Shown: piece by piece, positions 1 through 64,000 of the stretch | Layout: the number at the start of each line of letters is the position of its first letter | Numbering within the stretch: the first letter of the stretch is position 1 | Source: an uncultured bacterium | GTDB taxonomy: Bacteria > Planctomycetota > Phycisphaerae > Phycisphaerales > SM1A02 | DNA: 64,000 nucleotides | Reading direction: 5' to 3' | Assembly: GCA_903891095.1 (NCBI GenBank) | Contig: CAITDI010000050.1 | Span: forward strand, 1-64,000 | Notes under the pieces: model-generated | Told to the model about the DNA's origin: nothing | What the model saw: only the letters and a program-made list of their open reading frames with translations | Database searches by the model: none | Translations under genes and position numbers: made by a program

Positions 1-2589
<2,589 letters not shown>

Positions 2590-2637
2590 ACGCGCCAGGA
2601 GCAAGGGCCCCAGATTTGACTCGCGGTTGATTCGCGA

Positions 2638-3261
2638 TCAGCTGAACTTGAACTTGATGTCCGGGCCCGGCATGACGTGGCCGTCGATCGGGCAGACCAG
2701 CATGGCGACATGCACGTTGGCGACCGGCGCCTTGCGCGAGTTGTTGGCACGCGCGCGGGCGCGACGCATGATGTCGTCGAGCTCGCCGCAGAGCGAACGC
2801 ACGCGGTTCATTTCGTCGTCGTTGAGGCTCTCCCAGTGCATGGAGAGCTTCTTCGCGGCGACTCCGCCCGGCGAACGCGCGTCGAGCGCGGTCAGGCGGC
2901 TCTCGTTGAGCCATGGGCGCATGAAGTCGACCACGCGCTGATTCTCGCGCTTGCTATCGCCGTCCACGGGGACGACGAGCTCCTCGGTCGAGACCTTGTA
3001 GTAGCGCGGACGCTTGCCACGGCGGCCAGGAGTCGGCTCGCCGGCGCGCGAAACGAGCAGACCGGCCTTCTCGAGATGGCGAAGATGGAAGTAGAGCGCG
3101 GTGCGGTTCAGGCCAACGGCCTGCGCGAGCTCGGTGACCGAGGTCTCTCCGAGCCGACGCGCCGCCTCGAAGATTCGAAGACGGAGCGGAAGACGGATGC
3201 CTTGCCAAACTGGAGCGCGCGACAACTGAAGCTTCGTGCTCTCTGCGGTTGAGTCAGACAT
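2638..3261 (-). CDS. Winged-helix transcriptional regulator (ArsR-like fold)
   Basis: About 207 residues from the ATG at 3261 (MSDSTAEST). Residues ~20-95 form a winged-helix domain: a helix-turn-helix reading SVTELAQAVGLNRTALYFHL, a second helix HLEKAGLL, then a basic wing (GRRGKRPRYYKVS), the layout of ArsR/HTH_20-type regulators. The C-terminal ~110 residues are acidic/arginine-rich helices with one late cysteine (MLVCPIDGH) and no sensor domain that I recognise. The frame stays open upstream, but that sequence does not look coding and ATG 3261 places the HTH normally. It lies 34 bases downstream of the glycosyltransferase fusion on the same strand, so co-transcription is possible. The ligand and target genes cannot be told from sequence. 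Confidence 0.8.
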   Translation of the reverse strand: MSDSTAESTKLQLSRAPVWQGIRLPLRLRIFEAARRLGETSVTELAQAVGLNRTALYFHLRHLEKAGLLVSRAGEPTPGRRGKRPRYYKVSTEELVVPVDGDSKRENQRVVDFMRPWLNESRLTALDARSPGGVAAKKLSMHWESLNDDEMNRVRSLCGELDDIMRRARARANNSRKAPVANVHVAMLVCPIDGHVMPGPDIKFKFS

Positions 3262-3295
3262 GTACACACTGGTCCATGCGGCGCGAGGCGATCGT

Positions 3296-4810
3296 TCACG
3301 CGCCAAAGTGCAACTGATGTGCCGCTGAACCCGTAGATCGGGCGACGAGGTTCCAACGCGCAATGCCGTCGAGCGTTGGTGTGTGGAGCGGTGTCAAGCC
3401 GCCCACATGTCGCACAATCTGAAGGAGTTCGTGCGCTGCAAACTGCTGCAACGCTTCCCCGCGGCTCTCAAACCGCGCTGCCCGCGCTCGGCTCCTCACG
3501 ACGAGGTGCCCTTCCGGCACGAGCAGACGCCTCACTTCCCGCAAGATCCCTACAGGATTCCAATATCGCTCCACGCTGTCAAGAAGCGCCAAAGATTTAA
3601 AGGCTCCTGTTGGAAGATTTGTCCGAGCGAGATCCGAGACAGCCACCAAGCGTAGGCGCTGCATATTCGTGTTTGAACGGTGGATGAATCCCTGTGCTGC
3701 TGCAATCGATGGTTCATGTTCTTCAACAGCGGTGACATCGACGCCGTCCCGCGCGCGCAGGAATGCACTCAGGCAATCGCGCGCACCGAGAATGGCGATC
3801 GGGCCTTCGAGCGTGCGAAGAGACGCGAGTTCAGCGGCGATGCGCGCCTGCAGCGCAATGTCGCTGGGAAAGTCGCGCCACTCGGATCCGGGTGCGGGAT
3901 CGCCTGTGAGCATCGGGTCCCAACGCCGCGGACCGCCGAGGTGGGCGCGCGACACGAGCGGCGTGTCCTTCCATCGCTCCCACACCGCCTCGAGGTCGGG
4001 CGCGAGCCGATCGCAGCCCCACTTCTCGCGAAATCGGTCGAGGCTTCGCTGCAGGCCCGCGCCCGTGTCGGCGGTGTTCGGTCGCCAATGGCGCTCGCCG
4101 TGGAAATGACGAAAGACCACGCGCTTGGTCGCGAGCGCGCGCCAGTCGGCGAGGTTGAGGCGCATCGCGAGCTCTTCGGTCTGTCCGCGGAGAACGGTTT
4201 CGTCGTAGCCGCCGACCTGCGCGATCGCCTCGCGGCGCGAGGCGTGGAAGCAGCCCATCGCGTGCTCGACCTCGGCGACTTCGGGGAGCGCGTCCTCAGA
4301 GAGCCCCTGCCCGAGGTGGTGGTAGCCAAGCGGGCTCAGGATCGCGTCGCCAAAGGCATGGACGCGACCGTCGGGGAGTTTCTGCAGACCGGTCACCACG
4401 CCGACGCGCGGGTCGGAGTCGAGGAGCCGCACGCACTCCGCGACCCAGTGCGGGGTGTCGATCAGGATGTCGCCGTCGAGACGGCAGATGAAATCGCCAG
4501 TGGTCTGCGCGTGGAGGACATTGAGCACCTTGGAGAGCACGCCCGAGTGCGGGAGCTCGATCAGCCGCAGGAACGGCTGCCCAGCGCGCGGAGAGCCCGC
4601 GGGCCACGCGCGCCTCGACCAGGCTCGGGCGGTGTCGAGGCTGTCGTCGGTGGAGCCGTCGTCAGCCACGACGATCTCGAGATCGGTCGGGTCGGTCGCG
4701 AGCGTCTGCTCGAGGTTCGCGAGGAGGTCGCCGAGGAAATCGCGGGATCCATCGCGCGAGCTCGCGCGTCCGTTGTTGTAGTTGGGGATGATGACGGTCG
4801 CGCGGGGCAC
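3296..4810 (-). CDS. Family 2 glycosyltransferase fused to a methyltransferase-like domain
   Basis: About 504 residues from a GTG at 4810 (VPRATVIIPNYNNG). Residues ~1-290 are a GT-A family 2 glycosyltransferase: TVIIPNYNNG at the N terminus, VVADDGSTDD near 48, RLDGDI (the DxD-like metal site) near 111, and GGYDE followed by GQTEE near 210. Residues ~320-500 look like a class I SAM-methyltransferase fold, with a degenerate first glycine loop (IAILGARDCLSAF), an acidic strand end (VTAVEEHE) and a post-motif stretch ALLDSVERYWNPVGILREVRRLL. The open frame runs on to 5290, but that part is the antisense shadow of the thioesterase gene. The 3' quarter (about 3560-3720) is visibly less GC-rich than its surroundings. 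Sugar donor and acceptor are unknown; whether the second domain binds SAM is doubtful. Confidence 0.85.
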   Translation of the reverse strand: MPRATVIIPNYNNGRASSRDGSRDFLGDLLANLEQTLATDPTDLEIVVADDGSTDDSLDTARAWSRRAWPAGSPRAGQPFLRLIELPHSGVLSKVLNVLHAQTTGDFICRLDGDILIDTPHWVAECVRLLDSDPRVGVVTGLQKLPDGRVHAFGDAILSPLGYHHLGQGLSEDALPEVAEVEHAMGCFHASRREAIAQVGGYDETVLRGQTEELAMRLNLADWRALATKRVVFRHFHGERHWRPNTADTGAGLQRSLDRFREKWGCDRLAPDLEAVWERWKDTPLVSRAHLGGPRRWDPMLTGDPAPGSEWRDFPSDIALQARIAAELASLRTLEGPIAILGARDCLSAFLRARDGVDVTAVEEHEPSIAAAQGFIHRSNTNMQRLRLVAVSDLARTNLPTGAFKSLALLDSVERYWNPVGILREVRRLLVPEGHLVVRSRARAARFESRGEALQQFAAHELLQIVRHVGGLTPLHTPTLDGIARWNLVARSTGSAAHQLHFGA

Positions 4811-4876
4811 GACGCAACATCGTCGTTCTGCGGCGCGAGCCTGCAGCAACTCGGGCGGCGCCTTCGCGGCGCGCGC

Positions 4877-4882
4877 TACCAT
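4877..4882 (+). promoter_or_regulatory. Putative -10 element (TACCAT), leaderless start of thioesterase gene
   Basis: The hexamer sits in GCTACCAT and ends six bases before the ATG at 4889, so a transcript would begin at or next to the start codon. No Shine-Dalgarno-like sequence lies in between. This is inferred from spacing and from the same arrangement before other genes in the window. Confidence 0.4.
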
Positions 4883-4888
4883 CCGACC

Positions 4889-5311
4889 ATGCCCGCAGAA
4901 TTCCCCCCGGTCGAATCCCCCAGGCTCGCGCTGCGCGTGCTCATGATGCCGCGCGACACGAACCACCAGGGAACGGTCTTCGGCGGCATCGTCCTCGCGC
5001 ACATCGACCAGGCGGGATACGTCGAGGCGCGCCGACACGGGCTGCACCGCTGGGTGACGGCGTCGGTGGATCGCGTGGACTTCAAGGCCCCCGTGCACGT
5101 CGGCGAAGTCGTCGAGTTCCACGCGCGCACGATCCGGCTTGGGCGCTCGTCGGTGACGGTGCAGGTCGTGGTCGATGCCGAGCGTCTCGACGGCACCTGG
5201 GCGCGCGTGACCGAGGCGCAGCTCACGATGGTGTCGGTCGACGCGGCGGGCAAGTCGATTCCGTTCAGCAGTCCGACGACGACCGAGCACAAGCAGCCGG
5301 GGCAGGCGTGA
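4889..5311 (+). CDS. Acyl-CoA thioesterase, hotdog fold
   Basis: A 140-residue single hotdog domain of the YciA/ACOT type, which hydrolyses acyl-CoA thioesters in the cytosol. Diagnostic stretches are MMPRDTNHQGTVFGGIVLAHID (N and G of the first helix near the catalytic Asp) near residues 19-40, followed by SVDRVDFKAPVHVGEVVEF near 59-77, the strand that builds the acyl tunnel. Length matches the family (130-160). Start is ATG 4889; the gene is divergent from the glycosyltransferase with about 78 bases between them. The stop TGA (5309-5311) overlaps the GTG of purN, so the two are translationally coupled. Preferred acyl chain length cannot be predicted. Confidence 0.9.
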   Translation: MPAEFPPVESPRLALRVLMMPRDTNHQGTVFGGIVLAHIDQAGYVEARRHGLHRWVTASVDRVDFKAPVHVGEVVEFHARTIRLGRSSVTVQVVVDAERLDGTWARVTEAQLTMVSVDAAGKSIPFSSPTTTEHKQPGQA

Positions 5312-5937
5312 GCGCGGCGCGCATCGGCATCCTGATTTCGGGTGGCGGGCGGACGGCGCTCAACATCGCCGCGGCCTGCGCGAGCGGCGCGATCGACGCG
5401 CGCGTGGCGATCGTGATCGCACATCGCGAGGAGATCGAAGGCGTCGCGCGCTGCCGCGCGGCGGGACTCCGCGTGGCGGTGGTTCCCGCCGATGCGCATC
5501 TCGCGGATGCGCTCGCCGACCGCGTCGACGCGGCGCTCGAGGCGGCGCAGGTCGACCTCGTGTGCCTTGCGGGATATCTGCGGCACTTCCGCGTCGGCGC
5601 TGCGTGGCGCGGGCGCACGCTCAACATCCATCCGGGCCTGCTGCCTGAGTTCGGCGGCCACGGCATGTACGGCCTGCGCGTCCATCGCGCGGTGATCGAC
5701 GCGGGCGCGCGCGAAAGCGGCTGCACCGTGCACGAGGTCGACGAGGTCTACGACCGCGGTCCCGAGGTGCTCGTGCGCAAGTGCGCGGTGCTCGCGGGCG
5801 ACACCGCGGAAACGCTGGCCGAACGCGTGTTCGCCGAGGAGTGCCTCGCGTATCCCGAGGCGATCAGACGATTCCTCGCGAGGCGCGCGGCGCCTGCGAC
5901 TGCGACTGCGACTGCGCTGCACGGAGTCCGCGCGTGA
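5308..5937 (+). CDS. purN: Phosphoribosylglycinamide formyltransferase
   Basis: PurN transfers the formyl group from 10-formyl-THF to GAR in purine synthesis. The 209-residue protein shows the N-terminal phosphate loop (ILISGGGRTALNI), the catalytic NIHPGLLPEF segment with Asn and His near residues 109-111, and the late Asp-containing stretch VHEVDEVYDRGP, followed by the family's FAGD-like motif (VLAGDTAETLAERV). The loop GGGRTALNI differs from the GSGSNLQ of E. coli, though such variants are expected in distant phyla. Start is a GTG overlapping the previous stop by four bases (GTGA), and its own stop overlaps the next GTG the same way. The last ten residues come from a TGCGAC triplication and are low-complexity. 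Confidence 0.92.
   Translation: MSAARIGILISGGGRTALNIAAACASGAIDARVAIVIAHREEIEGVARCRAAGLRVAVVPADAHLADALADRVDAALEAAQVDLVCLAGYLRHFRVGAAWRGRTLNIHPGLLPEFGGHGMYGLRVHRAVIDAGARESGCTVHEVDEVYDRGPEVLVRKCAVLAGDTAETLAERVFAEECLAYPEAIRRFLARRAAPATATATALHGVRA
5895..5916 (+). repeat. Tandem hexamer TGCGAC x3 at purN 3' end
   Basis: Three perfect TGCGAC units plus a partial fourth, coding alternating Ala-Thr just before the purN stop. One of several short tandem repeats found at gene ends in this window. Confidence 0.85.
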
Positions 5938-7418
5938 GGCGCATCCGCGCTGCACTGCTCCTGCTTGCCAGCGCGATCGCAGCCGCATCGCAACAGGCGC
6001 ACGCCGCGCCGCCGACGACGACCACTGCCACCGCCGAAAAACCCAAGCAGTCCGACGCCATCACCCGCGCGCTCGACGCGCGGCGCTTTGAAGAAGCCGA
6101 GACGCTCATCGAGGCGCGCATCGCCGACGGCGACCGCGACCCGATCCTGCTCTACAACTCGGCGTGCGTGCTGGCGCAGCTCGGCAAGCTCGCGCAGGCG
6201 GAGAAGCGCCTGCTCGAATGCGTCAAGGCGGGATTCCGCGACTTCGACACGATGGAGGCCGACACCGACCTCGAGCCGATCCGCGCGTCGCGCACCTACG
6301 AGGCGATCATGGAGGCGCGCGAGCGGGTCGAGAGCAAGCCGCGAGGCGATTCGCCCGCACCGCGCCAACGCCGCGCGCCCGCCCCGGACCCCGTCGCGCG
6401 CTGGAAGGAAGCGCACGGCGACAAGTACCGCTACGACACGCGCGGCGAGACCGACGACAACATCGCCTACGCGACCTGCCTCGACGAAGCCTCCCACGCG
6501 CGCATGAAGACGCTGCTCGCGGACCTCGAGAAGCACCTCATCCGCGCGTACTTCGGCAAGCCGCCGCAGGACAAGGTGCTCGTCGCGGTCGTGCGCCCCG
6601 AGGATGCCAAGATGTACCTCGACCGCCCCGAGGTGCGCGGCATGTACCTGCACAGCGAGCGGCGCCTCGTCACGCGCGACGCGGGGCAGAGCCTGCAGCA
6701 TGAGTTCGTGCACCTGATGCACTTCGCGCAGCTCGAGCGCATCGGCCAGCGCCACCCGATCTGGGTGCAGGAAGGCCTCGCGAGCCTGTACGAGGACTAC
6801 GACCTGCACGCCGACGGCTCGATCGAGTTCCGGCCCAACGTGCGCTTCAACATCGCGCGCAGGCAGGTCGTTTCCAAGACCGCGGAGAAGTGGCCCGCCC
6901 TCGTCAAGCTCTCGCCCGAGGCGTTCATGCAGAACGCGGAGCGGCTCTATCCGCAGGTGCGCTCGATGTTCGAGTTCTTCGCGCGCGAGGGCAAGCTCGA
7001 GGAGTTCTACCGGCAGCTCTGCGCGACATGGAAGACCGACCCGACCGGCACCGCCGCCATCGAGAAGGCGTTCGGCGAGCCGATCGCGCGCGTCGAGGAC
7101 CGCTGGCGCAAATGGATGATCGACCGCGGCGCGATCGACGATTCCATCGGCGCGCGCGATGCGTCGCTCGGCATCACCATCGAGGACGCCGTCGACGGCG
7201 TGCGGATCAAGTCGTTCGTGATCAAGGCGGCCGCGAGGTCGGCGGGGCTCCGCGTGGGCGACGTCGTGATCGCGATCGGCGGGATTCCCGTGCGAAACCG
7301 CGAAGAAATGCTCCTCGCCGTCGCGAGGCTCAAGGTCGGCGAAGCGGTCGAGGTGAAGTACAAGCGCGACGGCAAGGAGTCCGTCGCCACGGTCACGCCG
7401 CGACCGCTCGGCCAGTAG
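5934..7418 (+). CDS. Secreted gluzincin-type metallopeptidase with TPR-like and PDZ domains
   Basis: About 494 residues from the GTG that overlaps the purN stop. A signal peptide is clear (RRIRAALLLLASAIAAASQQAHA). Residues ~35-110 form a TPR-like pair (LLYNSACVLAQLGKLAQAEKRL). The zinc site is HEFVH at residues 256-260, with a glutamate at 280 in WVQEGLASLYE, the HExxH...E arrangement of gluzincins such as the peptidase MA family. Residues ~405-490 form a PDZ domain (GLRVGDVVIAIGGIPV). The protein is therefore probably a periplasmic or exported protease or a protease-like scaffold. The catalytic residues are present; the substrate is unknown. Coupling to purN is by four-base overlap, although a functional link with purine synthesis is not obvious. 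Confidence 0.82.
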   Translation: MRRIRAALLLLASAIAAASQQAHAAPPTTTTATAEKPKQSDAITRALDARRFEEAETLIEARIADGDRDPILLYNSACVLAQLGKLAQAEKRLLECVKAGFRDFDTMEADTDLEPIRASRTYEAIMEARERVESKPRGDSPAPRQRRAPAPDPVARWKEAHGDKYRYDTRGETDDNIAYATCLDEASHARMKTLLADLEKHLIRAYFGKPPQDKVLVAVVRPEDAKMYLDRPEVRGMYLHSERRLVTRDAGQSLQHEFVHLMHFAQLERIGQRHPIWVQEGLASLYEDYDLHADGSIEFRPNVRFNIARRQVVSKTAEKWPALVKLSPEAFMQNAERLYPQVRSMFEFFAREGKLEEFYRQLCATWKTDPTGTAAIEKAFGEPIARVEDRWRKWMIDRGAIDDSIGARDASLGITIEDAVDGVRIKSFVIKAAARSAGLRVGDVVIAIGGIPVRNREEMLLAVARLKVGEAVEVKYKRDGKESVATVTPRPLGQ

Positions 7419-7427
7419 CCGCGCGCG

Positions 7428-7437
7428 TTGCTACACT
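7428..7437 (+). promoter_or_regulatory. Extended -10 promoter element TTGCTACACT
   Basis: TGC-TACACT matches the extended -10 pattern (TGn before the hexamer) and lies nine bases before the DUF502 ATG at 7447. No good -35 box is present at normal spacing, as is usual for extended -10 promoters. The same core recurs upstream of other genes here. Confidence 0.5.
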
Positions 7438-7446
7438 CGACCCACG

Positions 7447-8289
7447 ATGCCGACTCCGTCGCCGGTCACATCACAACAGCAGGTCCGATCGTCCGGCGCG
7501 AGCCGGTTTTTCCTGCGCGGACTCGGCGTGATCCTGCCCAGCGTCCTCACGCTGTGGATCCTGGTCGCGGCGTACCGGTTCATCGACAACAACATCGCCG
7601 AGCCGATCAACGCGGGCATCCGGCTCGCGATCTCGGCGAGCGCGGAGTCGGCGCCGCTGCCGCAGTTCCTCCCCACGGCCGATGAACTCCAGGCGGAGCA
7701 GGACCGCGCCCAGCGCGCGCGGCAGGACGCCTCGGTCGACGCGGCGCGCTGGCGGCTCACCCGCGAGTCGGTCCGCGCCTGGTGGGACGCCCGCTGGTAC
7801 CTCGACTTCGCAGGGCTCGTGCTCGCGATCGTGACGGTCTACATCCTCGGACGACTTGTAGGTGGATACCTCGGCCGCAAGCTGCTCGCGCTCTTCGAGT
7901 CGGGGCTGCTGACGGTGCCGGGCATCCGCCAGGTCTATCCCGCGCTCAAGCAGGTCGTCGAGTTCCTCTTCGGCGGCGAGAAGAAGAAGCTCAGCTTCAA
8001 CCGCGTCGTGCTGATCGAGTATCCGCGCCCCGGCATGTGGTCGATGGGCCTGGTGACCGGCGACGCCGCGAAGGAGCTGCGCGCGACCGTCGGCGACAGC
8101 GTGACGGTGTTCGTCCCGAGCTCCCCCACTCCGTTCACCGGGTGGACCGTCACCGTTCCGCGCAGCGAAGTGCGCGAAGTTCCGCTCACCATCGACGAGG
8201 CGCTCCGCTACCTTGTCTCGGCAGGCGTCGTTGTCCCGGGGGACAAGCCGACGGCTCTCCAGAACCCAACCCCGCCGTCGCTTCCGTAA
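7447..8289 (+). CDS. DUF502 family membrane protein
   Basis: A 280-residue DUF502 protein. Membrane segment one is residues ~18-40 (FLRGLGVILPSVLTLWILVAAY); segment two is near 117-140 (FAGLVLAIVTVYILGRLVGGYL). Then follow the family's signature LTVPGIRQVYPALKQVVEFLF and a beta-rich soluble C-terminal domain ending in PSSPTPFTGWTVTVP and the conserved TIDEALRYLVSAGVVVP. An acidic/arginine-rich insert lies between the membrane segments (about 75-110). The function of DUF502 is not established. The gene stands directly upstream of hpf, ptsN and ptsH on the same strand and may head that transcript. Confidence 0.9.
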   Translation: MPTPSPVTSQQQVRSSGASRFFLRGLGVILPSVLTLWILVAAYRFIDNNIAEPINAGIRLAISASAESAPLPQFLPTADELQAEQDRAQRARQDASVDAARWRLTRESVRAWWDARWYLDFAGLVLAIVTVYILGRLVGGYLGRKLLALFESGLLTVPGIRQVYPALKQVVEFLFGGEKKKLSFNRVVLIEYPRPGMWSMGLVTGDAAKELRATVGDSVTVFVPSSPTPFTGWTVTVPRSEVREVPLTIDEALRYLVSAGVVVPGDKPTALQNPTPPSLP

Positions 8290-8326
8290 CGCGACGGCGA
8301 CAGCAGCATCAGAAAGAAGGCGTGCC

Positions 8327-8629
8327 ATGCAGATCAACGTCAAGGGCAAGCATCTTGAGATCACCGAGGCCATCGACACGTACGTCCGCAAGAAGTGCGA
8401 GCGGCTCGTCCGCTACTTCGACAAGGTGCTCGCGATCGACTGCGTGATCGAGAAGGAGCCGCATGGCTACCACGTCGAGTTCATCGTCGACGTCGAGCAC
8501 CACGACGACTTCATCGTGAACTACCGCGACGCCGACCTCTACGCCGCGATCGACCTCGCCGTCGACCGCGAGGCGCGCGTCCTCAGCGACCACAAGCAGC
8601 GCACGCGCGACCACAAGCACCATCAGTGA
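8327..8629 (+). CDS. hpf: Ribosome hibernation promoting factor, short form
   Basis: One hundred residues beginning MQINVKGKHLEIT, the characteristic beta1 strand of HPF/YfiA proteins, with EAIDTYVRKKCERL (helix 1) and DADLYAAIDLAVD (helix 2). HPF binds the 30S decoding region and promotes inactive 70S dimers in stationary phase. The absence of a C-terminal extension marks the short type. ATG 8327 has a purine-rich ribosome binding site (AGAAAGAAGG) just upstream, which selects it over in-frame upstream codons. The gene is followed at 38 bases by ptsN and then ptsH, the same order as in the proteobacterial rpoN cluster, though no rpoN is in the window. Confidence 0.93.
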   Translation: MQINVKGKHLEITEAIDTYVRKKCERLVRYFDKVLAIDCVIEKEPHGYHVEFIVDVEHHDDFIVNYRDADLYAAIDLAVDREARVLSDHKQRTRDHKHHQ

Positions 8630-8667
8630 ACCCAAGACCCGAACCACAGCAGGATCGAACGAATCAC

Positions 8668-9144
8668 ATGAAACTCCGTGAAATCGTCGTTGAGAAGGCG
8701 ATCGTCCCCAACCTGGCCGCGACCAAGCGCGATGACGCCGTCAAGGAGCTCCTCGACGCGCTCGTCGCGAGCGGCAAGGTCTCCGCCGACATGCGCGACG
8801 TCTACGCGAAGTCGATCATCGCGCGCGAGAACAAGGGCTCGACCGGTCTCAACCACGGCGTGGCGATCCCGCACACCAAGAGCACCGCGGTCAAGACGCC
8901 GATGGCGGCGATCGGCGTGAGCAAGAGCGGCGTGGACTTCAACTCGCTCGACAAGCAGCCGGTGTACTCGATCTTCCTGCTGGTCTCGCCCGAGGAGAAG
9001 CCCGAGCTCCACCTCGACGCGATCCAGGCGATCTTCTCGCATCTCTCCAAGGACCAGTTCCGTCGCTTCCTTCGCCAGGCCACCACGGTCAAGGACGTGC
9101 TGACGCTTCTCGATGAAGCCGACGCCGGACAGGTCGCGCGCTGA
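8668..9144 (+). CDS. ptsN: PTS EIIA-type regulatory protein (EIIANtr-like)
   Basis: A 158-residue PTS EIIA type-2 domain standing alone, with no EIIB/EIIC permease nearby. The phosphoryl-accepting histidine is His69 in GVAIPHTKS, equivalent to the active His of PtsN. Also visible is the conserved RENKGSTGLNHGVAIPH region and the C-terminal LHLDAIQAIFSHL. In proteobacteria such stand-alone EIIA proteins regulate potassium transport, nitrogen and stress responses rather than sugar uptake. Position between hpf and ptsH suggests HPr, nine bases downstream, is the phosphodonor. EI (PtsI) is not in this window. Confidence 0.92.
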   Translation: MKLREIVVEKAIVPNLAATKRDDAVKELLDALVASGKVSADMRDVYAKSIIARENKGSTGLNHGVAIPHTKSTAVKTPMAAIGVSKSGVDFNSLDKQPVYSIFLLVSPEEKPELHLDAIQAIFSHLSKDQFRRFLRQATTVKDVLTLLDEADAGQVAR

Positions 9145-9153
9145 ACGCTGCCG

Positions 9154-9429
9154 ATGCTTGCGGCGCAAACGACCATCGTCAATCGCCTCGGGCTGCATGC
9201 GCGGCCGGCGATGACGTTTGTCGAGGAAGCGACGCGGTTCATCGCCGCGATCACCGTGCGCAAGATGCCCGACGGCGAGACGGTCGACGGCAAGTCGATC
9301 CTGCAGATGCTGATGCTCGCGGGGACCTGCGGCACGGTGATCGAGATCACGGCCGACGGCAGCGACGAGTCCGATGCGATCGGCGCGCTGGTGCGGCTGG
9401 TCGAAGGCAAGTTCGGCGAGGACGAGTGA
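9154..9429 (+). CDS. ptsH: HPr phosphocarrier protein
   Basis: A 91-residue HPr. The phosphorylated His15 lies in NRLGLHARPA, and a serine at residue 48 in VDGKSILQMLML matches the regulatory Ser46 site used by HPr kinase in many bacteria, so both EI- and HprK-type regulation are possible. Start ATG 9154 follows the ptsN stop by nine bases. It probably relays phosphate to the EIIANtr-like protein encoded immediately upstream. The stop codon is followed by tandem copies of a 12-base unit that each carry another TGA. Confidence 0.93.
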   Translation: MLAAQTTIVNRLGLHARPAMTFVEEATRFIAAITVRKMPDGETVDGKSILQMLMLAGTCGTVIEITADGSDESDAIGALVRLVEGKFGEDE

Positions 9430-9470
9430 CGCGCCGAGTGACGCGCCGAGTGACCCGCGCCGAGTGCGCC
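9424..9470 (+). repeat. 12-base tandem repeat GAGTGACGCGCC at ptsH stop
   Basis: Two perfect units (9424-9435, 9436-9447), an expanded third (9448-9461) and a truncated fourth. The repeat contains the ptsH stop codon and duplicates it, and it runs up to the convergent gpsA stop. Confidence 0.85.
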
Positions 9471-10522
9471 TAGCCGATCCGCTCGGTGGTGGTCGCGCGC
9501 CGCATGAGCTGGCCGAGCGCTTCCTTGGGATCGAGGCCGTCGAACACCATGGCAGCGACGGCTTCGCAGATCGGCAGCTCGATGCCGCGTTCGCGCGCGA
9601 GACGCACGAGCGCGCGCGCGGTGGGCACGCCTTCCACGACGGACGTCGTCGACGACAGCGCGTCGTCGACCTTTGCGCCGCGCGCGAGCCGCTCGCCAAA
9701 GCTGCGGTTGCGGCCTTCGGGCGCAAAGCACGTCGTGGCGAGATCGCCCGCGCCGGCGACGCCGAAGAACGTCTCGACCTGCCCGCCGAGCGCGACGCCG
9801 ATGCGCGCGATCTCCGCGAGTCCGCGCGCCAGCAGCGCGCTCTTGGCGTTGGTGCCGAGGCCCATGCCGTCGGCGACGCCCGCGGCGATCGCGATCACGT
9901 TCTTGCACGCGCCTGCGAGTTCGACGCCGACGAGATCGGTCGACTGGTAGATCTTGGTCCACGGCGAGGTGAACACCGCGCCCACGCGCGCGGCGAGCGC
10001 GGGGTCCTCACACGCCGCGACCAGCACCGCGGGCCGTCGGCGCGCGAGCTCCGCGGCGATCGTCGGGCCGCTGAGCGCGACCACGGGATGCTGCGCGCCG
10101 CAGGTCTCGCGCAGGATGTCGCACGGAAGGCGGAACGACTCGACCTCGATGCCCTTGGCGACGCTCACGATCGGAACGCCCGCCGGCAGATGCGGCGCGA
10201 GGCGCGAGAAAGTCTGGCGGATGAACTGCGTCGGGATCGCGCACACGACGAGGGTCGCGGTCGCGAGCGCTGCGGGATCGGCGGTCACGGTCACCGAAGG
10301 CGGGAGCTGGAAGCCCGGCAGCCGCTCGCTCGATCGGGCCGACGCGAGGCGCGCGGCCTCCGCGGCAAACGGCGAGACGATCGTGACCGCCGCGCCGTGC
10401 GCGACCAGCATGTCGCTCAGGACGAGCGCCATCTGACCGTCGCCGACGATCGCGACATGCTCGCGAGCGCGCGGATCCTGCGCGTTCTGCTGCGAGTTCT
10501 GGTGGTTGGCCGCGGAGTGCAC
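9470..10522 (-). CDS. gpsA: NAD(P)-dependent glycerol-3-phosphate dehydrogenase
   Basis: GpsA reduces dihydroxyacetone phosphate to sn-glycerol-3-phosphate for phospholipid synthesis. About 350 residues from GTG 10522. N-terminal Rossmann loop VAIVGDGQMALVLSDML is an unusual GDGQMA version of the common GAGSWGTALA. Other family blocks: SVAKGIE, the catalytic-lysine segment VGVELAGACKNVIAIAAGVADG, FGVAGAGDLATTCFAPEGRNR (the GAGDL and RNR motifs) and the terminal SVVEGVPTARALVRLA. No ATG is available near this position; the upstream in-frame sequence to 10678 is not protein-like, so GTG is the likely start. The gene is convergent with ptsH and divergent from the P-type ATPase. Confidence 0.92.
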   Translation of the reverse strand: MHSAANHQNSQQNAQDPRAREHVAIVGDGQMALVLSDMLVAHGAAVTIVSPFAAEAARLASARSSERLPGFQLPPSVTVTADPAALATATLVVCAIPTQFIRQTFSRLAPHLPAGVPIVSVAKGIEVESFRLPCDILRETCGAQHPVVALSGPTIAAELARRRPAVLVAACEDPALAARVGAVFTSPWTKIYQSTDLVGVELAGACKNVIAIAAGVADGMGLGTNAKSALLARGLAEIARIGVALGGQVETFFGVAGAGDLATTCFAPEGRNRSFGERLARGAKVDDALSSTTSVVEGVPTARALVRLARERGIELPICEAVAAMVFDGLDPKEALGQLMRRATTTERIG

Positions 10523-10639
10523 GGGCGCAGGATAACCGAGGTCAAGGACTGCCCCGAGGGGAGCGGTCCGCGAGGGGCGCCGAACATCCGACGGATGGCG
10601 GATGGGCGGCGGTCGGATGGGGCGTGGCGGCGGAGGCTC

Positions 10640-10648
10640 TGCTACTCT
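10640..10648 (+). promoter_or_regulatory. Extended -10 promoter element TGCTACTCT
   Basis: TGC-TACTCT lies 20 bases before the ATPase ATG at 10669, so transcription would begin near 10655 with a short leader. It is a match to the recurring TGCTACAYT pattern; no strong -35 is seen. Confidence 0.45.
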
Positions 10649-10668
10649 TCGACCTCTCGGATCACACC

Positions 10669-12711
10669 ATGTCGACACTCACTTCGACCCCGACGGGTTC
10701 CACAGTTCCGGATTCCACCGCTCGCCTCGGCAACGACGACGCGGGCGGCGCCGAGCGCCTCGAGAAGCAGCTCTTCGTCGCCCTCTTCGGCGGCGTGCTG
10801 CTCCTGGCGGCCTGGGTATCGCACCTGTTCGGCATCGAAGGCACGGTCAGCAACATCCCGGCGCTCATCGGCGCCCTGGTGCTCGTGGTGCCGCTCGCCA
10901 AGGGCGCGTTCGAGGAGCTCCGCGAAGGCCGCGCCTCGAGCGACAGCCTCGCGAGCCTGGCCGTGTTCGCGGCGATCGCGAACGAGCTGTACCTCGCGGC
11001 GGGCTTCCTGGCGTTCTTCCTGTGGTTCAGCGAGCTCGTGCTCTCGCGCACCGCGTGGGGCGCGCAGCGCGCGATCCGCGAGCTGATCGAGCTCACCCCC
11101 GACATCGCGCGCCTGGTCGACGCCAACGGCGGCGAGCGCGAGGTGTCGCTCTCCGAACTGCGCCAAGGCTCGATCGTGCGCGTGCGTCCCGGCGAGAACC
11201 TGCCGGCCGACGGCGTCGTCCGCAGCGGTACATCCAGCATCAACCAGGCGTCGCTCACCGGCGAAGCCGTTCCGATCGAAGTGCAGGCGGGCGTGGCGGT
11301 CTACGCAGGCACGACCAACCTCACCGGCCAGATCGAGGTCGAGGTCACCGCCGTCAAGGGCGAGACCACCATCGGCAAGGTCGAGAAGCTCATCCGCGAG
11401 GCCGAGAGCGCGAAGGGCCGCAAGCAGGAACTCATCGAGCGCATCGCGGGCTACTACGTGCCCGTCGTGCTGATGGTCGCGCTGATCGTCTGGTTCTTTA
11501 CCGCGAAGTCGGGCTCGCCCGACGCGAAGTCCGTCGCCGCCGAGCGCGCGATCACCGTGCTGGTCGTGACCTGCCCGGGCGCCCTGCTCATCGCGTATCC
11601 GACGGCGATGGTCGCTGCATTCGCCGCGGCCGCGCGCCTTGGCGTGATGATCAAGCAGACCCGCACGCTCGAGAGCGCTGCGGACATCGACACGGTCGTG
11701 ATGGACAAGACGGGCACGCTCACCACGGGCAAGTTCGCGGTGAGCCGCCTCGCGCCGGCCGACGGCGTCGACGGCGCCGCGCTGCTGCAGGCTGCGGCCG
11801 ACGCGGAGCAGTCGTCGAACCACCCGCTCGCCAAGTCGATCCTCGAGACCGCCGAGCGCGCGCGCATCGTGCCGCAGTCGCTGGTCTCGTATCGCGAGAT
11901 CCACGGTCGCGGCGTCGCCGCGACCACCGCTGCCGGCGAGATCTTCGCGGGCCGCGGTGCGTGGATCATCGAGCTCAATCCGTCCACCGCCGCGGAGGTC
12001 AAGGCCGTCGAGGCCAAGATCGAAGGCATGTCGGGCGTGCACGTCATGGCGGGCGGCCGCTACCTCGGCGCCGTCGGCCTCGAGGACAAGCTCCGCCGCA
12101 ACGCGGGCGAAGTCGTCGCCAAGCTGCGCGAACTCGGCGTGCGCCGCGTGTCGATCTTTACGGGCGACCGTCTTCCGGTCGCAACGCGCGTCGGCCAGGC
12201 GGTCGGCGTCGATGCGATCGAGGCCGAGTGCCTGCCCGAGGAAAAGCACGAGGAACTCAAGTACCTCATGCGCAAGGGTCACCGCACGCTCGTCGTCGGC
12301 GACGGCATCAACGACGGCCCGATCCTCGCGACCGCCGACGTCGGCGTGGCGATGGGTCTCTCGGGCTCCGACATCGCGACCAACAGCGCGGGCGTCGCGC
12401 TGATGAACGACGACCTGCGGAACATCCCGTTCCTCCTCGAGATCGCGCGCAAGGCCAAGTCGGTCATCGCGCTCAACATCACGGTGGCGATCCTCATGGC
12501 GATCGTGGGCCTCGCGCTCGCGGCGACCGGCCGGCTCTACATCTGGGTGACGCCGTTCTATCAGGCGGCTGCCTACATCTTCGTGATCGCGAACTCGCTG
12601 CGACTCGTGCGCTTTGGCGAGGAATTCGCGAGCACCGAAGAAGTCCGCAGGCAGGCGGAGGCCGACGCCGCCGCCAAGCCGACGCGCCGCATGCTGGCGT
12701 CGCCGAACTGA
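10669..12711 (+). CDS. P1B-type (heavy-metal) cation ATPase with CPG motif
   Basis: About 680 residues. Order: N-terminal membrane helices ([19 protein letters not shown]), actuator domain with LTGEAVP near residue 195, membrane motif [11 protein letters not shown] at 301-311, phosphorylation site DKTGTLTTG from 346, the soft-metal ATPase HP motif (SSNHPLAKS) at 385-386, and hinge [20 protein letters not shown] from 544. These define the P1B class, which exports or loads transition metals. Two points are odd: there is no N-terminal HMA metal-binding domain, and the transmembrane metal site reads Cys-Pro-Gly instead of CPC, CPH or SPC. The metal therefore cannot be assigned. ATG 10669 is preferred over an upstream in-frame codon at 10624 because the putative promoter lies between them. 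Confidence 0.93.
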
Positions 12712-12726
12712 TCGCGCGTTTGAACT

Positions 12727-12735
12727 TGCTACATT
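12727..12735 (+). promoter_or_regulatory. Extended -10 promoter element TGCTACATT
   Basis: TGC-TACATT lies between the ATPase stop and the aldolase gene. A start site would fall near 12742, inside the adjoining hairpin, with a leader of about 60 bases. It could drive the aldolase gene. Confidence 0.45.
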
Positions 12736-12737
12736 TC

Positions 12738-12772
12738 GCGGGCGCTTCCTCTCGGGAGCGCCCGCTTTGTTT
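12738..12772 (+). terminator. Intrinsic terminator after the P-type ATPase gene
   Basis: A perfect nine-base-pair stem GCGGGCGCT/AGCGCCCGC (12738-12746 with 12757-12765), ten-base loop, then TTTGTTT. It overlaps the predicted start region of the aldolase transcript, so the terminator of one gene and the 5' end of the next share sequence. Confidence 0.8.
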
Positions 12773-12802
12773 CTGCTGCGGGTCAAACCTCGGGATCCCA
12801 CC

Positions 12803-13873
12803 ATGTCGAACCTCGCCACCATCCAGTCGCTCCTCGGCAACGAAGCCGATTCGCTCCTCACCTACAAGGCCAAGGTGTCGAAGGACATGCTCCACCTGCC
12901 GTCGCCGTCGATCGTCGACAGCGCATACGGCCCGACCGACCGCAGCCCGCAGGTGCTGCGCAGCCTGCAGGCGATGTTCGGCCACGGCCGCCTCGCCAAC
13001 ACGGGCTACCTCTCGATCCTTCCGGTCGACCAGGGCATCGAGCACAGCGCGGGCGCGAGCTTTGCCAAGAACCCGATCTACTTCGACGGCGAGAACATCG
13101 TCAAGCTCGCGATCGAGGGCGGCTGCAATGCGGTGGCGACGACCTTCGGCGTCCTCTCGAGCGTGTCGCGCAAGTACGCGCACAGGATCCCGATGATGGT
13201 CAAGATCAACCACAACGAGCTGATGACCTACCCGAACAAGTTCGACCAGATCATGTTCGGCTCGGTGCGCGACGCGTGGAACCTCGGCGCCTGCGCGGTC
13301 GGCGCGACGATCTACTTCGGCAGCGACAACTCGACGCGGCAGATCGTCGAGGTCTCGCGCGCATTCGAGGAGGCGCACTCGCTCGGCATGGCGACCGTGC
13401 TGTGGTGCTACATCCGCAACAACGCGTTCAAGTCGGGCGGCAAGGACTACCACACGTCCGCCGACCTCACGGGCCAGGCGAACCACCTCGGCGTGACGAT
13501 CAAGGCCGACATCATCAAGCAGAAGCTCCCCGACATCAACGGCGGATTCACCGCGCTCAACACGGGCGACTCGAGCTACGGCAAGCTCGACAAGCGCATG
13601 TACACCGATCTCGCGACCGATCACCCGATCGACCTCTGCCGCTACCAGGTGCTCAACTGCTACGCGGGACGCAACGGCCTGATCAACTCGGGCGGCGCGA
13701 GCGGCGCGAACGATCTCGCCGAGGCCGTCAAGACCGCGGTCATCAACAAGCGCGCGGGCGGCATGGGCCTGATCTCGGGACGCAAGGCGTTCCAGAAGCC
13801 CATGAACGAAGGCGTCGCGATCCTGAACGCGATCCAGGATGTGTATCTCTGCAAGGACGTCAGCATCGCGTGA
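12803..13873 (+). CDS. fbaB: Fructose-bisphosphate aldolase, class I (DhnA/FbaB type)
   Basis: Cleaves fructose-1,6-bisphosphate to triose phosphates through a Schiff base. The 356-residue length is close to E. coli FbaB (350). Diagnostic stretches are [19 protein letters not shown] near residues 72-90, [13 protein letters not shown], and [12 protein letters not shown], where Lys239 is the expected Schiff-base lysine, then the C-terminal phosphate-binding [16 protein letters not shown]. Start ATG 12803 follows an intrinsic terminator and a putative promoter, so it is probably transcribed on its own, perhaps with mnmA, whose ATG is 42 bases downstream. Confidence 0.93.
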
Positions 13874-13915
13874 CGCGGGTAGCGTGCCGAACGCACGGCC
13901 GTCGATGCAGCCCAA

Positions 13916-15040
13916 ATGAAAGTGCTTCTCGCCATGTCCGGCGGCGTCGACAGCTCGGTCGCCGCGGCCTTGCTGCAGCGCGACGGACATGAGGTCGTCG
14001 GCTGCTTCATGCGGCTCGGCAGCCCTGGCGAGGAACTCGAGACGCCGATCGACGGCGCCGAGTGCAAGGTCGGGCAGGCGCGCATCGGCCATCAAGGCTG
14101 CTGCTCGATCAACGACGCCGCCGACGCGCGGCTCGTCGCGGCCAAGCTCGCGATCCCCTTCTATGTCGTGAACTTCCGCAACGACTTCGGGCGGATCATC
14201 TCGTACTTCGAGGAGGAGTACCACGCGGGGCGCACGCCGAACCCGTGCGTGCGCTGCAACGACTGGCTCAAGTTCGGCAAGCTGCGGCAGTACGCGGAGC
14301 AGCTCGGGTGCGACGCCGTCGCGACGGGCCACTACGCGCGCGTCGCGCAGACCGACGCGGGGCCGCGCATCCAGCGCGGGCTCGACCGTGCGAAGGACCA
14401 GTCGTACGTGCTGTTCGGGATCGGCCGCGAGGCGCTCGCGCGCATGATGCTGCCGATCGGCGAGATGGAGAAGCCGTTCGTGCGCGGACTCGCGCGCGAG
14501 CATGCGCTGCCCGTGTCGGACAAGCCCGATTCGCAGGAGATCTGCTTCGTGCCCGACGACTACGCGGCGTTCCTCGAGCGGCGCAAGCCCGAGCGCTTTG
14601 CCGAGGGCGCGATCGTCGACGAGTCGGGCCGCGAGCTTGGCCGGCACGACGGGCACCAGCACTTCACGGTCGGTCAGCGCAAGGGCATCCGCGTGCCGGC
14701 GACGATTCCGCTCTATGTCCTCCGCAAGGATCCCGAGCGCAACGCGGTCGTCGTCGGTCCGCGCGAGGCGCTCGACGTGCGCGCGGTCGAGGCGGGCGAA
14801 GTCGTGTGGTACGGCGACGAGCGCGCCGCGACCGAACTCGTGTGCACGGCGCAGGTTCGCGCGCACGGCGCGCCGATTCCAGCGCGCGCGACGGTCCTCG
14901 AGCGCGACGGCGCGCGCGTCCTCTCGGTCGCGTTCGACCGCGCGGAACCGGGCGTCGCGCCCGGACAAGCTGTCGTCTGCTACGACGCCGAGGAGCGCAT
15001 CCTCGGCGGCGGGTGGATCGCGGCTACATTCCGCGCGTGA
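13916..15040 (+). CDS. mnmA: tRNA-specific 2-thiouridylase
   Basis: MnmA (TrmU) makes 2-thiouridine at position 34 of Lys, Glu and Gln tRNAs. The 374-residue protein has the PP-loop SGGVDSSVAA at residues 8-17, the NPCVRCND segment with Cys111, and SQEICF with Cys210; these two cysteines form the catalytic persulfide/disulfide pair of the family. FTVGQRKGI marks the central domain. Compared with E. coli there is an insertion after the second strand (GEELETPIDGAECKVGQARIGHQGCCS). The stop TGA overlaps the GTG of the RNase HII-like gene by four bases, implying translational coupling. Confidence 0.95.
   Translation: MKVLLAMSGGVDSSVAAALLQRDGHEVVGCFMRLGSPGEELETPIDGAECKVGQARIGHQGCCSINDAADARLVAAKLAIPFYVVNFRNDFGRIISYFEEEYHAGRTPNPCVRCNDWLKFGKLRQYAEQLGCDAVATGHYARVAQTDAGPRIQRGLDRAKDQSYVLFGIGREALARMMLPIGEMEKPFVRGLAREHALPVSDKPDSQEICFVPDDYAAFLERRKPERFAEGAIVDESGRELGRHDGHQHFTVGQRKGIRVPATIPLYVLRKDPERNAVVVGPREALDVRAVEAGEVVWYGDERAATELVCTAQVRAHGAPIPARATVLERDGARVLSVAFDRAEPGVAPGQAVVCYDAEERILGGGWIAATFRA
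15022..15030 (+). promoter_or_regulatory. Putative -10 element GGCTACATT inside mnmA
   Basis: TACATT ends six bases before the GTG at 15037, within the last codons of mnmA. If used, it would give the RNase HII-like gene its own leaderless transcript in addition to read-through from mnmA. Confidence 0.35.
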
Positions 15041-16020
15041 TCTACGCAGGCATCGACGAAGCGGGATACGGGCCATTGCTCGGTCCACTCTGCATCGGAG
15101 CGAGCGCATTCCGCCTCGCTGGCGATGCCGCGCCCGCGATCGGATCGACGCCTGCGTCGCCGCCCGACCTGTGGAAGCTGCTCGACGCGGGCGTCTGCCG
15201 CAAGCCGAAGGACGCCAGGCGCCGCATCGCCGTCGCCGACAGCAAGAAGCTCAAGAGCGCGGGCAAGCAGCCGCTGGTGCATCTCGAGCGCGGCGTGCTT
15301 TCGTTCGCGCAGCTCGCCGACGCCGCCGGCGACATCGCGACCGACGACGCGCTCTTCGCGCAGCTCGGCGTGCGCGCGCGCGCATCGGCGCTCGCGCCGT
15401 GGCACGCGCTCTCGCTGCCGCTGCCCGAGTGCATGACCGCCGCCGAAGCCGGCATCGCGCGCAGCACCGTGCGCCGCGCGCTCGCGCGGGGAGAATGCGA
15501 GCTCGCGCACTTCGGCGTGACCGCGCTCGACGCGCCCGCGTTCAACGCGCTCTACCGCACGCTCGCCAACAAGGCGCACGTGAACATGTCGGTCGTGTTC
15601 GAGGCCGTGCGCCACATCGACATGCTGCGCGGCGACGAACCCGCGCTGCTTGCGATCGACCGCCAGGGCGGACGATCCGACTACACGCGCGAGCTCGACG
15701 CGCACGTCGCGCGCGGACGCCGCGTGCGCACGATCGAGGAGAGCGACACGCGCTCCGCGTACGAGGTCGGCGACGGCTTCGTCATCACCTTCGAGGTCGA
15801 GGCCGAGGAGCGGCACCTGCCCGTGGCGCTCGCGTCGATGGGAGCGAAGTACACGCGCGAGCTCTTCATGCGGCGGCTCAATGCGTGGTTCGCCGAGCGC
15901 ATGCCTGGGATCGAGCCGACGGCGGGCTACGTCGAGGACGGGCGGCGCTTCCTGACCGAGGTCAAGCCGATCCTGGTCCGCGAAGCGATTCCCGAGTCGG
16001 AATTCACGCGGGTCGTCTGA
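15037..16020 (+). CDS. Divergent ribonuclease HII-like protein
   Basis: 327 residues, longer than typical RNase HII (about 200-260). The N terminus IYAGIDEAGYGPLLGPL carries the family DE pair at residues 7-8 (canonical GxDExGRGPLAG), VADSKKL at 67-72 matches the second active-site motif, and Asp208 in LLAIDRQGGR is a candidate for the third carboxylate. Around these anchors the sequence is very diverged and there is extra sequence in the middle and C terminus. RNase HII nicks RNA in DNA-RNA hybrids and starts ribonucleotide excision repair; whether this enzyme does the same is plausible but unproven. It starts with GTG overlapping the mnmA stop. Confidence 0.72.
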   Translation: MIYAGIDEAGYGPLLGPLCIGASAFRLAGDAAPAIGSTPASPPDLWKLLDAGVCRKPKDARRRIAVADSKKLKSAGKQPLVHLERGVLSFAQLADAAGDIATDDALFAQLGVRARASALAPWHALSLPLPECMTAAEAGIARSTVRRALARGECELAHFGVTALDAPAFNALYRTLANKAHVNMSVVFEAVRHIDMLRGDEPALLAIDRQGGRSDYTRELDAHVARGRRVRTIEESDTRSAYEVGDGFVITFEVEAEERHLPVALASMGAKYTRELFMRRLNAWFAERMPGIEPTAGYVEDGRRFLTEVKPILVREAIPESEFTRVV

Positions 16021-16504
16021 ACGCCCGCGCCGGCCGCCGACTGCCGCGACGCACCCCCCGCAATCCGCGTTTTTGAAGCCCAATTGCGCTTTCGCCGCGC
16101 CGCGGCTCGGCAACCACTCGGCCAACGGCACGCACCGCTCCCGACCGACCGCAGCCGCACGCCGCCGTTCGGGCCAACCTATTGCATTCAACCGAAGAGA
16201 CTTCTACACTCCCCGACTCGGCAGAATTCCTGCCGCAGCGAGACTTCCGTGACCAGCACCGACGACCCCTCCTGTACCGGTACCGAGCCCTGCGCGTGCG
16301 CGCGCGTGGGTTCGTCGCCGCGCGACTGGTTGAGGGGCGCCACCGAGCGCAGCGCCTGAACCGCCGACGCTCACTGCTCCGGAAATCCGACCCGTTCCTT
16401 CATCCTTGCTTCACCATCGCCGAGCCCTCGGCGAAGACTCTGACTCTCAACCGGTTTCGAAACCACCGTCCCGCCCGTCGGCGGGCAACACTCAGGATCC
16501 TGAC
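16021..16504 (+). other. fusA upstream region with promoter and long leader
   Basis: No protein-coding gene is convincing in these 484 bases; short open frames here lack recognisable protein features and ribosome sites. The region holds a well-formed promoter at 16182-16210, which leaves a predicted leader of about 290 bases before the fusA ATG. The leader contains a few short inverted repeats but no riboswitch that I recognise. Confidence 0.5.
16182..16210 (+). promoter_or_regulatory. Promoter of fusA: TTGCAT-17 nt-TACACT
   Basis: The best sigma-70-type promoter in the window: -35 TTGCAT (16182-16187), exactly 17 bases of spacer, -10 TACACT (16205-16210). It shows that TACACT acts as a -10 form in this genome and supports the other TACAYT calls. 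Confidence 0.65.
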
Positions 16505-18616
16505 ATGGCTACCGATCTCAAGAAGGTCCGCAACATCGGCATCTGCGCGCACATCGACGCAGGCAAGACGACCGTCTCCGAACGCATCCTCTTCTACACC
16601 GGCCGCAACTACAAGATCGGCGAAGTGCACGAAGGCATGGCGACGATGGACTTCCTCCAGGAAGAGCAGGAGCGCGGCATCACCATCCAGTCGGCCGCGA
16701 CGACCTGCCCGTGGGACAAGGACGGGGTCGCCTACAAGGTGAACCTCATCGACACCCCGGGCCACGTCGACTTCACCATCGAAGTCGAGCGCTCGCTGCG
16801 CGTGCTTGACGGCGCGTGCGCGGTGTTTGACGGCAAGGAAGGCGTCGAGGCGCAGTCCGAGACCGTGTGGCGCCAGGCCGACCGCTACGGCGTTCCGCGT
16901 CTCTGCTTCATCAACAAGATGGACAAGATGGGCGCCGACTGGGACTTCTCCTTCGCGTCGATCCGCTCGCGCCTCGGCGCCAACGGCATCGCCATCCAGA
17001 TCCCGATCGGCAAGGGCAACGACTTCATCGGCGTCGTCGACCTCGTCGAGATGAAGGCCCTCTACTTCTCCGCCGAGGACCAGGGCGCGACCATCACCGA
17101 AGGCGAGATCCCGGCCGACCTCAAGGACAAGGCCGAGTTCTACCGCGCCGAGCTCATCGAGAAGGCCGCCGAAGTCGAGGACGTCCTCATGGACCAGTTC
17201 CTCACCGACGCGTCCAAGATCACCAACGAGATGATCAAGGCCGCGCTCCGCAAGGGCACGATCGACATCAAGTGCTTCCCCGTCCTCTGCGGCGCGGCGC
17301 TCAAGAACATCGGCGTGCAGAAGATCCTCGACGCCGCCGTCGACTACCTGCCGAATCCGACCGAGCGTCCCGACACCAAGGGCGTCAACCCGGACGACGT
17401 GAACCAGGCGATGACCCGTCCGCATGATCCGAAGGCGCCCTTCTCGGCGCTCGTGTTCAAGGTCGTGTCGGACATCCACGGCGACCTCACCTACATCCGC
17501 GTCTACTCGGGCACCCTGGACAAGGGCACGCGCGTGCTCAACCCGGGCACCGGCAAGCGCGAGAACGTCAGCCGCATCTTCGAGATGCACGCGAACGACC
17601 GCAACGCGCTCGAAGCCGTCGACGCCGGCAACATCGTCGCCGTCATCGGCCTCAAGAACTCGTACACCGGCGACACGATCTGCGATCCGGACCACCCGAT
17701 CATCCTCGAGCGCATGACCTTCCCCGAGCCGGTCATCTCGATGGCGATCGAGCCGATCACCGGCGACGACAAGAAGAAGCTCGGCGATGCGCTCACCACC
17801 ATCCGCCGCGAGGACCCCTCGTTCCGCTCGAACTACAACGACGAGACGGGCGAGACGATCATCGCGGGCATGGGCGAGCTGCACCTCGAGATCATCAAGA
17901 ACAAGCTCACGCGCGACATGAAGATCGGCGTGAACGTCGGCAAGCCGCGCGTCTCGTACCGCGAGACGATCACCGGCACCGCGAAGGAAGTCCGCGGCCT
18001 GTTCAAGAAGCAGACCGGTGGTCGCGGTCAGTTCGGCGACGCCGTCGTCACCGTCATGCCGATCACGCCCGAGGAGGCGGCGGCTGAGGAACTGAAGATG
18101 AAGGACGGCGTCGTGTTCGAGGACAAGATCTCCGGCGGCGTCGTGCCCCGCGAGTTCATCCCGTCCATCGAGTACGGCGTGCGTCAGGCTGCGGCGTCGG
18201 GCGTTCTTGGCGGCTACCCCGTCATCAACGTGCGCGTCCAGCTCGTGTTCGGTTCGTACCACGACGTCGACTCGAGCCAGGTCGCATTCGAGCAGGCCGG
18301 CATGCTGGCCTTCCGCGAGGCGATCATGAAGGCGAAGCCGGCGCTCCTCGAGCCCATCATGAAGCTCGTCGTCACCACGCCGGACGAGTTCTTCGGCAAC
18401 GTGTCGGGCGACATCGCGTCCCGCCGCGGCCAGATCACCGACCAGGAGATGCGCGGCAACGCGCGTCTGCTCACCTGCGAAGTGCCGCTGTCGGAGCTCT
18501 TCGGCTACACCACGACGCTGCGCTCGATGACCCAGGGTCGCGCGACCAGCTCGATGGAGCCGCTGACCTACCGCGTCATGCCGGAGAAGCTCAAGGACGC
18601 CGTCCTCAAGAAGTGA
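16505..18616 (+). CDS. fusA: Translation elongation factor G
   Basis: EF-G is the GTPase that drives translocation and, with RRF, ribosome recycling. The 703-residue protein begins MATDLKKVRNIGICAHIDAGKT, with the P-loop near residue 17, the switch-II DTPGHVDFT near 85 and NKMDKMGADW near 139. Domains II to V follow in full: SALVFKVVSD (domain II), RANY-equivalent central helices, and C-terminal MTQGRATSSMEP. Length and motifs are those of canonical bacterial EF-G. ATG 16505 is chosen because the in-frame upstream codons do not resemble EF-G. It is not in a str operon: the neighbours are RNase HII-like and a membrane/phosphatase pair. An intrinsic terminator follows. Confidence 0.97.
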   Translation: MATDLKKVRNIGICAHIDAGKTTVSERILFYTGRNYKIGEVHEGMATMDFLQEEQERGITIQSAATTCPWDKDGVAYKVNLIDTPGHVDFTIEVERSLRVLDGACAVFDGKEGVEAQSETVWRQADRYGVPRLCFINKMDKMGADWDFSFASIRSRLGANGIAIQIPIGKGNDFIGVVDLVEMKALYFSAEDQGATITEGEIPADLKDKAEFYRAELIEKAAEVEDVLMDQFLTDASKITNEMIKAALRKGTIDIKCFPVLCGAALKNIGVQKILDAAVDYLPNPTERPDTKGVNPDDVNQAMTRPHDPKAPFSALVFKVVSDIHGDLTYIRVYSGTLDKGTRVLNPGTGKRENVSRIFEMHANDRNALEAVDAGNIVAVIGLKNSYTGDTICDPDHPIILERMTFPEPVISMAIEPITGDDKKKLGDALTTIRREDPSFRSNYNDETGETIIAGMGELHLEIIKNKLTRDMKIGVNVGKPRVSYRETITGTAKEVRGLFKKQTGGRGQFGDAVVTVMPITPEEAAAEELKMKDGVVFEDKISGGVVPREFIPSIEYGVRQAAASGVLGGYPVINVRVQLVFGSYHDVDSSQVAFEQAGMLAFREAIMKAKPALLEPIMKLVVTTPDEFFGNVSGDIASRRGQITDQEMRGNARLLTCEVPLSELFGYTTTLRSMTQGRATSSMEPLTYRVMPEKLKDAVLKK

Positions 18617-18639
18617 TCGCAAGTCACGAGTAAACCACC

Positions 18640-18673
18640 AGCCGCCGGCCTTGCGCCGGCGGCTGTTTCTTTT
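18640..18673 (+). terminator. Intrinsic terminator of fusA
   Basis: A perfect ten-base-pair stem AGCCGCCGGC/GCCGGCGGCT with a five-base loop, followed by GTTTCTTTT. It begins 24 bases after the fusA stop. Confidence 0.92.
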
Positions 18674-18710
18674 GAGACGATACGAGTCGCGTGACGGCGC
18701 GCATCGGCGT

Positions 18711-18720
18711 GCCTACCATG
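18711..18720 (+). promoter_or_regulatory. Putative -10 element TGCCTACCAT
   Basis: TACCAT (18715-18720) ends seven bases before the ATG at 18728, with no Shine-Dalgarno sequence in between, so a leaderless transcript is predicted. Confidence 0.4.
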
Positions 18721-18727
18721 GCGCCCC

Positions 18728-19201
18728 ATGGCCGACGCGCAGGGCGACGCAGCCGATCTCCAGAATGACCGCGGAGTGTTCCGCGCCGAGTACGAACGCG
18801 AACTCGGCAAGTGGCTGCGCAGGCGCCTCGGGTGGCTGTGCATCGCCTACGGCGTGTTCTGGACGCTGTCGACGACGCTGGTCATCGTGTCGACGCTGAT
18901 GGCGGAGCAAGCCAAGCCGGCACAGGTCGCTCCGCCGATGAGCCCGGTCGAGATCCGCGCCGATCGCGCGGAGAAGCGCGCCGAGGCCGGCCTCCCGCCG
19001 CGCCCAGGCGATGCGCGCGCGATCGAAGCCGCGCACGCGCTCGAGAAGCGCCGCGAGGAACGCCAGCGCGGCAGCGAGGCCCTCGTCTCGACGATCGATG
19101 CCTCGGCATGCTCGCGCGCGAGATCGCGCAGGACATTCGCCGCCCGACACGCCGAGACGGGCAGCAGAAGCCCCCGCCACCGCAGAGCGGATCGCGCTTG
19201 A
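18728..19201 (+). CDS. Small single-pass membrane ORF upstream of the phosphatase, possibly frameshifted
   Basis: 157 residues. A charged N terminus precedes one membrane helix at ~37-62 (LGWLCIAYGVFWTLSTTLVIVS), followed by an Arg/Glu-rich helical part. The last ~35 residues (after STIDAS) use many A-ending rare codons and look out of frame, while the -1 frame becomes strongly coding from about 19108 (MLAREIAQDIRR) and continues into the phosphatase. Two readings fit: a real small gene whose TGA overlaps the next ATG as TGATG, or the N terminus of a longer phosphatase split by a one-base deletion near 19100. I recognise no family for it. Confidence 0.6.
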   Translation: MADAQGDAADLQNDRGVFRAEYERELGKWLRRRLGWLCIAYGVFWTLSTTLVIVSTLMAEQAKPAQVAPPMSPVEIRADRAEKRAEAGLPPRPGDARAIEAAHALEKRREERQRGSEALVSTIDASACSRARSRRTFAARHAETGSRSPRHRRADRA

Positions 19202-20811
19202 TGGATCGCTGGTGGCTCGACGAGCCGCCGGCTGCATCGGATGGCCATCCTGTGGCGACGCCGGCCGATGGGCCAGGCTCAACGCGCGCGACGCCGGAGG
19301 ATGCGCACGCGGCGGGGACTTCGCCTGCTGATGGTGGCGAGCGCGTCGATGGAACTGCGAAACCGACGGCTGGCGCTGGTGCTGGTACCGGTACCGGTGC
19401 CGACGCCGGCGCCGAGATGAAGGGCGACGCGAGCAACGAACCAGCGACTGAGCCAGACGCGGAGACCATTTCGTCGTCCGCGTCGACGGCAAAGTCGACG
19501 GCCACGGCTCCGCTCGTGCTCCCTTGGTGGGCGTGGGTGCTCTCCGCACTGCCGATCTTCGGCGTGGTTGTCTGGTACGGACTCGCCGTGCGCCCCAAGC
19601 TCTACACGCGCGAGGAGCTGGTCACAGCGGCGTCGCGCATGGTGCTGACGCTGAGCCTGCTCAACTTTGCGTTCGAAAGCGCGCTGCTGCTGGCCGACCC
19701 GAACGCGCCGGTCCTGCCGCTGGTCTCGGTGTTCTGCTGGCATCTGACGGCGTCGCTGTTCCTGCCCTGGAGCTGGCGCGAGTCGCTGCGGCCGATCGTG
19801 CCCGTCCTCATCTGCTGGGCGCTCCTGCGCGCAGGACTCGCAGCCGGCGACGGGTCGTGGGTCTCGACCGCGCTCAGCATCGCGTTTGCTCCGCTGCTCT
19901 TCCTGCCGGCGCTGGTGCTCTGCTACACGCGCCTGCGCTGGCACCGCAACCGCTTCAAGACGGGCTTCGTCGGGCGCCGCTTTCTCGAGATGCGCCGCGA
20001 GTTCGTGCAGGCGCGCGCGGTGCACGAGTCGCTCTTCCCCAAGCCGATCGACGCGGACTGGATGCGCTTTGAGTTCAGCTACCGCCCGGCGGCGGACATC
20101 GGCGGCGACTTCATCCACGTGTGGACCGACGATTCGGAGCGGTTCCATCTCGCGCTGATCGACGTGACGGGCCACGGCCTCGCGAGCGCGATGAGCGTCG
20201 CGCGCATCCACGGCGAGATCGAGCGTCTGCGCGACGAGTACCCCAACGAGGGCCCTGCGAAGATCCTCGCGCGGCTCAACCGCTACTTCCACCGGCTGCT
20301 CGCGCGGCACAAGCTGTACGCGAGCGGCATCCTGCTCACGATCGATCCGCACAGCGGCGAACTGCGCTACGCCAGCGCGGGCCATCCGCCGATGTTCCTG
20401 CGCTCGCGAGGCAAGATCACCGAGCTCGAGTCGACGACCCTCCTGCTCGGCGCGGCCGACGACTCGATCTTTGGCGAGGAAGAACTCACCGTCAAGCTCG
20501 AGGAAGGCGACACGCTCGTCCTGTTTACCGACGGCGCATACGAGGCGCAGAGCCCGCGCGGCGAGCGGCTCGGGCTCGATCGCATCCGCGAGATCATGCA
20601 GCGCCCCACCGCGCCGCCGCGCTGGACGCAGTACATGATGCGGCTCGTCGAGACCTTCGAGGCGGGCATGGCCGAGGACGACCTGCTGATCGCGGAAGTC
20701 AACTTCCTCAGCCGCCGATCGGTCTCGTCGATCACGGGCGACGATGTGCCGATTCCGGCGCAGCGCTACGCCGGCGCGGGCGCGGGATCGGGATCGGGAT
20801 CGGGTTCATGA
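19201..20811 (+). CDS. Membrane-anchored PP2C (SpoIIE/RsbU-type) serine phosphatase
   Basis: About 536 residues from the ATG that overlaps the preceding TGA. Residues 1-105 are low-complexity (Gly/Ala/Thr/Asp), then about five membrane helices between ~105 and 245 (LPWWAWVLSALPIFGVVVWYG and following), then a SpoIIE domain: FSYRPAADIGGDFIHVW, LIDVTGHGLASAMSVARIHGEI, YASAGHPPMFL, LVLFTDGAYEAQ, and DDLLIAEV near the end. The metal-binding Asp residues of the PP2C fold are present. Such proteins dephosphorylate anti-anti-sigma factors; no sensor HAMP or PAS domain is seen. Codon use suggests coding already from ATG 19108 in this frame. A four-base ATGA overlap couples it to ribD. The last residues are a GGATCG hexamer repeat. 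Confidence 0.88.
   Translation: MDRWWLDEPPAASDGHPVATPADGPGSTRATPEDAHAAGTSPADGGERVDGTAKPTAGAGAGTGTGADAGAEMKGDASNEPATEPDAETISSSASTAKSTATAPLVLPWWAWVLSALPIFGVVVWYGLAVRPKLYTREELVTAASRMVLTLSLLNFAFESALLLADPNAPVLPLVSVFCWHLTASLFLPWSWRESLRPIVPVLICWALLRAGLAAGDGSWVSTALSIAFAPLLFLPALVLCYTRLRWHRNRFKTGFVGRRFLEMRREFVQARAVHESLFPKPIDADWMRFEFSYRPAADIGGDFIHVWTDDSERFHLALIDVTGHGLASAMSVARIHGEIERLRDEYPNEGPAKILARLNRYFHRLLARHKLYASGILLTIDPHSGELRYASAGHPPMFLRSRGKITELESTTLLLGAADDSIFGEEELTVKLEEGDTLVLFTDGAYEAQSPRGERLGLDRIREIMQRPTAPPRWTQYMMRLVETFEAGMAEDDLLIAEVNFLSRRSVSSITGDDVPIPAQRYAGAGAGSGSGSGS
20785..20802 (+). repeat. Tandem hexamer GGATCG x3 at phosphatase 3' end
   Basis: Three perfect units encoding Gly-Ser alternation in the last residues of the phosphatase, directly before the overlapping ribD start. 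Confidence 0.85.
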
Positions 20812-21920
20812 CCGCGCAGCGGGCGGGGCTCGATCGCGTGCGCATCGCTGCGCTGCTCGACCGCGCGGTGCGCGTCGCGGCGCGAGGTCATGGCGGCGCC
20901 GAGCCGAACCCGATGGTCGGATGCGTGATCGCGGCGGCGGATGGCACGCAGATCGCCGAGGGTTTTCACGCGCGCTGCGGCGGGCCGCACGCCGAGATCG
21001 AGGCGCTGCGTGCCGCGGGAACGCGTGCGCGCGGTGCGATCGCGATCGTGACGCTCGAGCCATGCGCGCACAAAGGACGGACGGGGCCCTGCGCCGACGC
21101 GCTGATCGAGGCTGGCGTCGCGCGCGTGTACTACGCGGTGCGCGATCCGAATCCGCTCGCCTGCGGCGGCGCGCAGCGGTTGATCGAGGCGGGGATTCCC
21201 GCGGAGCACGTTCCGCACGCGGGCGCCGATGAACTCGCGCGGCCGTTCATCAAGCGCGTGACGACGCGGCTCCCGTGGGTGAGCGCGAAGTGGGCGCAGT
21301 CGATCGACGGCGCGGTCGCGCTCGGCAACGGCGACAGCAAGTGGCTCTCGTGCGGACGCAGCCGCCGCATGGTGCATCGAGAGCGCGGACGCGTCGACGC
21401 GATCCTCACCGGCATCGGCACCGTGCTCGAGGACGATCCGCTCCTCACGCCGCGCGACGTGCGCGTGCAGCGCGTGCCGCAGCGCGTGGTGTTCGACCCC
21501 GAGGCGCAGACGCCGCTCGACGCGAAGCTCATCCGCGACGGCAGCGCGCCGACGACGATCCTCGTGCGCGCGTCGCGCGACGCCGCGACCGAGCGGCGCA
21601 TGGCGGCACTGCGGGGGCGGGGCGTGCACTTCATCGAACTGGGCGGGAACGACGCGATCCAGCCCGCGCTTGCCGAGCTCGCGCGCGCGGGCGTCGCGAC
21701 GGTGCTCGTCGAATCAGGCGGCGGATTGATCGGACGGCTGCTGCGCGAGCGCATGCTCGACGAGGCGTGGGTGTTCGTCGCCCCGCTGCTCGTCGCGGAC
21801 GATGCGGCGCAGCGGGCCGCGCGCGGATTCGACCGACAGGTGCTGGCGGATGTCGCGCGGGCCCGACTGGTCGGCGTGCGACGTCGTGGCGCGGATGCGC
21901 TGCTGCAGTACCGGTTCTAG
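20808..21920 (+). CDS. ribD: Bifunctional riboflavin biosynthesis deaminase/reductase
   Basis: RibD deaminates the GTP-cyclohydrolase II product and reduces its ribosyl side chain. The 370-residue protein has an N-terminal CMP/dCMP-deaminase fold with zinc ligands in GPHAEIEAL (His61, Glu63 as proton shuttle) and EPCAHKGRTGPC (Cys86 and Cys95). The C-terminal reductase begins near residue 155 (WVSAKWAQSIDGAVAL), with DAILTGIGTVLEDDPLLTPR and the late VLVESGGGLIGRLL motif. Length is normal. Start ATG 20808 overlaps the phosphatase TGA, an unexpected pairing for which I see no functional reason. It converges with the DUF4340 gene. Confidence 0.96.
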   Translation: MTAQRAGLDRVRIAALLDRAVRVAARGHGGAEPNPMVGCVIAAADGTQIAEGFHARCGGPHAEIEALRAAGTRARGAIAIVTLEPCAHKGRTGPCADALIEAGVARVYYAVRDPNPLACGGAQRLIEAGIPAEHVPHAGADELARPFIKRVTTRLPWVSAKWAQSIDGAVALGNGDSKWLSCGRSRRMVHRERGRVDAILTGIGTVLEDDPLLTPRDVRVQRVPQRVVFDPEAQTPLDAKLIRDGSAPTTILVRASRDAATERRMAALRGRGVHFIELGGNDAIQPALAELARAGVATVLVESGGGLIGRLLRERMLDEAWVFVAPLLVADDAAQRAARGFDRQVLADVARARLVGVRRRGADALLQYRF

Positions 21921-21984
21921 TGGACGCTCGGCTTCACGCGACGGTTCAGCGCGAGACCTCTGCGCAAGGCGTCAATGCAAGACC

Positions 21985-23373
21985 TCAATGTTTGGGCAGG
22001 AACCCAAGTTCCTCCGCCGTGATCGGGAGCTCGATCGCTCCGTGCACGCGGAGCACGCCGTCGCCGTTCTCGAGGAGAAGCTTCGAGTCGCTCGCGCGGC
22101 GCGCGATGCGCACCGTGTCGATCGGCTCGTTGGCGAATCCGAGCAGCGTGACCGTCGCGATCGACTGATCCGCGGGGAACGGCGCGATGTCGACGCTGCC
22201 CGCGCGGGTCTCGAGCAACGCGGTGAGCAGGCCGTCGACGGCCTTGGTCTCGACGCTGCCGGCGACGGCTTCGGCGGTGCCGCCCTGCTCGGATCGCGTC
22301 GCAGTCCAGCGGTCGACCTCGCGGCGGAGCGAGATGCGCTTGGTGCCCGCCGCGATCTCGATGCCGCCGATGTCGCGCGCGCGCACGCCGCTGGCGACGG
22401 CGTCGATCAGGCGCTCCACGCGGGGAATGATCGGCGCGAGCACCGCGGCAGGCAGCCGCACCACCGTGCTCGTGCCTTCGATCATGCCGAAACGGTCCTG
22501 CGCGCCGATCGAGACGGCGTCGCCGATGAGCAGCGTCTGCTTCTTGCCGCCAGCTTCGACCTCGAGCCGAGCCATCGCGGGTGAGAGGCCGTACGCGGAG
22601 AGCTCGACGGGGTTGTCGGCGACGAAGCCAGAGCTCTTCGCGCGGCGCAGCGCGTCGACGAGCTCCTCGCATTGCGCGCGGTCGGCGCGGGACTTGACGG
22701 GCGACTCGAGGCGGAACGGCCCGCGCCCCTGCCGCGCGACGACGAGCTCGTTCGAGCCAGAGCTCAGCGCGATGCGATCGACGACCTCACCGAGATCGAC
22801 GAAGACCTCGCGGCGGCGGTACTCCTTCGGGTCGCGCTCGACCGCGAACTCGTGCAGCGCGGAGTCGATCACGTGATAGCTGCCGGTCGGACCCGAGCCG
22901 GACACGCGCGCATACGCGCGGCCGGCAAGCGTGCGGCGGCCGAGGTCGATCGTGAGCTCGCGCGGCGAGGCGCCGGCGGAAGCTTCTTCCTTGAGCACGA
23001 TGCGCGCGGTCGGCGGCACAAGGCCCGCATCGGAGAGCGACTTGGCTTCGCCACCAGGCTGCGCGGCGGCATCGACCACGCGCACGGACTCGACCTTCAG
23101 GAGCCTCGTCGCGAGCTGCCGCATGCTCCAGCCGTCGACGGCCGCGAGCACGGGCTTGGTCTGCCACCACGAGGTGCCACGGCGCTCGAAGCTGTAGTGA
23201 ACGCCGTCGCGATCGAGCTCGATCGACGCGAGGCGCTCGGGATCGATCGCGTCGCGCGCGACCAGCGGTGCGCGCGTCGAGGCCGCGGCCTTGGGCGCGT
23301 CGCTGAAACGCACGGCAACAAGGCCGAGCGCACCCGCGATCGCAAACGCGATGACGACTCTCCACCACTTCAT
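21985..23373 (-). CDS. DUF4340 domain protein
   Basis: About 462 residues. One N-terminal membrane helix (WWRVVIAFAIAGALGLVAVRF) is followed by DUF4340-type tandem beta units; the typical LGRRTLAGRAYARVSGSGPTGSYHVID and VDRIALSSGSNELVV stretches are visible, along with repeated shorter versions later. It is the last gene of a three-gene operon with a GldA-type ATPase and a GldF/GldG-type permease, the order seen for uncharacterised ABC systems in Planctomycetota, and its ATG overlaps the permease stop by four bases. It is probably an extracytoplasmic partner anchored in the membrane. The substrate is unknown. Confidence 0.86.
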   Translation of the reverse strand: MKWWRVVIAFAIAGALGLVAVRFSDAPKAAASTRAPLVARDAIDPERLASIELDRDGVHYSFERRGTSWWQTKPVLAAVDGWSMRQLATRLLKVESVRVVDAAAQPGGEAKSLSDAGLVPPTARIVLKEEASAGASPRELTIDLGRRTLAGRAYARVSGSGPTGSYHVIDSALHEFAVERDPKEYRRREVFVDLGEVVDRIALSSGSNELVVARQGRGPFRLESPVKSRADRAQCEELVDALRRAKSSGFVADNPVELSAYGLSPAMARLEVEAGGKKQTLLIGDAVSIGAQDRFGMIEGTSTVVRLPAAVLAPIIPRVERLIDAVASGVRARDIGGIEIAAGTKRISLRREVDRWTATRSEQGGTAEAVAGSVETKAVDGLLTALLETRAGSVDIAPFPADQSIATVTLLGFANEPIDTVRIARRASDSKLLLENGDGVLRVHGAIELPITAEELGFLPKH

Positions 23374-26162
23374 GCGCGACGCCTCCTGCGACCGACGATC
23401 ACGGCGCCGAGCACCATCGGGCCAAGCGCGAGCGCGCCGCCCATGCCGACGGTCCACGCCTGACGGGCGCCGGTGGTGAGATCCTCGATGCGCGGAACCT
23501 CGCGTCCGCTGAGGCCTGCGTCGAGCAGGTCGCCGCGGCCGGAGAGCCATGCGACCATCGAGAGGAGCAGTTCGCGATTGCCGGGATTGACGAGCGCGGT
23601 GCGTCCGCCGCCCAGGCTGTCGGAGAGATCCGCGACGCCCGTGAGAAGCCACGGTCCGCTCGCGACCATCGCCGCGCGCTGCGATCCGCCTGGAATCTTG
23701 CGTTCCGCGATCACCGCGACAGGCAGCGCGGACCCGAGCGACTTGCCTGCGGGAACCTCGCGCACGCCGTCGCCGTCACCGCGCCAATCGTCGGCGAGCC
23801 AGCGCGCGGGCGTCGGCTCGATCTCGACGACGGTCTCGACGGTCGCACCTTCGGGCATCGGATCCTTGGTGCGGATCCGCATCGGCTGGTTCATGAGGAT
23901 CGCGCGGCCACGGAGGCGCGCGCTGAGCGGCGACTTGGCGGGCACGCGTTCGACGAGCTGCCACGGGCGCACTTCCGGCGTGCCGTCGTCCTTGGCGATG
24001 AGCTCGAGCACGATCTTGCCGCCGTCGGCCTCCACGCCGAAGGGCGCGAGCACCTGCTGCCACGGATCGGGCTGGCCGAGCACCGACAACATGCTGCGAC
24101 CCGCGGTGACAAGCACGGGCTCGCCGTCGGAGACGAGGCGATTGGTCTCGTCGACGAGGAGCTTCTCCTCGCGCGAGAGATCGAGCTGCGCGCGGCGCAG
24201 CGCGGGAATCACGATGAACACCTGCGGCCTGCCCTGCGCCTTGGCGGGCTTGTCGCCGCGACCGGGCGTCCACTCGCGCACGCCAAAGCCCGCGCTCTTG
24301 AGCGCGTCGGCGACTGCGGTGAGATCGTTGTGATCCTGCTTCGCACGCAGCAGCGAGTCGCGCTCGCAGTGCACGAACACGACCTCGGGCATCGTGCCCG
24401 ACGCGATGCTGCGGATCGCACCCGAGAGCACTTCCTCGCCGCGGAAGCTCCAGCTGTAGCTCACGCGATCCGCGCCCTCAGCCGCGACATTGCGCGGGAA
24501 GATGCGCCACGCGGGAATCACCGCGAGTCGGCCGCCGCCGGCGACGACCGCGGCCTCGCCGGAGACGAGTTCGCGGCCAAGCGAGTCGATCTCGAGCGCA
24601 GGCAGCGCCTCGAGCTCCTGGCGCGCGGACTGCATGACGGTCGCGAGCTCCTCGTACTTGGCGATGCGCGAGCCGAGCACATTGCGGAGCGCCTGCGGAA
24701 GCGTCGCCTGCCCGCGCCACTCGGTGAACAGCGACGCGGCCGACGCGAGCTGGTCGCCCCACACGCGGAAACCCTGCGCGAGCGCGCTGCGTGCGCCTTC
24801 GTAGTCGGGGAGCGGGCGCGTCGCGCTCGTCTTCGAGAGCTCGACCACGCGCTGCTTGAACTGCTCGCCGTCGGTGGCGATCTGCGCGAACATCGCGGCG
24901 AGCTGCTCGATGGTGCGGCGGACCTGGCTGTCGGCGGGAAGCTGCTGCGCCGCGGCGCGGAGTCCCGCGGGCTGCGATGCGCTCTCCGCGCGGAAGCTCT
25001 CGTAGACCGACACGCCGCGCGCGATGCACTGCTCGCTCTTGGCGAGATCACCCGCGCGTCCGGCGACGAGCGTGGCGAGAGCTTCCTCGAACGCACCGCT
25101 CGACGCGGGATCGGACGGATCGATGCGCCGCGCGTCGACCTTCGGGTTCGCGTCGCGGAAGCGCTCGAGGACCTCGTCGATCTGACGAAGCACCGCGGGG
25201 TCGGCCTGCGCGGAGTCGACGAAGAGCAGCACCTGCCACGGACCGTCGAGCTTGCGAAGGAGCTCCGTCGTGGACGGCGCGAGGCTGTAGGCGCGCGTCT
25301 TGGTCGCATCGAGCTCTACGCGGAGCTTCGGCTGCGAGAAGAGCGCGACGGCCGCGATCGCGACCGCGCACGCACCGACGACAAACAGACCGCGTTCGGC
25401 GAGTCCCGCTGCGCGACCAAGCGCCCGCGGCGCAGTGCGCTCGCGCACGCGCTCGAGCGAGACCATCGCGAATGCAAGCGACGCGCCCGCAATCGCCACG
25501 AAGTACGCAATTGCGCCGGTGTCGAACAGTCCGAGCGCAAAGCCCTCGAGACGACGGATCGGATCGCACGCGGCCGCAAGCGGCGCGTACTCGACGGGCA
25601 GCACGCTCACGACGATGCGCGAGCCCGCGACCAATCCAAGCCAGAGGAAGAACGCGCCGAGGAAGGCCACGGCCTGACTCGACGTGCAGCTCGAGACCGC
25701 GATGCCCATCGCGCTCGCCGCGAAACCCGCGAGGAACAGGCCGAGCAGTCCGCAGCCGATCTCGCCGTAGTCGGGCGCGGCATAGAACTCGAGCGGAATC
25801 GCCAGCAACGCGAGCGGCACGAGCGTGGTCGCGAGGATCGCCGCGCAGGCGAGCGCCTTGCCCGCCACCATCTCGAAGGTCGAGAGCGGGCTCGCGAACA
25901 TCGTCTCCCACGTCTTGAGCCGGAACTCCTCGCTGAACGTGCGCATCGAGATCGCAGGCGCCGCGGCAAGCAGCGCCCACCCGCAGGCGAGGACGACGTT
26001 GCGCAGCGTCGCAGGGTGCGACTCGCTGAAGGTCCCGCTGAAGAACGCAGAGGCCGACACGATGCCGAAGATCGCGAGCACGATCCAGCCGGTGGGCGCG
26101 ACGAACGCGCTGCGCCACTCGCGGCGCGCAACGGACAGGATGCGGTGAAGGCGGTCGCTCAT
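23370..26162 (-). CDS. Fused ABC permease and GldG-like extracytoplasmic protein
   Basis: About 930 residues combining two normally separate proteins. Residues 1-245 resemble the ABC-2/GldF permease, with six hydrophobic segments (WIVLAIFGIVSASAFFSG, NVVLACGWALLAAAPAI and so on). Residues ~265-900 resemble GldG: a membrane helix (LFVVGACAVAIAAVALFSQPKLRVELDATKTRAYSLAP), a soluble middle, and a final membrane helix (GMGGALALGPMVLGAVIV) before a basic tail. A VFIVIPALRRAQLDLSREEK stretch matches the ABC-type uncharacterised domain. It pairs with the GldA-like ATPase upstream and the DUF4340 protein downstream through four-base overlaps. In Bacteroidetes GldA/F/G serve gliding; here only general export can be inferred. 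Confidence 0.87.
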   Translation of the reverse strand: MSDRLHRILSVARREWRSAFVAPTGWIVLAIFGIVSASAFFSGTFSESHPATLRNVVLACGWALLAAAPAISMRTFSEEFRLKTWETMFASPLSTFEMVAGKALACAAILATTLVPLALLAIPLEFYAAPDYGEIGCGLLGLFLAGFAASAMGIAVSSCTSSQAVAFLGAFFLWLGLVAGSRIVVSVLPVEYAPLAAACDPIRRLEGFALGLFDTGAIAYFVAIAGASLAFAMVSLERVRERTAPRALGRAAGLAERGLFVVGACAVAIAAVALFSQPKLRVELDATKTRAYSLAPSTTELLRKLDGPWQVLLFVDSAQADPAVLRQIDEVLERFRDANPKVDARRIDPSDPASSGAFEEALATLVAGRAGDLAKSEQCIARGVSVYESFRAESASQPAGLRAAAQQLPADSQVRRTIEQLAAMFAQIATDGEQFKQRVVELSKTSATRPLPDYEGARSALAQGFRVWGDQLASAASLFTEWRGQATLPQALRNVLGSRIAKYEELATVMQSARQELEALPALEIDSLGRELVSGEAAVVAGGGRLAVIPAWRIFPRNVAAEGADRVSYSWSFRGEEVLSGAIRSIASGTMPEVVFVHCERDSLLRAKQDHNDLTAVADALKSAGFGVREWTPGRGDKPAKAQGRPQVFIVIPALRRAQLDLSREEKLLVDETNRLVSDGEPVLVTAGRSMLSVLGQPDPWQQVLAPFGVEADGGKIVLELIAKDDGTPEVRPWQLVERVPAKSPLSARLRGRAILMNQPMRIRTKDPMPEGATVETVVEIEPTPARWLADDWRGDGDGVREVPAGKSLGSALPVAVIAERKIPGGSQRAAMVASGPWLLTGVADLSDSLGGGRTALVNPGNRELLLSMVAWLSGRGDLLDAGLSGREVPRIEDLTTGARQAWTVGMGGALALGPMVLGAVIVGRRRRRA

Positions 26163-27214
26163 CGCGCGAGCTCCCTTGCGTCGTGGCTGGCGTCGCGGCT
26201 CGCCTCGTGACTCGCCTCGTGAATCAGCGACACAAACACCTGCTCAAGGCTGCGCTCGACGCAGCCGAGCGCGCGCATCGCCACGCGCTCGCGCACGAGG
26301 ATGCGCGCAAGCGACTCACGCGGATCAGATCCGCCGATGCCGTTGAATTCCGTTCGAACCCAGCCGTCCGCAGTCGGCGACTCGCGAAGCTCGCGGCAGC
26401 TCGACGCGACATCCGCAAGTTGAGCGAAGCTCCGGTCCGTCTCGGCGAAATACGCGCCTGCGCCCGCGGAAGCTCCGTTTACGCCACCATGTACACCGCC
26501 ATGCCCGCCGCCATGTCCACGCGCGCGGAACTTCTCCATCGGCTCGTGCGCGACCACGCGGCCCTGCGCGATCACCATGAGCTCGGAGCAGACGCTCTCG
26601 ACCTCCGCGAGCAGATGCGACGAGAACAGCACGAGCTTCGTCTCGCCGAGCTCGCGCACGAGCTCGCGGAACGCAAGCGTCTGTCCCGGATCGAGTCCGA
26701 CCGAAGGTTCGTCGAGGATCACCACGCGCGGGTCGCCCAGCAACGTCGCGGCGAGGCCGACGCGCTGCTGCATGCCCTTCGAGAGCGCGCCGCACAGGCG
26801 CTCGGAGAATCGCGCGACATCGCAGCGGGCCATCGCAGCGTCGATCGCCGCGCGGACAGCCCGCCTCGGGATGCACAGAAGTCCCGCGCGGTAGACGAGA
26901 TACTCGCGCACCGTGAGCTCGGGATAGAGCGGCGCGGATTCGGGGAGGTACCCCACCCGCGCGCGCACGCCGGCAGGATCGCGCTCCGCCGACACGCCAG
27001 CGACAAGAAGCTCGCCCGAGTCCGGCGCGATCACTCCCGCGACCATGCGGATGGTCGTGGTCTTGCCAGCGCCGTTTGGTCCGAGCAAGCCGCACACGCC
27101 GCGCGAGGGCAGCGCGAAGGAAGCATCCCGCACCGCGATCGCGAGTCCGAACCGCTTGGTGAGGTTGCACGCGACCACGCCGATGTCCGCGGGCACCGCG
27201 ACGTCATCCGACAT
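26159..27214 (-). CDS. GldA-like ABC transporter ATP-binding protein
   Basis: 351 residues. Walker A GPNGAGKTT with Lys51, signature LSKGMQQRVGLAATLLGDP, Walker B VVILDEPSVGLDPGQ, and the switch His in LVLFSSHLLAEVE are all intact, so the protein should hydrolyse ATP. It energises the fused permease encoded by the next gene. Two odd features: a Gly/His-rich stretch GHGGGHGGVHGGVNG around residue 235-250, and a C-terminal HEASHEASRDASHDAR tail made by 12-base tandem repeats (26178-26225). The C-terminal third shows weak similarity to the accessory domain of GldA/CcmA-type ATPases. The stop overlaps the permease ATG by four bases. Confidence 0.93.
   Translation of the reverse strand: MSDDVAVPADIGVVACNLTKRFGLAIAVRDASFALPSRGVCGLLGPNGAGKTTTIRMVAGVIAPDSGELLVAGVSAERDPAGVRARVGYLPESAPLYPELTVREYLVYRAGLLCIPRRAVRAAIDAAMARCDVARFSERLCGALSKGMQQRVGLAATLLGDPRVVILDEPSVGLDPGQTLAFRELVRELGETKLVLFSSHLLAEVESVCSELMVIAQGRVVAHEPMEKFRARGHGGGHGGVHGGVNGASAGAGAYFAETDRSFAQLADVASSCRELRESPTADGWVRTEFNGIGGSDPRESLARILVRERVAMRALGCVERSLEQVFVSLIHEASHEASRDASHDARELAR
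26178..26225 (-). repeat. Four 12-base tandem repeats at ABC ATPase 3' end
   Basis: Four degenerate 12-base units, the last two nearly identical (GCCTCGTGACTC and GCCTCGTGAATC on the plus strand), encode the repeated HEAS/RDAS/HDAR tail. Confidence 0.8.
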
Positions 27215-27279
27215 GATGCGCGCCTCGGTTGCTCTGGTTGGTTTCGATCGCTTGGCTCCCGTTTCGACTCACGCGGCGG

Positions 27280-27285
27280 AGTGTA
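27280..27285 (-). promoter_or_regulatory. -10 element TACACT for the ABC operon
   Basis: On the minus strand, GATACACTCC contains TACACT at 27285-27280, giving a leader of about 60 bases to the ATPase ATG at 27214. The divergent gene has its own element 55 bases away. Confidence 0.4.
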
Positions 27286-27336
27286 TCGACGCACCGCGAT
27301 TCGCGGCTTGCTTGCAGCCCAAACCACTACCTCGAT

Positions 27337-27345
27337 GGCTACACT
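27337..27345 (+). promoter_or_regulatory. -10 element GGCTACACT for the PAS-GAF-REC gene
   Basis: TACACT at 27340-27345 lies 24 bases before the ATG at 27370, in the 155-base divergent region shared with the ABC operon. Confidence 0.45.
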
Positions 27346-27369
27346 CCCCCCGAGCACGGACGCCCCATC

Positions 27370-29034
27370 ATGTCGCACGACGAATCACACCAGTCGGAAA
27401 GCGGACAACCGAAGCCCGGTCCCGGATCAAGCTCCGGCAGCTTCGCCTACGAGCTCCGAGGCACACGCCCTCTCGACGACGCCGAGCGCGCAGCTCTTGC
27501 GCGTTTCGCGGTGACCGAGCTCGCGATCCGCGAGGCAGCTCCCGACCGCGCCGCACGCGCGCTCGAGCTCCTCGGCGAAGGCGTCGGCGTCGTGGAAGCA
27601 TCCGGCGAGATCGTCTGGCTCAACCAAGGCCTTGCCCGGCAAGCTCCCGAGACGATGCGTCGGTTTGCCGACTGCTGCGTCGACGCCATCGCCGCGTGGC
27701 GGCGTTCGCGGGCGACCGCGGGCACGCTTCGATCGAGCTTCCGCGCGGGCGGATCCTGGTACGAGACCGTCGTGACGCCCCTGCGCCGCAACGGCGCCAC
27801 CGAAGGCCCCGTCGACAGCGCGGTCGCCCTGCTCGTCGACGCAACCGCGACCCGCCGCATGCAGGACCGGCTCGACGCGATCGATCAGGCTGGATCCGAG
27901 CTCCTTCGCTTCGACGCCGAGTCGATCCGCACCATGAACGCGCCCGAGCGCCTCCGCGCCCTTGAAGGACGCGTCGTGGCCGCGACCCGCAGCGTGCTCG
28001 GATTCGACCACTTCGAGTACCGCCTGACCGACCGGCGCACCGACCAGCTCGAGCTCGTGTTCTGCAGCGGGCTGGTTCCGCTCGGGATCGGCGAGCGCAT
28101 CTTCGCGCGCGCCGAGGGCAACGGCCTTTGCGGCGTGGTCGCCGCGACCGGCAACAGCGTGCTCTGCGCCGACACGGCGTCGGATGCCCGCTATCTGCAC
28201 GGACTTCCCGGCGCGCGCAGCTCGCTCACCGTGCCGCTGCGGCTCTACGACCGCGTGGTCGGCGTGATGAACGTCGAGAGCACGGAGCCCGACTTCTTCG
28301 ACGACGAGGACCGGATCGGCGCGGAGCTCCTCGGCCGTTACGTCGCGCTGTCGCTCAACATCCTCGACATGCTCGTCGCCGAGCGCTGCGAGACCAACCG
28401 GACGCTCCTCGGCAACATCGCCCGCGAGTCGGCGACGTCGCTCGAGCAGATCGCCAACGACGCACGCGCGCTCCTCGCGCGCACCGGCGACGGCGAGGCG
28501 CACGCGATGGCATCGCGGCTGATCGAGAACGTCGCGAAGGTCGACGCGCTTCTCCGCACCACCGCGAGCGCGCCGGGCGGCGTGCTCGGTGCGGACGACT
28601 TCCTGCGCGAAGGCGTGCGCGATCCCGTGTTCGGCGGTCGCGTGGTCGCCGTCGCCGACGACGAGGCCGCGATCCGCGGCACCGTCCGCGCCGTGCTCGA
28701 GCAGCAAGGCTGCTCCGTGGACGAGTTCGCCGACGGCGCCACCGCGATCAAGGCCGTGCGCGAGCGCGCGGCATCCGGCCGCGCCTACGACCTCGTGATC
28801 TCCGACGTGCGCATGCCCGACGCGAACGGCTACGAGGTGTTCCGCGCGACCAAGGACTCGAACAGCGCGACGCCGGTCATCCTGATGACGGCGTTCGGCT
28901 ACGACCCGAACCACTCGATCGTGCGCTCGAGCCAGGAAGGCCTGCATTGCTTCCTGTTCAAGCCGTTCCAGGTGTCGCAGCTGCTCGAGGAGTCGCGCAA
29001 GGCGCTCACCGAGCAGCAGCCGCAAGGCGGCTGA
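27370..29034 (+). CDS. PAS-GAF-receiver signalling protein without kinase domain
   Basis: 554 residues. Residues ~55-165 are PAS-like (ALELLGEGVGVVEASGEIVWLNQGL). Residues ~190-345 are a GAF domain (VLGFDHFEYRL, EGNGLCGVVAATGNSVLCAD, SSLTVPLRLYDRVVGVMNVES). A helical segment follows that resembles a histidine-kinase dimerisation helix but lacks the phosphorylated His (LLGNIARESATSLEQIAND). Residues ~425-545 are a response-regulator receiver with phospho-acceptor Asp479 in VISDVRMPDANGYEVF and Lys in FLFKPF. There is no HATPase domain, so it cannot autophosphorylate and must receive phosphate from another kinase or act by binding. No output domain follows the receiver. ATG 27370 is favoured by the upstream promoter. 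Confidence 0.88.
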   Translation: MSHDESHQSESGQPKPGPGSSSGSFAYELRGTRPLDDAERAALARFAVTELAIREAAPDRAARALELLGEGVGVVEASGEIVWLNQGLARQAPETMRRFADCCVDAIAAWRRSRATAGTLRSSFRAGGSWYETVVTPLRRNGATEGPVDSAVALLVDATATRRMQDRLDAIDQAGSELLRFDAESIRTMNAPERLRALEGRVVAATRSVLGFDHFEYRLTDRRTDQLELVFCSGLVPLGIGERIFARAEGNGLCGVVAATGNSVLCADTASDARYLHGLPGARSSLTVPLRLYDRVVGVMNVESTEPDFFDDEDRIGAELLGRYVALSLNILDMLVAERCETNRTLLGNIARESATSLEQIANDARALLARTGDGEAHAMASRLIENVAKVDALLRTTASAPGGVLGADDFLREGVRDPVFGGRVVAVADDEAAIRGTVRAVLEQQGCSVDEFADGATAIKAVRERAASGRAYDLVISDVRMPDANGYEVFRATKDSNSATPVILMTAFGYDPNHSIVRSSQEGLHCFLFKPFQVSQLLEESRKALTEQQPQGG

Positions 29035-29070
29035 CCGCGCGAGAACGCGGCGACGACACGCTCCCCTGCG

Positions 29071-30216
29071 TCAGGCGTTGCTTCGCAGCGCCACCAGCAC
29101 GCGATCGATCCCATCGCCGTCCTTGAGGACTTCGACATTCTGCCAGTGCTTGCCGTGCGGCGAGCCGGAAACGAGCGCACGCGCTGCGTCGCCGTGCTTC
29201 CACCCGATCTCGATGAGGAGCATTCCGCCGGGAGCGATGCGCTCCGCAGCGCCATCGACGATGCGCCTCACGAAGTCGAGGCCGTCGGCGCCGCCACGCA
29301 ACGCGCTCGCGGGCTCGTACTCGCGGACATTGCGGTCAAGCGCCGCATACTCCGCGTCGGTGACGTACGGCGGATTCGACACGATGAGGTCGAATGGCTC
29401 CTCGCCATGCGCGAGCGCACCCCAAAGGTCGCCCGCGCGCACGTCGATCGCAACGCCGAGCTGGCGCGCGTTGTCGCGCGCGAGCTCGACGGCTTCGCGC
29501 ACGACGTCGGTCGCGACGACGGTGATGTCGCCGGTGGTGGTCTCCGCGACGGCTGCGGCTGCGGCCGCGGACTCCTCACCGATCGAAATCGTCGGCAGCG
29601 CGTCGACCGCCGCGCGCTCTCCGCGCAGCGGCTTGCAACCCGCGTTCGAAGGGCGTGCGATCGCCTTCATGCCAAGCGCGATGGAGACCGCGATGCAGCC
29701 AGTGCCGGTGCAGAGGTCGAGCACGCGCACCGCGCCTGCGCCGCGTTCGGCATGCCGCGCGCGATACCACTCGAGCGCACGCTCAACGAGCGTCTCGGTG
29801 CACGGTCGCGGAATCAGCGTGCACGGCGCAACCTTGAAATCACGGCCAAAGAACGTCCACCGCCCGACGAGGAACTGCACCGGCTCATGCCGCCCCGCAC
29901 GCGCCACGAGCGCGCGCAACGCCGCGAGCTCATCGCCCGCGAGCTCGCGGTCCGGCTCCATGTACAGCTTGAGTCGCTCGACCTTGAGCACGTCGGCAAG
30001 CAGCACCTCGGCGACATGCCGCGGACTGTCGACCTCGCGGTCCTTGAGAAAGCCGGTGATCCAGCCGAGGAGCTTGCGGACGGTCCAAGGTCCTTCAGAC
30101 TTTGGGCCTTCAGACTTTGGTCCTTCAGATCTTGGTCCTTCAGGTTTGCCCGCCACGGACTTCTCCGCTGCTTCGACGTTGCCCTGCGTTGAACCCGCGC
30201 CCGATCGAGCGTCCAT
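29071..30216 (-). CDS. prmC: Release-factor glutamine methyltransferase (PrmC/HemK)
   Basis: PrmC methylates the GGQ glutamine of RF1 and RF2. The 381-residue protein (family norm about 280) has the PrmC helical domain at ~45-125 (TVRKLLGWITGFLKDREVDSPRHVAEVLL), then FLVGRWTFFGRDFKVAPCTLIPRP, a SAM loop VLDLCTGTGCIAVSIAL, and the active-site motif SNPPYVTDAEY. The extra length comes from an N-terminal tail containing SEGPK repeats and an Ala/Glu-rich insertion of about 45 residues between the SAM loop and the following strand (ARPSNAGCKPLRGERAAVD...). ATG 30216 is used; upstream in-frame sequence overlaps the divergent genes. Identity is secure despite the insertions. Confidence 0.93.
   Translation of the reverse strand: MDARSGAGSTQGNVEAAEKSVAGKPEGPRSEGPKSEGPKSEGPWTVRKLLGWITGFLKDREVDSPRHVAEVLLADVLKVERLKLYMEPDRELAGDELAALRALVARAGRHEPVQFLVGRWTFFGRDFKVAPCTLIPRPCTETLVERALEWYRARHAERGAGAVRVLDLCTGTGCIAVSIALGMKAIARPSNAGCKPLRGERAAVDALPTISIGEESAAAAAAVAETTTGDITVVATDVVREAVELARDNARQLGVAIDVRAGDLWGALAHGEEPFDLIVSNPPYVTDAEYAALDRNVREYEPASALRGGADGLDFVRRIVDGAAERIAPGGMLLIEIGWKHGDAARALVSGSPHGKHWQNVEVLKDGDGIDRVLVALRSNA
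30089..30148 (-). repeat. Four 15-base tandem repeats in prmC
   Basis: Units GGTCCTTCAGACTTT-like at 30089, 30104, 30119 and 30134 (plus-strand reading) encode the repeated SEGPK/SEGPR pentapeptide near the N terminus. The third and fourth copies carry substitutions. Confidence 0.88.
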
Positions 30217-30483
30217 GCTGCCTCCCTGCGTTTGATGCCTGCCGTGAGGTCGCATCGTACGGTTCTCGGAGCGGCATTTTCTGCGCCAGACGCTCTCCCG
30301 CAAATCAGGGCAGGATTCCTGCGCGCTGGCATTGCGTGCAGGATTGGTGAAGCATCCCCGCGAATCAACCATGGAGGCATTCGCCTTGTCGCTGACCGCA
30401 GGAGGCTTCGCTACGATGTCCGCCCCCCGCGCCCGCCTTGCGGCCGTGAACACCCGACGCGAATCCCGATCCGAAGCCCCGCC

Positions 30484-30924
30484 GTGAACCCGATCTTCCA
30501 AACCGTCCTCTCCGAAGCGAACGCCCGCGGAGTCTTTAGCCGGATCGAGAGCATGCCCGATCGGCTGCGCTGCCATGCCAAGGATTGCCCGGAGCCGGCC
30601 TGGTACGAGCTCGCGTCGGTCGGCAACCAGCTGATCGTCCGCTTCGCGACGCCGGACCGCTGGCTCAGCGAGTCGATCGAGTCCGACCTGATGCACTTCG
30701 GCGACCCGCTCGAGGAACTCGTCGAGGAAGAGCTCGCCGAACTCGGCTGGCGCGGCAAGGTGCCGACGATCCGCCACTTCCGCGACGACGACAAGCTGTA
30801 CACCTTCGAGAACCCGGTCCCGGCCGAATCGGTCGCCAGCCCGGAGCTCGTAGCCAAGTTCCTGTTCGCCTACGAGGCCGCGTTCCGCGCGCTCGGCGAC
30901 GTGGGCGGTGGCGACGAGGAGTGA
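30484..30924 (+). CDS. Small conserved hypothetical protein
   Basis: 146 residues from GTG 30484 (VNPIFQTVLSEANARGVFSRIE). No signal peptide or membrane helix. The make-up (one CHAKDC cysteine pair near residue 30, then alternating strands and acidic helices such as LEELVEEELAELGW and FAYEAAFRALGD) resembles small YbjN or chaperone-like folds, but the match is not strong enough to name. It lies divergent from prmC and 116 bases before the glycosyltransferase gene. Codon use is typical of the genome, so I believe it is real; its function is unknown. Confidence 0.75.
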   Translation: MNPIFQTVLSEANARGVFSRIESMPDRLRCHAKDCPEPAWYELASVGNQLIVRFATPDRWLSESIESDLMHFGDPLEELVEEELAELGWRGKVPTIRHFRDDDKLYTFENPVPAESVASPELVAKFLFAYEAAFRALGDVGGGDEE

Positions 30925-31039
30925 CGTGACCAGGGGCGGATGAGAGAGAGATCGTGGAATGTCTGCGGCGAGTGCCGCAGGGTGCGCGTTTGGATCGCGC
31001 GAGGGCCGGTCGTTCGACCGGAAGGGAATCGGAATCGGG

Positions 31040-32602
31040 ATGGCAACACGCGTACTCATGCTCGGCTGGGAATTTCCCCCGTTCATCACGGGCGGCCTCG
31101 GCACGGCCTGCTACGGACTCACCAAAGCTCTTGACCGGCAGAATGTCGATGTCACCTTCGTGCTGCCGAAGACCGTGCCCGCCGACAGCGCTTCGCATGT
31201 GCGGCTCGTGAGCCCGGGCGCGATCCTCGAGCGCGCGAACAGCCGCATCCCGGCTCCCGTCGGCACGACGCCGCCCGCCGCGAAGGTCGCCGTGCCCGTC
31301 AAGCCCGCGCCCGCGCAGCCCGCTGCACCCCAAGCTCCCAAGCCCGACATGACGGTCGAGGAGCGCGAGTCGTGGTCTCGTATCGTCTCCGAGTTCTCGA
31401 CGACGCGCTTCATCGAGATTCCCGGCGAGTACCAGTCGGTCTACGCGTCGAGCGAGTCGACCGCGCCATCGCGCGTGGCCGAGACCGTGCGCCGCATGCG
31501 CGAGTCCGGATGGAGCATCGAGCGCATCCGCACGCTCGCCAAGGCGGGCGCGTTTCCCGAGCTCGTCGGCGACCCGATCGACCGCGCGATCGAATCGGCG
31601 CTGCCCGAGACCGCCGGCCGCGCGAAGGAAGCCGTCGGCGCACGCGGCGCGGACGCAGCCGACTACTCCGGCGACCTCCTCGGCATGGCCGAGCGATACG
31701 CGCGCTTCGCCGTCGACGCGACGCGCGGCATGCAGTTCGACGTGATCCACGCGCACGACTGGCTCACCTACCCCGCGGGCCTCGCGATCGCGAAGCTCAC
31801 CGGCAAGCCGCTCATCGTGCACGTCCACTCGACCGAGTTCGACCGCTCGGGCGAGCACCCGAACCAGCAGGTCTACAACATCGAGCGCCGCGGCATGCAC
31901 GGCGCCACGCGCGCGATCGCGGTGAGCATGCTCACCAAGAACGTCTGCGTGAACCGCTACGGCGTGAACGCCTCGAAGATCGACGTCGTCTACAACGGCG
32001 TCGACCTCGATCCCGCGGGCGCCGGCGTGCAGCCGATCCACTCGAAGGACAAGATCGTCCTCTACTTCGGCCGCATCACCATGCAGAAGGGCCCGGAGTA
32101 CTTCATCCAGGCCGCGAAGCGCGTGCTCGAGTACATGGACGACGTCAAGTTCGTCGTCGCGGGCTCGGGCGACCAGGCCGCGCGCATGATCGAGATGGCG
32201 GCGCAGATGGGGATCGGCCACAAGGTGCTCTTCACGGGCTTCCTGCGCGGCCGCGACATCTCGCGCGTGTTCGCGATGGCGGACCTCTACGTGATGCCGA
32301 GCGTCAGCGAGCCGTTCGGCATCGCGCCGCTGGAGGCGATGAGCCACAACGTGCCCGCGCTGATCTCGAAGAGCTCGGGCGTGAGCGAGGTGCTGATGCA
32401 CGCGCTCAAGGTGGACTTCTGGGACATCGAGGACATGGCGGACAAGATCATCGCGGTCCTCCGCTATCCCCCGCTGTCGCGGCAGCTCGTCGAGCACGGC
32501 GCGTTCGAGATCCGCGGCATCAACTGGGACGGCGCGGCGATCCGCACGGCCCGTGTTTATGAACGCGCGATCGCGGCCGCAAGCCCGCGCCCGTCGTACT
32601 GA
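31040..32602 (+). CDS. Glycosyltransferase family 4, glycogen-synthase-like N terminus
   Basis: 520 residues from ATG 31040. The N terminus VLMLGWEFPPFITGGLGTACYGL has the nucleotide-sugar-binding ...GG... loop of GT5/GT4 starch/glycogen-synthase-type enzymes. The C-terminal Rossmann half is classical GT4: ILYFGRITMQKGPEYFIQA, VVAGSGDQAARM, LYVMPSVSEPFGIAPLEAMS (the EPFG E-x7-E motif). Between the two halves is an unusual stretch of about 110 residues (approximately 65-180), beginning with a Pro/Ala-rich linker and containing a charged helical part. ATG 31040 is preferred to an upstream in-frame ATG (30959) because the intervening residues look non-coding. Product may be a glucan or an envelope glycan; not resolved. 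Confidence 0.9.
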   Translation: MATRVLMLGWEFPPFITGGLGTACYGLTKALDRQNVDVTFVLPKTVPADSASHVRLVSPGAILERANSRIPAPVGTTPPAAKVAVPVKPAPAQPAAPQAPKPDMTVEERESWSRIVSEFSTTRFIEIPGEYQSVYASSESTAPSRVAETVRRMRESGWSIERIRTLAKAGAFPELVGDPIDRAIESALPETAGRAKEAVGARGADAADYSGDLLGMAERYARFAVDATRGMQFDVIHAHDWLTYPAGLAIAKLTGKPLIVHVHSTEFDRSGEHPNQQVYNIERRGMHGATRAIAVSMLTKNVCVNRYGVNASKIDVVYNGVDLDPAGAGVQPIHSKDKIVLYFGRITMQKGPEYFIQAAKRVLEYMDDVKFVVAGSGDQAARMIEMAAQMGIGHKVLFTGFLRGRDISRVFAMADLYVMPSVSEPFGIAPLEAMSHNVPALISKSSGVSEVLMHALKVDFWDIEDMADKIIAVLRYPPLSRQLVEHGAFEIRGINWDGAAIRTARVYERAIAAASPRPSY

Positions 32603-32683
32603 GCGCCCCTGCTGCGCGGCCCTGCACTCCCGCGCGCGTCGAAAACCACCGTTTCATGCGCCCGCCCGAGGCGTGGGAGGATT

Positions 32684-32689
32684 TATACT
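32684..32689 (+). promoter_or_regulatory. -10 element TATACT before putA
   Basis: TATACT is one base from the TATAAT consensus and ends ten bases before the putA ATG at 32700. A transcript would carry only a few leader bases and no Shine-Dalgarno sequence. Confidence 0.5.
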
Positions 32690-32699
32690 CCGCCCCTCT

Positions 32700-35600
32700 A
32701 TGGCGCTGTTTTTCAAGAAGAAGCCCGCTCCCGCCCCTGCCCCCAGCACTCCCGCGACGCCCGCAGGCCGCGTGGTCGAGCGCGATCCAGCCGTCGAGGC
32801 GCGCACGCTCGCGATCGGCGCGGACTTCCTGAACCGCGCGCGCAACGCCCGCACCAACATGCTCAGCGTGTGGAGCGAAGGCCTGATGGACTGGGCGATG
32901 CAGGACGAGGCCTTCAAGGTCCAGATCTTCCGCTTCGTCGACTGCTTCCCGACGCTCAAGGACAACGACGCGGTCTACGACCATCTCACCGACTACCTCG
33001 CGCAGCCGGGCGTGACGCCGCCGCCGTTCGTGGCGACGGGCCTCAAGGCCGGCGCGCTCGCGAAGGGCATCGTCACCAAGGCGATGTCCACGCAGATCAC
33101 CTCGATGGCGCAGAAGTTCATCGCGGGCACCGACGCCGCGAGCGCGCTGCCGACCCTCAGGAAGATCTGGGATTCGGGGCTCTGCTTCTCCGTCGATCTG
33201 CTCGGCGAGGCGTGCGTGAGCGACGAGGAGGCCGAGGCCTACCGCCGCAAGTACCTCGACCTCATCGAGAACCTGCCGCAGACCGTCGCGTCGTGGAACG
33301 CGAATTCGCGGCTCGAGAGCGACCACCTCGGCGCGATCCCGCGCACGAACGTGTCGATCAAGATCAGCTCGCTCTCCGCGCGCGTCGACCCGATCGACAC
33401 CGAGGGCTCGATCCGCGGGCTGCTCGAGAACATCGGGCCGATCCTCGAGGCCGCGAAGCGCAAGGGCGTCTTCGTGAACTTCGACATGGAGCAGTTCGCG
33501 CTCAAGGACCTCACGCTCGAGCTCTTCATGCGCGCGTGCGAGAAGCACGACTTCCAGGCGGGCCTCGCGATGCAGGCGTACCTGCGCTCGGGCGACGACG
33601 ATGCGCGCCGCATCATCGAGTGGTCGAAGCGCACGGGCCGCCAGGTCACGGTGCGCCTCGTCAAGGGCGCGTACTGGGACTACGAGACGATCAACGCCGA
33701 GCAGCAAGGCTGGCCGGTGCCGGTGTGGAGCCGCAAGGTCGACACCGACGCGAGCTTCGAGCGGATGGCCGCGGCGTTCGTCGCGTCGACGCCGGCGACC
33801 AAGGGCGAGGGCGGCGTCAAGCTCGCGCTCGGCAGCCACAACGCGCGCTCGATCTCGGCGACGCTCGCCGCGCTTGAGAAGCGCGGACTCCCGAAGTCGG
33901 CGCTCGAGCTCCAGATGCTCTACGGCATGGGCGACCAGCTCAAGGCCGCGGCGGTCGAGATGGACCTCCGCCTGCGCGAGTATGTGCCGATCGGCGAGCT
34001 GATCCCCGGCATGGCGTACCTCGTGCGCCGCCTGCTCGAGAACAGCTCGAACGAGTCGTGGCTCAAGGCGGGCTTCAAGGACAACGCGTCGACCGAGCGG
34101 CTCCTCGCGAGCCCGCACCGCGCGTTCGAGGCCGATCCCGGCATCGAGCGCATCGCGAAGGCGCCCGAGCGCCACAAGCTGAGCGACGCACCCGCGGGGA
34201 TCTCCAACGGCCGCGCGTTCTACACCGAGCCGATGCGCAACTTCGCGATCAAGCCGCAGCGCGACGCGTTCGCCGCCGCGATGGCGCGCGCGAGCGTGCC
34301 GCAGGTCGCGAACGCAGGCACCGCCGACGACGCGAAGCGCGCGGTCGCCAGTGCTCACGCCGCGTTCGATTCGTGGCGCGACACCGAGTACACGACGCGC
34401 GCCGCGGTGCTCGTCAACGCCGCCAACGAGATGCGCGCCCGCCGCGACGAGCTCTCCGCGGTCATCGTGCGGGAGTCCGGCAAGGTCTGGCGCGAGGCCG
34501 ACGCCGATGTGTGCGAGGCGATCGACTTCTGCGAGTACTACGCGCGCGAAGGCGCGAAGCTGTTCGCGGCCGAGCGGCTCGGGCAGTTCGTCGGCGAGCT
34601 CGACGAGCAGTGGTACCAGCCGCGCGGCGTCGCGGCGATCATCGCGCCGTGGAACTTCCCGCTCGCGATCTGCTGCGGCATGACCGTCGCCGCGCTCGTG
34701 ACCGGCAACACCGTCGTCGTGAAGCCCGCCGAGCAGACGCCCGCGATCGCGAAGCTGATGTGCGAGATCCTCTGGAAGGCGGGCGCGCCCAAGGAAGTGC
34801 TGCACTTCATCGCCGGTCCCGGCGAGACCGTCGGCGCGACGCTTGTCCGCGACCCGCGCGTCGCGATCATCGCGTTCACCGGCTCGAAGGCCGTCGGCCT
34901 CGACATCGTGCAGGCCTCGGGCGTCGTCGCGCCGGGCCAGGAGTTCGTGAAGAAGGTCGTCTGCGAGATGGGCGGCAAGAACGCCGTGATCATCGACGCA
35001 TCGGCCGACCTCGACGAAGCCGTGCTCGCGGTGCGCCAGAGCGCGTTCGGCTTCTGCGGGCAGAAGTGCTCCGCGGCGAGCCGCGCGATCGTGGTGGGCA
35101 GCGCGTACGAGCCGTTCCTGCACCGACTCGTCGGCGCGACGCGCGCGCTCGTCGTCGGCGATCCGTCGAGCCCGTCGACCGACATCGGTCCCGTGATCGA
35201 CGAGGAGGCCGCGAGGAAGATCCGCTCTTACATCGAGATCGGCAAGGGCGAAGGCAAGCACGAGCTCACGCTCGAGATCCCCGCGGGACTCGAGGCGAAG
35301 GTCGGCAAGCCGTACGTCGGGCCGTCGATCTTCAGCGGCATCCGTCCCGAGCATCGTCTCGCGCGCGAGGAGATCTTCGGCCCCGTGCTCGCGGTGATGC
35401 CTGCGAAGGACTTCAGCGAGGCGCTCGCGATCGCGAACGCGCCCGAGTACAAGCTCACCGGCGGCGTGTTCAGCCGCAAGCCCGCGAACCTCGCGCGCGC
35501 ACGCCGCGAGTTCCGCGTCGGCAACCTGTATCTCAACCGCGGCATCACCGGCGCGCTCGTCGGACGCCAGCCGTTCGGCGGCTTCGGCATGTCGGGCATC

Positions 35601-35702
35601 GGCTCGAAGGCCGGCGGTCGCGACTACCTGCTGCAGTTCGTCGAGCCGCGCGCGGTCTGCGAGAACACGATGCGCCGCGGGTTCGCGCCCGGGCTCGAGT
35701 GA
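32700..35702 (+). CDS. putA: Bifunctional proline dehydrogenase / P5C dehydrogenase
   Basis: PutA oxidises proline to glutamate through two active sites. About 1000 residues, the short PutA type without an N-terminal ribbon-helix-helix DNA-binding domain. The N-terminal ~25 residues are Lys/Pro/Ala-rich. Residues ~60-480 form the FAD proline dehydrogenase barrel (VSIKISSLSARVDP, FVNFDMEQF, RLVKGAYWDYE, LGSHNARS, EYVPIGELIPGM). Residues ~520-1000 form the aldehyde dehydrogenase: APWNFPLAI, GPGETVGATLV, EMGGKNAV and the catalytic Cys790 in FCGQKCSAASRA, ending GFGMSGIGSKAGGRDYL. Self-regulation by DNA binding is therefore not expected. A terminator follows at 35741. Confidence 0.96.
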   Translation: MALFFKKKPAPAPAPSTPATPAGRVVERDPAVEARTLAIGADFLNRARNARTNMLSVWSEGLMDWAMQDEAFKVQIFRFVDCFPTLKDNDAVYDHLTDYLAQPGVTPPPFVATGLKAGALAKGIVTKAMSTQITSMAQKFIAGTDAASALPTLRKIWDSGLCFSVDLLGEACVSDEEAEAYRRKYLDLIENLPQTVASWNANSRLESDHLGAIPRTNVSIKISSLSARVDPIDTEGSIRGLLENIGPILEAAKRKGVFVNFDMEQFALKDLTLELFMRACEKHDFQAGLAMQAYLRSGDDDARRIIEWSKRTGRQVTVRLVKGAYWDYETINAEQQGWPVPVWSRKVDTDASFERMAAAFVASTPATKGEGGVKLALGSHNARSISATLAALEKRGLPKSALELQMLYGMGDQLKAAAVEMDLRLREYVPIGELIPGMAYLVRRLLENSSNESWLKAGFKDNASTERLLASPHRAFEADPGIERIAKAPERHKLSDAPAGISNGRAFYTEPMRNFAIKPQRDAFAAAMARASVPQVANAGTADDAKRAVASAHAAFDSWRDTEYTTRAAVLVNAANEMRARRDELSAVIVRESGKVWREADADVCEAIDFCEYYAREGAKLFAAERLGQFVGELDEQWYQPRGVAAIIAPWNFPLAICCGMTVAALVTGNTVVVKPAEQTPAIAKLMCEILWKAGAPKEVLHFIAGPGETVGATLVRDPRVAIIAFTGSKAVGLDIVQASGVVAPGQEFVKKVVCEMGGKNAVIIDASADLDEAVLAVRQSAFGFCGQKCSAASRAIVVGSAYEPFLHRLVGATRALVVGDPSSPSTDIGPVIDEEAARKIRSYIEIGKGEGKHELTLEIPAGLEAKVGKPYVGPSIFSGIRPEHRLAREEIFGPVLAVMPAKDFSEALAIANAPEYKLTGGVFSRKPANLARARREFRVGNLYLNRGITGALVGRQPFGGFGMSGIGSKAGGRDYLLQFVEPRAVCENTMRRGFAPGLE

Positions 35703-35740
35703 CGCACGGCGGGCACGCAGCGGAAATCCACGCGTAAAAC

Positions 35741-35767
35741 ACGCGCGCTTTCAGGAGCGCGCGTTTT
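35741..35767 (+). terminator. Intrinsic terminator of putA
   Basis: Nine-base-pair stem ACGCGCGCT/AGCGCGCGT with a six-base loop and a short TTTT tail, preceded by AAAAC, so it may work in both directions. Confidence 0.75.
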
Positions 35768-35773
35768 CACATG

Positions 35774-35779
35774 TAGAAC
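35774..35779 (+). promoter_or_regulatory. Putative -10 element TAGAAC before the YifB-like gene
   Basis: Within TGTAGAACT, ending seven bases before the ATG at 35787; if used the mRNA would be leaderless. It abuts the putA terminator. Weak by itself. Confidence 0.3.
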
Positions 35780-35786
35780 TGGGCGC

Positions 35787-37340
35787 ATGCAGCGAATCCA
35801 GAGCTTTGCGTTACGGGGAATCGACGCCCTTCCGGTCGAGATCGAGTGCGACGAGCGCCCGCGCGGCACGCACGCCGATGATCAGCAGCGCGGCGGCGGC
35901 GGTTTTTCACTGGTCGGATTGCCCGATGCGAGCGTGCGCGAGTCGGCGCAGCGCGTGCGCGCGGCGCTGGCCGCGTGCCGATTTCCCACGCCGCGCGGCC
36001 ATTGCGTGATCAACCTCGCGCCGGCGGACCTCCGCAAGGAGGGCCCGGTGTACGACCTGCCGATCGCGCTCGCGATCCTCCGCATGCAGGGAATCATCGG
36101 CGAGCGCGCGGACGACCGGCTCGCCAACTTCGCGATCGCGGGCGAGCTCGCGCTCGACGGGATGGTGCGGCCGATCCGCGGGGCGACGAGCTTCGCGGCG
36201 GTCGCGCGCGAGCGCGGACTGCGCGGGATCGTCGTGCCCGCGGAGAACGCGCCGGAAGCCGCGGCGGTCGAGGGGCTCGAGGTCTACGGCGTGTCGCGGC
36301 TCGAGGATGCGGTGGGATTCGTCGCGAACCTCCTCGAGATCGAGCGCGAGCCTGCGCCGCTCGAGTGTCCGCCGCCGTTCGGCGCGGCGATTGACTTCGC
36401 CGACGTGCGCGGGCAGGTGGCGGCGAAGCGCGCGCTCGCGCTCGCCGCGGCCGGCGGACACAACGCGCTCCTCATCGGTCCAGCGGGAAGCGGCAAGACG
36501 ATGATGGCGCGCGCGCTGCCGGGGATCCTGCCCCCGCTCTCGCCGGACGAATCGCTCGATGTGACGCGCATCTACTCGTCGGTCGGCTGCGTGCCGCGCG
36601 GCGCGGGGCTCATCCGCGAGCGGCCGTTTCGGTCGCCGCATCATTCATCGAGCGCGGCCGCGATCGTCGGCGGCGGCACGGTTCCGCGGCCGGGCGAGGT
36701 GAGCCTCGCGCATCACGGCGTGCTGTTTCTCGATGAGCTGCCGGAGTTCCCGCGCGCCGCGCTCGAGTGCCTGCGCGAGCCGCTCGAGGACGGCTTCGTG
36801 ACCATCGCACGCGCGAACGGTTCGATGCGCTTTCCCGCGCGCGTGATGCTGGTCGCGGCGATGAATCCGTCGCACGCCGGCGGATTCGCCGAGAGCGCGA
36901 CCGAGCGGCGCGCGCAGGAGAAGTACATCGGGAAGCTCTCGGGGCCGCTCCTCGACCGCGTCGACCTGCATGTCGAGGTGCGCGCGGTTCCGTTTGCGTC
37001 GCTGCAGTCCGTGCGCCCCGGCGCGACGAGCGCGGAACTGCGCACGAAGGTGCTCGACGCGCGAGGACGCATGGAGGCGCGGCAAGGCCGCAGCCGCGCG
37101 AACGCGCGCCTGTCCAGCCGCGAGCTTGACCGGCACTGCACGCTCGAGGGTCCGGCACAACGCATGCTCGAGAGCGCGATGCGCGACCTCGGGCTCTCGG
37201 CGCGCGCGTACGACCGCGTGCGGCGCGTCGCTCGGACGATCGCGGACTTCGACGGGACCGACGCGGTCTGCGAGGCGCACATCGCCGAGGCAATCCACTA
37301 CCGCATCCTCGATCGCATGCGCGCAGGGCGTGCGGCATGA
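35787..37340 (+). CDS. YifB/ComM-family Mg-chelatase-like AAA+ ATPase
   Basis: 517 residues. The N-terminal domain has the family signature GFSLVGLPDASVRESAQRVRAAL and HCVINLAPADLRKEGPVYDLPIALAIL. The AAA+ core has Walker A GPAGSGKTMMA near 230, RPFRSPHHSSSAAAIVGGG, Walker B VLFLDELPEFPRAALE, sensor VMLVAAMNPS, and SGPLLDRVDLHVEV. ComM promotes branch migration during natural transformation; roles elsewhere are unclear. The usual Cys-rich cluster after the sensor (NPCPCGY followed by later Cys) is replaced by NPSHAGGFAESATERRAQEKY, so the putative metal site is lost while the flanks are kept. Start ATG 35787 may be leaderless. Confidence 0.92.
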   Translation: MQRIQSFALRGIDALPVEIECDERPRGTHADDQQRGGGGFSLVGLPDASVRESAQRVRAALAACRFPTPRGHCVINLAPADLRKEGPVYDLPIALAILRMQGIIGERADDRLANFAIAGELALDGMVRPIRGATSFAAVARERGLRGIVVPAENAPEAAAVEGLEVYGVSRLEDAVGFVANLLEIEREPAPLECPPPFGAAIDFADVRGQVAAKRALALAAAGGHNALLIGPAGSGKTMMARALPGILPPLSPDESLDVTRIYSSVGCVPRGAGLIRERPFRSPHHSSSAAAIVGGGTVPRPGEVSLAHHGVLFLDELPEFPRAALECLREPLEDGFVTIARANGSMRFPARVMLVAAMNPSHAGGFAESATERRAQEKYIGKLSGPLLDRVDLHVEVRAVPFASLQSVRPGATSAELRTKVLDARGRMEARQGRSRANARLSSRELDRHCTLEGPAQRMLESAMRDLGLSARAYDRVRRVARTIADFDGTDAVCEAHIAEAIHYRILDRMRAGRAA

Positions 37341-37426
37341 GCGGGCCGCGCGTGGTGCAGGGCGGAATGCCGAGCGCCGGGGTTGCGGCCGATCGCGCCG
37401 CCGAATCGCGGCAACGCCTCGCGCAG

Positions 37427-38209
37427 CTACTTCGCGCTGCGGCGCAGGCGCTTGAAGTCGTTGGGGAGCCCGTCGGCGTACTCCCAGACCTGAACCTCGA
37501 GATCCTGAACGCCCCAGCGTTTCGCGAGCTCGTGCGTCGCGTAGAGCACATCGAGTCGATCGCCCTTGATCGCGCCGCCCGTGTCGAGCACGGGCACGAC
37601 CGCCCCGCCGTCGTAGCCGGGAACGCTCACAAGGGATCCAAGCGGAAGGACGCGCGGATCCGCGGCGACCATGCAGCCGCCATTGGTGAACACGGAGTAG
37701 CCGCTGGCGGTGATGCCGTCGGCGCTGGCGCCGCACGACCTGTAGTCGGGGCTGTACGCGGTGACGCGCATGGTGATGGTGCGCGCGACCCGAATCGGAC
37801 GACCGTCGTAAAGAGCCATCTGCGTCGAGTCGGCGTCCGACGCGGGTCGGTCGGCAAGCGTGCTCCAGGCGCGCGCGGCCGGAGTCGTGCTCGACGGGAA
37901 GATGGCGCGGAGGAGCTGCTCGCGGAAGCGCGCGACGTCGGTGCTGGTGCCCACGCCGAAGCGGCTACCGGAGGCAAGCGCGGCGCTGTCGGAAAGCGTG
38001 GTGGCGGCGGAAAGCCCCGCGGTGGAAGTCGCGTTCGCCCCGATCGACGCGGGGTCGGCAACGATGCCGACTCCAGCGCTGCTGGCCTGTCGGTTGGTTC
38101 CGATGCCGATGCCGACGAGAGCGGCGACAACGGCCGAAGCGATCACCGTGGTGAAGGCCACGCGACCGTGCAGCAACCGGCTGGGGATGGAATGATCTCG
38201 TCCTCTCAT
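37427..38209 (-). CDS. 3D-domain protein, membrane-anchored
   Basis: About 260 residues. One membrane helix near residues 17-38 (VAFTTVIASAVVAALVGIGIG) is followed by a Ser/Ala/Thr-rich spacer and a C-terminal 3D domain at ~155-255: TMRVTAYSPDYRSCGASADG, MVAADPRVLPLGSLVSVPGYDG and VPVLDTGGAIKGDRLDVLYATHELAKRWG. The three aspartates give the domain its name and occur in MltA-type murein lytic transglycosylases and YabE-type proteins. So it probably cuts or binds peptidoglycan. ATG 38209 is preferred, since the open frame further upstream does not look protein-like. It converges with the YifB-like gene. Confidence 0.85.
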   Translation of the reverse strand: MRGRDHSIPSRLLHGRVAFTTVIASAVVAALVGIGIGTNRQASSAGVGIVADPASIGANATSTAGLSAATTLSDSAALASGSRFGVGTSTDVARFREQLLRAIFPSSTTPAARAWSTLADRPASDADSTQMALYDGRPIRVARTITMRVTAYSPDYRSCGASADGITASGYSVFTNGGCMVAADPRVLPLGSLVSVPGYDGGAVVPVLDTGGAIKGDRLDVLYATHELAKRWGVQDLEVQVWEYADGLPNDFKRLRRSAK

Positions 38210-38727
38210 CGGGCGAATGAACCAGGTCGAAGCGCGCCGTCCGGCGAGCAGTCGGCTCCGAACCCGCGGGCGGCCGCGGATCCCACAGTCGACATCGGGG
38301 TGGATGGTAGCGCGGTAGTCGTGCGAGTCCATGGTGATCTCGAACGGCTGATCGTCCGACTCGAGGTCGAACTTCCGCGGAGGCGAGAGGCAGGCAGTTC
38401 CTGCGCCAACGGAGCGCCGCGGCGGGCGGATGGCGAGATCCGGCGGATCGACACGGTCCCAGCGCAGCATTCGGATCCGCCGCACACGGGATCTGCGCCG
38501 TCCGGTGATGAGTCGACGGGAGTGGTGCGCGCCGCTGAACAGGTCTTCGCGCGTCCGCCTGTCGCCGCATTCGCCTTGCTCCACGGCGGGCGGCTGCGCC
38601 AGTGGTCGGTCCCCGCGGCTGCGTGGGGCCGTCCGAAGCTCACGCCGCGACGGAGCAGGCCGCCGCCTGACTGAGACAAGGACCTGACACGGATGGCGGT
38701 TCGGTTCCTCTGCTAGGCTCCGATCCC
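38210..38727. other. Intergenic region between divergent 3D-domain and TauE genes
   Basis: About 518 bases. Several open frames cross it in both directions, but none has recognisable protein features; the minus-strand frame is an upstream extension of the 3D gene that I reject. A -10-like TGCTAGGCT (38711-38719) lies near the right edge, eight bases before the TauE/SafE GTG. No RNA or repeat was recognised. Confidence 0.5.
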
Positions 38728-39609
38728 GTGACCCGCACCATTCCTCAGCTGCTCATGATCGTCGCGCTTGGCCTCATCGGAGGCACGCTCGGAGGTCTGC
38801 TCGGACTTGGCGGCTCGGTGTTCATCATCCCCGCGCTGGTCCTGCTCCTTGGAGCGAATCAACATCTCTATCAGGCGGCTGCGCTGATCGCGAATGTGTT
38901 CGTCGCGGCTGCAGCGACGTTGCGCCACCGAGGACGCGGGACGATCAGGGCAGATGTCGTGCCGATGATGGCGACTGCGAGTGCGATCGCTGCGCTGTGT
39001 GGCGTGGCTGTCAGCAATCGCCTGCAGCCGAACGCACTTCAGGCTCTGTTCGGCGTGTTCCTTTGCTACGCGTCCGTGAGCGAGGTGATCTCGCTTGCGT
39101 CCAAGCGCGCGGAGCCGGCGGAACCTGCGGTAGGCTCGCTGTCTCGCTGGCTTCCGATCTGCATCGGCGCAGTTGGCGGCTTCGCTTCCGGTCTCCTCGG
39201 GATCGGCGGTGGAGCCATCATGGTGCCGATGCTTCGAAAGCTCGGAAAGCTCCCGATCCGGCAGGCAGTCGCGAGCGCAGCTGCCGCGATGATCGTCGCG
39301 TGCACGATCGGCGCGATCGCGAAGAACGCGACCATCGCCGACCGGACCGCCGCCGACGGCACGCCGTTGACGCTCCAGTCATCTCTGCTGCTCGCGTTGC
39401 TGCTCTCGCCCTCGGCGATGCTCGGCGGCTCGCTCGGCGCTTCGCTCGTCTACCGGCTGCCGATCCCCGCCATCCGCACGGTCCTCTCGATGCTGCTCGC
39501 CTTCTCCGGCTATCAGATGATCAACAAGGCGCTCGCAGCAGCTCCGACGCAGCGCCCTGCTGCGACGGAGACAGCCGCTCCGCCCAAGGCGGATGCAGCG
39601 ACTCCGTGA
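38728..39609 (+). CDS. TauE/SafE-family sulfite/anion permease
   Basis: 293 residues with about seven to eight membrane helices. The two inverted-repeat signatures of the family are present: GGTLGGLLGLGGSVFIIPALVLL near residues 19-41 and GFASGLLGIGGGAIMVPMLRKLG near 150-172. The family exports sulfite, sulfoacetate or related anions. The C terminus ends in a soluble Ala/Thr/Pro tail. Start is GTG 38728; the nearby -10-like element would make the mRNA nearly leaderless. It is convergent with the DUF1573 lipoprotein. The substrate is not deducible. Confidence 0.9.
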   Translation: MTRTIPQLLMIVALGLIGGTLGGLLGLGGSVFIIPALVLLLGANQHLYQAAALIANVFVAAAATLRHRGRGTIRADVVPMMATASAIAALCGVAVSNRLQPNALQALFGVFLCYASVSEVISLASKRAEPAEPAVGSLSRWLPICIGAVGGFASGLLGIGGGAIMVPMLRKLGKLPIRQAVASAAAAMIVACTIGAIAKNATIADRTAADGTPLTLQSSLLLALLLSPSAMLGGSLGASLVYRLPIPAIRTVLSMLLAFSGYQMINKALAAAPTQRPAATETAAPPKADAATP

Positions 39610-39633
39610 TCACGATGAAACCAAGCCGAGCGC

Positions 39634-40881
39634 TCAGTGGCCGAAGCAGCCCTTGAGACCCTTCGGCACGTACTGCCCCCACACCGCCTGCTCCTGCTGG
39701 CGTGAGTTGGTGTAGACCGTGAACGGCACCCAAGTCAGTCCGACGGTGTCCACATTCGGGACAAGCTTCAGCTTGATGTGGGTGATGTCGCCCTCGCGGG
39801 TGGTTCCCAGCAGTTCGACCTTCGCCTGCGACGAGCCGCTGGCGACCGTCACGACCTTCTCGTCAGCGCCGAGCTCAGACACGTCGACGGTCCACTCGAA
39901 CGGCGAGCCTTGATCCATTCGGCCGAACGTATGGCGGTACTCCGTGAACTTCATGCGCGGGAGCCCGATCGTCGACTCGTGACGCACGAAGATGTCGACC
40001 AGGGGGCAATCCTCGCGGTCGGTCTCGATGATCCAGTAGCGCTTCGCCTCGCCAGGCGCAAAGTCACGGTCGAAGTCCCAGTCGAGCAGGTACTGGTTGC
40101 GCGGCTCGTCCTTCTCCGGATCGAATCCGACGAGGTTCGGCTTCTTGCCGCCGACCGCGCACACCTTGAACGGCTTCTTGTCGATCGACTCGATCACGGT
40201 CCGGCCCTTCATGGGCTGGCCCTTGACGACGTTGAGATAGGACGGGCTGACGCGAACGGGCAGCGAGACCTCGGACTTCAGCTGGATCGGAATGACCTGC
40301 GTGTAGCCGTCGATCAGGACCTTGATCTCGGCCGACTTCTTACCTGGAGCCGACTGGGCCTTCATCGAAGCCTTGAGCTCGACAAATCCACCGACGGGGA
40401 TCTTCTTGCCCGAGATGTCGTCGGTGGTCGTGCACTTGCAGCTCGGCTGCGCGGTCAGCACCTCGAGTTCCTTGCTGCCCGTGTTGTAGAGCTTGATCGA
40501 GCCTTCCTTGATGATCGAAGGCGGCAGGATCCCGAAATCCATGATCTCAGGCTCGAGCCGAACCGGCGGCGGGCCGTCGATCGAGTCGCCTGCAGCGGCT
40601 TCGGCCTGGGCAGGCGCGGGCGACGGGGGCTGCGGGTTCTGGCCACCCGAGTTGGCTGCAGGAGCCGGCCCCGATGGCTGGGCCGGAGTCCCGGCTGGAG
40701 CTGCCGCGGGCGCCGCCGCTGGTGCCGTGGCCGGCGCGGCGCTGCCTGCGGCCTTCTCGCCCCCGCGTTCGCATCCGACGATCGTCATCGCGACAGTCGC
40801 CATGAGGAGCCCCAAGGCGAAAGAACCGACTCGGCGGACGCGGCTGCGGTGAGGGACGATGGAGTTCGCAAGGTCGGGCAT
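39634..40881 (-). CDS. DUF1573 lipoprotein
   Basis: 415 residues. A lipoprotein signal peptide ends in MATVAMTIVGC (Cys near 37), followed by a Pro/Ala-rich linker to about residue 100. A DUF1573 domain follows: IMDFGILPPSIIKEGSIKLYNTGSKELEVL, then SCKCTTTD with the characteristic Cys pair. A second, related beta-sandwich region follows (VSPSYLNVVKGQPMKGRTVI... and FTEYRHTFGRMDQGSPFEWTVDV). DUF1573 proteins are common in Planctomycetota and Bacteroidetes; their role is unknown, perhaps protein-protein contacts outside the inner membrane. It converges with the TauE gene and faces the long region before efp. Confidence 0.9.
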   Translation of the reverse strand: MPDLANSIVPHRSRVRRVGSFALGLLMATVAMTIVGCERGGEKAAGSAAPATAPAAAPAAAPAGTPAQPSGPAPAANSGGQNPQPPSPAPAQAEAAAGDSIDGPPPVRLEPEIMDFGILPPSIIKEGSIKLYNTGSKELEVLTAQPSCKCTTTDDISGKKIPVGGFVELKASMKAQSAPGKKSAEIKVLIDGYTQVIPIQLKSEVSLPVRVSPSYLNVVKGQPMKGRTVIESIDKKPFKVCAVGGKKPNLVGFDPEKDEPRNQYLLDWDFDRDFAPGEAKRYWIIETDREDCPLVDIFVRHESTIGLPRMKFTEYRHTFGRMDQGSPFEWTVDVSELGADEKVVTVASGSSQAKVELLGTTREGDITHIKLKLVPNVDTVGLTWVPFTVYTNSRQQEQAVWGQYVPKGLKGCFGH

Positions 40882-41275
40882 TCGAAAGTCCTACGTGAGG
40901 TCACACCGCAGCCAACCAGGCGGCGGAAAATCAGAATCGGTGAGTCTATCGGTTCCGAGACACCCGAGCGTCGAATCGCTCCCCAAGCCGCGTTATCGCG
41001 GATCGGACGGCGACCCAGAGCCGAACGGCTCCGCCCTACCTCTCGCGCAGAATCGGGTTGCAGCTCGGCACGAAAGCAGGCTCCGTGCTCCGCCACGCGG
41101 CGCGCCGCGCCGTTTTTCAGCGCAGAAGCAACGTGGATCACCCACAAAGCCCCGTCGGCCATGCGTTCGGAGTTCGCGTTTCACGCCGCCCTCCGACCGC
41201 GCAGGTCGCCCCGTCTCTGATGGTCACGCAGGTCGATCAAGCAAATCCAAGAAAAATGCATGCGTGAACTTGCAC

Positions 41276-41384
41276 AGGGCAATTCCCGTGACATCTTAGT
41301 TCGTGAGTTGAGTCAAACGACTCCTCCTAAAGAGCCCTTTTCCCTCCCTCCGCCCCCGGCCATGTGCCGGGGGTCTTTCTTTTT
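41276..41384 (+). ncRNA. Candidate small RNA upstream of efp
   Basis: A strong plus-strand terminator at 41353-41384 has no upstream gene on that strand. About 80 bases before it lie a possible -35 (TTGCAC at 41270) and a weak -10 near 41293-41299, then a small hairpin (GAGTC/GACTC with AAAC loop). This would yield a short RNA of about 85 bases. It matches no RNA family that I recognise; the 5' end is uncertain. Confidence 0.3.
41353..41384 (+). terminator. Orphan intrinsic terminator
   Basis: Perfect eight-base-pair stem CCCCCGGC/GCCGGGGG with a CATGT loop followed by TCTTTCTTTT. No plus-strand coding gene ends before it. Confidence 0.85.
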
Positions 41385-41493
41385 ACTCATTTCATTCTGC
41401 GGCCTGGCAGGTGAGCTCAGCCCCCGCCCGCACCACACCGACTGTCACGCCACCGCCGCATGCGAAACCCACCTGGCGCCATCAGGACACAAG

Positions 41494-41523
41494 TTCCTGC
41501 TCCAGACGAGCCTCTGCTACATT
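41494..41523 (+). promoter_or_regulatory. Promoter of efp (TTCCTG-18 nt-TACATT, extended -10)
   Basis: TTCCTG at 41494-41499, 18-base spacer, TGC-TACATT at 41515-41523. Start of transcription near 41530 leaves a leader of about 28 bases containing GAGGA at 41546. Confidence 0.55.
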
Positions 41524-41557
41524 CTCCCCCTCAGACTCAACCCCCGAGGATCGCCCT

Positions 41558-42112
41558 TTGAACAGCACTGACCTCTCCCCCGGTATGGCACTCAAGATGG
41601 ATGGCAAGCTCTTCCTTGTCACCGAAGTCGAGCACCGTACCCCTGGCAACCTGCGCGCCTTCGTGCAGGTCAAGCTCCGCGACCTCAAGTCGGGTTCGCT
41701 CATCGACAAGCGCCTTCGCTCGGGCGAGGACGTCGAGCAGGTCGACCTCGACCGCCGTCAGATGGAGTACCTCTATCAGCAGGGCGCGGCGTACGTGTTC
41801 ATGGACCTCGAGAGCTACGACCAGCAGGAGCTCCCGAAGGAAGTCGTCGGCGACCTCGGTCTCTACGTGCTTCCGAACACCCAGATCATCGTGCTCTGGT
41901 GCGACGGCAAGGCGATCTCGGTCGAGCTTCCGCTCACCGTCGTGCTGACCATCACCGACACCCCGCCGGGCATCAAGGGCGCGACCGCCACGAACCAGCT
42001 CAAGGAAGCGACCTGCGAGACCGGTCTCAAGACGCGCGTCCCGCCGTTCATCACGACCGGCGAGAAGATCATCGTCAGCACGACCGACGGTGCGTACCGC
42101 AGCCGCGCGTGA
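41558..42112 (+). CDS. efp: Translation elongation factor P
   Basis: EF-P relieves ribosome stalling at polyproline. 184 residues from a TTG start (LNSTDLSPGMALKMDGKLF). TTG is chosen because it restores the normal EF-P N terminus (PGM preceded by eight to nine residues, total length near the usual 185-190) and has GAGGA seven bases upstream; the next ATG would remove the first strand. The three domains are visible: KOW-like N domain, OB domain (PKEVVGDLGLYVLPNTQIIVLW), and C-terminal OB (LKEATCETGLKTRVPPFITTGEKI). The loop entering the peptidyl-transferase centre reads TPGNLRAF, with Asn31 where E. coli has the modified Lys34, and Arg33 two residues later. Confidence 0.93.
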   Translation: MNSTDLSPGMALKMDGKLFLVTEVEHRTPGNLRAFVQVKLRDLKSGSLIDKRLRSGEDVEQVDLDRRQMEYLYQQGAAYVFMDLESYDQQELPKEVVGDLGLYVLPNTQIIVLWCDGKAISVELPLTVVLTITDTPPGIKGATATNQLKEATCETGLKTRVPPFITTGEKIIVSTTDGAYRSRA

Positions 42113-42134
42113 GCTGACTCACCCGCGCATCTCA

Positions 42135-42180
42135 AGCAACTCCGCAGCGCCCGCGATCACGCGGGCGCTGCGTTGCTTTT
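42135..42180. terminator. Bidirectional terminator between efp and the symporter
   Basis: Inner stem GCAGCGCCCGC/GCGGGCGCTGC (11 base pairs) with outer AGCAAC/GTTGCT arms, followed by TTTT on the plus strand. It overlaps the 3' end of the minus-strand symporter gene, so that gene's last codons are part of the hairpin. Confidence 0.85.
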
Positions 42181-43929
42181 CGCACTGCGCGCGGTGAGCA
42201 GCGAGACGACCGCGAGCACCGCGAATCCAAGCGGGACCGTGACGATCGCAGGCTGGCTGAACGGCACGATCGTCTTGGCCGCGGCGTCGGCGGCGCTGTA
42301 GCCGTAGACCTTCTCCATCGTGTCGGCCGACGCGAGGATCCACGCGAGGCTCGCGACGAGACCCGTCGCCATCGCCGCGATGATGCCCTGCTTCGTCGTG
42401 CGCTTCCAGAAGAGCAGCATGACGAGCGCAGGAAGGTTCGCGCTCGCCGCGAGGTTGAACGCCCATCCGACGAGGAACGTCACGTTCATCTTCTCGAACA
42501 GGATGCCGAGCGCGATCGAGCCGAGACCGAGCGCGGCCGCGGCGATCTTTCCGCTGCGGACCTGCTGCGCGTCGGACATGCGCATGCCGAGCACGTCCTT
42601 CATCAGGTCATGCGCGACCGCGCCGGCGCCGGCCATCACGAGGCCGCTCACCGTTCCGAGCACGGTCGTGAATGCAACGGCGCTGATCACCGCGAACAGC
42701 CCTTCGCCAAACGTGCGCGCGAGAAGCGGCGCGGACATGTTGGAATCGGTCGGGTCAAGCGCGCCGCTGGTCATCGCGCCGAGGCCGAGATACAGCGTGA
42801 GCACGTAGAAGAACCCGATCGCCGCGATGCCGACGACCGTGCTCTTGCGCGCGGACACCGCGTCCTTGACCGTGTAGTAGCGGATGAGGATGTGCGGCAA
42901 GCTCGCCGTGCCGAGGAACAGCGCGAGCATCAGCGAGATGAAGTCGAGCTTCGACGCGACGCGGTCGTCGCGCACGCCCTTGAACGTCGGATTCGCGCCA
43001 GGAAGCAGCAGGTCCGCGCCCTTGCGTTCGACCGGCGTGAAGGTCGTCGCGCCGGCCGCGTCGGTGCCCTTCTTCCAGGTCGTGATCGTCGACTGCGAGA
43101 AGGTCTCGAAGAACCCGAGCGGACCGAGCGGCCCCGTGCGCTCGACGCCGCCTGGCAGCGCGGCGACCGAACCAAAGCCCGTCCCGTGCGCCGCGCGCAG
43201 CTTCGAGTCGAGCTGGTTGTCGGGCGCGAGCGGCGCGCCGTTCACCGTCGTCGCGTCCGCGGACTTCGCGAGCGTCTGGACTTCGGTCGCCGCGATCGGC
43301 GTCGACGGCACCGCGAACCCGCGGTTCAGGATCATCGCCACGACCAGCGTGCACACCGCGACCAGGATCGTGCCCTTGATGAACTGCACCCACGTCGTGC
43401 TCACCATGCCCGCGGTCGACACGATCACCGTCACCGCGACGCCGACCATCGCGACGCCCGCCCAGTGCGGGAGGCCGAGCAGCGGCTTGACCAGCGCGCC
43501 CGCGCCGACCATCTGCGGCACGAGATAGAAGAGCGAGATCACGAGCGTCGAGATCGCCGCGACGAGCTTGAGCCCGCGCGAGTTGAACTTCGAGTCGAGC
43601 GCGTCGGCGAGCGTGTACTTGCCGAGCCGCTTGACGGGCTCCGCGATCACGAACAGCGCGACGATCCAGCCCGCGAGATAGCCGATCGAGTACAGGAAGC
43701 CGTCGTAGCCGAAGAACGCGATCATCCCGCAGATGCCGAGGAAGCTCGCGGCCGAGAGGTAGTCGCCCGCGAAGGCGATGCCGTTCACGAACCAGCCGAC
43801 CTGGCCGTGCGCGGCGAAGTAGCCGCCCGAGCTCTTCGTGCGCGAGCCGAGCCAGAGGCTCAGCCCGAGCACCGACGCCACGAACAGCGCGAACACGACG
43901 ACTGCAAGCGTGCTTGCGTGGTAGATCAC
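42157..43929 (-). CDS. Sodium/solute symporter, ActP/acetate-permease-like
   Basis: 590 residues with about thirteen membrane helices of the SSS family. Conserved regions include SSGGYFAAHGQVGWFVNGIAFAGDYLSAASFLG near the N terminus, SLFYLVPQMVGAGALV, and FTTVLGTVSGLVMAGAGAVAHDL. A soluble loop of about 100 residues lies between helices around 205-300. It is preceded by a DUF485 protein with a four-base overlap, the same pairing as yjcH-actP in proteobacteria, so acetate or a similar short acid is a reasonable substrate guess. The stop codon lies inside a terminator hairpin shared with efp. Confidence 0.92.
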   Translation of the reverse strand: MIYHASTLAVVVFALFVASVLGLSLWLGSRTKSSGGYFAAHGQVGWFVNGIAFAGDYLSAASFLGICGMIAFFGYDGFLYSIGYLAGWIVALFVIAEPVKRLGKYTLADALDSKFNSRGLKLVAAISTLVISLFYLVPQMVGAGALVKPLLGLPHWAGVAMVGVAVTVIVSTAGMVSTTWVQFIKGTILVAVCTLVVAMILNRGFAVPSTPIAATEVQTLAKSADATTVNGAPLAPDNQLDSKLRAAHGTGFGSVAALPGGVERTGPLGPLGFFETFSQSTITTWKKGTDAAGATTFTPVERKGADLLLPGANPTFKGVRDDRVASKLDFISLMLALFLGTASLPHILIRYYTVKDAVSARKSTVVGIAAIGFFYVLTLYLGLGAMTSGALDPTDSNMSAPLLARTFGEGLFAVISAVAFTTVLGTVSGLVMAGAGAVAHDLMKDVLGMRMSDAQQVRSGKIAAAALGLGSIALGILFEKMNVTFLVGWAFNLAASANLPALVMLLFWKRTTKQGIIAAMATGLVASLAWILASADTMEKVYGYSAADAAAKTIVPFSQPAIVTVPLGFAVLAVVSLLTARSAKSNAAPA

Positions 43930-44210
43930 TTGCGCGCCTCCGTCTCAGACTCGCGCGGCGGCGCGCCGAACACCGCATAGATCGCGGCGAGCAGGAACGC
44001 GCCGATGATCAGCCCGAATCCCGCGACCACCGCGATGCTCAGTCCGCCGAACGCCGGCGCCGCAAGTCCGCCGACGGCCGCGCCGCCCTTGAACGTTCCG
44101 AACGCGGCGACCAGCACGAACGTCGCGTACGCGATGCAGTAGATCGCGAACAGCACGGCTCCGAGAAACCGCGCGCGATGCGCGGGCACGCTCGCGTCTC
44201 CTCCGCTCAT
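43926..44210 (-). CDS. DUF485 small membrane protein
   Basis: 94 residues with two membrane helices (FLGAVLFAIYCIAYATFVLVAAF and FGGLSIAVVAGFGLIIGAFLLAAIYAVF), the size and shape of DUF485/YjcH proteins that accompany ActP-like symporters. The ATG at 44210 overlaps the stop of the VTT-domain gene and its own stop overlaps the symporter ATG, each by four bases, so all three are probably translated together. Confidence 0.88.
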   Translation of the reverse strand: MSGGDASVPAHRARFLGAVLFAIYCIAYATFVLVAAFGTFKGGAAVGGLAAPAFGGLSIAVVAGFGLIIGAFLLAAIYAVFGAPPRESETEARK

Positions 44211-44974
44211 CGCTGGACCTCCTGCTTCGGCGCCGCGGTCAGCTGCTCGAGCGCGCGGTTCGCAAGCGTTCCAATCTCCATGACCACGGCGGCGGAGACA
44301 ACGATGCCCGTCACCAGCGCCCATGTGGGCGTCGTCTCGTACACGCTCTTGATGTCTGTCGCGCCGTTCGAAACCGCCGCCGCCGCGAGGAAGCACACGA
44401 TCGCCGTGCGCGGGAGCATCCCGATCGGCGTCGCGACCATCGCCAGCCAGAACGGGATGCGCGTCGCGCCCAGCGCGTAGTTGGTGAGCGCGAACGGCGA
44501 GCTCGGCGGCAAGCGAAGCAGCGTCACGATGAGGAATGTCCGCGCCGTCGAGCCGCGCGCGAGCGCGTCGCGGATCACGCGGCCCTTCGGGTGACGGTCG
44601 ATCCACGAGTCGACGCTTCCGCCGGTCACGAATCGCGAGAACAGGTAGCCGATGGCCGCGCCCCCGGTAAAGCCGAGGATCGCGCCCAACAATCCCATCT
44701 TGAGGCCGAACACCCAGCCGCCGAGGAACGCCTGCGAGTAGGTCGGCAGCAGCCCGAGCCCCGCGGTCAGCGCGAAGACCGCGACATAGGCCCAGAAGCC
44801 GTGCTCAAGGTCCTTGCTCAGGTACGCGGCGATGTTCGCGAGGTCGTAGAAGATGTAGATGCCCGCCAACGGCGGGAACGTGACCCAGGCGATGCCGAGC
44901 AGCGCGCTCCAGACCAGGCGCGGGTCCTTGCGCGGAGCGGCGTTCGACACATTCGGGGCGGCAGGATCGCTCAT
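44207..44974 (-). CDS. VTT (TVP38/TMEM64, DedA-like) membrane protein
   Basis: 255 residues. After a short soluble N terminus come hydrophobic segments with the VTT/SNARE-associated signature: LLPTYSQAFLGGWVFGLKMGLLGAILGFTGGAAIGYLFSRF, then FLIVTLLRLPPSSPFALTNYALGATRIPFWLAM. Related proteins act as lipid scramblases or affect membrane homeostasis; here only membrane location can be stated. It begins at ATG 44974 and is the first gene of the VTT-DUF485-symporter operon. The region before it is shared with the divergent lipoprotein gene. Confidence 0.88.
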   Translation of the reverse strand: MSDPAAPNVSNAAPRKDPRLVWSALLGIAWVTFPPLAGIYIFYDLANIAAYLSKDLEHGFWAYVAVFALTAGLGLLPTYSQAFLGGWVFGLKMGLLGAILGFTGGAAIGYLFSRFVTGGSVDSWIDRHPKGRVIRDALARGSTARTFLIVTLLRLPPSSPFALTNYALGATRIPFWLAMVATPIGMLPRTAIVCFLAAAAVSNGATDIKSVYETTPTWALVTGIVVSAAVVMEIGTLANRALEQLTAAPKQEVQR

Positions 44975-45109
44975 CGGGCGCACGGTAACGGGAAAGGCGG
45001 GATCGGTCCCCCGCGCTTCTGCGCCAACCCGTGGGGAATTGCCGATACCCGACGACCGCCCAACCGCGACCATCGGAGTCGCGCGAGCGCGAAACGGCCG
45101 GAGACCATC

Positions 45110-45568
45110 ATGTCCATGTTCAACCGCACCACCGCCCTCCCGATCGCCTGCATCGCCTTCATCGCCACCTGCACGGGCTGCACCACGCGCTCCCAGGTGT
45201 TCGAGGGCTACAGCAACGACCAGCTCTGGACCGCGATGGTCGCCACCGCCAAGGCGCCGCAGTACGAGGACTGGAAGATCGTCGAGAACGACGTCGCCGC
45301 CAACGACTCGACCCGCCGCATCGAGGTCTACCGCCTGCTCAAGCGCACGCTCGTCACGCCGTACGCGCCCGCACGTCCCGAGGAGGCCGAGTGGCGCTTC
45401 GAGATCGTGCTCGCGCTCGACGAGGACCTGCAGCAGCCGATGGTCGACTTCACCGCGCGCCAGGTGACCGTGCCCGCGCATGTGTGGAAGGAAGCCGACG
45501 CGTACTTCGCGCAGATGCGCACGCGGCTCGCCCCGCCCGCCGCAGCAGCGGTCACGAAGACGCCCTGA
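45110..45568 (+). CDS. Small predicted lipoprotein
   Basis: 152 residues from ATG 45110. A signal peptide ends in FIATCTGC, a lipobox-like site with Cys near 22; then a single compact domain (QLWTAMVATAKAPQYEDWKIVENDV..., EWRFEIVLALDEDLQQP) about 110 residues long that I do not recognise. It probably sits on the periplasmic side, anchored to a membrane. The gene is divergent from the VTT gene and convergent with YebC, separated by a strong hairpin. Codon use is typical of the genome. Confidence 0.78.
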   Translation: MSMFNRTTALPIACIAFIATCTGCTTRSQVFEGYSNDQLWTAMVATAKAPQYEDWKIVENDVAANDSTRRIEVYRLLKRTLVTPYAPARPEEAEWRFEIVLALDEDLQQPMVDFTARQVTVPAHVWKEADAYFAQMRTRLAPPAAAAVTKTP

Positions 45569-45596
45569 CCGGCGGCCCACAACCGACTGAACAAGC

Positions 45597-45624
45597 ACGA
45601 CGCCCCTGCCTGCAGGGGCGTCGT
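45597..45624. terminator. Strong hairpin terminator between lipoprotein and yebC
   Basis: Twelve-base-pair perfect stem ACGACGCCCCTG/CAGGGGCGTCGT with a four-base loop between two convergent genes. The T-tract is poor in both directions, so it may work with Rho or as an mRNA 3' stabiliser. Confidence 0.65.
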
Positions 45625-45631
45625 TCACTTC

Positions 45632-45663
45632 CGTTCGTTCGTGCGTTCGTTCGTGCGTTCGTG
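45632..45663 (+). repeat. Tandem repeat CGTTCGTTCGTG x2.7
   Basis: Two perfect 12-base units and an eight-base partial copy immediately after the hairpin and before the yebC stop, in non-coding DNA. Confidence 0.88.
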
Positions 45664-45684
45664 CGCGCGTTCGGACGCCACTCG

Positions 45685-46395
45685 TCACGCGAGGCTGGTG
45701 AAGACCTTCTGCACGTCGTCGTGGTCCTCGAGCGCATCGACGATCTTCTCGACGAGCGGCATCGCCTCCGCAGAGACCTCGACGGTCTGCTGCGGGATCC
45801 ACACGACCTCGGCGCTGTCGACGGTCAGCTTCGCTGCCTCGATCGCCGCACGCACCGCCAGCAGATCCGCCGGCGCGCAGAGCACCTGGAACGTCTCGCC
45901 GTCGCCCTGGATGTCGTCGGCGCCTGCCTCGAGGCAGCAGTTCATCAGCTGTTCCTCGCTGCCGCCCTCGACGATCACCTGGCCGCGCTGCACGAAGCTG
46001 AACGCAACCGAACCAGGCACGCCGATCTTTCCGCCGTTCTTGTCGAAGATCACGCGGATGTCGGCGGCGGCCTTGTTCGCGTTCGAGATCAGGCACTCGA
46101 CAATCATCGCGACACCCTCGGGGCCGTAGCCCTCGTAGCGCGCGGCCTCGTAGCGCTCCTCGGTGCCCTCGCCGGTGCCCTTCTTGATCGCCTTCTCGAT
46201 GGTCTCGCGCGGCATGTTGGCCGAGCGCGCGGCGTCGATGGCGATGCGCAGCGACGGGTTGAAGTGCGGATCGCCTCCGCCCTTCTGCGCCGCGACGATG
46301 ATCGCGCGCGAGCACTTGCTCCACACCTTGCCGCGCTTCTTGTCGACGGCGGCCTTGCGGTGCTTGATGTTCTTCCAGGCGCTATGTCCAGCCAT
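45685..46395 (-). CDS. YebC/PmpR-family protein
   Basis: 236 residues beginning MAGHSAWKNIKHRKAAVDKKRGKVWSK, the nearly invariant start of the family, followed by NPSLRIAIDAARSANMPRETIEKAIKKGTG, YEGYGPEGVAMIVECLISNA and the C-terminal EVVWIPQQTVEVSAE. YebC proteins have been described as transcription regulators and, more recently, as translation factors that relieve ribosome pausing at proline-rich motifs, an interesting parallel with the efp gene 3.6 kb away. ATG 46395 is clear. A minus-strand -10-like TATTCT lies about 70 bases upstream. Confidence 0.95.
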   Translation of the reverse strand: MAGHSAWKNIKHRKAAVDKKRGKVWSKCSRAIIVAAQKGGGDPHFNPSLRIAIDAARSANMPRETIEKAIKKGTGEGTEERYEAARYEGYGPEGVAMIVECLISNANKAAADIRVIFDKNGGKIGVPGSVAFSFVQRGQVIVEGGSEEQLMNCCLEAGADDIQGDGETFQVLCAPADLLAVRAAIEAAKLTVDSAEVVWIPQQTVEVSAEAMPLVEKIVDALEDHDDVQKVFTSLA

Positions 46396-46466
46396 GGTGC
46401 TCGCGGGGGTCAGAGGCGGGATGGAGGGGCGGCAGTTCGGATGAAGACGGGAGTTCTGTATCGGAG

Positions 46467-46472
46467 AGAATA
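46467..46472 (-). promoter_or_regulatory. -10 element TATTCT before yebC
   Basis: In minus-strand CGGTATTCTCT; one base from TATAAT at two positions. It gives a leader of about 65 bases to the ATG at 46395. Confidence 0.4.
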
Positions 46473-46490
46473 CCGCGGGACTTGCGCCGC

Positions 46491-49400
46491 TCAGCGCGCG
46501 CCCTTGCACTCCTCGACCGGCGGCGGCTCCCCGCGGGCGACCGCGTCGAGCTTGGCCTGCGCGCGCGCGACCACGGCGCCGTACTCGCGGCGGATGAACT
46601 GGGTGAACGGCACCAGCTCCACCCCGAAGGTCCGAGCCTGGTACGCGAGCATCCGCGCCTTGAACGGCGCCGGCGGATAGCGGAGTCGCGCCACCGGCTC
46701 GATGCGACGCCAGTCCTTGATCGCCTCCTCCTGCTGCCCGGCGCGCCAGAGCGCGTCGCCGAGGTGGTCGAGCGTCGCGAGCGACGGCGCATTCGGGCGA
46801 AGCCGAAGCGCCTGGCGGAACAGCGTCACCGCGCCCGCCCCCGCCGCGTCGTCCTGGAAACGGCCCTGGTGGTAGCGCAGGAATCCGATCGTGTCGAGGA
46901 CGCCCGGATCGTCGGGCAGCGCCTTGGCGGCGCGTTCGGCGAAGGAGATCGTCTCGTCGGTCACCACGCCGCGCTCGAGATCGGAGTACGCGAGCCCGTT
47001 GAGGACCTGCGGGTCGTTCTGCGCAACCGCGAGCGCTGCGCGCAGCATCGCATCGGCGGAGCTTCCGTTGCCGAGCATCGAATAGAGGTCGCCGGTGCGG
47101 CGCAGCGCGTCGGCGACCGTCGCGGGCGTGCCGTCGGCGGCGGGCCACGGAGGAGCGCCGGCCGCGCAGAGCTCGCGAACGAAGCCGGCCATCGGCTCGA
47201 CCGCGACACCCGATGCGATGCGCAGCGCCACCGCTGCGGTCGCGAGGCGCTGACGCAGCTCGGGTGCGAAACGATCCTGCGCACAGAGCGCACGCGCGAG
47301 TTCGGCGGCAGCGAATGGATCCGCGCCATTCGAAGCGAGGCTGCGGAAGACCTCCATCAGGTCGTCGCCCTCGGAAGCAAGCATCGGCCGCGCGCGCTCC
47401 GCGAGCGACTGCTCGAATGCCGTCACCACCGACGCGCCTGGATCAGAGGCGAGCCGCACGCGGTTCGCCTCGAGCATGTCGCTCGGCGAAAGCCGCTGCA
47501 TCTTGCCCAGCAACTGCGCGAGGACCGCAGCGAGCGGCTCGGCGCGCTGCGGATCACGCTCGACGACGAGCGCCATCGCGGTCAGCAGCCGACGACCCGC
47601 GAGCGTCGTGAGCGCGGCACCGTCGCCCTGCACCACCGACTCGACCGTCGCGATGCAGGCGGCCGTATCGCCGCGGCCGATCTCAGCGACGGCGCGCAGC
47701 GAGCGTGCGTCGGGAGTGCGCGGCCGCTGGTCGAGCGCGAGCTCGCGATCGCGCGCAAGGAGTTCGCGCGGCGCTGCGCACGATGCGAGGAATCGCGCCG
47801 AAAGCGGCGACGCGGGAATCGACTGGACCTTCGCCACGCGATCCGCGCCAGCGCCGTGCAGGCGCGCAAAGCGCATGCGCTCGGGCAGTGCGGGAGCCTC
47901 GGCCAGCACACGCGCGCTCCAGTCGGCGACGCTCGGCGGCGCGGACGGACCACTCGCGATCGGCGTCACCAGCTGCATGCCGCGCTGCGCGGGATCGATC
48001 TCCTCGATCAACGCGCAGCACTCCGCGGCGAGCGGAAGCCGCGCGGCCTCGAAGTCGATCGCGGCGATCGTCAGGCGCGAGACGGCGCTCGCGGGCATGG
48101 GCCAGTTGGCATCAGCGGTCCCCGAGGGAAGCGACTCGCGCATCTCGGCGCGCATCGACCATGCCTCGGTTCCGATCGCGCCGCCCTCGGCCGCGAGCGC
48201 GCGGACTGCAGCGACGGCGTCGATGCGGAGCGCGGGATCCTCGAGCGACGCAAGCGCGGCGCACAGCCGCGCGGCCGAATCGGTCGCGTCGAAGTGCAGC
48301 GCCTCGGCCGCACGCGCGCGAGCACGCGGCATCTCCTGCAGCAGGAACCAGCTGGTCGCGAGCGTGCGCGCGATCGCCCCGCGGCTTGGCTCCGAGGCGC
48401 GGTCGACCTCGTCGAGCAGCGTCGCGTCGAGAAGCTCCGCGGCCGCGAGCGCGGTCGCGGCAAGCGCCACGGTCGACGCGGAGTCGCGCGAGCGCGCCGC
48501 ATCGGCGAGCGCGAACGCATCCTCGTGAAATCCAAAGCGGCTCATGATCCTGCTCCGCAGCGCGTCGCCTGCGGGCCCGGCGTGGTGCTGGACGAGATCA
48601 TCGACCAGCGGGTCGAGCTCGAGCCCTGAGCCAAGCAGCGCGACCACGATCGCATCGAGGTCGTTGGGGCGCTTGGCGGCGAGTTCGCACGCGAGCGGCG
48701 TGGGGAGCAGCGCGTTGTTCGCAGCCAGCAGCCGCATCGACAGCAGCAGCGCGCAGCGGTCGATCGGCGCACCGATCGCCGGAAGCTGCGTCCACGCCTG
48801 CTCAAGCGAAAGCAGGCGATTGCCCGGCGAAAGCGCGGCAGCGACCAGCGTCGCGCGCATCGCGGGCAGCGCGCCACGCGCGTACTCAACCGTCTCGAGC
48901 GCACGCGTGCGCGCACTCAGCGACGCCCCCGCCGCGCACGACACCACGCGCCAGAGCCTGACGTCATCGCCAGGCTCGCGCAGGAACGACGGCACCGCGA
49001 GGTCGAGCGAATGGTCTCGGTCGCCGAGCATGGCGCGGATCGCATCGGCGCGCATCGCGGCCAGCGCGGGAATCGCGTCGGCGGACGCGCGCGGCTCGTC
49101 TGGCGTCAGCGCGCGTTCCATCGGCGCGAGCAGCGCAAGCGCCTCGTACTCGCGGCCAAGCGCGGTCAGCGCGTCTGCCTGGAGGAGCTCGAGCCGCGCG
49201 ATGCGCCGAATGTCGTCGGGCGCGCCGGTCCTGACTGCCTCACGCGCGGCGGCCAGCGCGTCAAGCGCGGCCTGCATGCAACCGAGGTGCATCGCGGCGA
49301 CCGCAGCCTGCTCCTCCATCTCAGCAGGCGCAGAGAGCAGCGGAACCACCGCACCCCTGCGCGGCAGCGCGCCTTCGCCCACGAACCAGCTCAGCGCGCC

Positions 49401-49952
49401 GAGCGCAGCCTGCGCGTTGCCTTCACGCGCGGCGCGCAGCCCGGCGAGCGCGGGCACGAAGGAGTTCGACGGATCGATGCGCGAGATCCGCTCGATCGTC
49501 GTGCCGACTCCCTTCGCATCGTCGAGCCGGAACTGGATGAGCAGCATGAGCTCGAGCGGCTCGACGTTCTGCGGGAACGACCGAAACGCCTCGTCGACGA
49601 GCTTGACCGCGAGATCGATGTCGTCCGCGGTGAGCGCGTCGGAGATCCTCTGCAGCCGCTGCCCCAGCGCGGGATCAAGCGGCGGCGCGGCCTCGCGCGG
49701 CGCGATCGGCGTGCGGAACGACGTGATGTGTGCCGTCAGGCGCGCGTCGGGGACGGCTCCGTTCGCGAGACGCGAGCCGGCGAACGGACTCAGCATCAGC
49801 GGCGAAGGAAGCGCGGTCTGGTCGAGCGGCTGCTGGCGATTGCGCAGCGCGACGCCCGTCGGATCGCTGCGGACCGACGCGCATCCGCTGATGCACGATG
49901 ACGAGAACACGACTGCCGCGAACAGGGAAACCGCTGCGAAGCGCATGCACAT
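46491..49952 (-). CDS. Very large TPR-containing lipoprotein-like protein
   Basis: About 1153 residues from ATG 49952 (MCMRFAAVSLFAAVVFSS). The signal region ends in SSCISGC or SGCASV, consistent with a lipoprotein. The rest is helical and Ala-rich, with tetratricopeptide-like repeats recognisable near the N terminus (residues ~95-165, AVKLVDEAFRSFPQNVEPLELMLLIQFRL) and clearly at the C terminus (~945-1090: YSMLGNGSSADAMLRAAL, LNGLAYSDLERGVVTDETISFAERAAKALPDDPGVLDTIGFLRYHQGRF, HLGDALWRAGQQEEAIKDWRRI). It probably scaffolds an envelope complex. I cannot name the family. It lies 89 bases downstream of the HhH/H1-tail gene on the same strand. Confidence 0.82.
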   Translation of the reverse strand: MCMRFAAVSLFAAVVFSSSCISGCASVRSDPTGVALRNRQQPLDQTALPSPLMLSPFAGSRLANGAVPDARLTAHITSFRTPIAPREAAPPLDPALGQRLQRISDALTADDIDLAVKLVDEAFRSFPQNVEPLELMLLIQFRLDDAKGVGTTIERISRIDPSNSFVPALAGLRAAREGNAQAALGALSWFVGEGALPRRGAVVPLLSAPAEMEEQAAVAAMHLGCMQAALDALAAAREAVRTGAPDDIRRIARLELLQADALTALGREYEALALLAPMERALTPDEPRASADAIPALAAMRADAIRAMLGDRDHSLDLAVPSFLREPGDDVRLWRVVSCAAGASLSARTRALETVEYARGALPAMRATLVAAALSPGNRLLSLEQAWTQLPAIGAPIDRCALLLSMRLLAANNALLPTPLACELAAKRPNDLDAIVVALLGSGLELDPLVDDLVQHHAGPAGDALRSRIMSRFGFHEDAFALADAARSRDSASTVALAATALAAAELLDATLLDEVDRASEPSRGAIARTLATSWFLLQEMPRARARAAEALHFDATDSAARLCAALASLEDPALRIDAVAAVRALAAEGGAIGTEAWSMRAEMRESLPSGTADANWPMPASAVSRLTIAAIDFEAARLPLAAECCALIEEIDPAQRGMQLVTPIASGPSAPPSVADWSARVLAEAPALPERMRFARLHGAGADRVAKVQSIPASPLSARFLASCAAPRELLARDRELALDQRPRTPDARSLRAVAEIGRGDTAACIATVESVVQGDGAALTTLAGRRLLTAMALVVERDPQRAEPLAAVLAQLLGKMQRLSPSDMLEANRVRLASDPGASVVTAFEQSLAERARPMLASEGDDLMEVFRSLASNGADPFAAAELARALCAQDRFAPELRQRLATAAVALRIASGVAVEPMAGFVRELCAAGAPPWPAADGTPATVADALRRTGDLYSMLGNGSSADAMLRAALAVAQNDPQVLNGLAYSDLERGVVTDETISFAERAAKALPDDPGVLDTIGFLRYHQGRFQDDAAGAGAVTLFRQALRLRPNAPSLATLDHLGDALWRAGQQEEAIKDWRRIEPVARLRYPPAPFKARMLAYQARTFGVELVPFTQFIRREYGAVVARAQAKLDAVARGEPPPVEECKGAR

Positions 49953-50041
49953 GTCCAATCCGCGCCGCGCGAGCGAGGCGCAATCACTCGGCTACGACAG
50001 GACGACGGACGAGACGAAACTCACACGGGCCGAACACAGGC

Positions 50042-51547
50042 TCACTTGCGACGGGCACCGCCGCGCTTGGCGGCGGGCTTCGACTTCGACTGCGACTTCG
50101 GCTTCGACTTCGACTTCGACTTGGCGGATGCTGGCTTCTTCGCCGGCTTCTTGCTGGAAGCCTTCTTCGTGGCCGACTTCTTCGTGGAAGCCTTCTTCGT
50201 GGAAGCCTTCTGCTTCTTGGCGAGCTCGGCCTTCTTCGCGGCAGCTTCGCGCTGCTTGCGGCGCTGTTCGTCGGCCTTTGCCTTTGCTGCGGCGGCCTTG
50301 GCCTTCGCGGCGGCAGACTTGGCCTTCGCGGCATTCGCCTTGGCCTTCACGGCGTCCGCCTTGGCCTTCACGGCGTCCGCCTTGGCCTTCGCCTTGGCCT
50401 TCACGGCGTCCGCCTTCGCCTTCGCCTTTGCCTTCGCCTCAGCGGCCTTGATCTTCGCAGCGTCGGCCTTGGCCTTCGCAGCTGCGGCCTTCGCCTTCGC
50501 GGCGTCCGCCTTGGCCTTCGCGGCGTCCGCCTTCGCCTTCGCCGCAGCTGCCTTCTCGGCGGCCTTCTGCTTGGCCTTTTCCTTGGCTTCGGCTTCCTTG
50601 GCGCGCTGGAGCTCGCGTGCGACGCGTTCGGTCTCGCGCTGCTTGATCTTGCGCTCGCGCTCGGCGATCGCGGCAACGCGGGCTGCCTCGCGGGCGGCCT
50701 TCTCGCGGATGCGCGCTTCCTCGGCCTCGCGCTTCTGGCGGATGCGATCTTCCTCGCGCGCGATCTCGGCGAGGCGCTTCTCCTCCACAAGGCGCTCGGC
50801 CTCGCGGATCTTGGCGAGCTTCTCGTCCTCGATGCGCTTGCGCTCGGCGTCCTCGGCGGCGCGGAAGCCCGCGTGACGCGCGAGATACGCGCCGCGGATC
50901 TTGGTGCCGTTCTTGCCGGCGGCGGTCCACGCCTCGCTCGTCATCTGCGACAGCGCGTGGTGGACCTTGGGGAGTTCCTCGACGCGGTAGTTCTTACCGA
51001 TCCAGGTGCAGACATCGAGCGTGGTGGTCGTGGGCTCGACGGCGCCGTTCTGGTGCAGCAGCTCGACGGCGGTGTCGTCGACGATCGGCGCAGGCAGTTC
51101 GAACGCGACAAGCAGCGTGCGCGCCGCGACGAACGGCGGGATCTCCGCCAGTCCCTCGAGATATGTGCGCTGGTCCTTGCGGGCCGCGTTGCGGAGATGG
51201 TCGAGCGACGTCCGATGCTGGCGGCGGAAGATGTCGTTGAGCGTCGAACGCAGGCGCGTCGCCCGCTCCTCGGCAAACGGGTACTTCTCGCCGAACGCCT
51301 CGATGAGCTCGCTCTCGAGCATCACGCGCAGTTCGTTCGCGTCGACCACGAGGCGGCTGAGCTTGGCCAGCGCCTCCTCGGCGAGCGGAACCGTGCTCTC
51401 CCACAGCAGGTAGTTCGAGAGAAGGATCGCAAGCGGATCGTTCGGCTCGGCTCCCTGCAGGAGCGGGGTTGCGAAGGACGGCGTTCCCGATCCGTACTTC
51501 TTGATCAGTGCCGTGAACTTGGGGCCACGAACGGGGTCGACCTTCAT
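50042..51547 (-). CDS. HhH-GPD-like protein with histone-H1-like Lys/Ala tail
   Basis: 501 residues. Residues ~1-215 resemble the helix-hairpin-helix/GPD glycosylase fold of endonuclease III: LAILLSNYLLWESTVPLAEEAL, then LAEIPPFVAARTLLVAFELPAPIVDDTAVELLH, where IPPF stands in the place of the LPGVG hairpin and the Asp in VDDTA is at the catalytic-Asp position. The catalytic Lys of bifunctional glycosylases is not present, and the iron-sulfur Cys cluster is absent. Residues ~235-335 are a charged coiled-coil region rich in Glu/Arg/Lys. Residues ~335-501 are repeats of AKAKADA and SKKxxxKK type like histone H1. Its ATG overlaps rbfA's stop, so it shares the nusA-infB-rbfA operon. Likely DNA or RNA binding; catalysis is doubtful. 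Confidence 0.85.
   Translation of the reverse strand: MKVDPVRGPKFTALIKKYGSGTPSFATPLLQGAEPNDPLAILLSNYLLWESTVPLAEEALAKLSRLVVDANELRVMLESELIEAFGEKYPFAEERATRLRSTLNDIFRRQHRTSLDHLRNAARKDQRTYLEGLAEIPPFVAARTLLVAFELPAPIVDDTAVELLHQNGAVEPTTTTLDVCTWIGKNYRVEELPKVHHALSQMTSEAWTAAGKNGTKIRGAYLARHAGFRAAEDAERKRIEDEKLAKIREAERLVEEKRLAEIAREEDRIRQKREAEEARIREKAAREAARVAAIAERERKIKQRETERVARELQRAKEAEAKEKAKQKAAEKAAAAKAKADAAKAKADAAKAKAAAAKAKADAAKIKAAEAKAKAKAKADAVKAKAKAKADAVKAKADAVKAKANAAKAKSAAAKAKAAAAKAKADEQRRKQREAAAKKAELAKKQKASTKKASTKKSATKKASSKKPAKKPASAKSKSKSKPKSQSKSKPAAKRGGARRK
50265..50560 (-). repeat. Imperfect 15-base repeats coding the AKAKAD tail
   Basis: Roughly twenty degenerate units such as GCCTTGGCCTTCGCGGC on the plus strand; they encode Ala-Lys-Ala-Lys-Ala-Asp blocks. 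Slippage at this array could change tail length. Not a CRISPR array, since no unique spacers occur. Confidence 0.8.
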
Positions 51548-52095
51548 CGCGTCGTGTTCTCCGATGTACCTTCGGCGGAGCCGTCCGCCGTCGTTTCCTG
51601 CGCGCCCGACCCTCCGTCGCGAATCACCGCGTCCAGCGCGGCCTGTCGCTTCATCCGGTCGTCCAGTTCGAACTCGATGCGCGGGACCCGGCCGATCCGG
51701 GTTCCGTCCATCACGCGCCGACGCAGGAATCCCGCGGCGGCGCGAAGCCCCGACAGCGTGAGCGACGCGCGGTCCTCAGGGAGGACCGACACGCGCACGC
51801 GCGCCTCGGCCAGATCCGGCGTGAGCACGACCTCGGTGATCGAGATCATGCCCTGCACGCGCGGGTCGTTGAGACCGCGCGCGAGCTCGGCCTGCAGTGC
51901 ACGGCGGACTTCGCCCGCGACCTGCGCGGGACGGTCCGACGGCTCCGCCGAAGGACCGAGCGGACCACCAGCACGCACGCGAGGTGCGGGCTTGCGGGCT
52001 TCAGGCTTGCGCAGCGATTCAGGCTTGCGCGACCTGGGCTCGGATCCTTCGTCGTTCGGCGTCGGCTTCATGGAATCTGGTTTCTCTCGAGCCAT
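51544..52095 (-). CDS. rbfA: Ribosome-binding factor A
   Basis: 183 residues. A basic, Pro/Arg-rich N-terminal tail of about 60 residues precedes the RbfA KH-like domain: VAGEVRRALQAELARGLNDPRVQGMISITEVVLTPDLAEARVRVSVL and LRRRVMDGTRIGRVPRIEFELDDRMK. RbfA aids 30S maturation by binding 16S rRNA near the 5' end. The family usually begins close to the KH-like domain, so the long tail is an addition. The ATG at 52095 overlaps the infB TGA (TGATG); an in-frame TTG sits one codon upstream. Its stop overlaps the next ATG by four bases. Confidence 0.95.
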   Translation of the reverse strand: MAREKPDSMKPTPNDEGSEPRSRKPESLRKPEARKPAPRVRAGGPLGPSAEPSDRPAQVAGEVRRALQAELARGLNDPRVQGMISITEVVLTPDLAEARVRVSVLPEDRASLTLSGLRAAAGFLRRRVMDGTRIGRVPRIEFELDDRMKRQAALDAVIRDGGSGAQETTADGSAEGTSENTTR

Positions 52096-55000
52096 CAATT
52101 ACGCTTCACTTCGATCGTCTTGTAGCACTCGAGGACGTCGCCTTCCTTGATGTCGTCGTAGCCGACGATCTTCATGCCGCACTCCTGGCCGGCGCGAACT
52201 TCCTTCGCGTCGTCCTTGAAGCGCTTGAGCTGCTCGAGACGGCGGTCCTTCTCGACGACGATGCCGTTGCGGGTGACGCGGATCTGCGCATTGCGCTCGA
52301 CCACGCCGTCCGTGACATAGCAACCGGCGATGGCGCCGACCTTCGAGATCTTGAAGACCTGACGGACCTCGGCGTGTCCGAGCACCTCGAGCTTGAGCTC
52401 GGGAGCCAGCATGCCCTTGGCCGCCTTGAGGACGTCGTCGATGAGGTCGTAGATGACTTCGTACAGACGAATCTCGATGCCCTTCGACTCCGCCAGCTGG
52501 CGGGCCTTGCTGCTCGAGGTGACGTTGAAGCCCACGATGATCGCGTTGGTCGCGCCAGCGAGGGACACGTCGCCCTCGTTGATGCCGCCCGCGCTCGCGC
52601 TCTTGACGGAGATGGTGACTTCCTCGGCCGGCAGCTTCGCGAGCATTCCCTTGAGGGCCTCGACGGAGCCCTGCACGTCGGCCTTGACGACGAGCGCGAG
52701 TTCCTTCTTGCCCTGCTTCTCGAGGTGCTTGAAGATGTTGTCGAGGGTGATCTTCGGCGCAGCGAGCTCGCGCTCGCGGTCGATGCGGCGACGCTCCTCG
52801 GCGGCTTCTTCCGCGGCGCGGAGCGACGGGACGACGAACGCCTTGTCGCCTGCGTCGGGAAGCGTGTCGATGCCCGAGATCGCGACCGGCGTGGACGGAA
52901 GCGCCTCGGTGACGCGCTCGCCCTTGTCGTTCACGATGTCGCGCACGCGGCCGTAGCCGCGGCCGATGACGATGAAGTCGCCCTTCTTGAGGCAGCCTTC
53001 CTGGATGAGGACGCGCGCGACGGGGCCGCGGCCTTCCTCGACCGAGGCCTCGAGCACGGTGCCGCGCGCGTTGCCCTTGAAGTCGGCCTTGAGCTCGAGG
53101 AGTTCCGCGTGGTAGTCGAGGATCTCGAGGAGCTGCTGGATGCCGTCGCCGCGGGTGGCGCTGGTGCGGATGACTTCCGTCGTTCCGCCCCACTCCACCG
53201 GGTTGAGCTCGTGCTCGGCGAGCTGGCCGAGCAGACGACGGATGTTCGCCTCGTTCGCATCGGGACGGTCGATCTTGTTCATCGCGACGACGATGGGCAC
53301 GCCCGCCGCCTTCGCGTGGTTGATCGACTCGATGGTCTGCGGCATGACGCCGTCGACCGCGGACACGACGAGCACGACGATGTCGGTGACCTTCGCGCCA
53401 CGGGCACGCATGGCGGTGAACGCCTCGTGACCCGGGGTATCGATGAAGGTGACCACGCGGTCGACGTCGCCGGCCTTGACCGGAACGGTGAACGCGCGCG
53501 TCGACTGGGTGATGCCGCCGGCCTCGCCCGCAGCGATGTTGGTGCTGCGGATCCGGTCGAGCAGACTGGTCTTGCCGTGGTCGACGTGACCGAGGATGGT
53601 GACGATCGGCGCGCGGCGGCGCTCGTCGAGCCTCTCGCGTCCCTTGAAGCGCTCCTCGATGATGTCGGCGGCGGACTTCGCCTCGTCGACGATCAGGTCG
53701 ATCTCGAACTCCATCATCATCTCGATGGCCTTCTCGCGATCGATGGCGCTGTTGATGGTCGCCATCGTGCCGCCGAGGAAGAGCTTCTTGATGATGTCGA
53801 CGGCCTTGATGCCGGTCGCAGCGGAGAGTTCCTTGATGGTCAGCGGCTCGGCGACGTGCACTTGCTGCACTTCACCTGGCTTGCGCTCGGCCTTCTGGCC
53901 ACCCATGCCTCCGCCAGGACCGCCGGCGCGGCCGGGCATGTTGCGATGCGAGCGCATGAAGCCGCTCGAACCATCGACTCGCGCCTGACGGTCGCGGAGA
54001 TCCTGTGCGCCAAAGCCCGTACGCGCGGTCTCGCCAGCGCGACCGGTGCGCGATGCACCGATGCCGCCACGACCACGAACCTCGGGACGACCAGCGCCAC
54101 CGGTTCCGGTACGACCGCCACGCATGGGGCCGCCCGCACCAGTGGTGCCAGGACCACCCAGTCCGGGACGACGCATCGGCGGCGGCGTGGGAAGGTTGTC
54201 TGCCTGCTCGACGCGGATGACCTGCGGGCCGGAGAGTTTGGTCTTCTCACGGTTGCCGAGCTGCGGGCCGACGGGACCGACGATCGACGGCCGCGTGGGC
54301 ACGTTCATGACCGGCGGAAGTTCGGATGCCTTGCCGAGCGATGCGGGCGGCGGCGGCGGCGCGGTGATGACGCGACGGGCGGCGGGCTCGAGCGCGGGCT
54401 TGGACGGACCGCTCGGATTCGAGGTCGCGGGCGAAGTGCCCGACGAACCCGACGAGCGACCGGCGGAACCTCTGCCGATTTCCTCACGCGGCGAAAGCCG
54501 CGTCGTGAGGCCGGCGGGAACGCGCGGCGCCATCGGCGCGGGCGGAACCGTGGGAGCCGCCACGGGAGTGACAGCGCGAGGAGCGACCGCTGGCGCGGAT
54601 GCTTCGGTTGCCGGTTCGGGCTTGGCTGCAGCGGGCTTCGTTTCGGTCGGCGCAGATGCGGCGACCTCAACGGCAGGCTGGGCAGAAGGCTTGGCTGCGG
54701 TGGACGCTGCTGCTTCCGTTTCCGTCGCGCGGTCCGTTGCCGTCGACGACTTGCCTTCCGCGCGAGGCGCGGGTGCATCGGCTGCAGCTTCATCGCTCGC
54801 GGGAGCGGCGGTCACAACGGGCTTCGTTGCGGCAGGCGCCTTCGCGGCGGCCTTCGCCGCCGGCTTCTCCACGACGGTCTCGACGACGGGTGCCGGCGCC
54901 TTCTTGGTCGCGCGCTTGGCGACGGTCGGCGTGCCGGAGTCGGTCGCCTCGGGCGCTGCCGCCTTCGGTGCCTTCGCGGCGGGTGCGGTCTTGGCAGGCG

Positions 55001-55235
55001 CGTCGTTGGCGGTCTCGCTTGTACCCGCTTCAGGCTCGGTCGCCGTAGCCGTACCACCACCTGCTCCCGCGAACCACTCGCGGACAGTCAGCGCCAGTCC
55101 GATGGAGACGGGCGAAAGGTGGTTGACGATGTCAGGGATGTCCTCGGCCTGGCATCGTGCGACGATGTCCTTGGAATTGACGCCGAGTTCCTTGGCAAGT
55201 TGATGGACCTTCAGCGACGCGGGTTTCTTCGACAA
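52095..55235 (-). CDS. infB: Translation initiation factor IF-2
   Basis: 1046 residues. IF-2 is the GTPase that recruits fMet-tRNA to the 30S subunit. An N-terminal domain ([21 protein letters not shown]) is followed by a long, low-complexity Ala/Pro/Thr/Arg/Gly region to about residue 430. The G domain starts near 545 ([16 protein letters not shown]), with [22 protein letters not shown] and [10 protein letters not shown]; domains II-IV follow in full. The start is TTG 55235, supported by a perfect AGGAGG five bases upstream (55241-55246); no ATG fits. It lies 67 bases after nusA and couples to rbfA through TGATG. Confidence 0.96.
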
Positions 55236-55240
55236 GCGTT

Positions 55241-55246
55241 CCTCCT
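55241..55246 (-). promoter_or_regulatory. Shine-Dalgarno AGGAGG deciding the infB TTG start
   Basis: A perfect AGGAGG on the minus strand, five bases before the TTG at 55235. It settles the start, as no ATG lies nearby. Confidence 0.85.
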
Positions 55247-55302
55247 GAGTACTTCACGCTCCGCCTGCGACCATCGCAGCGGCAGCGATCTTTTCCTTCC
55301 CG

Positions 55303-56667
55303 TCAGCCGTTTGCACGGCCAGAGCGACCGAACCCGAGAATCGAGTCGGCAGCGCTTTCTGCATCCATATCCGGCGCCGGCGGCGCGCCTTCCGCGGGGG
55401 CGCCATCGCCACCGAGGATTGCGTTCGTCGCCGCCGCGTCTTCCGCTGCGCGCTGCGCGGCCGCAGCCGCGTCGCGCTCGCGCTCGACCTCGACCTCGCG
55501 GGCGCGGTTGCTCGAGGCAGCGCAGACGATCTCCGCGAGCTCGTCGGTGATGCCCAGTTCCTCGACGAGGATCTGGTGACCGATCTCCTCGATGTCGAAC
55601 ACGCTGATCATGCCCAGCGCGCCGATCTTGTCGAGCATCTCGTCGGTGACACCCTCGATCGGACGCAGCGTCTCGCCGAGGATCTCAAGACCCTTCGCGA
55701 ATTCCGGCGGCGTGAGGATGTCGATGTCCCAGCCGGTGAGGCGCGCCGCGAGGCGCACGTTCTGACCGCGCTTGCCGATGGCGAGCGAGAGCTGGTCCTC
55801 GCGGACGATGATCGTCGCGCGGCCGAGCTCGAAGCAGAGGCTGACTTCCTCGACAGCGGCCGGACGGACGGCGTTCGAGATGAGCACCTGGCTGGACTCG
55901 TTCCACAGGACGATGTCGATCTTCTCGCCGTTGACTTCGTCGACGATGTTGCGGATACGGCTGCCGCGCACGCCGATGCACGCGCCCTTGGCATCGACCT
56001 TGGAGTCGACGCTGGCGACGGCGACCTTGCAGCGCTGTCCGGGCTCGCGGGCGAGCGCCTTGATCTCGATCACGCGCTCCGCGACCTCGGGAACCTCGGC
56101 CTCGAAGAGGCGGCGGATGAAGTCGGGATTGCCGCGCGAGAGGATGATCTTGACCTGGCTACCGCCGTCGCGCACGTCGAGCACGAGGCAGCGGATGCGG
56201 TCGCCGGGCTTGAACATCTCGCCGGGGATCTGCTCGGACTTGGGCATGAACGCCTCGGCGCGGTCGACCTGCACGATGAGCGCGGGACCTTCCTGGCGCA
56301 CGACGGTGCCGGTGACGATCTCACCCTGGCGCTTGGCGAACTCTTCCATGAGCGAGTTGCGCTCGTCCTCGCGGAACTTCTGGATCATCACCTGCTTGGC
56401 GGTCTGCGCCGGGATGCGGCCGAGACGCTCGATCGGGATGTCCTCGCGGTCGATGATCTCGCCCTCGTCGTTCATGACGTTGCGCCAGATCGTGATCTTG
56501 CCGCTGAGGCGGTCCATCTCGCAGCCGAACTCCTCGGCGTCGAGCGAGTCGAAGTGCTTGCGCGCAGCGCTCATCATCGCCATCTCGAGGTCGCGAATGA
56601 GATGCTCGCGATCGACGTTGCGGTCGCGGGCGATGGAGTCGAGGATGCGGAGCGTTTCGGAATTCAT
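55303..56667 (-). CDS. nusA: Transcription termination/antitermination factor NusA
   Basis: 454 residues from ATG 56667. Residues ~1-130 form the NusA N domain (LRILDSIARDRNVDREHLIRDLEMAMMSAA); ~130-210 are the S1 domain (IVTGTVVRQEGPALIVQVDRAEAFMPKSEQIPGE); ~230-380 hold KH1 and KH2 with their GxxG loops (GACIGVRGSRIRNIVDEVNGE and SLAIGKRGQNVRLAARLTGWDI). The tail has one AR-type repeat and a charged helix. Length and domains are standard. The operon order nusA-infB-rbfA is widely conserved, but rimP is not in front. Upstream is a structured RNA with its own terminator ending 129 bases before this ATG. Confidence 0.96.
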   Translation of the reverse strand: MNSETLRILDSIARDRNVDREHLIRDLEMAMMSAARKHFDSLDAEEFGCEMDRLSGKITIWRNVMNDEGEIIDREDIPIERLGRIPAQTAKQVMIQKFREDERNSLMEEFAKRQGEIVTGTVVRQEGPALIVQVDRAEAFMPKSEQIPGEMFKPGDRIRCLVLDVRDGGSQVKIILSRGNPDFIRRLFEAEVPEVAERVIEIKALAREPGQRCKVAVASVDSKVDAKGACIGVRGSRIRNIVDEVNGEKIDIVLWNESSQVLISNAVRPAAVEEVSLCFELGRATIIVREDQLSLAIGKRGQNVRLAARLTGWDIDILTPPEFAKGLEILGETLRPIEGVTDEMLDKIGALGMISVFDIEEIGHQILVEELGITDELAEIVCAASSNRAREVEVERERDAAAAAQRAAEDAAATNAILGGDGAPAEGAPPAPDMDAESAADSILGFGRSGRANG

Positions 56668-56795
56668 GGTGATGTGACCTCTTCGTGACGGGTTGTGGCG
56701 GACGGGAGCATCGTCCGGTGCCGGGTTCGCCGGCCTAGGTTGTCGCCGTTGATGACGGCGTTTGGATGTGGCCTTCACGCAGGTCGCGTGAAGTC

Positions 56796-56828
56796 AGGAA
56801 ACAAAACGACCACGGAAGCATTCCGTGG
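56796..56828 (-). terminator. Intrinsic terminator before nusA
   Basis: Minus-strand stem CCACGGAA/TTCCGTGG (eight pairs, three-base loop), followed by TCGTTTTGTTT. The plus strand has A-rich sequence there instead, so it acts on minus-strand transcription towards nusA. Another perfect hairpin (CTTCACGC/GCGTGAAG, 56773-56793) follows directly. Confidence 0.8.
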
Positions 56829-57076
56829 CCGGTCGGCGAAGGGCATGCAGCACGCGCCTCAGTTCAAAGAGGCGCCTCCTGCAGCTGATCCGAGGAGTCA
56901 AAGCACAGACAGGACACCTTTGGCGTGCTGTGGGTGCATTCGATGCACCACGCACACAAAGGCATAAAGCCTTGCACCACGCTCGGGCCGAGGCGAGGAT
57001 GAGACCTTGAGGGCCTCATCGCTTGCATCCGACCCGAACGGTCCTGCAGCTCGACGGATCACGGGGGTGTGTCACA
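56796..57076 (-). ncRNA. Multi-hairpin RNA element upstream of nusA (attenuator or ncRNA)
   Basis: Read on the minus strand this 280-base stretch contains a series of well-formed hairpins: 57003-56998 with 57020-57015 (GATGAG/CTCATC); a compound stem at 56917-56962 (CCTTTG/CAAAGG, GCGTG/CACGC, GTGCAT/ATGCAC, 17 pairs); 56854-56875 (GCGCCTC/GAGGCGC); and a terminal hairpin with a U-rich tail (56810-56828). It has no convincing coding content. An extended -10 (57083-57092) lies at its 5' end. It ends 129 bases before nusA. It matches no RNase P, tmRNA, SRP or 6S core sequence that I could recognise. Confidence 0.45.
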
Positions 57077-57078
57077 CC
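57066..57078. promoter_or_regulatory. Palindrome GGTGTGTCACACC, possible operator
   Basis: Six-base-pair perfect inverted repeat with one central base, located at the predicted start site downstream of the -10 at 57083-57092. A regulator binding here would block initiation; alternatively it forms the first hairpin of the RNA. Confidence 0.35.
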
Positions 57079-57082
57079 TGGG

Positions 57083-57092
57083 ATCAGTAGCA
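57083..57092 (-). promoter_or_regulatory. Extended -10 element TGCTACTGAT (minus strand)
   Basis: TGC-TACTGA on the minus strand, matching the window's extended -10 pattern. It would start a transcript near 57076 reading through the hairpin RNA towards nusA. No strong -35 is visible. Confidence 0.4.
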
Positions 57093-57317
57093 TTGGACAA
57101 ACCGCTCGGTCGCAGACCGGAAAACAAACACACGCGACGCAACGAGCGCGTCTCGCGAGGCTTGAAAGATATCTGCACCGAGCCTCTAGGTCAATGGACT
57201 TGCGTCATGCCGACCCGGAGATCGTGCGAGTTTGTCCGCATGATCAGCGCCGAAGCCCCAAGGAAACCCTCGGAAAGTCGCGGATTTCGCGGGCGTTGCG
57301 CCCTGCTTCTCCCGCGT
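57093..57317. other. Non-coding gap between nusA leader and fliM
   Basis: Less GC-rich than the genes on either side. Short frames here show no recognisable protein. A partial inverted repeat GGGCG/CGCCC near 57295 could end the fliM transcript but has no T-tract. Confidence 0.45.
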
Positions 57318-58358
57318 TCAGCTCGCGGCGCCGTCGAGATCGAGGCGCTCGGTCGGCGCCACGGCACGCACGATGCGAAGCGCACGGTTGCCGCGAAGCT
57401 GGCCCAAGTCCGCAAGGAACTTGGACTTGCCGCCGACCCCGAGCGCAACAGGCGACTTGGCCGGCCGCTGGGTGACGATCAGGTCGCCCACCTCGAGCTG
57501 GCGGAGCTCCTGGATCGAGATCGTGGTCGTGGCGAGGGTCGCCTCGAGTTCGAGCTTGGCGCCCGAGAGGCCGCTCGCGATCCGCTCGGCCGCGCCCGAC
57601 TCGCCTGAGCTCTTGCCCGACACGAACCAGCTCTGGGCCGACAGGTCCTCGACCAAGGGTTCGATCGCGTTATACGGAATGCAGAGGCGCATGCGGCCGC
57701 CGCGGTTCATGAGCTTGACCTCGAACTCGACGACCACGACCACCTCGTTCGGCGGCACGATCTGGACGAGCTGCGGGTTGGACTCCATGTCGCCAAGGGC
57801 GAACTCGATCTTGCGGATGCCCGCCCACGCCTCGCTCAGCGCGGCCATCGCGCGGTGGAGGATGCGCTGGATGAGGCGGGTCTCGATCAGGGTCATCGGC
57901 CGGCGCGGGACGAACAGGTCCTTGTTCGAGCCCCCGAGCAGGCGGTCGATGATCGGGAAGATCACCAGCGGCGAGAGTTCAAGGCAGATCTGGCCTTCGA
58001 GCGGCGGGCAGCGCACGAGGTTGAAACTCGTGGGATTCTCGCTCTCAGACACGAATTCCGAGTAGGTCTTCTGCGAGGCGTCCTTGATGGAGACCTCGAC
58101 GATGGTGCGCAGGTGGCCCGAGAGCGACGCGCCGAAATTGCGGGCGAAGGTCTCGTGCAGCATGCGCAGTGCGCGCATCTGGTCCTTCGAGATGCGTTCG
58201 GGGCGCTTGAAGTCGTACTTCTCGATCTCGATGCGATCGCGGTCGCGGCGCGCACGGGAGAAGATCTGGGTGGGCGGCGCCTCGACCACAGGCGCGGGCG
58301 CGCTCGCGGCGTTGAGCAGCGCGTCGATGTCAGACTGGTTGAGAACCTCAGTGCCCAT
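57318..58358 (-). CDS. fliM: Flagellar motor switch protein FliM
   Basis: 346 residues. The N terminus MGTEVLNQSDIDALLNA is the CheY-P-binding motif (LSQDEIDALL in E. coli). The central CheC-like domain includes RLLGGSNKDLFVPRRPMTLIETRLIQRILHRAM, with the conserved GG of the FliG-binding loop, and the C-terminal SpoA domain has LEATLATTTISIQELRQLEVGDLIVTQRP. So it should assemble in the motor C-ring. It stands alone: no other flagellar or chemotaxis gene is visible in the window. The ATG at 58358 is chosen since the frame further upstream is not FliM-like. It is divergent from dsbD. Confidence 0.95.
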   Translation of the reverse strand: MGTEVLNQSDIDALLNAASAPAPVVEAPPTQIFSRARRDRDRIEIEKYDFKRPERISKDQMRALRMLHETFARNFGASLSGHLRTIVEVSIKDASQKTYSEFVSESENPTSFNLVRCPPLEGQICLELSPLVIFPIIDRLLGGSNKDLFVPRRPMTLIETRLIQRILHRAMAALSEAWAGIRKIEFALGDMESNPQLVQIVPPNEVVVVVEFEVKLMNRGGRMRLCIPYNAIEPLVEDLSAQSWFVSGKSSGESGAAERIASGLSGAKLELEATLATTTISIQELRQLEVGDLIVTQRPAKSPVALGVGGKSKFLADLGQLRGNRALRIVRAVAPTERLDLDGAAS

Positions 58359-58499
58359 CGTTGGTCCCACTGGCTGCAGCTTCCGGCTCCGCCGGGCGCA
58401 CGCGGAACGCGTGCGCAGTGGCGCTTCATCGGCGCCCGCGCACCGCGGGCTTGAACCGTCGAATCCCTCGCGCAAGGCAACCGACCGCGGAAGCGACCG

Positions 58500-58505
58500 T
58501 AGGAT
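58500..58505 (+). promoter_or_regulatory. Putative -10 element TAGGAT before dsbD
   Basis: Ends seven bases before the ATG at 58513, so the mRNA could be leaderless. The AGGA in it might equally be a weak ribosome site for the same ATG. Confidence 0.3.
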
Positions 58506-58512
58506 GCGCGCC

Positions 58513-60570
58513 ATGAGAACCCTCGGCCGCCGCGCGGTCTTTCCTGCTTGGATCCTGTTCGTCGCGCTTCTTGGCGCGACTTTCACCGCGAGCTTGCCGT
58601 CCAGCGAGGCCTGGGCGCAGACTCCGCCGAGGATTCCCGGGCTGCCTGGGTTCGGAAAGCCCGCCAAGGCTCCCCCGCCGCCCGTGTTCGGCGACTCGCG
58701 CGACCAGGTCGAGACGGCCGTCGTCGTTCCCAACGCAAAGGTCGCTCCGGGCGCGGACGTTCCGATCGCGGTGACCTTCAAGCTCGCGGACGGCTTTCAC
58801 ATCTGGCCAAAGGCCGACGCACCCACCGAAGGACGCGCGGAGTTCGACGGCGCGATCCGCACCGACCTCACCATCAACCCCGGCGCCGACGGCAAGCCGC
58901 AGCCGATCGCGGGCATCGAGTTCAACGCGGCGTTCGCACAGTGGCCCGCGCAGCACACGGTCGAATCCGACCTCGGCGATGGCCTCAAGAAGTACGGCGT
59001 CTACGAGGGCACGTTTGCGATCTTCATCCCCGCTTCGATCGCGAAGGACGCGAAGCCCGGCGTGATCACCGTGCCGATCGAGCTGTTCTTCCAGGCGTGC
59101 GACAACAGGGGCTGCAGCAATCCCGCGCACGCCACGGTCACCGCGACGATCGAGGTCGTGGCCGGCGCAGGCGAATCCGCAGCGCCATCGGCTGCGTCCA
59201 AGGACCTGCTCAAGGACTTCGACCCGTCCGTCTACGCGCGCATCCGCGCGGGCGAGAAGCCGAGCGAGGCGCTCGAGTTCAACCTGTTCTCGCTGAGCTT
59301 CACCATCGATCCGAACGGCGCGGGATTCATCCTGCTGCTGCTCATCGCGGCCGCGGGCGGCGCGCTGCTCAACTTCACGCCGTGCGTGCTGCCGGTGATC
59401 CCGCTCAAGATCATCGGCCTTTCGCAGGCCGCGCAAGGCAGCCGCACCAAGTGCTTCGCGCTGGGCTTCGTCATGTCGCTCGGCGTCGTCGCGTTCTGGA
59501 TGGCGCTCGGCGTCGCGATCGCGTCGATCAAGGGATTCACCAGCACAAATCAGCTGTTCCAGAAGCCCGAATTCACCATCGCCGTCGGCATCGTGATCGG
59601 CGTGATGGCGATCGGCATGGCGGGCTTCTTCTCGATGAAGCTGCCCGACTGGGTGTACATGGTCGAGGCGAAGCACGACTCGTACCTCGGGTCGTTCCTG
59701 TTCGGCATCATGACGGCGGTGCTGTCGACGCCGTGCACCGCGCCGCTCATGGGCACGGCCGTCGCGTGGGCGACGACGCAAGGGCCTGGCACGATCCTCA
59801 CGGTGTTCGCGTTCGTCGGCACGGGCATGGCGCTGCCGTACCTCGTGCTTTCAGCCAATCCCAAGTGGATCGACGCGATGCCGCGCACGGGCCCGGCGAG
59901 CGATCTCATCAAGCAGACGATGGGCCTGCTGCTGCTGGCGGCTGCGGCGTACTTCATCGGAGCGGGCACTTCGGGAATGCTGGTCATGGCTCCCGAACCG
60001 CCGAGCCATGTGTACTGGTGGATCGTCGGCGCGATCGGCGTGGGCGCGGGCGGATGGCTCGCGCTGCGCACGATCAAGATCACGCGCAAGCCGCTCAATC
60101 GCGTCGTGTTCGGCGGACTGGGAGTGGTGATTCTCGCGGTGAGCGCGCTGATCGCCCTCTCGCAGACCGCGAAGGGCCCGATCGCGTGGACCTACTACAC
60201 GCCTGAGCGGCTCGCCGACGCGCAGAAGGCCGGCAAGGTCGTCGTCGTCGACTTCACCGCCGAATGGTGCGCGAACTGCAAGACGCTCGAGGCGCTCGTG
60301 CTCAACACGCCTGGGGTGTCGAAGGAATTCAACGCGGACGACGTCACCGCGATCAAGGTCGACCTCACGGGCAACAACGTGGCGGGCAACGCGCTCCTCA
60401 AGGACGCGGGACGGCTCACGATCCCCCTGCTGCTCGTCTACGGCCGCGATGGAACGCTGGTCATGAACGCCGACGCGTACACGCCGGCGCAGGTGCTTGA
60501 GGCGATCGCGACGGCGCGCGCGAAGGATGGCGCGAAGGATGGGGCGAAGGATGGGGCACGTGCCAAGTAA
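58513..60570 (+). CDS. dsbD: Thiol:disulfide interchange protein DsbD
   Basis: About 685 residues. DsbD moves reducing equivalents from cytoplasmic thioredoxin to periplasmic partners. An N-terminal signal peptide (VFPAWILFVALLGATFTASLPSSEAWA) is followed by a DsbD-alpha domain with a Cys pair at 196 and 201 (FFQACDNRGCSNP). The CcdA-like membrane domain has its redox cysteines in NFTPCVLPVIP (Cys291) and STPCTAP (Cys408). The C-terminal thioredoxin domain has AEWCANCK (Cys586, Cys589). All three electron-relay sites are complete. The last residues are AKDG repeats from a 12-base array. ATG 58513 is preferred over one three codons upstream. The next ATG starts inside its end. Confidence 0.95.
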   Translation: MRTLGRRAVFPAWILFVALLGATFTASLPSSEAWAQTPPRIPGLPGFGKPAKAPPPPVFGDSRDQVETAVVVPNAKVAPGADVPIAVTFKLADGFHIWPKADAPTEGRAEFDGAIRTDLTINPGADGKPQPIAGIEFNAAFAQWPAQHTVESDLGDGLKKYGVYEGTFAIFIPASIAKDAKPGVITVPIELFFQACDNRGCSNPAHATVTATIEVVAGAGESAAPSAASKDLLKDFDPSVYARIRAGEKPSEALEFNLFSLSFTIDPNGAGFILLLLIAAAGGALLNFTPCVLPVIPLKIIGLSQAAQGSRTKCFALGFVMSLGVVAFWMALGVAIASIKGFTSTNQLFQKPEFTIAVGIVIGVMAIGMAGFFSMKLPDWVYMVEAKHDSYLGSFLFGIMTAVLSTPCTAPLMGTAVAWATTQGPGTILTVFAFVGTGMALPYLVLSANPKWIDAMPRTGPASDLIKQTMGLLLLAAAAYFIGAGTSGMLVMAPEPPSHVYWWIVGAIGVGAGGWLALRTIKITRKPLNRVVFGGLGVVILAVSALIALSQTAKGPIAWTYYTPERLADAQKAGKVVVVDFTAEWCANCKTLEALVLNTPGVSKEFNADDVTAIKVDLTGNNVAGNALLKDAGRLTIPLLLVYGRDGTLVMNADAYTPAQVLEAIATARAKDGAKDGAKDGARAK
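60520..60555 (+). repeat. 12-base tandem repeat GCGAAGGATGGS x3 at dsbD 3' end
   Basis: Three consecutive units starting at 60520, 60532 and 60544, coding the repeated AKDG in the DsbD tail and, in the +1 frame, containing the start codon of the next gene. Confidence 0.9.
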
Positions 60571-60901
60571 CCCGCAATTCCTCTACTCGGTGCGATCGAC
60601 GTTCACCAGCGCCGCGGTGCGCGCGGAGTTTATCGCGTGGCTGCGCGACGGACATCTCGCGGATGTCGTCAAGGCCGGCGCGCTCGATGCGGAGCTCGTC
60701 GAGTTCGAGCTCGCGGCCGAAGCGCCCGCGGGCGCGATCGCCGATGTCGAGACGCGCTACCACTTCGCGTCGCGCGCGGCGTTCGACGCGTACGCAAACG
60801 GTCCCGCGATTCCGCTGCGCGCGGAAGGCGCGGCGAAGTTCCCCCCGTCGCGCGGCATGGTGATGACGCGCGGGTTCGCGACGTCAGCGCTGCGGGTCTG
60901 A
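60551..60901 (+). CDS. DUF4286-like small protein
   Basis: 116 residues from ATG 60551 (or GTG 60560). The pattern FLYSVRSTFTSAAVRAEFIAWLRDGHLADVVKAGALDAELVEFE, then TRYHFASRAAFDAYANGPAIPLRAEGAAKF and a final short strand, follows the DUF4286 family, a ferredoxin-like fold of unknown role. Its first 20 bases lie in the dsbD tail repeat, so copies of that repeat could shift its start. It ends by overlapping the convergent ligase-like gene by 18 bases. The start is the weaker part of this call. Confidence 0.75.
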   Translation: MGHVPSNPQFLYSVRSTFTSAAVRAEFIAWLRDGHLADVVKAGALDAELVEFELAAEAPAGAIADVETRYHFASRAAFDAYANGPAIPLRAEGAAKFPPSRGMVMTRGFATSALRV

Positions 60902-63181
60902 GCGGGACCGATCCGCCGACGCAGGAAACCGAGCGATTTCCGCGCGGATTGCGGCCACTTCGCGATCCGAAAGCTGCGCGAGCGGATCGAGCGAAAGCGC
61001 GTCGCTGACGGCGAGCGCGCGCTCGAAGGCCTCGCGTGGATCACCCGCGACGCGAGCATCCAGCTCGTCGTTCATGCCGGCATCAGCCCACATCTTGCGA
61101 ACGACCGCGCGCGCCGTGCCCACCTCGATCCAACGCCTTGGGCTGCGCGGCATCGCGCGGGCGCCGCTTTCGATCGCACGCAGGAGCGGCACCGCTTCCT
61201 CAAAGCTGTCGAGAGAAGCGGGAAGCGCGCGCAGCATGCGCGCCGCAACATCGGCGCGCAGGCCGTCGGCGCGCGGTCCGCGCAGTTGCCTTGCCGCCGC
61301 GGCTTCGCGCGCGATTTCAAGCGCGTCATGAACACGCGGCGCATCGGCCTTCGCGCTGGCGGCAGCTGCGAGCGCCTGGTCGACCGCGGCTTCATGCGCG
61401 AAGCGCGACCACCAGAAGTCCTTTGCCGAAAGCGCTCGGGCCGCGGCCATGCGCGTCTCGTACTCGCGCCCACGCTCCGTCGCGATCGGCGCGAGTGATC
61501 GCGCGACCGACTCGAGCCGCGCCTCGCGATTGAGGTCGTGCGAGAGCCCGAGCGCCATCGCCGCAATCGCCATCAACGCGAGCCCGCCGCACGCCAGCTC
61601 GTCTTGGACGGACAGGACAAACCAGCGCGACTTCGTCGGTGGCGCGAGATCGGTCGCGCACGCGATCAAGGCGAGCGCGAGCACGCAGGAGCCCGGCATC
61701 CACGCAAGCGTCTCGATCTGGGCGTGCACGAGGACGAGCACCCCGAGCGCAAGCGCGATCCGTCCGACCGTCCGTTGCGGCAGCGAGGCGAACGCCTGCG
61801 CGGCGCACACCGCAAGCAGCGCGAACACGCACACGCCAACCGCGCGCAGCACCACCCACATAGGGTCGACCGTCGGCGCCTCGATGCGCATCTGCGCGAG
61901 GAACCCCACGATTCCCGCACCCAACGCCGTCAAGAATGCGACGCGGCGGACAAGCGATGCATCGACATCGGTGAGCGCATCGTCGGTGGCCGCGCCATCA
62001 TCGCCCGGGCCCCGCTTCGACGAGCGCTTCGACCAGAGCGCCGCGACGATGAGCCCGCACCACGCGAGTCCCGACACGCCGAATGCGACGACCCAGTCGG
62101 CGAACATCGAGTGGAGGCTCTTCACATCCTCGGGGCAGCTCGGCGGCTTGGCGGCGTTGAAGTACTCCTGCACGCGCTCGGGACCGGTGCCGATCGCGGC
62201 CCATTCGCCGTGCGAAAGGATGTTCAGCCCGCCTTCGATGTAGTAGCCGCGGAGCAGGAGGCTGAGTTCACCGAGCCTCGTGCCGACCAGCCAACGCACG
62301 CCTACTGCACCGAGCATGGCCGCCGCGCACACCAGCGCCCAACGCGAAGAAAGCAGCGCGCCGCGCCTCTGCGTCCACACCAGCACGCCCGCCGCGAGCA
62401 TCGTCGCGCCGATCGCGCCCTTTCCGCCGTTGACCGCGAGCAACCAGGCGCACACGAGCGCCGCCAGTGCGAGCATCAGCGTGTTGCCCGACTGCTGCAT
62501 GCGCCGCGCGAGCACGGCGAGCGCGGTGAACGCAATCGCGCCGACGCCCATCATCGTGGAGAACGGGTTCGACAGCCCGAACCATCCCGTCGCCTCGGGC
62601 TGCATCAGCCGACGCTCGTAGGTCCGCGCCGCGCTCGAGTCGGGCAACCAGCCGCGGGTCGCGAGGAACTGCTCGCGCGTCTGCTCGTAGAGCGCCACCG
62701 TCGCGGGATGCTCGACCAGCACCTGCACCGCGCCGCGCGCCGCGAGGAGACCCGTGAGCGACACGAGCACCGAGAGCGCGATGACCCGCATCGACCGGTC
62801 GCGCACGAGATGCGCGAGCGCGACGAACGCAAGCATCGCGGCGATCCACGTGTCGGCGCGGAAGCCGTTCTCGGGCACCACGCCGGTGTGCGCGTGCATC
62901 GCGGCGACTGGCACGGGCAGCAGCGCGAGCAGCACAAGCCCGATGCGGACTCCACGCGCGCTGCGCCATTCGCCCGCCAAACCGCAAATCGCCGCTGCAA
63001 ACAGCACGAGGTCGAGCACATGCGACCCCGACGACGCGAGCGCCAGCAGAGGCATCTGGTCGAACGCCGGATCAAGGTCGGCGAACCACACGTTCGGCTC
63101 GATCACCACCATCGCGCGCAGCGCGGCCACGCCGAGGATCCCCGCGAGCCCTGCGATGCGCAGCGACTGCGCGCGGTTCAT
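60884..63181 (-). CDS. O-antigen ligase/polymerase-like membrane protein
   Basis: About 765 residues. Some twelve membrane helices cover residues ~1-560, including VNGGKGAIGATMLAAGVLVW and the Wzy-C-type block SHGEWAAIGTGPERVQEYF...HSMFADWVVAFGVSGLAWCGLIVAALW, typical of O-antigen ligases and polymerases. A soluble helical C-terminal part of about 200 residues (from ARSLAPIATERGREYE) follows and is unusually long for the family. The ATG overlaps the WecA-like stop by four bases, so the two act together in polysaccharide assembly on an undecaprenyl carrier. The exact reaction (ligase versus polymerase) cannot be told from sequence. Confidence 0.82.
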   Translation of the reverse strand: MNRAQSLRIAGLAGILGVAALRAMVVIEPNVWFADLDPAFDQMPLLALASSGSHVLDLVLFAAAICGLAGEWRSARGVRIGLVLLALLPVPVAAMHAHTGVVPENGFRADTWIAAMLAFVALAHLVRDRSMRVIALSVLVSLTGLLAARGAVQVLVEHPATVALYEQTREQFLATRGWLPDSSAARTYERRLMQPEATGWFGLSNPFSTMMGVGAIAFTALAVLARRMQQSGNTLMLALAALVCAWLLAVNGGKGAIGATMLAAGVLVWTQRRGALLSSRWALVCAAAMLGAVGVRWLVGTRLGELSLLLRGYYIEGGLNILSHGEWAAIGTGPERVQEYFNAAKPPSCPEDVKSLHSMFADWVVAFGVSGLAWCGLIVAALWSKRSSKRGPGDDGAATDDALTDVDASLVRRVAFLTALGAGIVGFLAQMRIEAPTVDPMWVVLRAVGVCVFALLAVCAAQAFASLPQRTVGRIALALGVLVLVHAQIETLAWMPGSCVLALALIACATDLAPPTKSRWFVLSVQDELACGGLALMAIAAMALGLSHDLNREARLESVARSLAPIATERGREYETRMAAARALSAKDFWWSRFAHEAAVDQALAAAASAKADAPRVHDALEIAREAAAARQLRGPRADGLRADVAARMLRALPASLDSFEEAVPLLRAIESGARAMPRSPRRWIEVGTARAVVRKMWADAGMNDELDARVAGDPREAFERALAVSDALSLDPLAQLSDREVAAIRAEIARFPASADRSRSDPQR

Positions 63182-64000
63182 TCGCGCTTCTCCGGCTGCT
63201 TGGCCGAAGCCTGGGGCGGATCCTCGATCCGCGCCACGCTGGTCTCGAGCACGAGCATCACGAGGAAGATCCCGAACAGCTGCAGCCCCACCAGCGCGGC
63301 CTGCCACGGGCGCATGAGGCCGAGACCGATGCCGCTCATCGCGGTGACCGCAGTCAGCAGCCAAAGCACGACCACCGCGCGGCGCTTGGAGAGACCGAGC
63401 TGCACCAGGCGGTGCGAGATGTGCTCATGACCGCCGACAAACGGGCTCTTTCCGCGGCGCACGCGCCACACGGTCACATACACGCCGTCGTAGAGCGGGA
63501 TCGCGAGCACAAGCAGCGGCATGAACACGCCGTACCACGCCGTGCCCAGCGCGTAGTCGGGATGCGCCGCGTCGACGAAGGTCGTGCGCGCCGCGAGGCA
63601 GGCAAGGATGTAGCCGACGAACAGCGACCCGCCGTCGCCCATGAAGATGCTCGCCGGCGGGATGTTCCACACGAGAAATCCCGCGAGCGAGCCCGCGAGC
63701 AGCGCGAGCGCGCTCGCGATGAACCACTGCCCGTTGATGATCGTCGCGACCATGAAGCACAGCGCCGCGATCATCGCGATGCCGCCCGCAAGCCCGTCCA
63801 TGTTGTCGATGAAGTTGACCGCGTTCACGATCACCACGATCCACGCGACGGTGATGGCGATGCTGACGATCTCGCCTGCGCCGCTGCCGAAGTTCGAGTG
63901 CAGCAAGCGCACGTCGGACGCGAGCACCGTGCCGATCGCGACCCCGAGCTGCAGAAACAGCTTGGGCCAGGCCGACAGCGCGCGACGGTCGTCGTAGAGC
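63178..64000 (-). CDS. WecA/MraY-family phosphosugar transferase, 5' part missing
   Basis: Runs off the right edge; the frame is open to base 64000 with LYDDRRALSAWPKLF, the loop (DDRR...K) conserved in polyprenyl-phosphate GlcNAc-1-phosphate transferases. The active-site motifs NFIDNMDGLAGG and SIFMGDGGSLFVGY, then GGHEHISHRLVQLGLSKRRAV are all present, so it should transfer a phosphosugar to undecaprenyl phosphate. The HEHISHRL form favours WecA/TagO-type enzymes over MraY. About 274 residues are visible, with eight membrane helices. GTG 63927 is internal. It is coupled to the ligase-like gene by ATGA. Confidence 0.95.
   Translation of the reverse strand, partial: LYDDRRALSAWPKLFLQLGVAIGTVLASDVRLLHSNFGSGAGEIVSIAITVAWIVVIVNAVNFIDNMDGLAGGIAMIAALCFMVATIINGQWFIASALALLAGSLAGFLVWNIPPASIFMGDGGSLFVGYILACLAARTTFVDAAHPDYALGTAWYGVFMPLLVLAIPLYDGVYVTVWRVRRGKSPFVGGHEHISHRLVQLGLSKRRAVVVLWLLTAVTAMSGIGLGLMRPWQAALVGLQLFGIFLVMLVLETSVARIEDPPQASAKQPEKRE

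Follow-up and report, generated by a model that had tools for sequence, protein, structure and literature searches.

The Gene Cluster

The window analysed here is a stretch of 64,000 nucleotides from an uncultured bacterium of the planctomycete order Phycisphaerales. It carries a run of four co-directional genes (Table 1). A gene for a predicted membrane protein of the DUF502 family is followed by hpf, ptsN, and ptsH, with intergenic gaps of 37, 38, and 9 nt. All four products exceed their Pfam gathering cut-offs. An earlier note, made from the sequence alone, had described the adjacent trio with its phosphorylation sites and the DUF502 gene at its head. Pfam matches, coordinates, and alignments bear out both descriptions. 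The downstream neighbour of ptsH is gpsA, which is convergent. A simple scan found no sigma-70-like promoter, and the terminator-like sites it gave do not lie at the ends of the unit.

Table 1. Genes and active-site codons of the cluster, with positions in the window.
Feature	Position	Strand	Remarks
DUF502 (PF04367) predicted membrane protein, 280 aa	7447..8289	+	Pfam 95.8 bits; cluster head
hpf, short-form ribosome hibernation promoting factor (HPF), 100 aa	8327..8629	+	Pfam Ribosomal_S30AE 65.8 bits
ptsN, EIIA-Ntr-like phosphoacceptor, 158 aa	8668..9144	+	Pfam PTS_EIIA_2 108.3 bits
PtsN His69 codon	8872-8874		CAC
ptsH, HPr, 91 aa	9154..9429	+	Pfam PTS-HPr 91.5 bits
HPr His15 codon	9196-9198		CAT
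HPr Ser46-equivalent codon (residue 48)	9295-9297		TCG
gpsA	within 9470-10678		convergent

The phosphorylatable histidines are invariant in the related loci. His69 of PtsN is found in 37/37 loci of the order and in 56/56 other loci of the phylum (93/93 rows), and His15 of HPr in 37/37 and 65/65 (102/102 rows). Alignment to 3le1 also identifies the equivalent of Ser46, which is numbered 48 because this HPr has a two-residue insertion relative to 3le1. It is a serine in 37/37 loci of the order and in 55/65 of the others (92/102 rows).

The PDB sequence relatives of PtsN consist of natural proteins, all of them nitrogen-regulatory IIA proteins, and of immunogens. By these relatives, PtsN fits an EIIA of the nitrogen-regulatory type. 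The HPF is of the short form, with one S30AE domain and without the C-terminal dimerisation domain, and its best PDB matches are the short HPFs 9sda, 4v8h, and 6h4n. A PDB sequence search with DUF502 returned no relative.

PTS Components of the Source Genome

The source genome (3.6 Mb in 131 contigs, 98.6% complete) contains one HPr gene and one S30AE protein, both of them the copies in the cluster, and one DUF502 gene. A search for ptsI elsewhere, as proposed in the earlier note, located a single enzyme I away from the cluster (C121:75355). This protein of 595 aa has only the Pfam domains PEP-utilisers_N, PEP-utilizers, and PEP-utilizers_C, and no GAF domain; its active-site motif was judged by eye only. 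Enzyme I of the PtsP type, by comparison, has an N-terminal GAF domain. The enzyme I gene lies between apparent genes for DnaK and RNase E/G (L026:3882-12008; translations read by eye). The genome has enzyme I, HPr, and EIIA, and the active histidines are conserved in HPr and PtsN.

The EIIA had been called a lone one. It is alone at the cluster, but a second stand-alone copy is encoded at C33:43939. The earlier note had also found rpoN, hprK, and any sugar permease absent nearby. The only rpoN gene is not adjacent to hpf-ptsN and lies on a different contig (C13). Genome-wide, there were no matches to PTS_EIIC (PF02378) or to EIIA-Man; the permease search consisted of these two, and the membrane subunits of the ascorbate/galactitol, mannose, and glucitol types fall outside its direct reach. 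Within the classes searched, no full sugar PTS that could use this HPr was found; the presence of one is what the earlier note had named as speaking against its reading. HprK was detected neither with PF07475 nor with TIGR00679, but both models also missed the Bacillus subtilis control genome, which we take to carry hprK. HprK is thus likely, not certain, to be missing. Taken as a whole, the inventory agrees with a permease-less phosphorelay.

Conservation Within the Order

Close conservation was followed in the source genome and 40 relatives, and 37 of these 41 genomes have the complete trio. In the other four (G006, G007, G011, and G014) it is cut by contig ends, and the parts that can be seen have the same order. 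A lack of conservation in related genomes, another finding that would have counted against the earlier note, is thus not what is seen. At the head of the block, DUF502 is found in 34 of the 37 loci. No DUF502 match was obtained in any part of genomes G004, G016, and G020, all three of which retain the trio.

To control for mere proximity, a record was made of which genes of the window remain near HPF, within about 5 kb on each side. Because most flanking genes are still present in the window's own genus and family, the informative loci are the 16 from other families of the order. All of these (16/16) have DUF502, HPF, PtsN, and HPr, whereas none (0/16) has the flanking PurN, PDZ protein, GpsA, ATPase, aldolase, or MnmA in that span; for MnmA, which lies near the edge of the span, this count says little. 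The four-gene arrangement is far from chance.

Conservation Across Planctomycetota

For the wider comparison, the phylum was sampled evenly, giving 98 genomes. HPF and HPr are encoded co-directionally within 2.4 kb of each other in 75 of these. Both proteins occur in 88 genomes, 13 of which lack a pair encoded on one strand and no more than 5 kb apart. These counts exclude 19 weak HPr rows (E about 1e-9 or worse, in long frames) and keep one row of that kind; because of the exclusion, three genomes count as being without HPr. Outside the order, 65 of the 69 paired loci were examined, two of them in the same class and 63 outside it.

The two loci of the class (L079 and L090) have the arrangement DUF502-HPF-PtsN-HPr-PtsI. 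The same arrangement is found in the loci L146-L149 from named genomes, which group with them, so that DUF502 heads the block in all six class loci examined. Outside the class, DUF502 is in the block in 0/63 loci. Since it is present in 34/37 loci of the order and in these six, DUF502 is a class-specific addition and was no member of the cluster in its wider ancestral form. The association of DUF502 with the trio, raised in the earlier note, therefore holds inside the class and ends at its border.

Outside the class, PtsN stands between HPF and HPr in 53/63 loci and is missing there in 10/63. The cluster includes ptsI in at least 38/63 loci and rpoN in at least 19/63, both being lower bounds since 8/63 loci have short flanks. 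The gene truA is found in 36/63 (Pfam-confirmed on three examples), and a CofD/YvcK (GlmR-like) gene precedes ptsH in 13/63 (L117-L119 and L121-L130; Pfam-confirmed on four examples). RapZ and EIIA-Man occur in none of the 63. The fuller planctomycete layout is rpoN-truA-hpf-ptsN-[yvcK]-ptsH-ptsI, with rpoN-truA upstream and ptsI downstream.

In some loci, a gap of 1-1.6 kb before ptsH might have held HprK. This candidate was rejected, as the four genes scanned there are CofD/YvcK and the blocks contain no HprK match. In some of the YvcK copies, L126 and L128 among them, an N-terminal stretch looks membrane-spanning by eye.

The earlier note read the conserved trio as a sign that the phosphorelay-hibernation link is the functional core. 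As synteny, a core made of the trio stands (37/41 in the order and 53/63 outside the class), though weakened by the 10/63 loci without PtsN at that place and by the 13/88 genomes in which HPF and HPr lie apart. As function, the core would be a reasonable proposal.

Occurrence in Other Phyla

Named genomes were scanned with the PtsN alignment, and the figures below come from the best 80 loci of the matches listed. These matches include planctomycetes and Firmicutes, plus several other phyla. Among them, HprK comes after HPF-PtsN in Omnitrophota (L176, where the C-terminal domain of HprK was seen), Hydrogenedentota (L200), FCPU426 (L222), Endomicrobium (L183), and Syntrophorhabdaceae (L213). Two further loci (L180 and L212) have PtsN-HprK with no HPF detected. 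Among the same matches, YvcK follows in Omnitrophota L176, L180, and L182, in FCPU426 L222, and in L212; RapZ is found in L183, L212, and L213, and mannose-type subunits in L200 and L213. Two loci, assigned by title to Deltaproteobacteria (L197) and Desulfobacteraceae (L223), have RpoN-HPF-PtsN. In longer or shorter form, this neighbourhood is found far beyond Proteobacteria. In a locus from Riflebacteria (L210:5365-9277), secA comes directly after hpf-ptsN.

Descent of the Cluster

A tree of PtsN was made from 90 rows and 157 columns, using a quick search and one support value. The block copies of the order form one group (support 99), as do those of the order and class together (99), and all planctomycete block copies fall together as well (91). 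The second EIIA of the source genome groups apart from these, with other paralogs (95). The tree follows genus, family, order, and class. The PtsN of the block is vertically inherited within the phylum; the sharing of the cluster between phyla would reflect either inheritance or old transfer. The cluster in the window is a trimmed, vertically inherited remnant of a widely shared cluster.

Proposed Function

The four genes are probably what remains, by inheritance and trimming, of an old rpoN-linked cluster, and would encode a regulatory PTS without a permease, with hpf co-expressed. This reading builds on what was observed of the genes' identity and active-site residues, the PTS inventory of the genome, synteny, and descent. 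Transcription as an operon, phosphotransfer, the targets, and any effect on hibernation are predicted from them.

The process would start with enzyme I, encoded elsewhere, which would take phosphate from PEP and pass it to His15 of HPr. HPr would in turn phosphorylate PtsN at His69 and the second EIIA at its active histidine. Because no sugar permease would drain phosphate, the phosphorylated fraction of PtsN would report the PEP-to-pyruvate balance. PtsN would then act by binding its partners. Proteobacterial EIIA-Ntr works in this way on K+ transport and on SpoT, and the partners that a 2026 review gives for PtsN there are K+ transport proteins (TrkA), KdpD, and SpoT (PMC13104625). With hpf co-expressed with ptsN-ptsH, energy status and ribosome storage would be set together. 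Two points against this reading are that ptsI, which the relay needs, is gone from the cluster in this order, and that the simple scan showed no promoter or terminator at the borders of the unit.

Two relatives in the order carry fused EIIA domains. The one in G024 (L226:4166-6763) is joined to a Na+/H+ exchanger that also has a Usp domain, the one in G039 (L227:2059-4263) to an amino-acid permease with TrkA_C. Together with the proteobacterial partners, these fusions suggest that the outputs concern transport and energy status. Neither EIIA of the source genome is a fusion of these kinds.

A link between the phosphorelay and hibernation is plausible. So far it consists of gene order and probable co-transcription, and the adjacency could instead be a housekeeping relic, maintained by shared expression or by inertia and involving no regulation of hibernation by the relay. 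This is a serious alternative, with a chance somewhat short of even. It draws on the 13/88 genomes in which HPF and HPr are apart, and no publication was found in which PtsN affects HPF; in the literature consulted, as far as those sources go, the proteobacterial link too is one of gene order only. Inertia, however, would not be expected to keep the unit whole in 16/16 loci of other families while the tested flanks are found in 0/16.

A more far-reaching version of the link is doubtful. Here hpf-ptsN-ptsH would be the kernel of a cluster older than the Proteobacteria, which connected PEP status to sigma-54, to amino-sugar supply through RapZ or YvcK/GlmR, and to hibernation. The sigma-54 and amino-sugar arms would have left this order, and PtsN, in its phosphorylated or free form and perhaps at the membrane together with DUF502, would directly set the activity of HPF, as a hibernation switch under PTS control.

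It is very unlikely that HPr and EIIA belong to a sugar PTS with its membrane subunits encoded elsewhere. A PTS_EIIC permease does occur in 4/41 of the related genomes (G018, G025, G030, and G034). In G025, G030, and G034, however, it adjoins one long frame that carries its own domains of HPr, enzyme I, and EIIA (checked with Pfam in G034 alone), the source genome has neither PTS_EIIC nor EIIA-Man, and the natural PDB relatives of PtsN are of the nitrogen-regulatory kind.

Assembly of the cluster anew in this lineage, either by transfer from Proteobacteria or by a convergent gathering of the three genes, has very little probability left. The earlier note had held that the cluster was recreated outside Proteobacteria, and rpoN and ptsI are indeed not adjacent in this order, where DUF502 is a local addition. 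Such re-invention is rejected by the PtsN tree, which tracks taxonomy, and by the intermediate layouts: sister lineages across the phylum have the same gene order with rpoN-truA and ptsI attached, and other phyla have fuller versions with hprK and rapZ.

Hardly more can be said for Firmicutes-like catabolite control through a serine switch (HprK acting on Ser46 of HPr). The Ser46 equivalent is kept in 37/37 loci of the order, but E. coli HPr also carries Ser46, and E. coli is not known to have HprK. No HprK exceeded the cut-off of two models in any of the 41 genomes, nor was any seen in the 102 block loci read across the phylum, with models that both missed the B. subtilis control. Weak HprK matches of about 46-49 residues, below the cut-off, were seen in G036 and G040.

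Relation to Known Systems

The reading of the cluster as the remnant of a regulatory, permease-less PTS can be compared with three known systems. The first is the regulatory “group R” of Comas et al. 2008 (PMC2405797), in which the enzyme I of Planctomycetes is placed (EI-R with HPr) and which is without transporters. The likeness lies in enzyme I and HPr with no permease detected, and in the plain three domains of the enzyme I of the source genome, which lacks GAF; it is a likeness by domains, not by tree. The difference is that planctomycete loci also hold rpoN-hpf-ptsN-(yvcK)-ptsH-ptsI. In the same paper, the rpoN cluster is proposed to have been assembled early in Proteobacteria. The layouts described here suggest that this grouping is wider than Proteobacteria.

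The second is PTS-Ntr. According to the 2026 review, which sets out the operon of Proteobacteria, Planctomycetales have homologues of it (PMC13104625). That operon, rpoN-hpf-ptsN-rapZ-ptsO with ptsP elsewhere, likewise has hpf before ptsN and a gene of the HPr family after it, and the system has no permease, none being detected here, and likewise an EIIA-Ntr-like phosphoacceptor. In contrast, the block in the window is without rpoN and rapZ, and the enzyme I of the source genome is without the GAF domain of PtsP. Taken strictly, PTS-Ntr has an enzyme I with an N-terminal GAF domain, and by this measure the enzyme I of the source genome falls outside it; it also has an EIIA of the nitrogen-regulatory type, which PtsN matches by its PDB relatives.

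The third is the B. subtilis operon yvcI-yvcJ-glmR(yvcK)-yvcL-crh-yvcN, as given in PMC6171935. There YvcK/GlmR lies beside a gene of the HPr family, as it does in 13/63 of the loci outside the class. This operon differs in having no hpf or ptsN, and its Crh is HPr-like, not HPr. The order of the window, unlike B. subtilis, has no yvcK in the block.

No published description was found of the planctomycete cluster rpoN-truA-hpf-ptsN-(yvcK)-ptsH-ptsI, part of which may appear in the supplementary figures of PMC2405797. Nor was one found of DUF502 beside hpf, or of YvcK/GlmR before ptsH in planctomycetes. The cluster represents a familiar type of system whose layout has been little described.

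Significance

A grouping of genes usually treated as proteobacterial becomes a phylum-wide trait of Planctomycetota, shared with several other phyla. Its intermediate layouts reveal which members are lost and which are retained. The source organism also offers a natural test system, since it has one HPF, one HPr, and one enzyme I, with no permease detected. Sugar transport would therefore not mask an effect of the relay on hibernation.

Follow-up and report, generated by a model that had tools for sequence, protein, structure and literature searches.

A probable transcription attenuator with a candidate antiterminator helix and two small open reading frames in the nusA operon leader of Phycisphaerae

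The nusA-infB-rbfA operon in the window (the whole 64,000-nt stretch of DNA analysed here) is preceded by a structured leader that is probably a transcription attenuator, containing a candidate antiterminator helix, P1, and two small open reading frames (ORFs). The attenuator itself is well supported: the element always lies before nusA, its terminator is conserved, and P1 covaries and competes with the base of the terminator. A terminator before the nusA operon and autoregulation by NusA are known from other bacteria; the planctomycete antiterminator proposed here and the two small ORFs at this place appear to be new. An earlier note on this DNA had also read the leader as an attenuator of the nusA operon, and that part of it stands; it misplaced the promoter and overlooked both the small ORFs and the antiterminator. 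The genes of the locus are:

55303..56667, minus strand: nusA (Pfam NusA_N, S1, KH_5)
52095-55235, minus strand: infB (Pfam IF-2), operon gene downstream of nusA
51544-52098, minus strand: rbfA (Pfam RBFA), operon gene downstream of nusA
57318-58397, minus strand: fliM (Pfam FliM), upstream neighbour of the leader

nusA is the first gene of the operon in the window, and the Pfam matches confirm the four gene identities given previously. The strong folding claimed for the fliM-nusA region was also confirmed: the minus strand of the gap has a minimum free energy of -197.6, compared to -156.3 ± 6.0 for dinucleotide shuffles (z -6.9, 0/100). Rfam searches at both gathering and permissive thresholds returned no match in this region of the window or in 40 other nusA leaders, in agreement with the earlier failure to assign the RNA to a known family.

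The element had been thought to be limited to positions 56668-57092. The promoter and the start of the leader lie further upstream:

57166..57194, minus strand: sigma70-type promoter, TTGACC-17-TATCTT, the single such site in the window, conserved in the genus
57136..57152, minus strand: hairpin at the transcript start, GACGC..GCGTC, found in most genus members by sequence and alignment

TTGACC-17-TATCTT has its sole match in the window at this site (0.03 expected) and is kept in almost all genomes of the genus in the alignment. Its position would place the start of transcription near 57159, making the leader longer than previously stated. The 'extended -10' described near 57092 (TGCTACTGAT) turned out to be the start of a leader ORF (ATG CTA CTG ATC..., 57093-57016): in its context, A-TGCTACTGAT, it forms the beginning of 25 codons, and the true promoter is about 75-100 nt upstream of it. 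The loop of the hairpin at 57136-57152 recurs across many members of the genus in a form like GCGTTCGTTGCG.

We compared 129 nusA leaders, 16 from the genus of the window, 55 from the family, 38 from other families of the order and 20 from other orders of the class, and then applied the resulting rules to a hold-out of 21 leaders, taken from a different collection and with little sequence in common with the first 129. The element is present in all 16 genus genomes (the window and 15 others), in the order fliM-element-nusA wherever both genes are on the contig. A covariance model, R1, of the part comprising the first ORF and its stem-loop SL1 matched 16/16 genus genomes, and elsewhere in 301 genomes of the order it gave only chance-level matches and no convincing copy. 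Other genera and families have the same leader layout in a different sequence, even where the upstream gene is not fliM. The shared anatomy consists of a promoter, a short ORF ending in a covarying hairpin, a minigene, a terminator, ACAACC boxes and nusA. The conservation and the covariation in relatives that the earlier note had proposed to look for were thus both found.

The terminator is the best defined of these parts:

56799..56831, minus strand: intrinsic terminator, CGGCCACGGAATGCTTCCGTGGTCG followed by TTTTGTTT (sequence, search rule, covariation)

Its stem (56831-56807; CGGCCACGG..CCGUGGUCG in the window) and the U-rich tail TTTTGTTT lie about 129 nt upstream of the nusA start codon (ATG, 56667), just as had been claimed. 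The stem covaries in the genus, with 11 cells altered on both sides (0/500 shuffles), and all slid registers of the same alignment were far worse than the true one. One simple rule finds a stem-loop followed by a U-tract before nusA in 110 of the 129 leaders. Interruptions fall within the first 8 nt of the U-tract in 16/16 genus leaders and 91/92 leaders across the order; in B. subtilis, terminators that depend on NusA and NusG are reported to have interrupted U-tracts (PMC8060035). Where the upstream neighbour is a gene other than fliM, the terminator is still found before nusA, showing that it is not a fliM terminator. In two genus genomes (G006 and G002, leaders L010 and L007) repeated GTGGCTTTTCTGTTTCG-like units follow the tail, several copies of them in L010, and look as if the end of the U-tract had been amplified.

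The base of the terminator stem is also predicted to pair with a sequence close to the start of the transcript:

57111..57120, minus strand: 5′ strand of P1 (CCGGUCUGCG), proposed antiterminator (covariation, duplex energy, order-wide and hold-out tests)
56829..56834, minus strand: 3′ strand of P1, GACCGG, overlapping the bottom three terminator pairs (covariation, duplex energy)

In the core of this long-range helix, CCGGUC (57120-57115) pairs with GACCGG (56834-56829). Across the genus, with the register picked by eye for a few members, both partners had changed in four of the six pairs (0/500 shuffles), and controls with a slid register failed. Longer segments around the core paired better with partners from their own genome than with those of other genomes (-15.9 vs. 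-13.2 ± 0.57, p<1/20000). We also used an alignment-free test, in which the first 5-95 nt after the -10 were set against the 5′ flank of the terminator in matched and permuted combinations. This gave significant z scores of -4.4 in families f5-f6, -3.3 in the family of the window, -2.5 in the genus and -2.3 in f2-f4, with a weak signal at class level (-1.6). A control window 95-140 nt after the -10 yielded no significant pairing signal in any group. The result was reproduced in the 21 hold-out leaders (z -3.7, with 0/5000 permutations as good and a null control window). In folding of the window RNA, P1 reached a pair probability of about 1 once only the 5′ arm of the terminator was out, and it occupied the lowest terminator pairs even with the full terminator present. 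P1 therefore overlaps the terminator base and covaries, as expected for an antiterminator that is mutually exclusive with its terminator; the covariation and the hold-out replication make it a credible candidate for this role.

Two related ideas were rejected. A local hairpin, CGGUC-UGC-GACCG, uses the same 5′ strand but, unlike P1, shows no covariation. In 5/6 leaders of family f6, the Shine-Dalgarno (SD) sequence of the first leader ORF itself serves as the P1 strand (for example GGCUUGAGGU with ACCUCAAGCC, and GCCCGAGG with CCUCGGGC); as a general rule, masking of this SD by P1 failed, being confined to that one family (12/31 overall vs. 9.2 expected).

The first of the two small ORFs, uORF1, and the stem-loop at its end are:

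57016..57093, minus strand: uORF1, 25-codon leader ORF, MLLIPGVTHPRDPSSCRTVRVGCKR and stop (frame, start and stop kept in the genus; short uORFs with an SD enriched order-wide)
56980..57040, minus strand: stem-loop SL1; the end of uORF1 forms its 5′ arm, and the stop codon lies in the inner hairpin

The frame of uORF1 is open in 16/16 genus genomes with conserved SD, start and stop codons, and its length is 25 codons in 11 of them and 19-30 in the others. Codon positions in the genus gave no clear synonymous signal. An SD followed by an ORF of 7-20 codons precedes the minigene in 14/29 leaders of the family (3.2 in shuffles), 9/11 leaders of f2-f4 (1.8) and 10/16 of f5-f6 (3.6). Judging from this conservation, uORF1 is likely to be translated. 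It has no run of regulatory codons, and its peptide differs between families. SL1 covaries in the genus, with 6/21 pairs changed on both sides (0/500 shuffles) and all slides worse.

The second small ORF is a minigene, defined here as an SD 5-9 nt before a start codon, then one codon, then a stop:

56859..56867, minus strand: two-codon minigene TTG AAC TGA, located in the loop of hairpin 56876-56854 and preceded at 7 nt by the SD AGGAGG

Under strict rules it was found in 26/38 leaders from other families of the order (1.0 ± 0.9 in shuffles), 21/55 from the family (0.7 ± 0.8) and 8/20 from the class (0.6 ± 0.7). Other ORF lengths were at or near chance, except for two codons between start and stop (5/38) and a bare start-stop (4/20, class). 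A scored rule identified the minigene in 65/129 leaders, compared to 0-4 with any one of eight sets of control triplets in place of the stop. The stop is TGA in 48 cases, TAG in 10 and TAA in 7, and the use of three different stop codons is more than sequence conservation alone would explain. The signal was replicated in the hold-out (13/21 leaders vs. 0.22 ± 0.41 expected). Within the genus of the window the minigene is intact in only 2/16 genomes, the window among them, and is mostly degenerate. Elsewhere in the genomes the pattern had 24 matches vs. 1 for the reversed control, a count that is uninterpretable since ordinary codons (GAT GAC CTG) match the pattern too. By eye, some leaders seemed to allow a good pairing between minigene and terminator; as an antiterminator this pairing was rejected, failing a permutation test and showing no covariation.

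Between the terminator and nusA lies a last conserved feature:

56769-56764, 56743-56738 and 56696-56691, minus strand: three ACA(A/T)CC boxes between terminator and nusA

No other cluster of this kind lies on the minus strand of the window. In all groups of the order, ACA(A/T)C(C/T) is about 6-10 times more frequent between terminator and nusA than in shuffles, with none on the opposite strand of this stretch within the order; the hold-out contained 48 vs. 4.6 ± 2.2 expected. The idea that the boxes are specially unpaired sites was rejected, as other A/C-rich hexamers are almost equally unpaired. In other families the boxes before nusA read GACAACTGAATAG, and rrn leaders carry CTTTGACAAGTAAACAG. 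A similar element, CTTTGACAATTGAATAG, directly follows a boxA-like sequence between a tRNA and the 23S rRNA in genome G316. In this rrn spacer before the 23S rRNA (L188, near 1500), the boxA-like sequence is followed by ACAATTGAATAG, an element of the kind found before nusA in several families and a candidate Nus element for the class. In work by Beuth and colleagues from 2005, mycobacterial NusA reportedly binds the RNA AGAACUCAAUAG, which the boxes before nusA resemble. Binding of NusA to the predicted boxes, with ACAACUGAAUAG among the box sequences, is plausible on these grounds.

We propose the following scheme for the attenuator. Transcription would begin near 57159. If the early strand CCGGUCUGCG is free, P1 would form with bases immediately before the 5′ arm of the terminator and within it, taking the bottom three pairs of the terminator and parting the stem from the U-tract, so that RNA polymerase would read through into nusA. 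With P1 blocked, the full terminator would form and the operon would be switched off. The pairing of P1, and its competition with the terminator, are supported by covariation and folding; its effect on termination is what we infer from them. uORF1 and the minigene lie between the two strands of P1, and the choice between structures may depend on ribosome loading on the leader. Negative feedback is the likeliest logic for an operon encoding IF2, RbfA and NusA: ample initiation capacity and NusA would lead to termination, and shortage to read-through. The rrn-Nus-like boxes right before nusA could provide a second, NusA-binding control. The signal would be NusA or translation initiation. A minigene can report only initiation and termination, and we put forward, as a tentative idea that may well be wrong, that it serves as a sensor of translation initiation capacity, rather than of an amino acid or antibiotic, controlling the gene for IF2 and its partners.

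A role for NusA as regulator is plausible by analogy with B. subtilis, and from the interrupted U-tracts and rrn-Nus-like boxes. In a simpler scheme, NusA on RNA polymerase would strengthen termination in its own leader as in B. subtilis, P1 would merely be a closing helix, and the small ORFs would be incidental or just block Rho or RNases. The mechanism is known: B. subtilis NusA autoregulates through termination in the nusA leader (review PMC12288461), and the same is suspected for rimP-leaders (PMC2965389). The U-tracts of all 16 genus leaders bear the interruption that marks NusA/NusG dependence (PMC8060035), and other planctomycete classes keep the terminator without the minigene. The window thus shares with the B. 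subtilis leader a terminator upstream of nusA and the same presumed feedback, and its interrupted U-tract with NusA-dependent terminators generally; it differs in having small ORFs and P1, which are absent from the descriptions of that leader consulted here. The simpler scheme leaves unexplained the strong and specific start-one codon-stop signal with its hold-out replication, as well as a helix that covaries and reaches into the base of the terminator, and we consider it unlikely to be the whole story.

The earlier note had offered a free-standing ncRNA as its alternative to an attenuator. A trans-acting structured RNA, about 360 nt long and having a promoter and terminator of its own, would account for the P1-closed ends, and the terminated product would be stable. 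However, the element occurs only directly before nusA in every genome, R1 lacks a convincing copy elsewhere in the 301 order genomes, and the internal ribosome-binding sites and the boxes running up to nusA are more in keeping with a leader, making this alternative improbable. The region is not 6S RNA: it has no match to RF00013, and a weak candidate sits separately on another contig of the window's genome (G000:C38:13280-13450; 30.1 bits, under the 46.4 cut-off). Finally, that the terminator is the 3′ end of fliM, with nusA driven by an unseen promoter, is very hard to believe: fliM does end about 485 nt upstream on the same strand, but a conserved promoter lies between the two and the terminator follows nusA where the neighbour is another gene.

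The attenuator favoured here has relatives among known leaders. The rimP-leader (Rfam RF01770) is similar in having a terminator upstream of the nusA-infB operon with a stem sequence conserved beyond need, and the AAGUGGG..CCCACUU stems seen in planctomycetes at class and phylum level resemble, by eye, its GGGc..gCCC stem. The window and its order, in contrast, have GGCCACG..CGUGGYC stems rather than the conserved GGGc..gCCC, and the Rfam covariance model matched neither the window nor the 40 other leaders. The rimP-leader was described as a terminator before the rimP/nusA/infB operon (Naville & Gautheret 2010, PMC2965389); the nusA-infB leader has been called the most ubiquitous attenuator, whose general form has no known antiterminator or sensor (PMC2965389), whereas a covarying antiterminator and two small ORFs are found here. 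The E. coli metY-rimP-nusA-infB operon has leader terminators, t1 and t2 (PMC6511841), and also links NusA and IF2 to initiation, metY being an initiator tRNA gene; it has a tRNA gene and RNase III sites where our leader has a minigene, and the structures differ. Trp-type attenuators likewise combine a leader ORF with mutually exclusive terminator and antiterminator. Here, however, the peptide is not conserved between families, there is no regulatory codon run and the minigene cannot sense elongation.

Two-codon minigenes also occur as the lambda bar minigenes. In the axe-txe leader, mg2 is a two-codon minigene, ATG ACT TAA (PMC8708949), which like ours has an SD and start-one codon-stop, in cis in an mRNA leader, with a threonine codon common in both. 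It tunes translation of a toxin gene, whereas the minigene described here precedes the terminator of a core operon and is conserved over a bacterial class. In the literature available without subscription, we found no report of a minigene in a nusA leader or of this element in planctomycetes. The nusA-infB operon joins transcription and translation, and a covarying antiterminator and a conserved minigene in one lineage make the sensing by its leader testable by a few point mutations.

The minigene is absent from the leaders of other planctomycete classes (0/20, shuffles 1.0). The data suggest an evolutionary series, from terminator only in those classes, through addition of the minigene in Phycisphaerae, to its fading in the genus of the window. 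Many of the leaders from other classes (L213-L229) have AAGTGGG..CCCACTT terminators before nusA without a minigene, and two of them, L213 and L215, contain a bare ATG TAG. In one leader (L112, genome G066), the minigene module (GGAGCGCGCCATGACCTGAGCGCGCG plus flanks) occurs twice in tandem.
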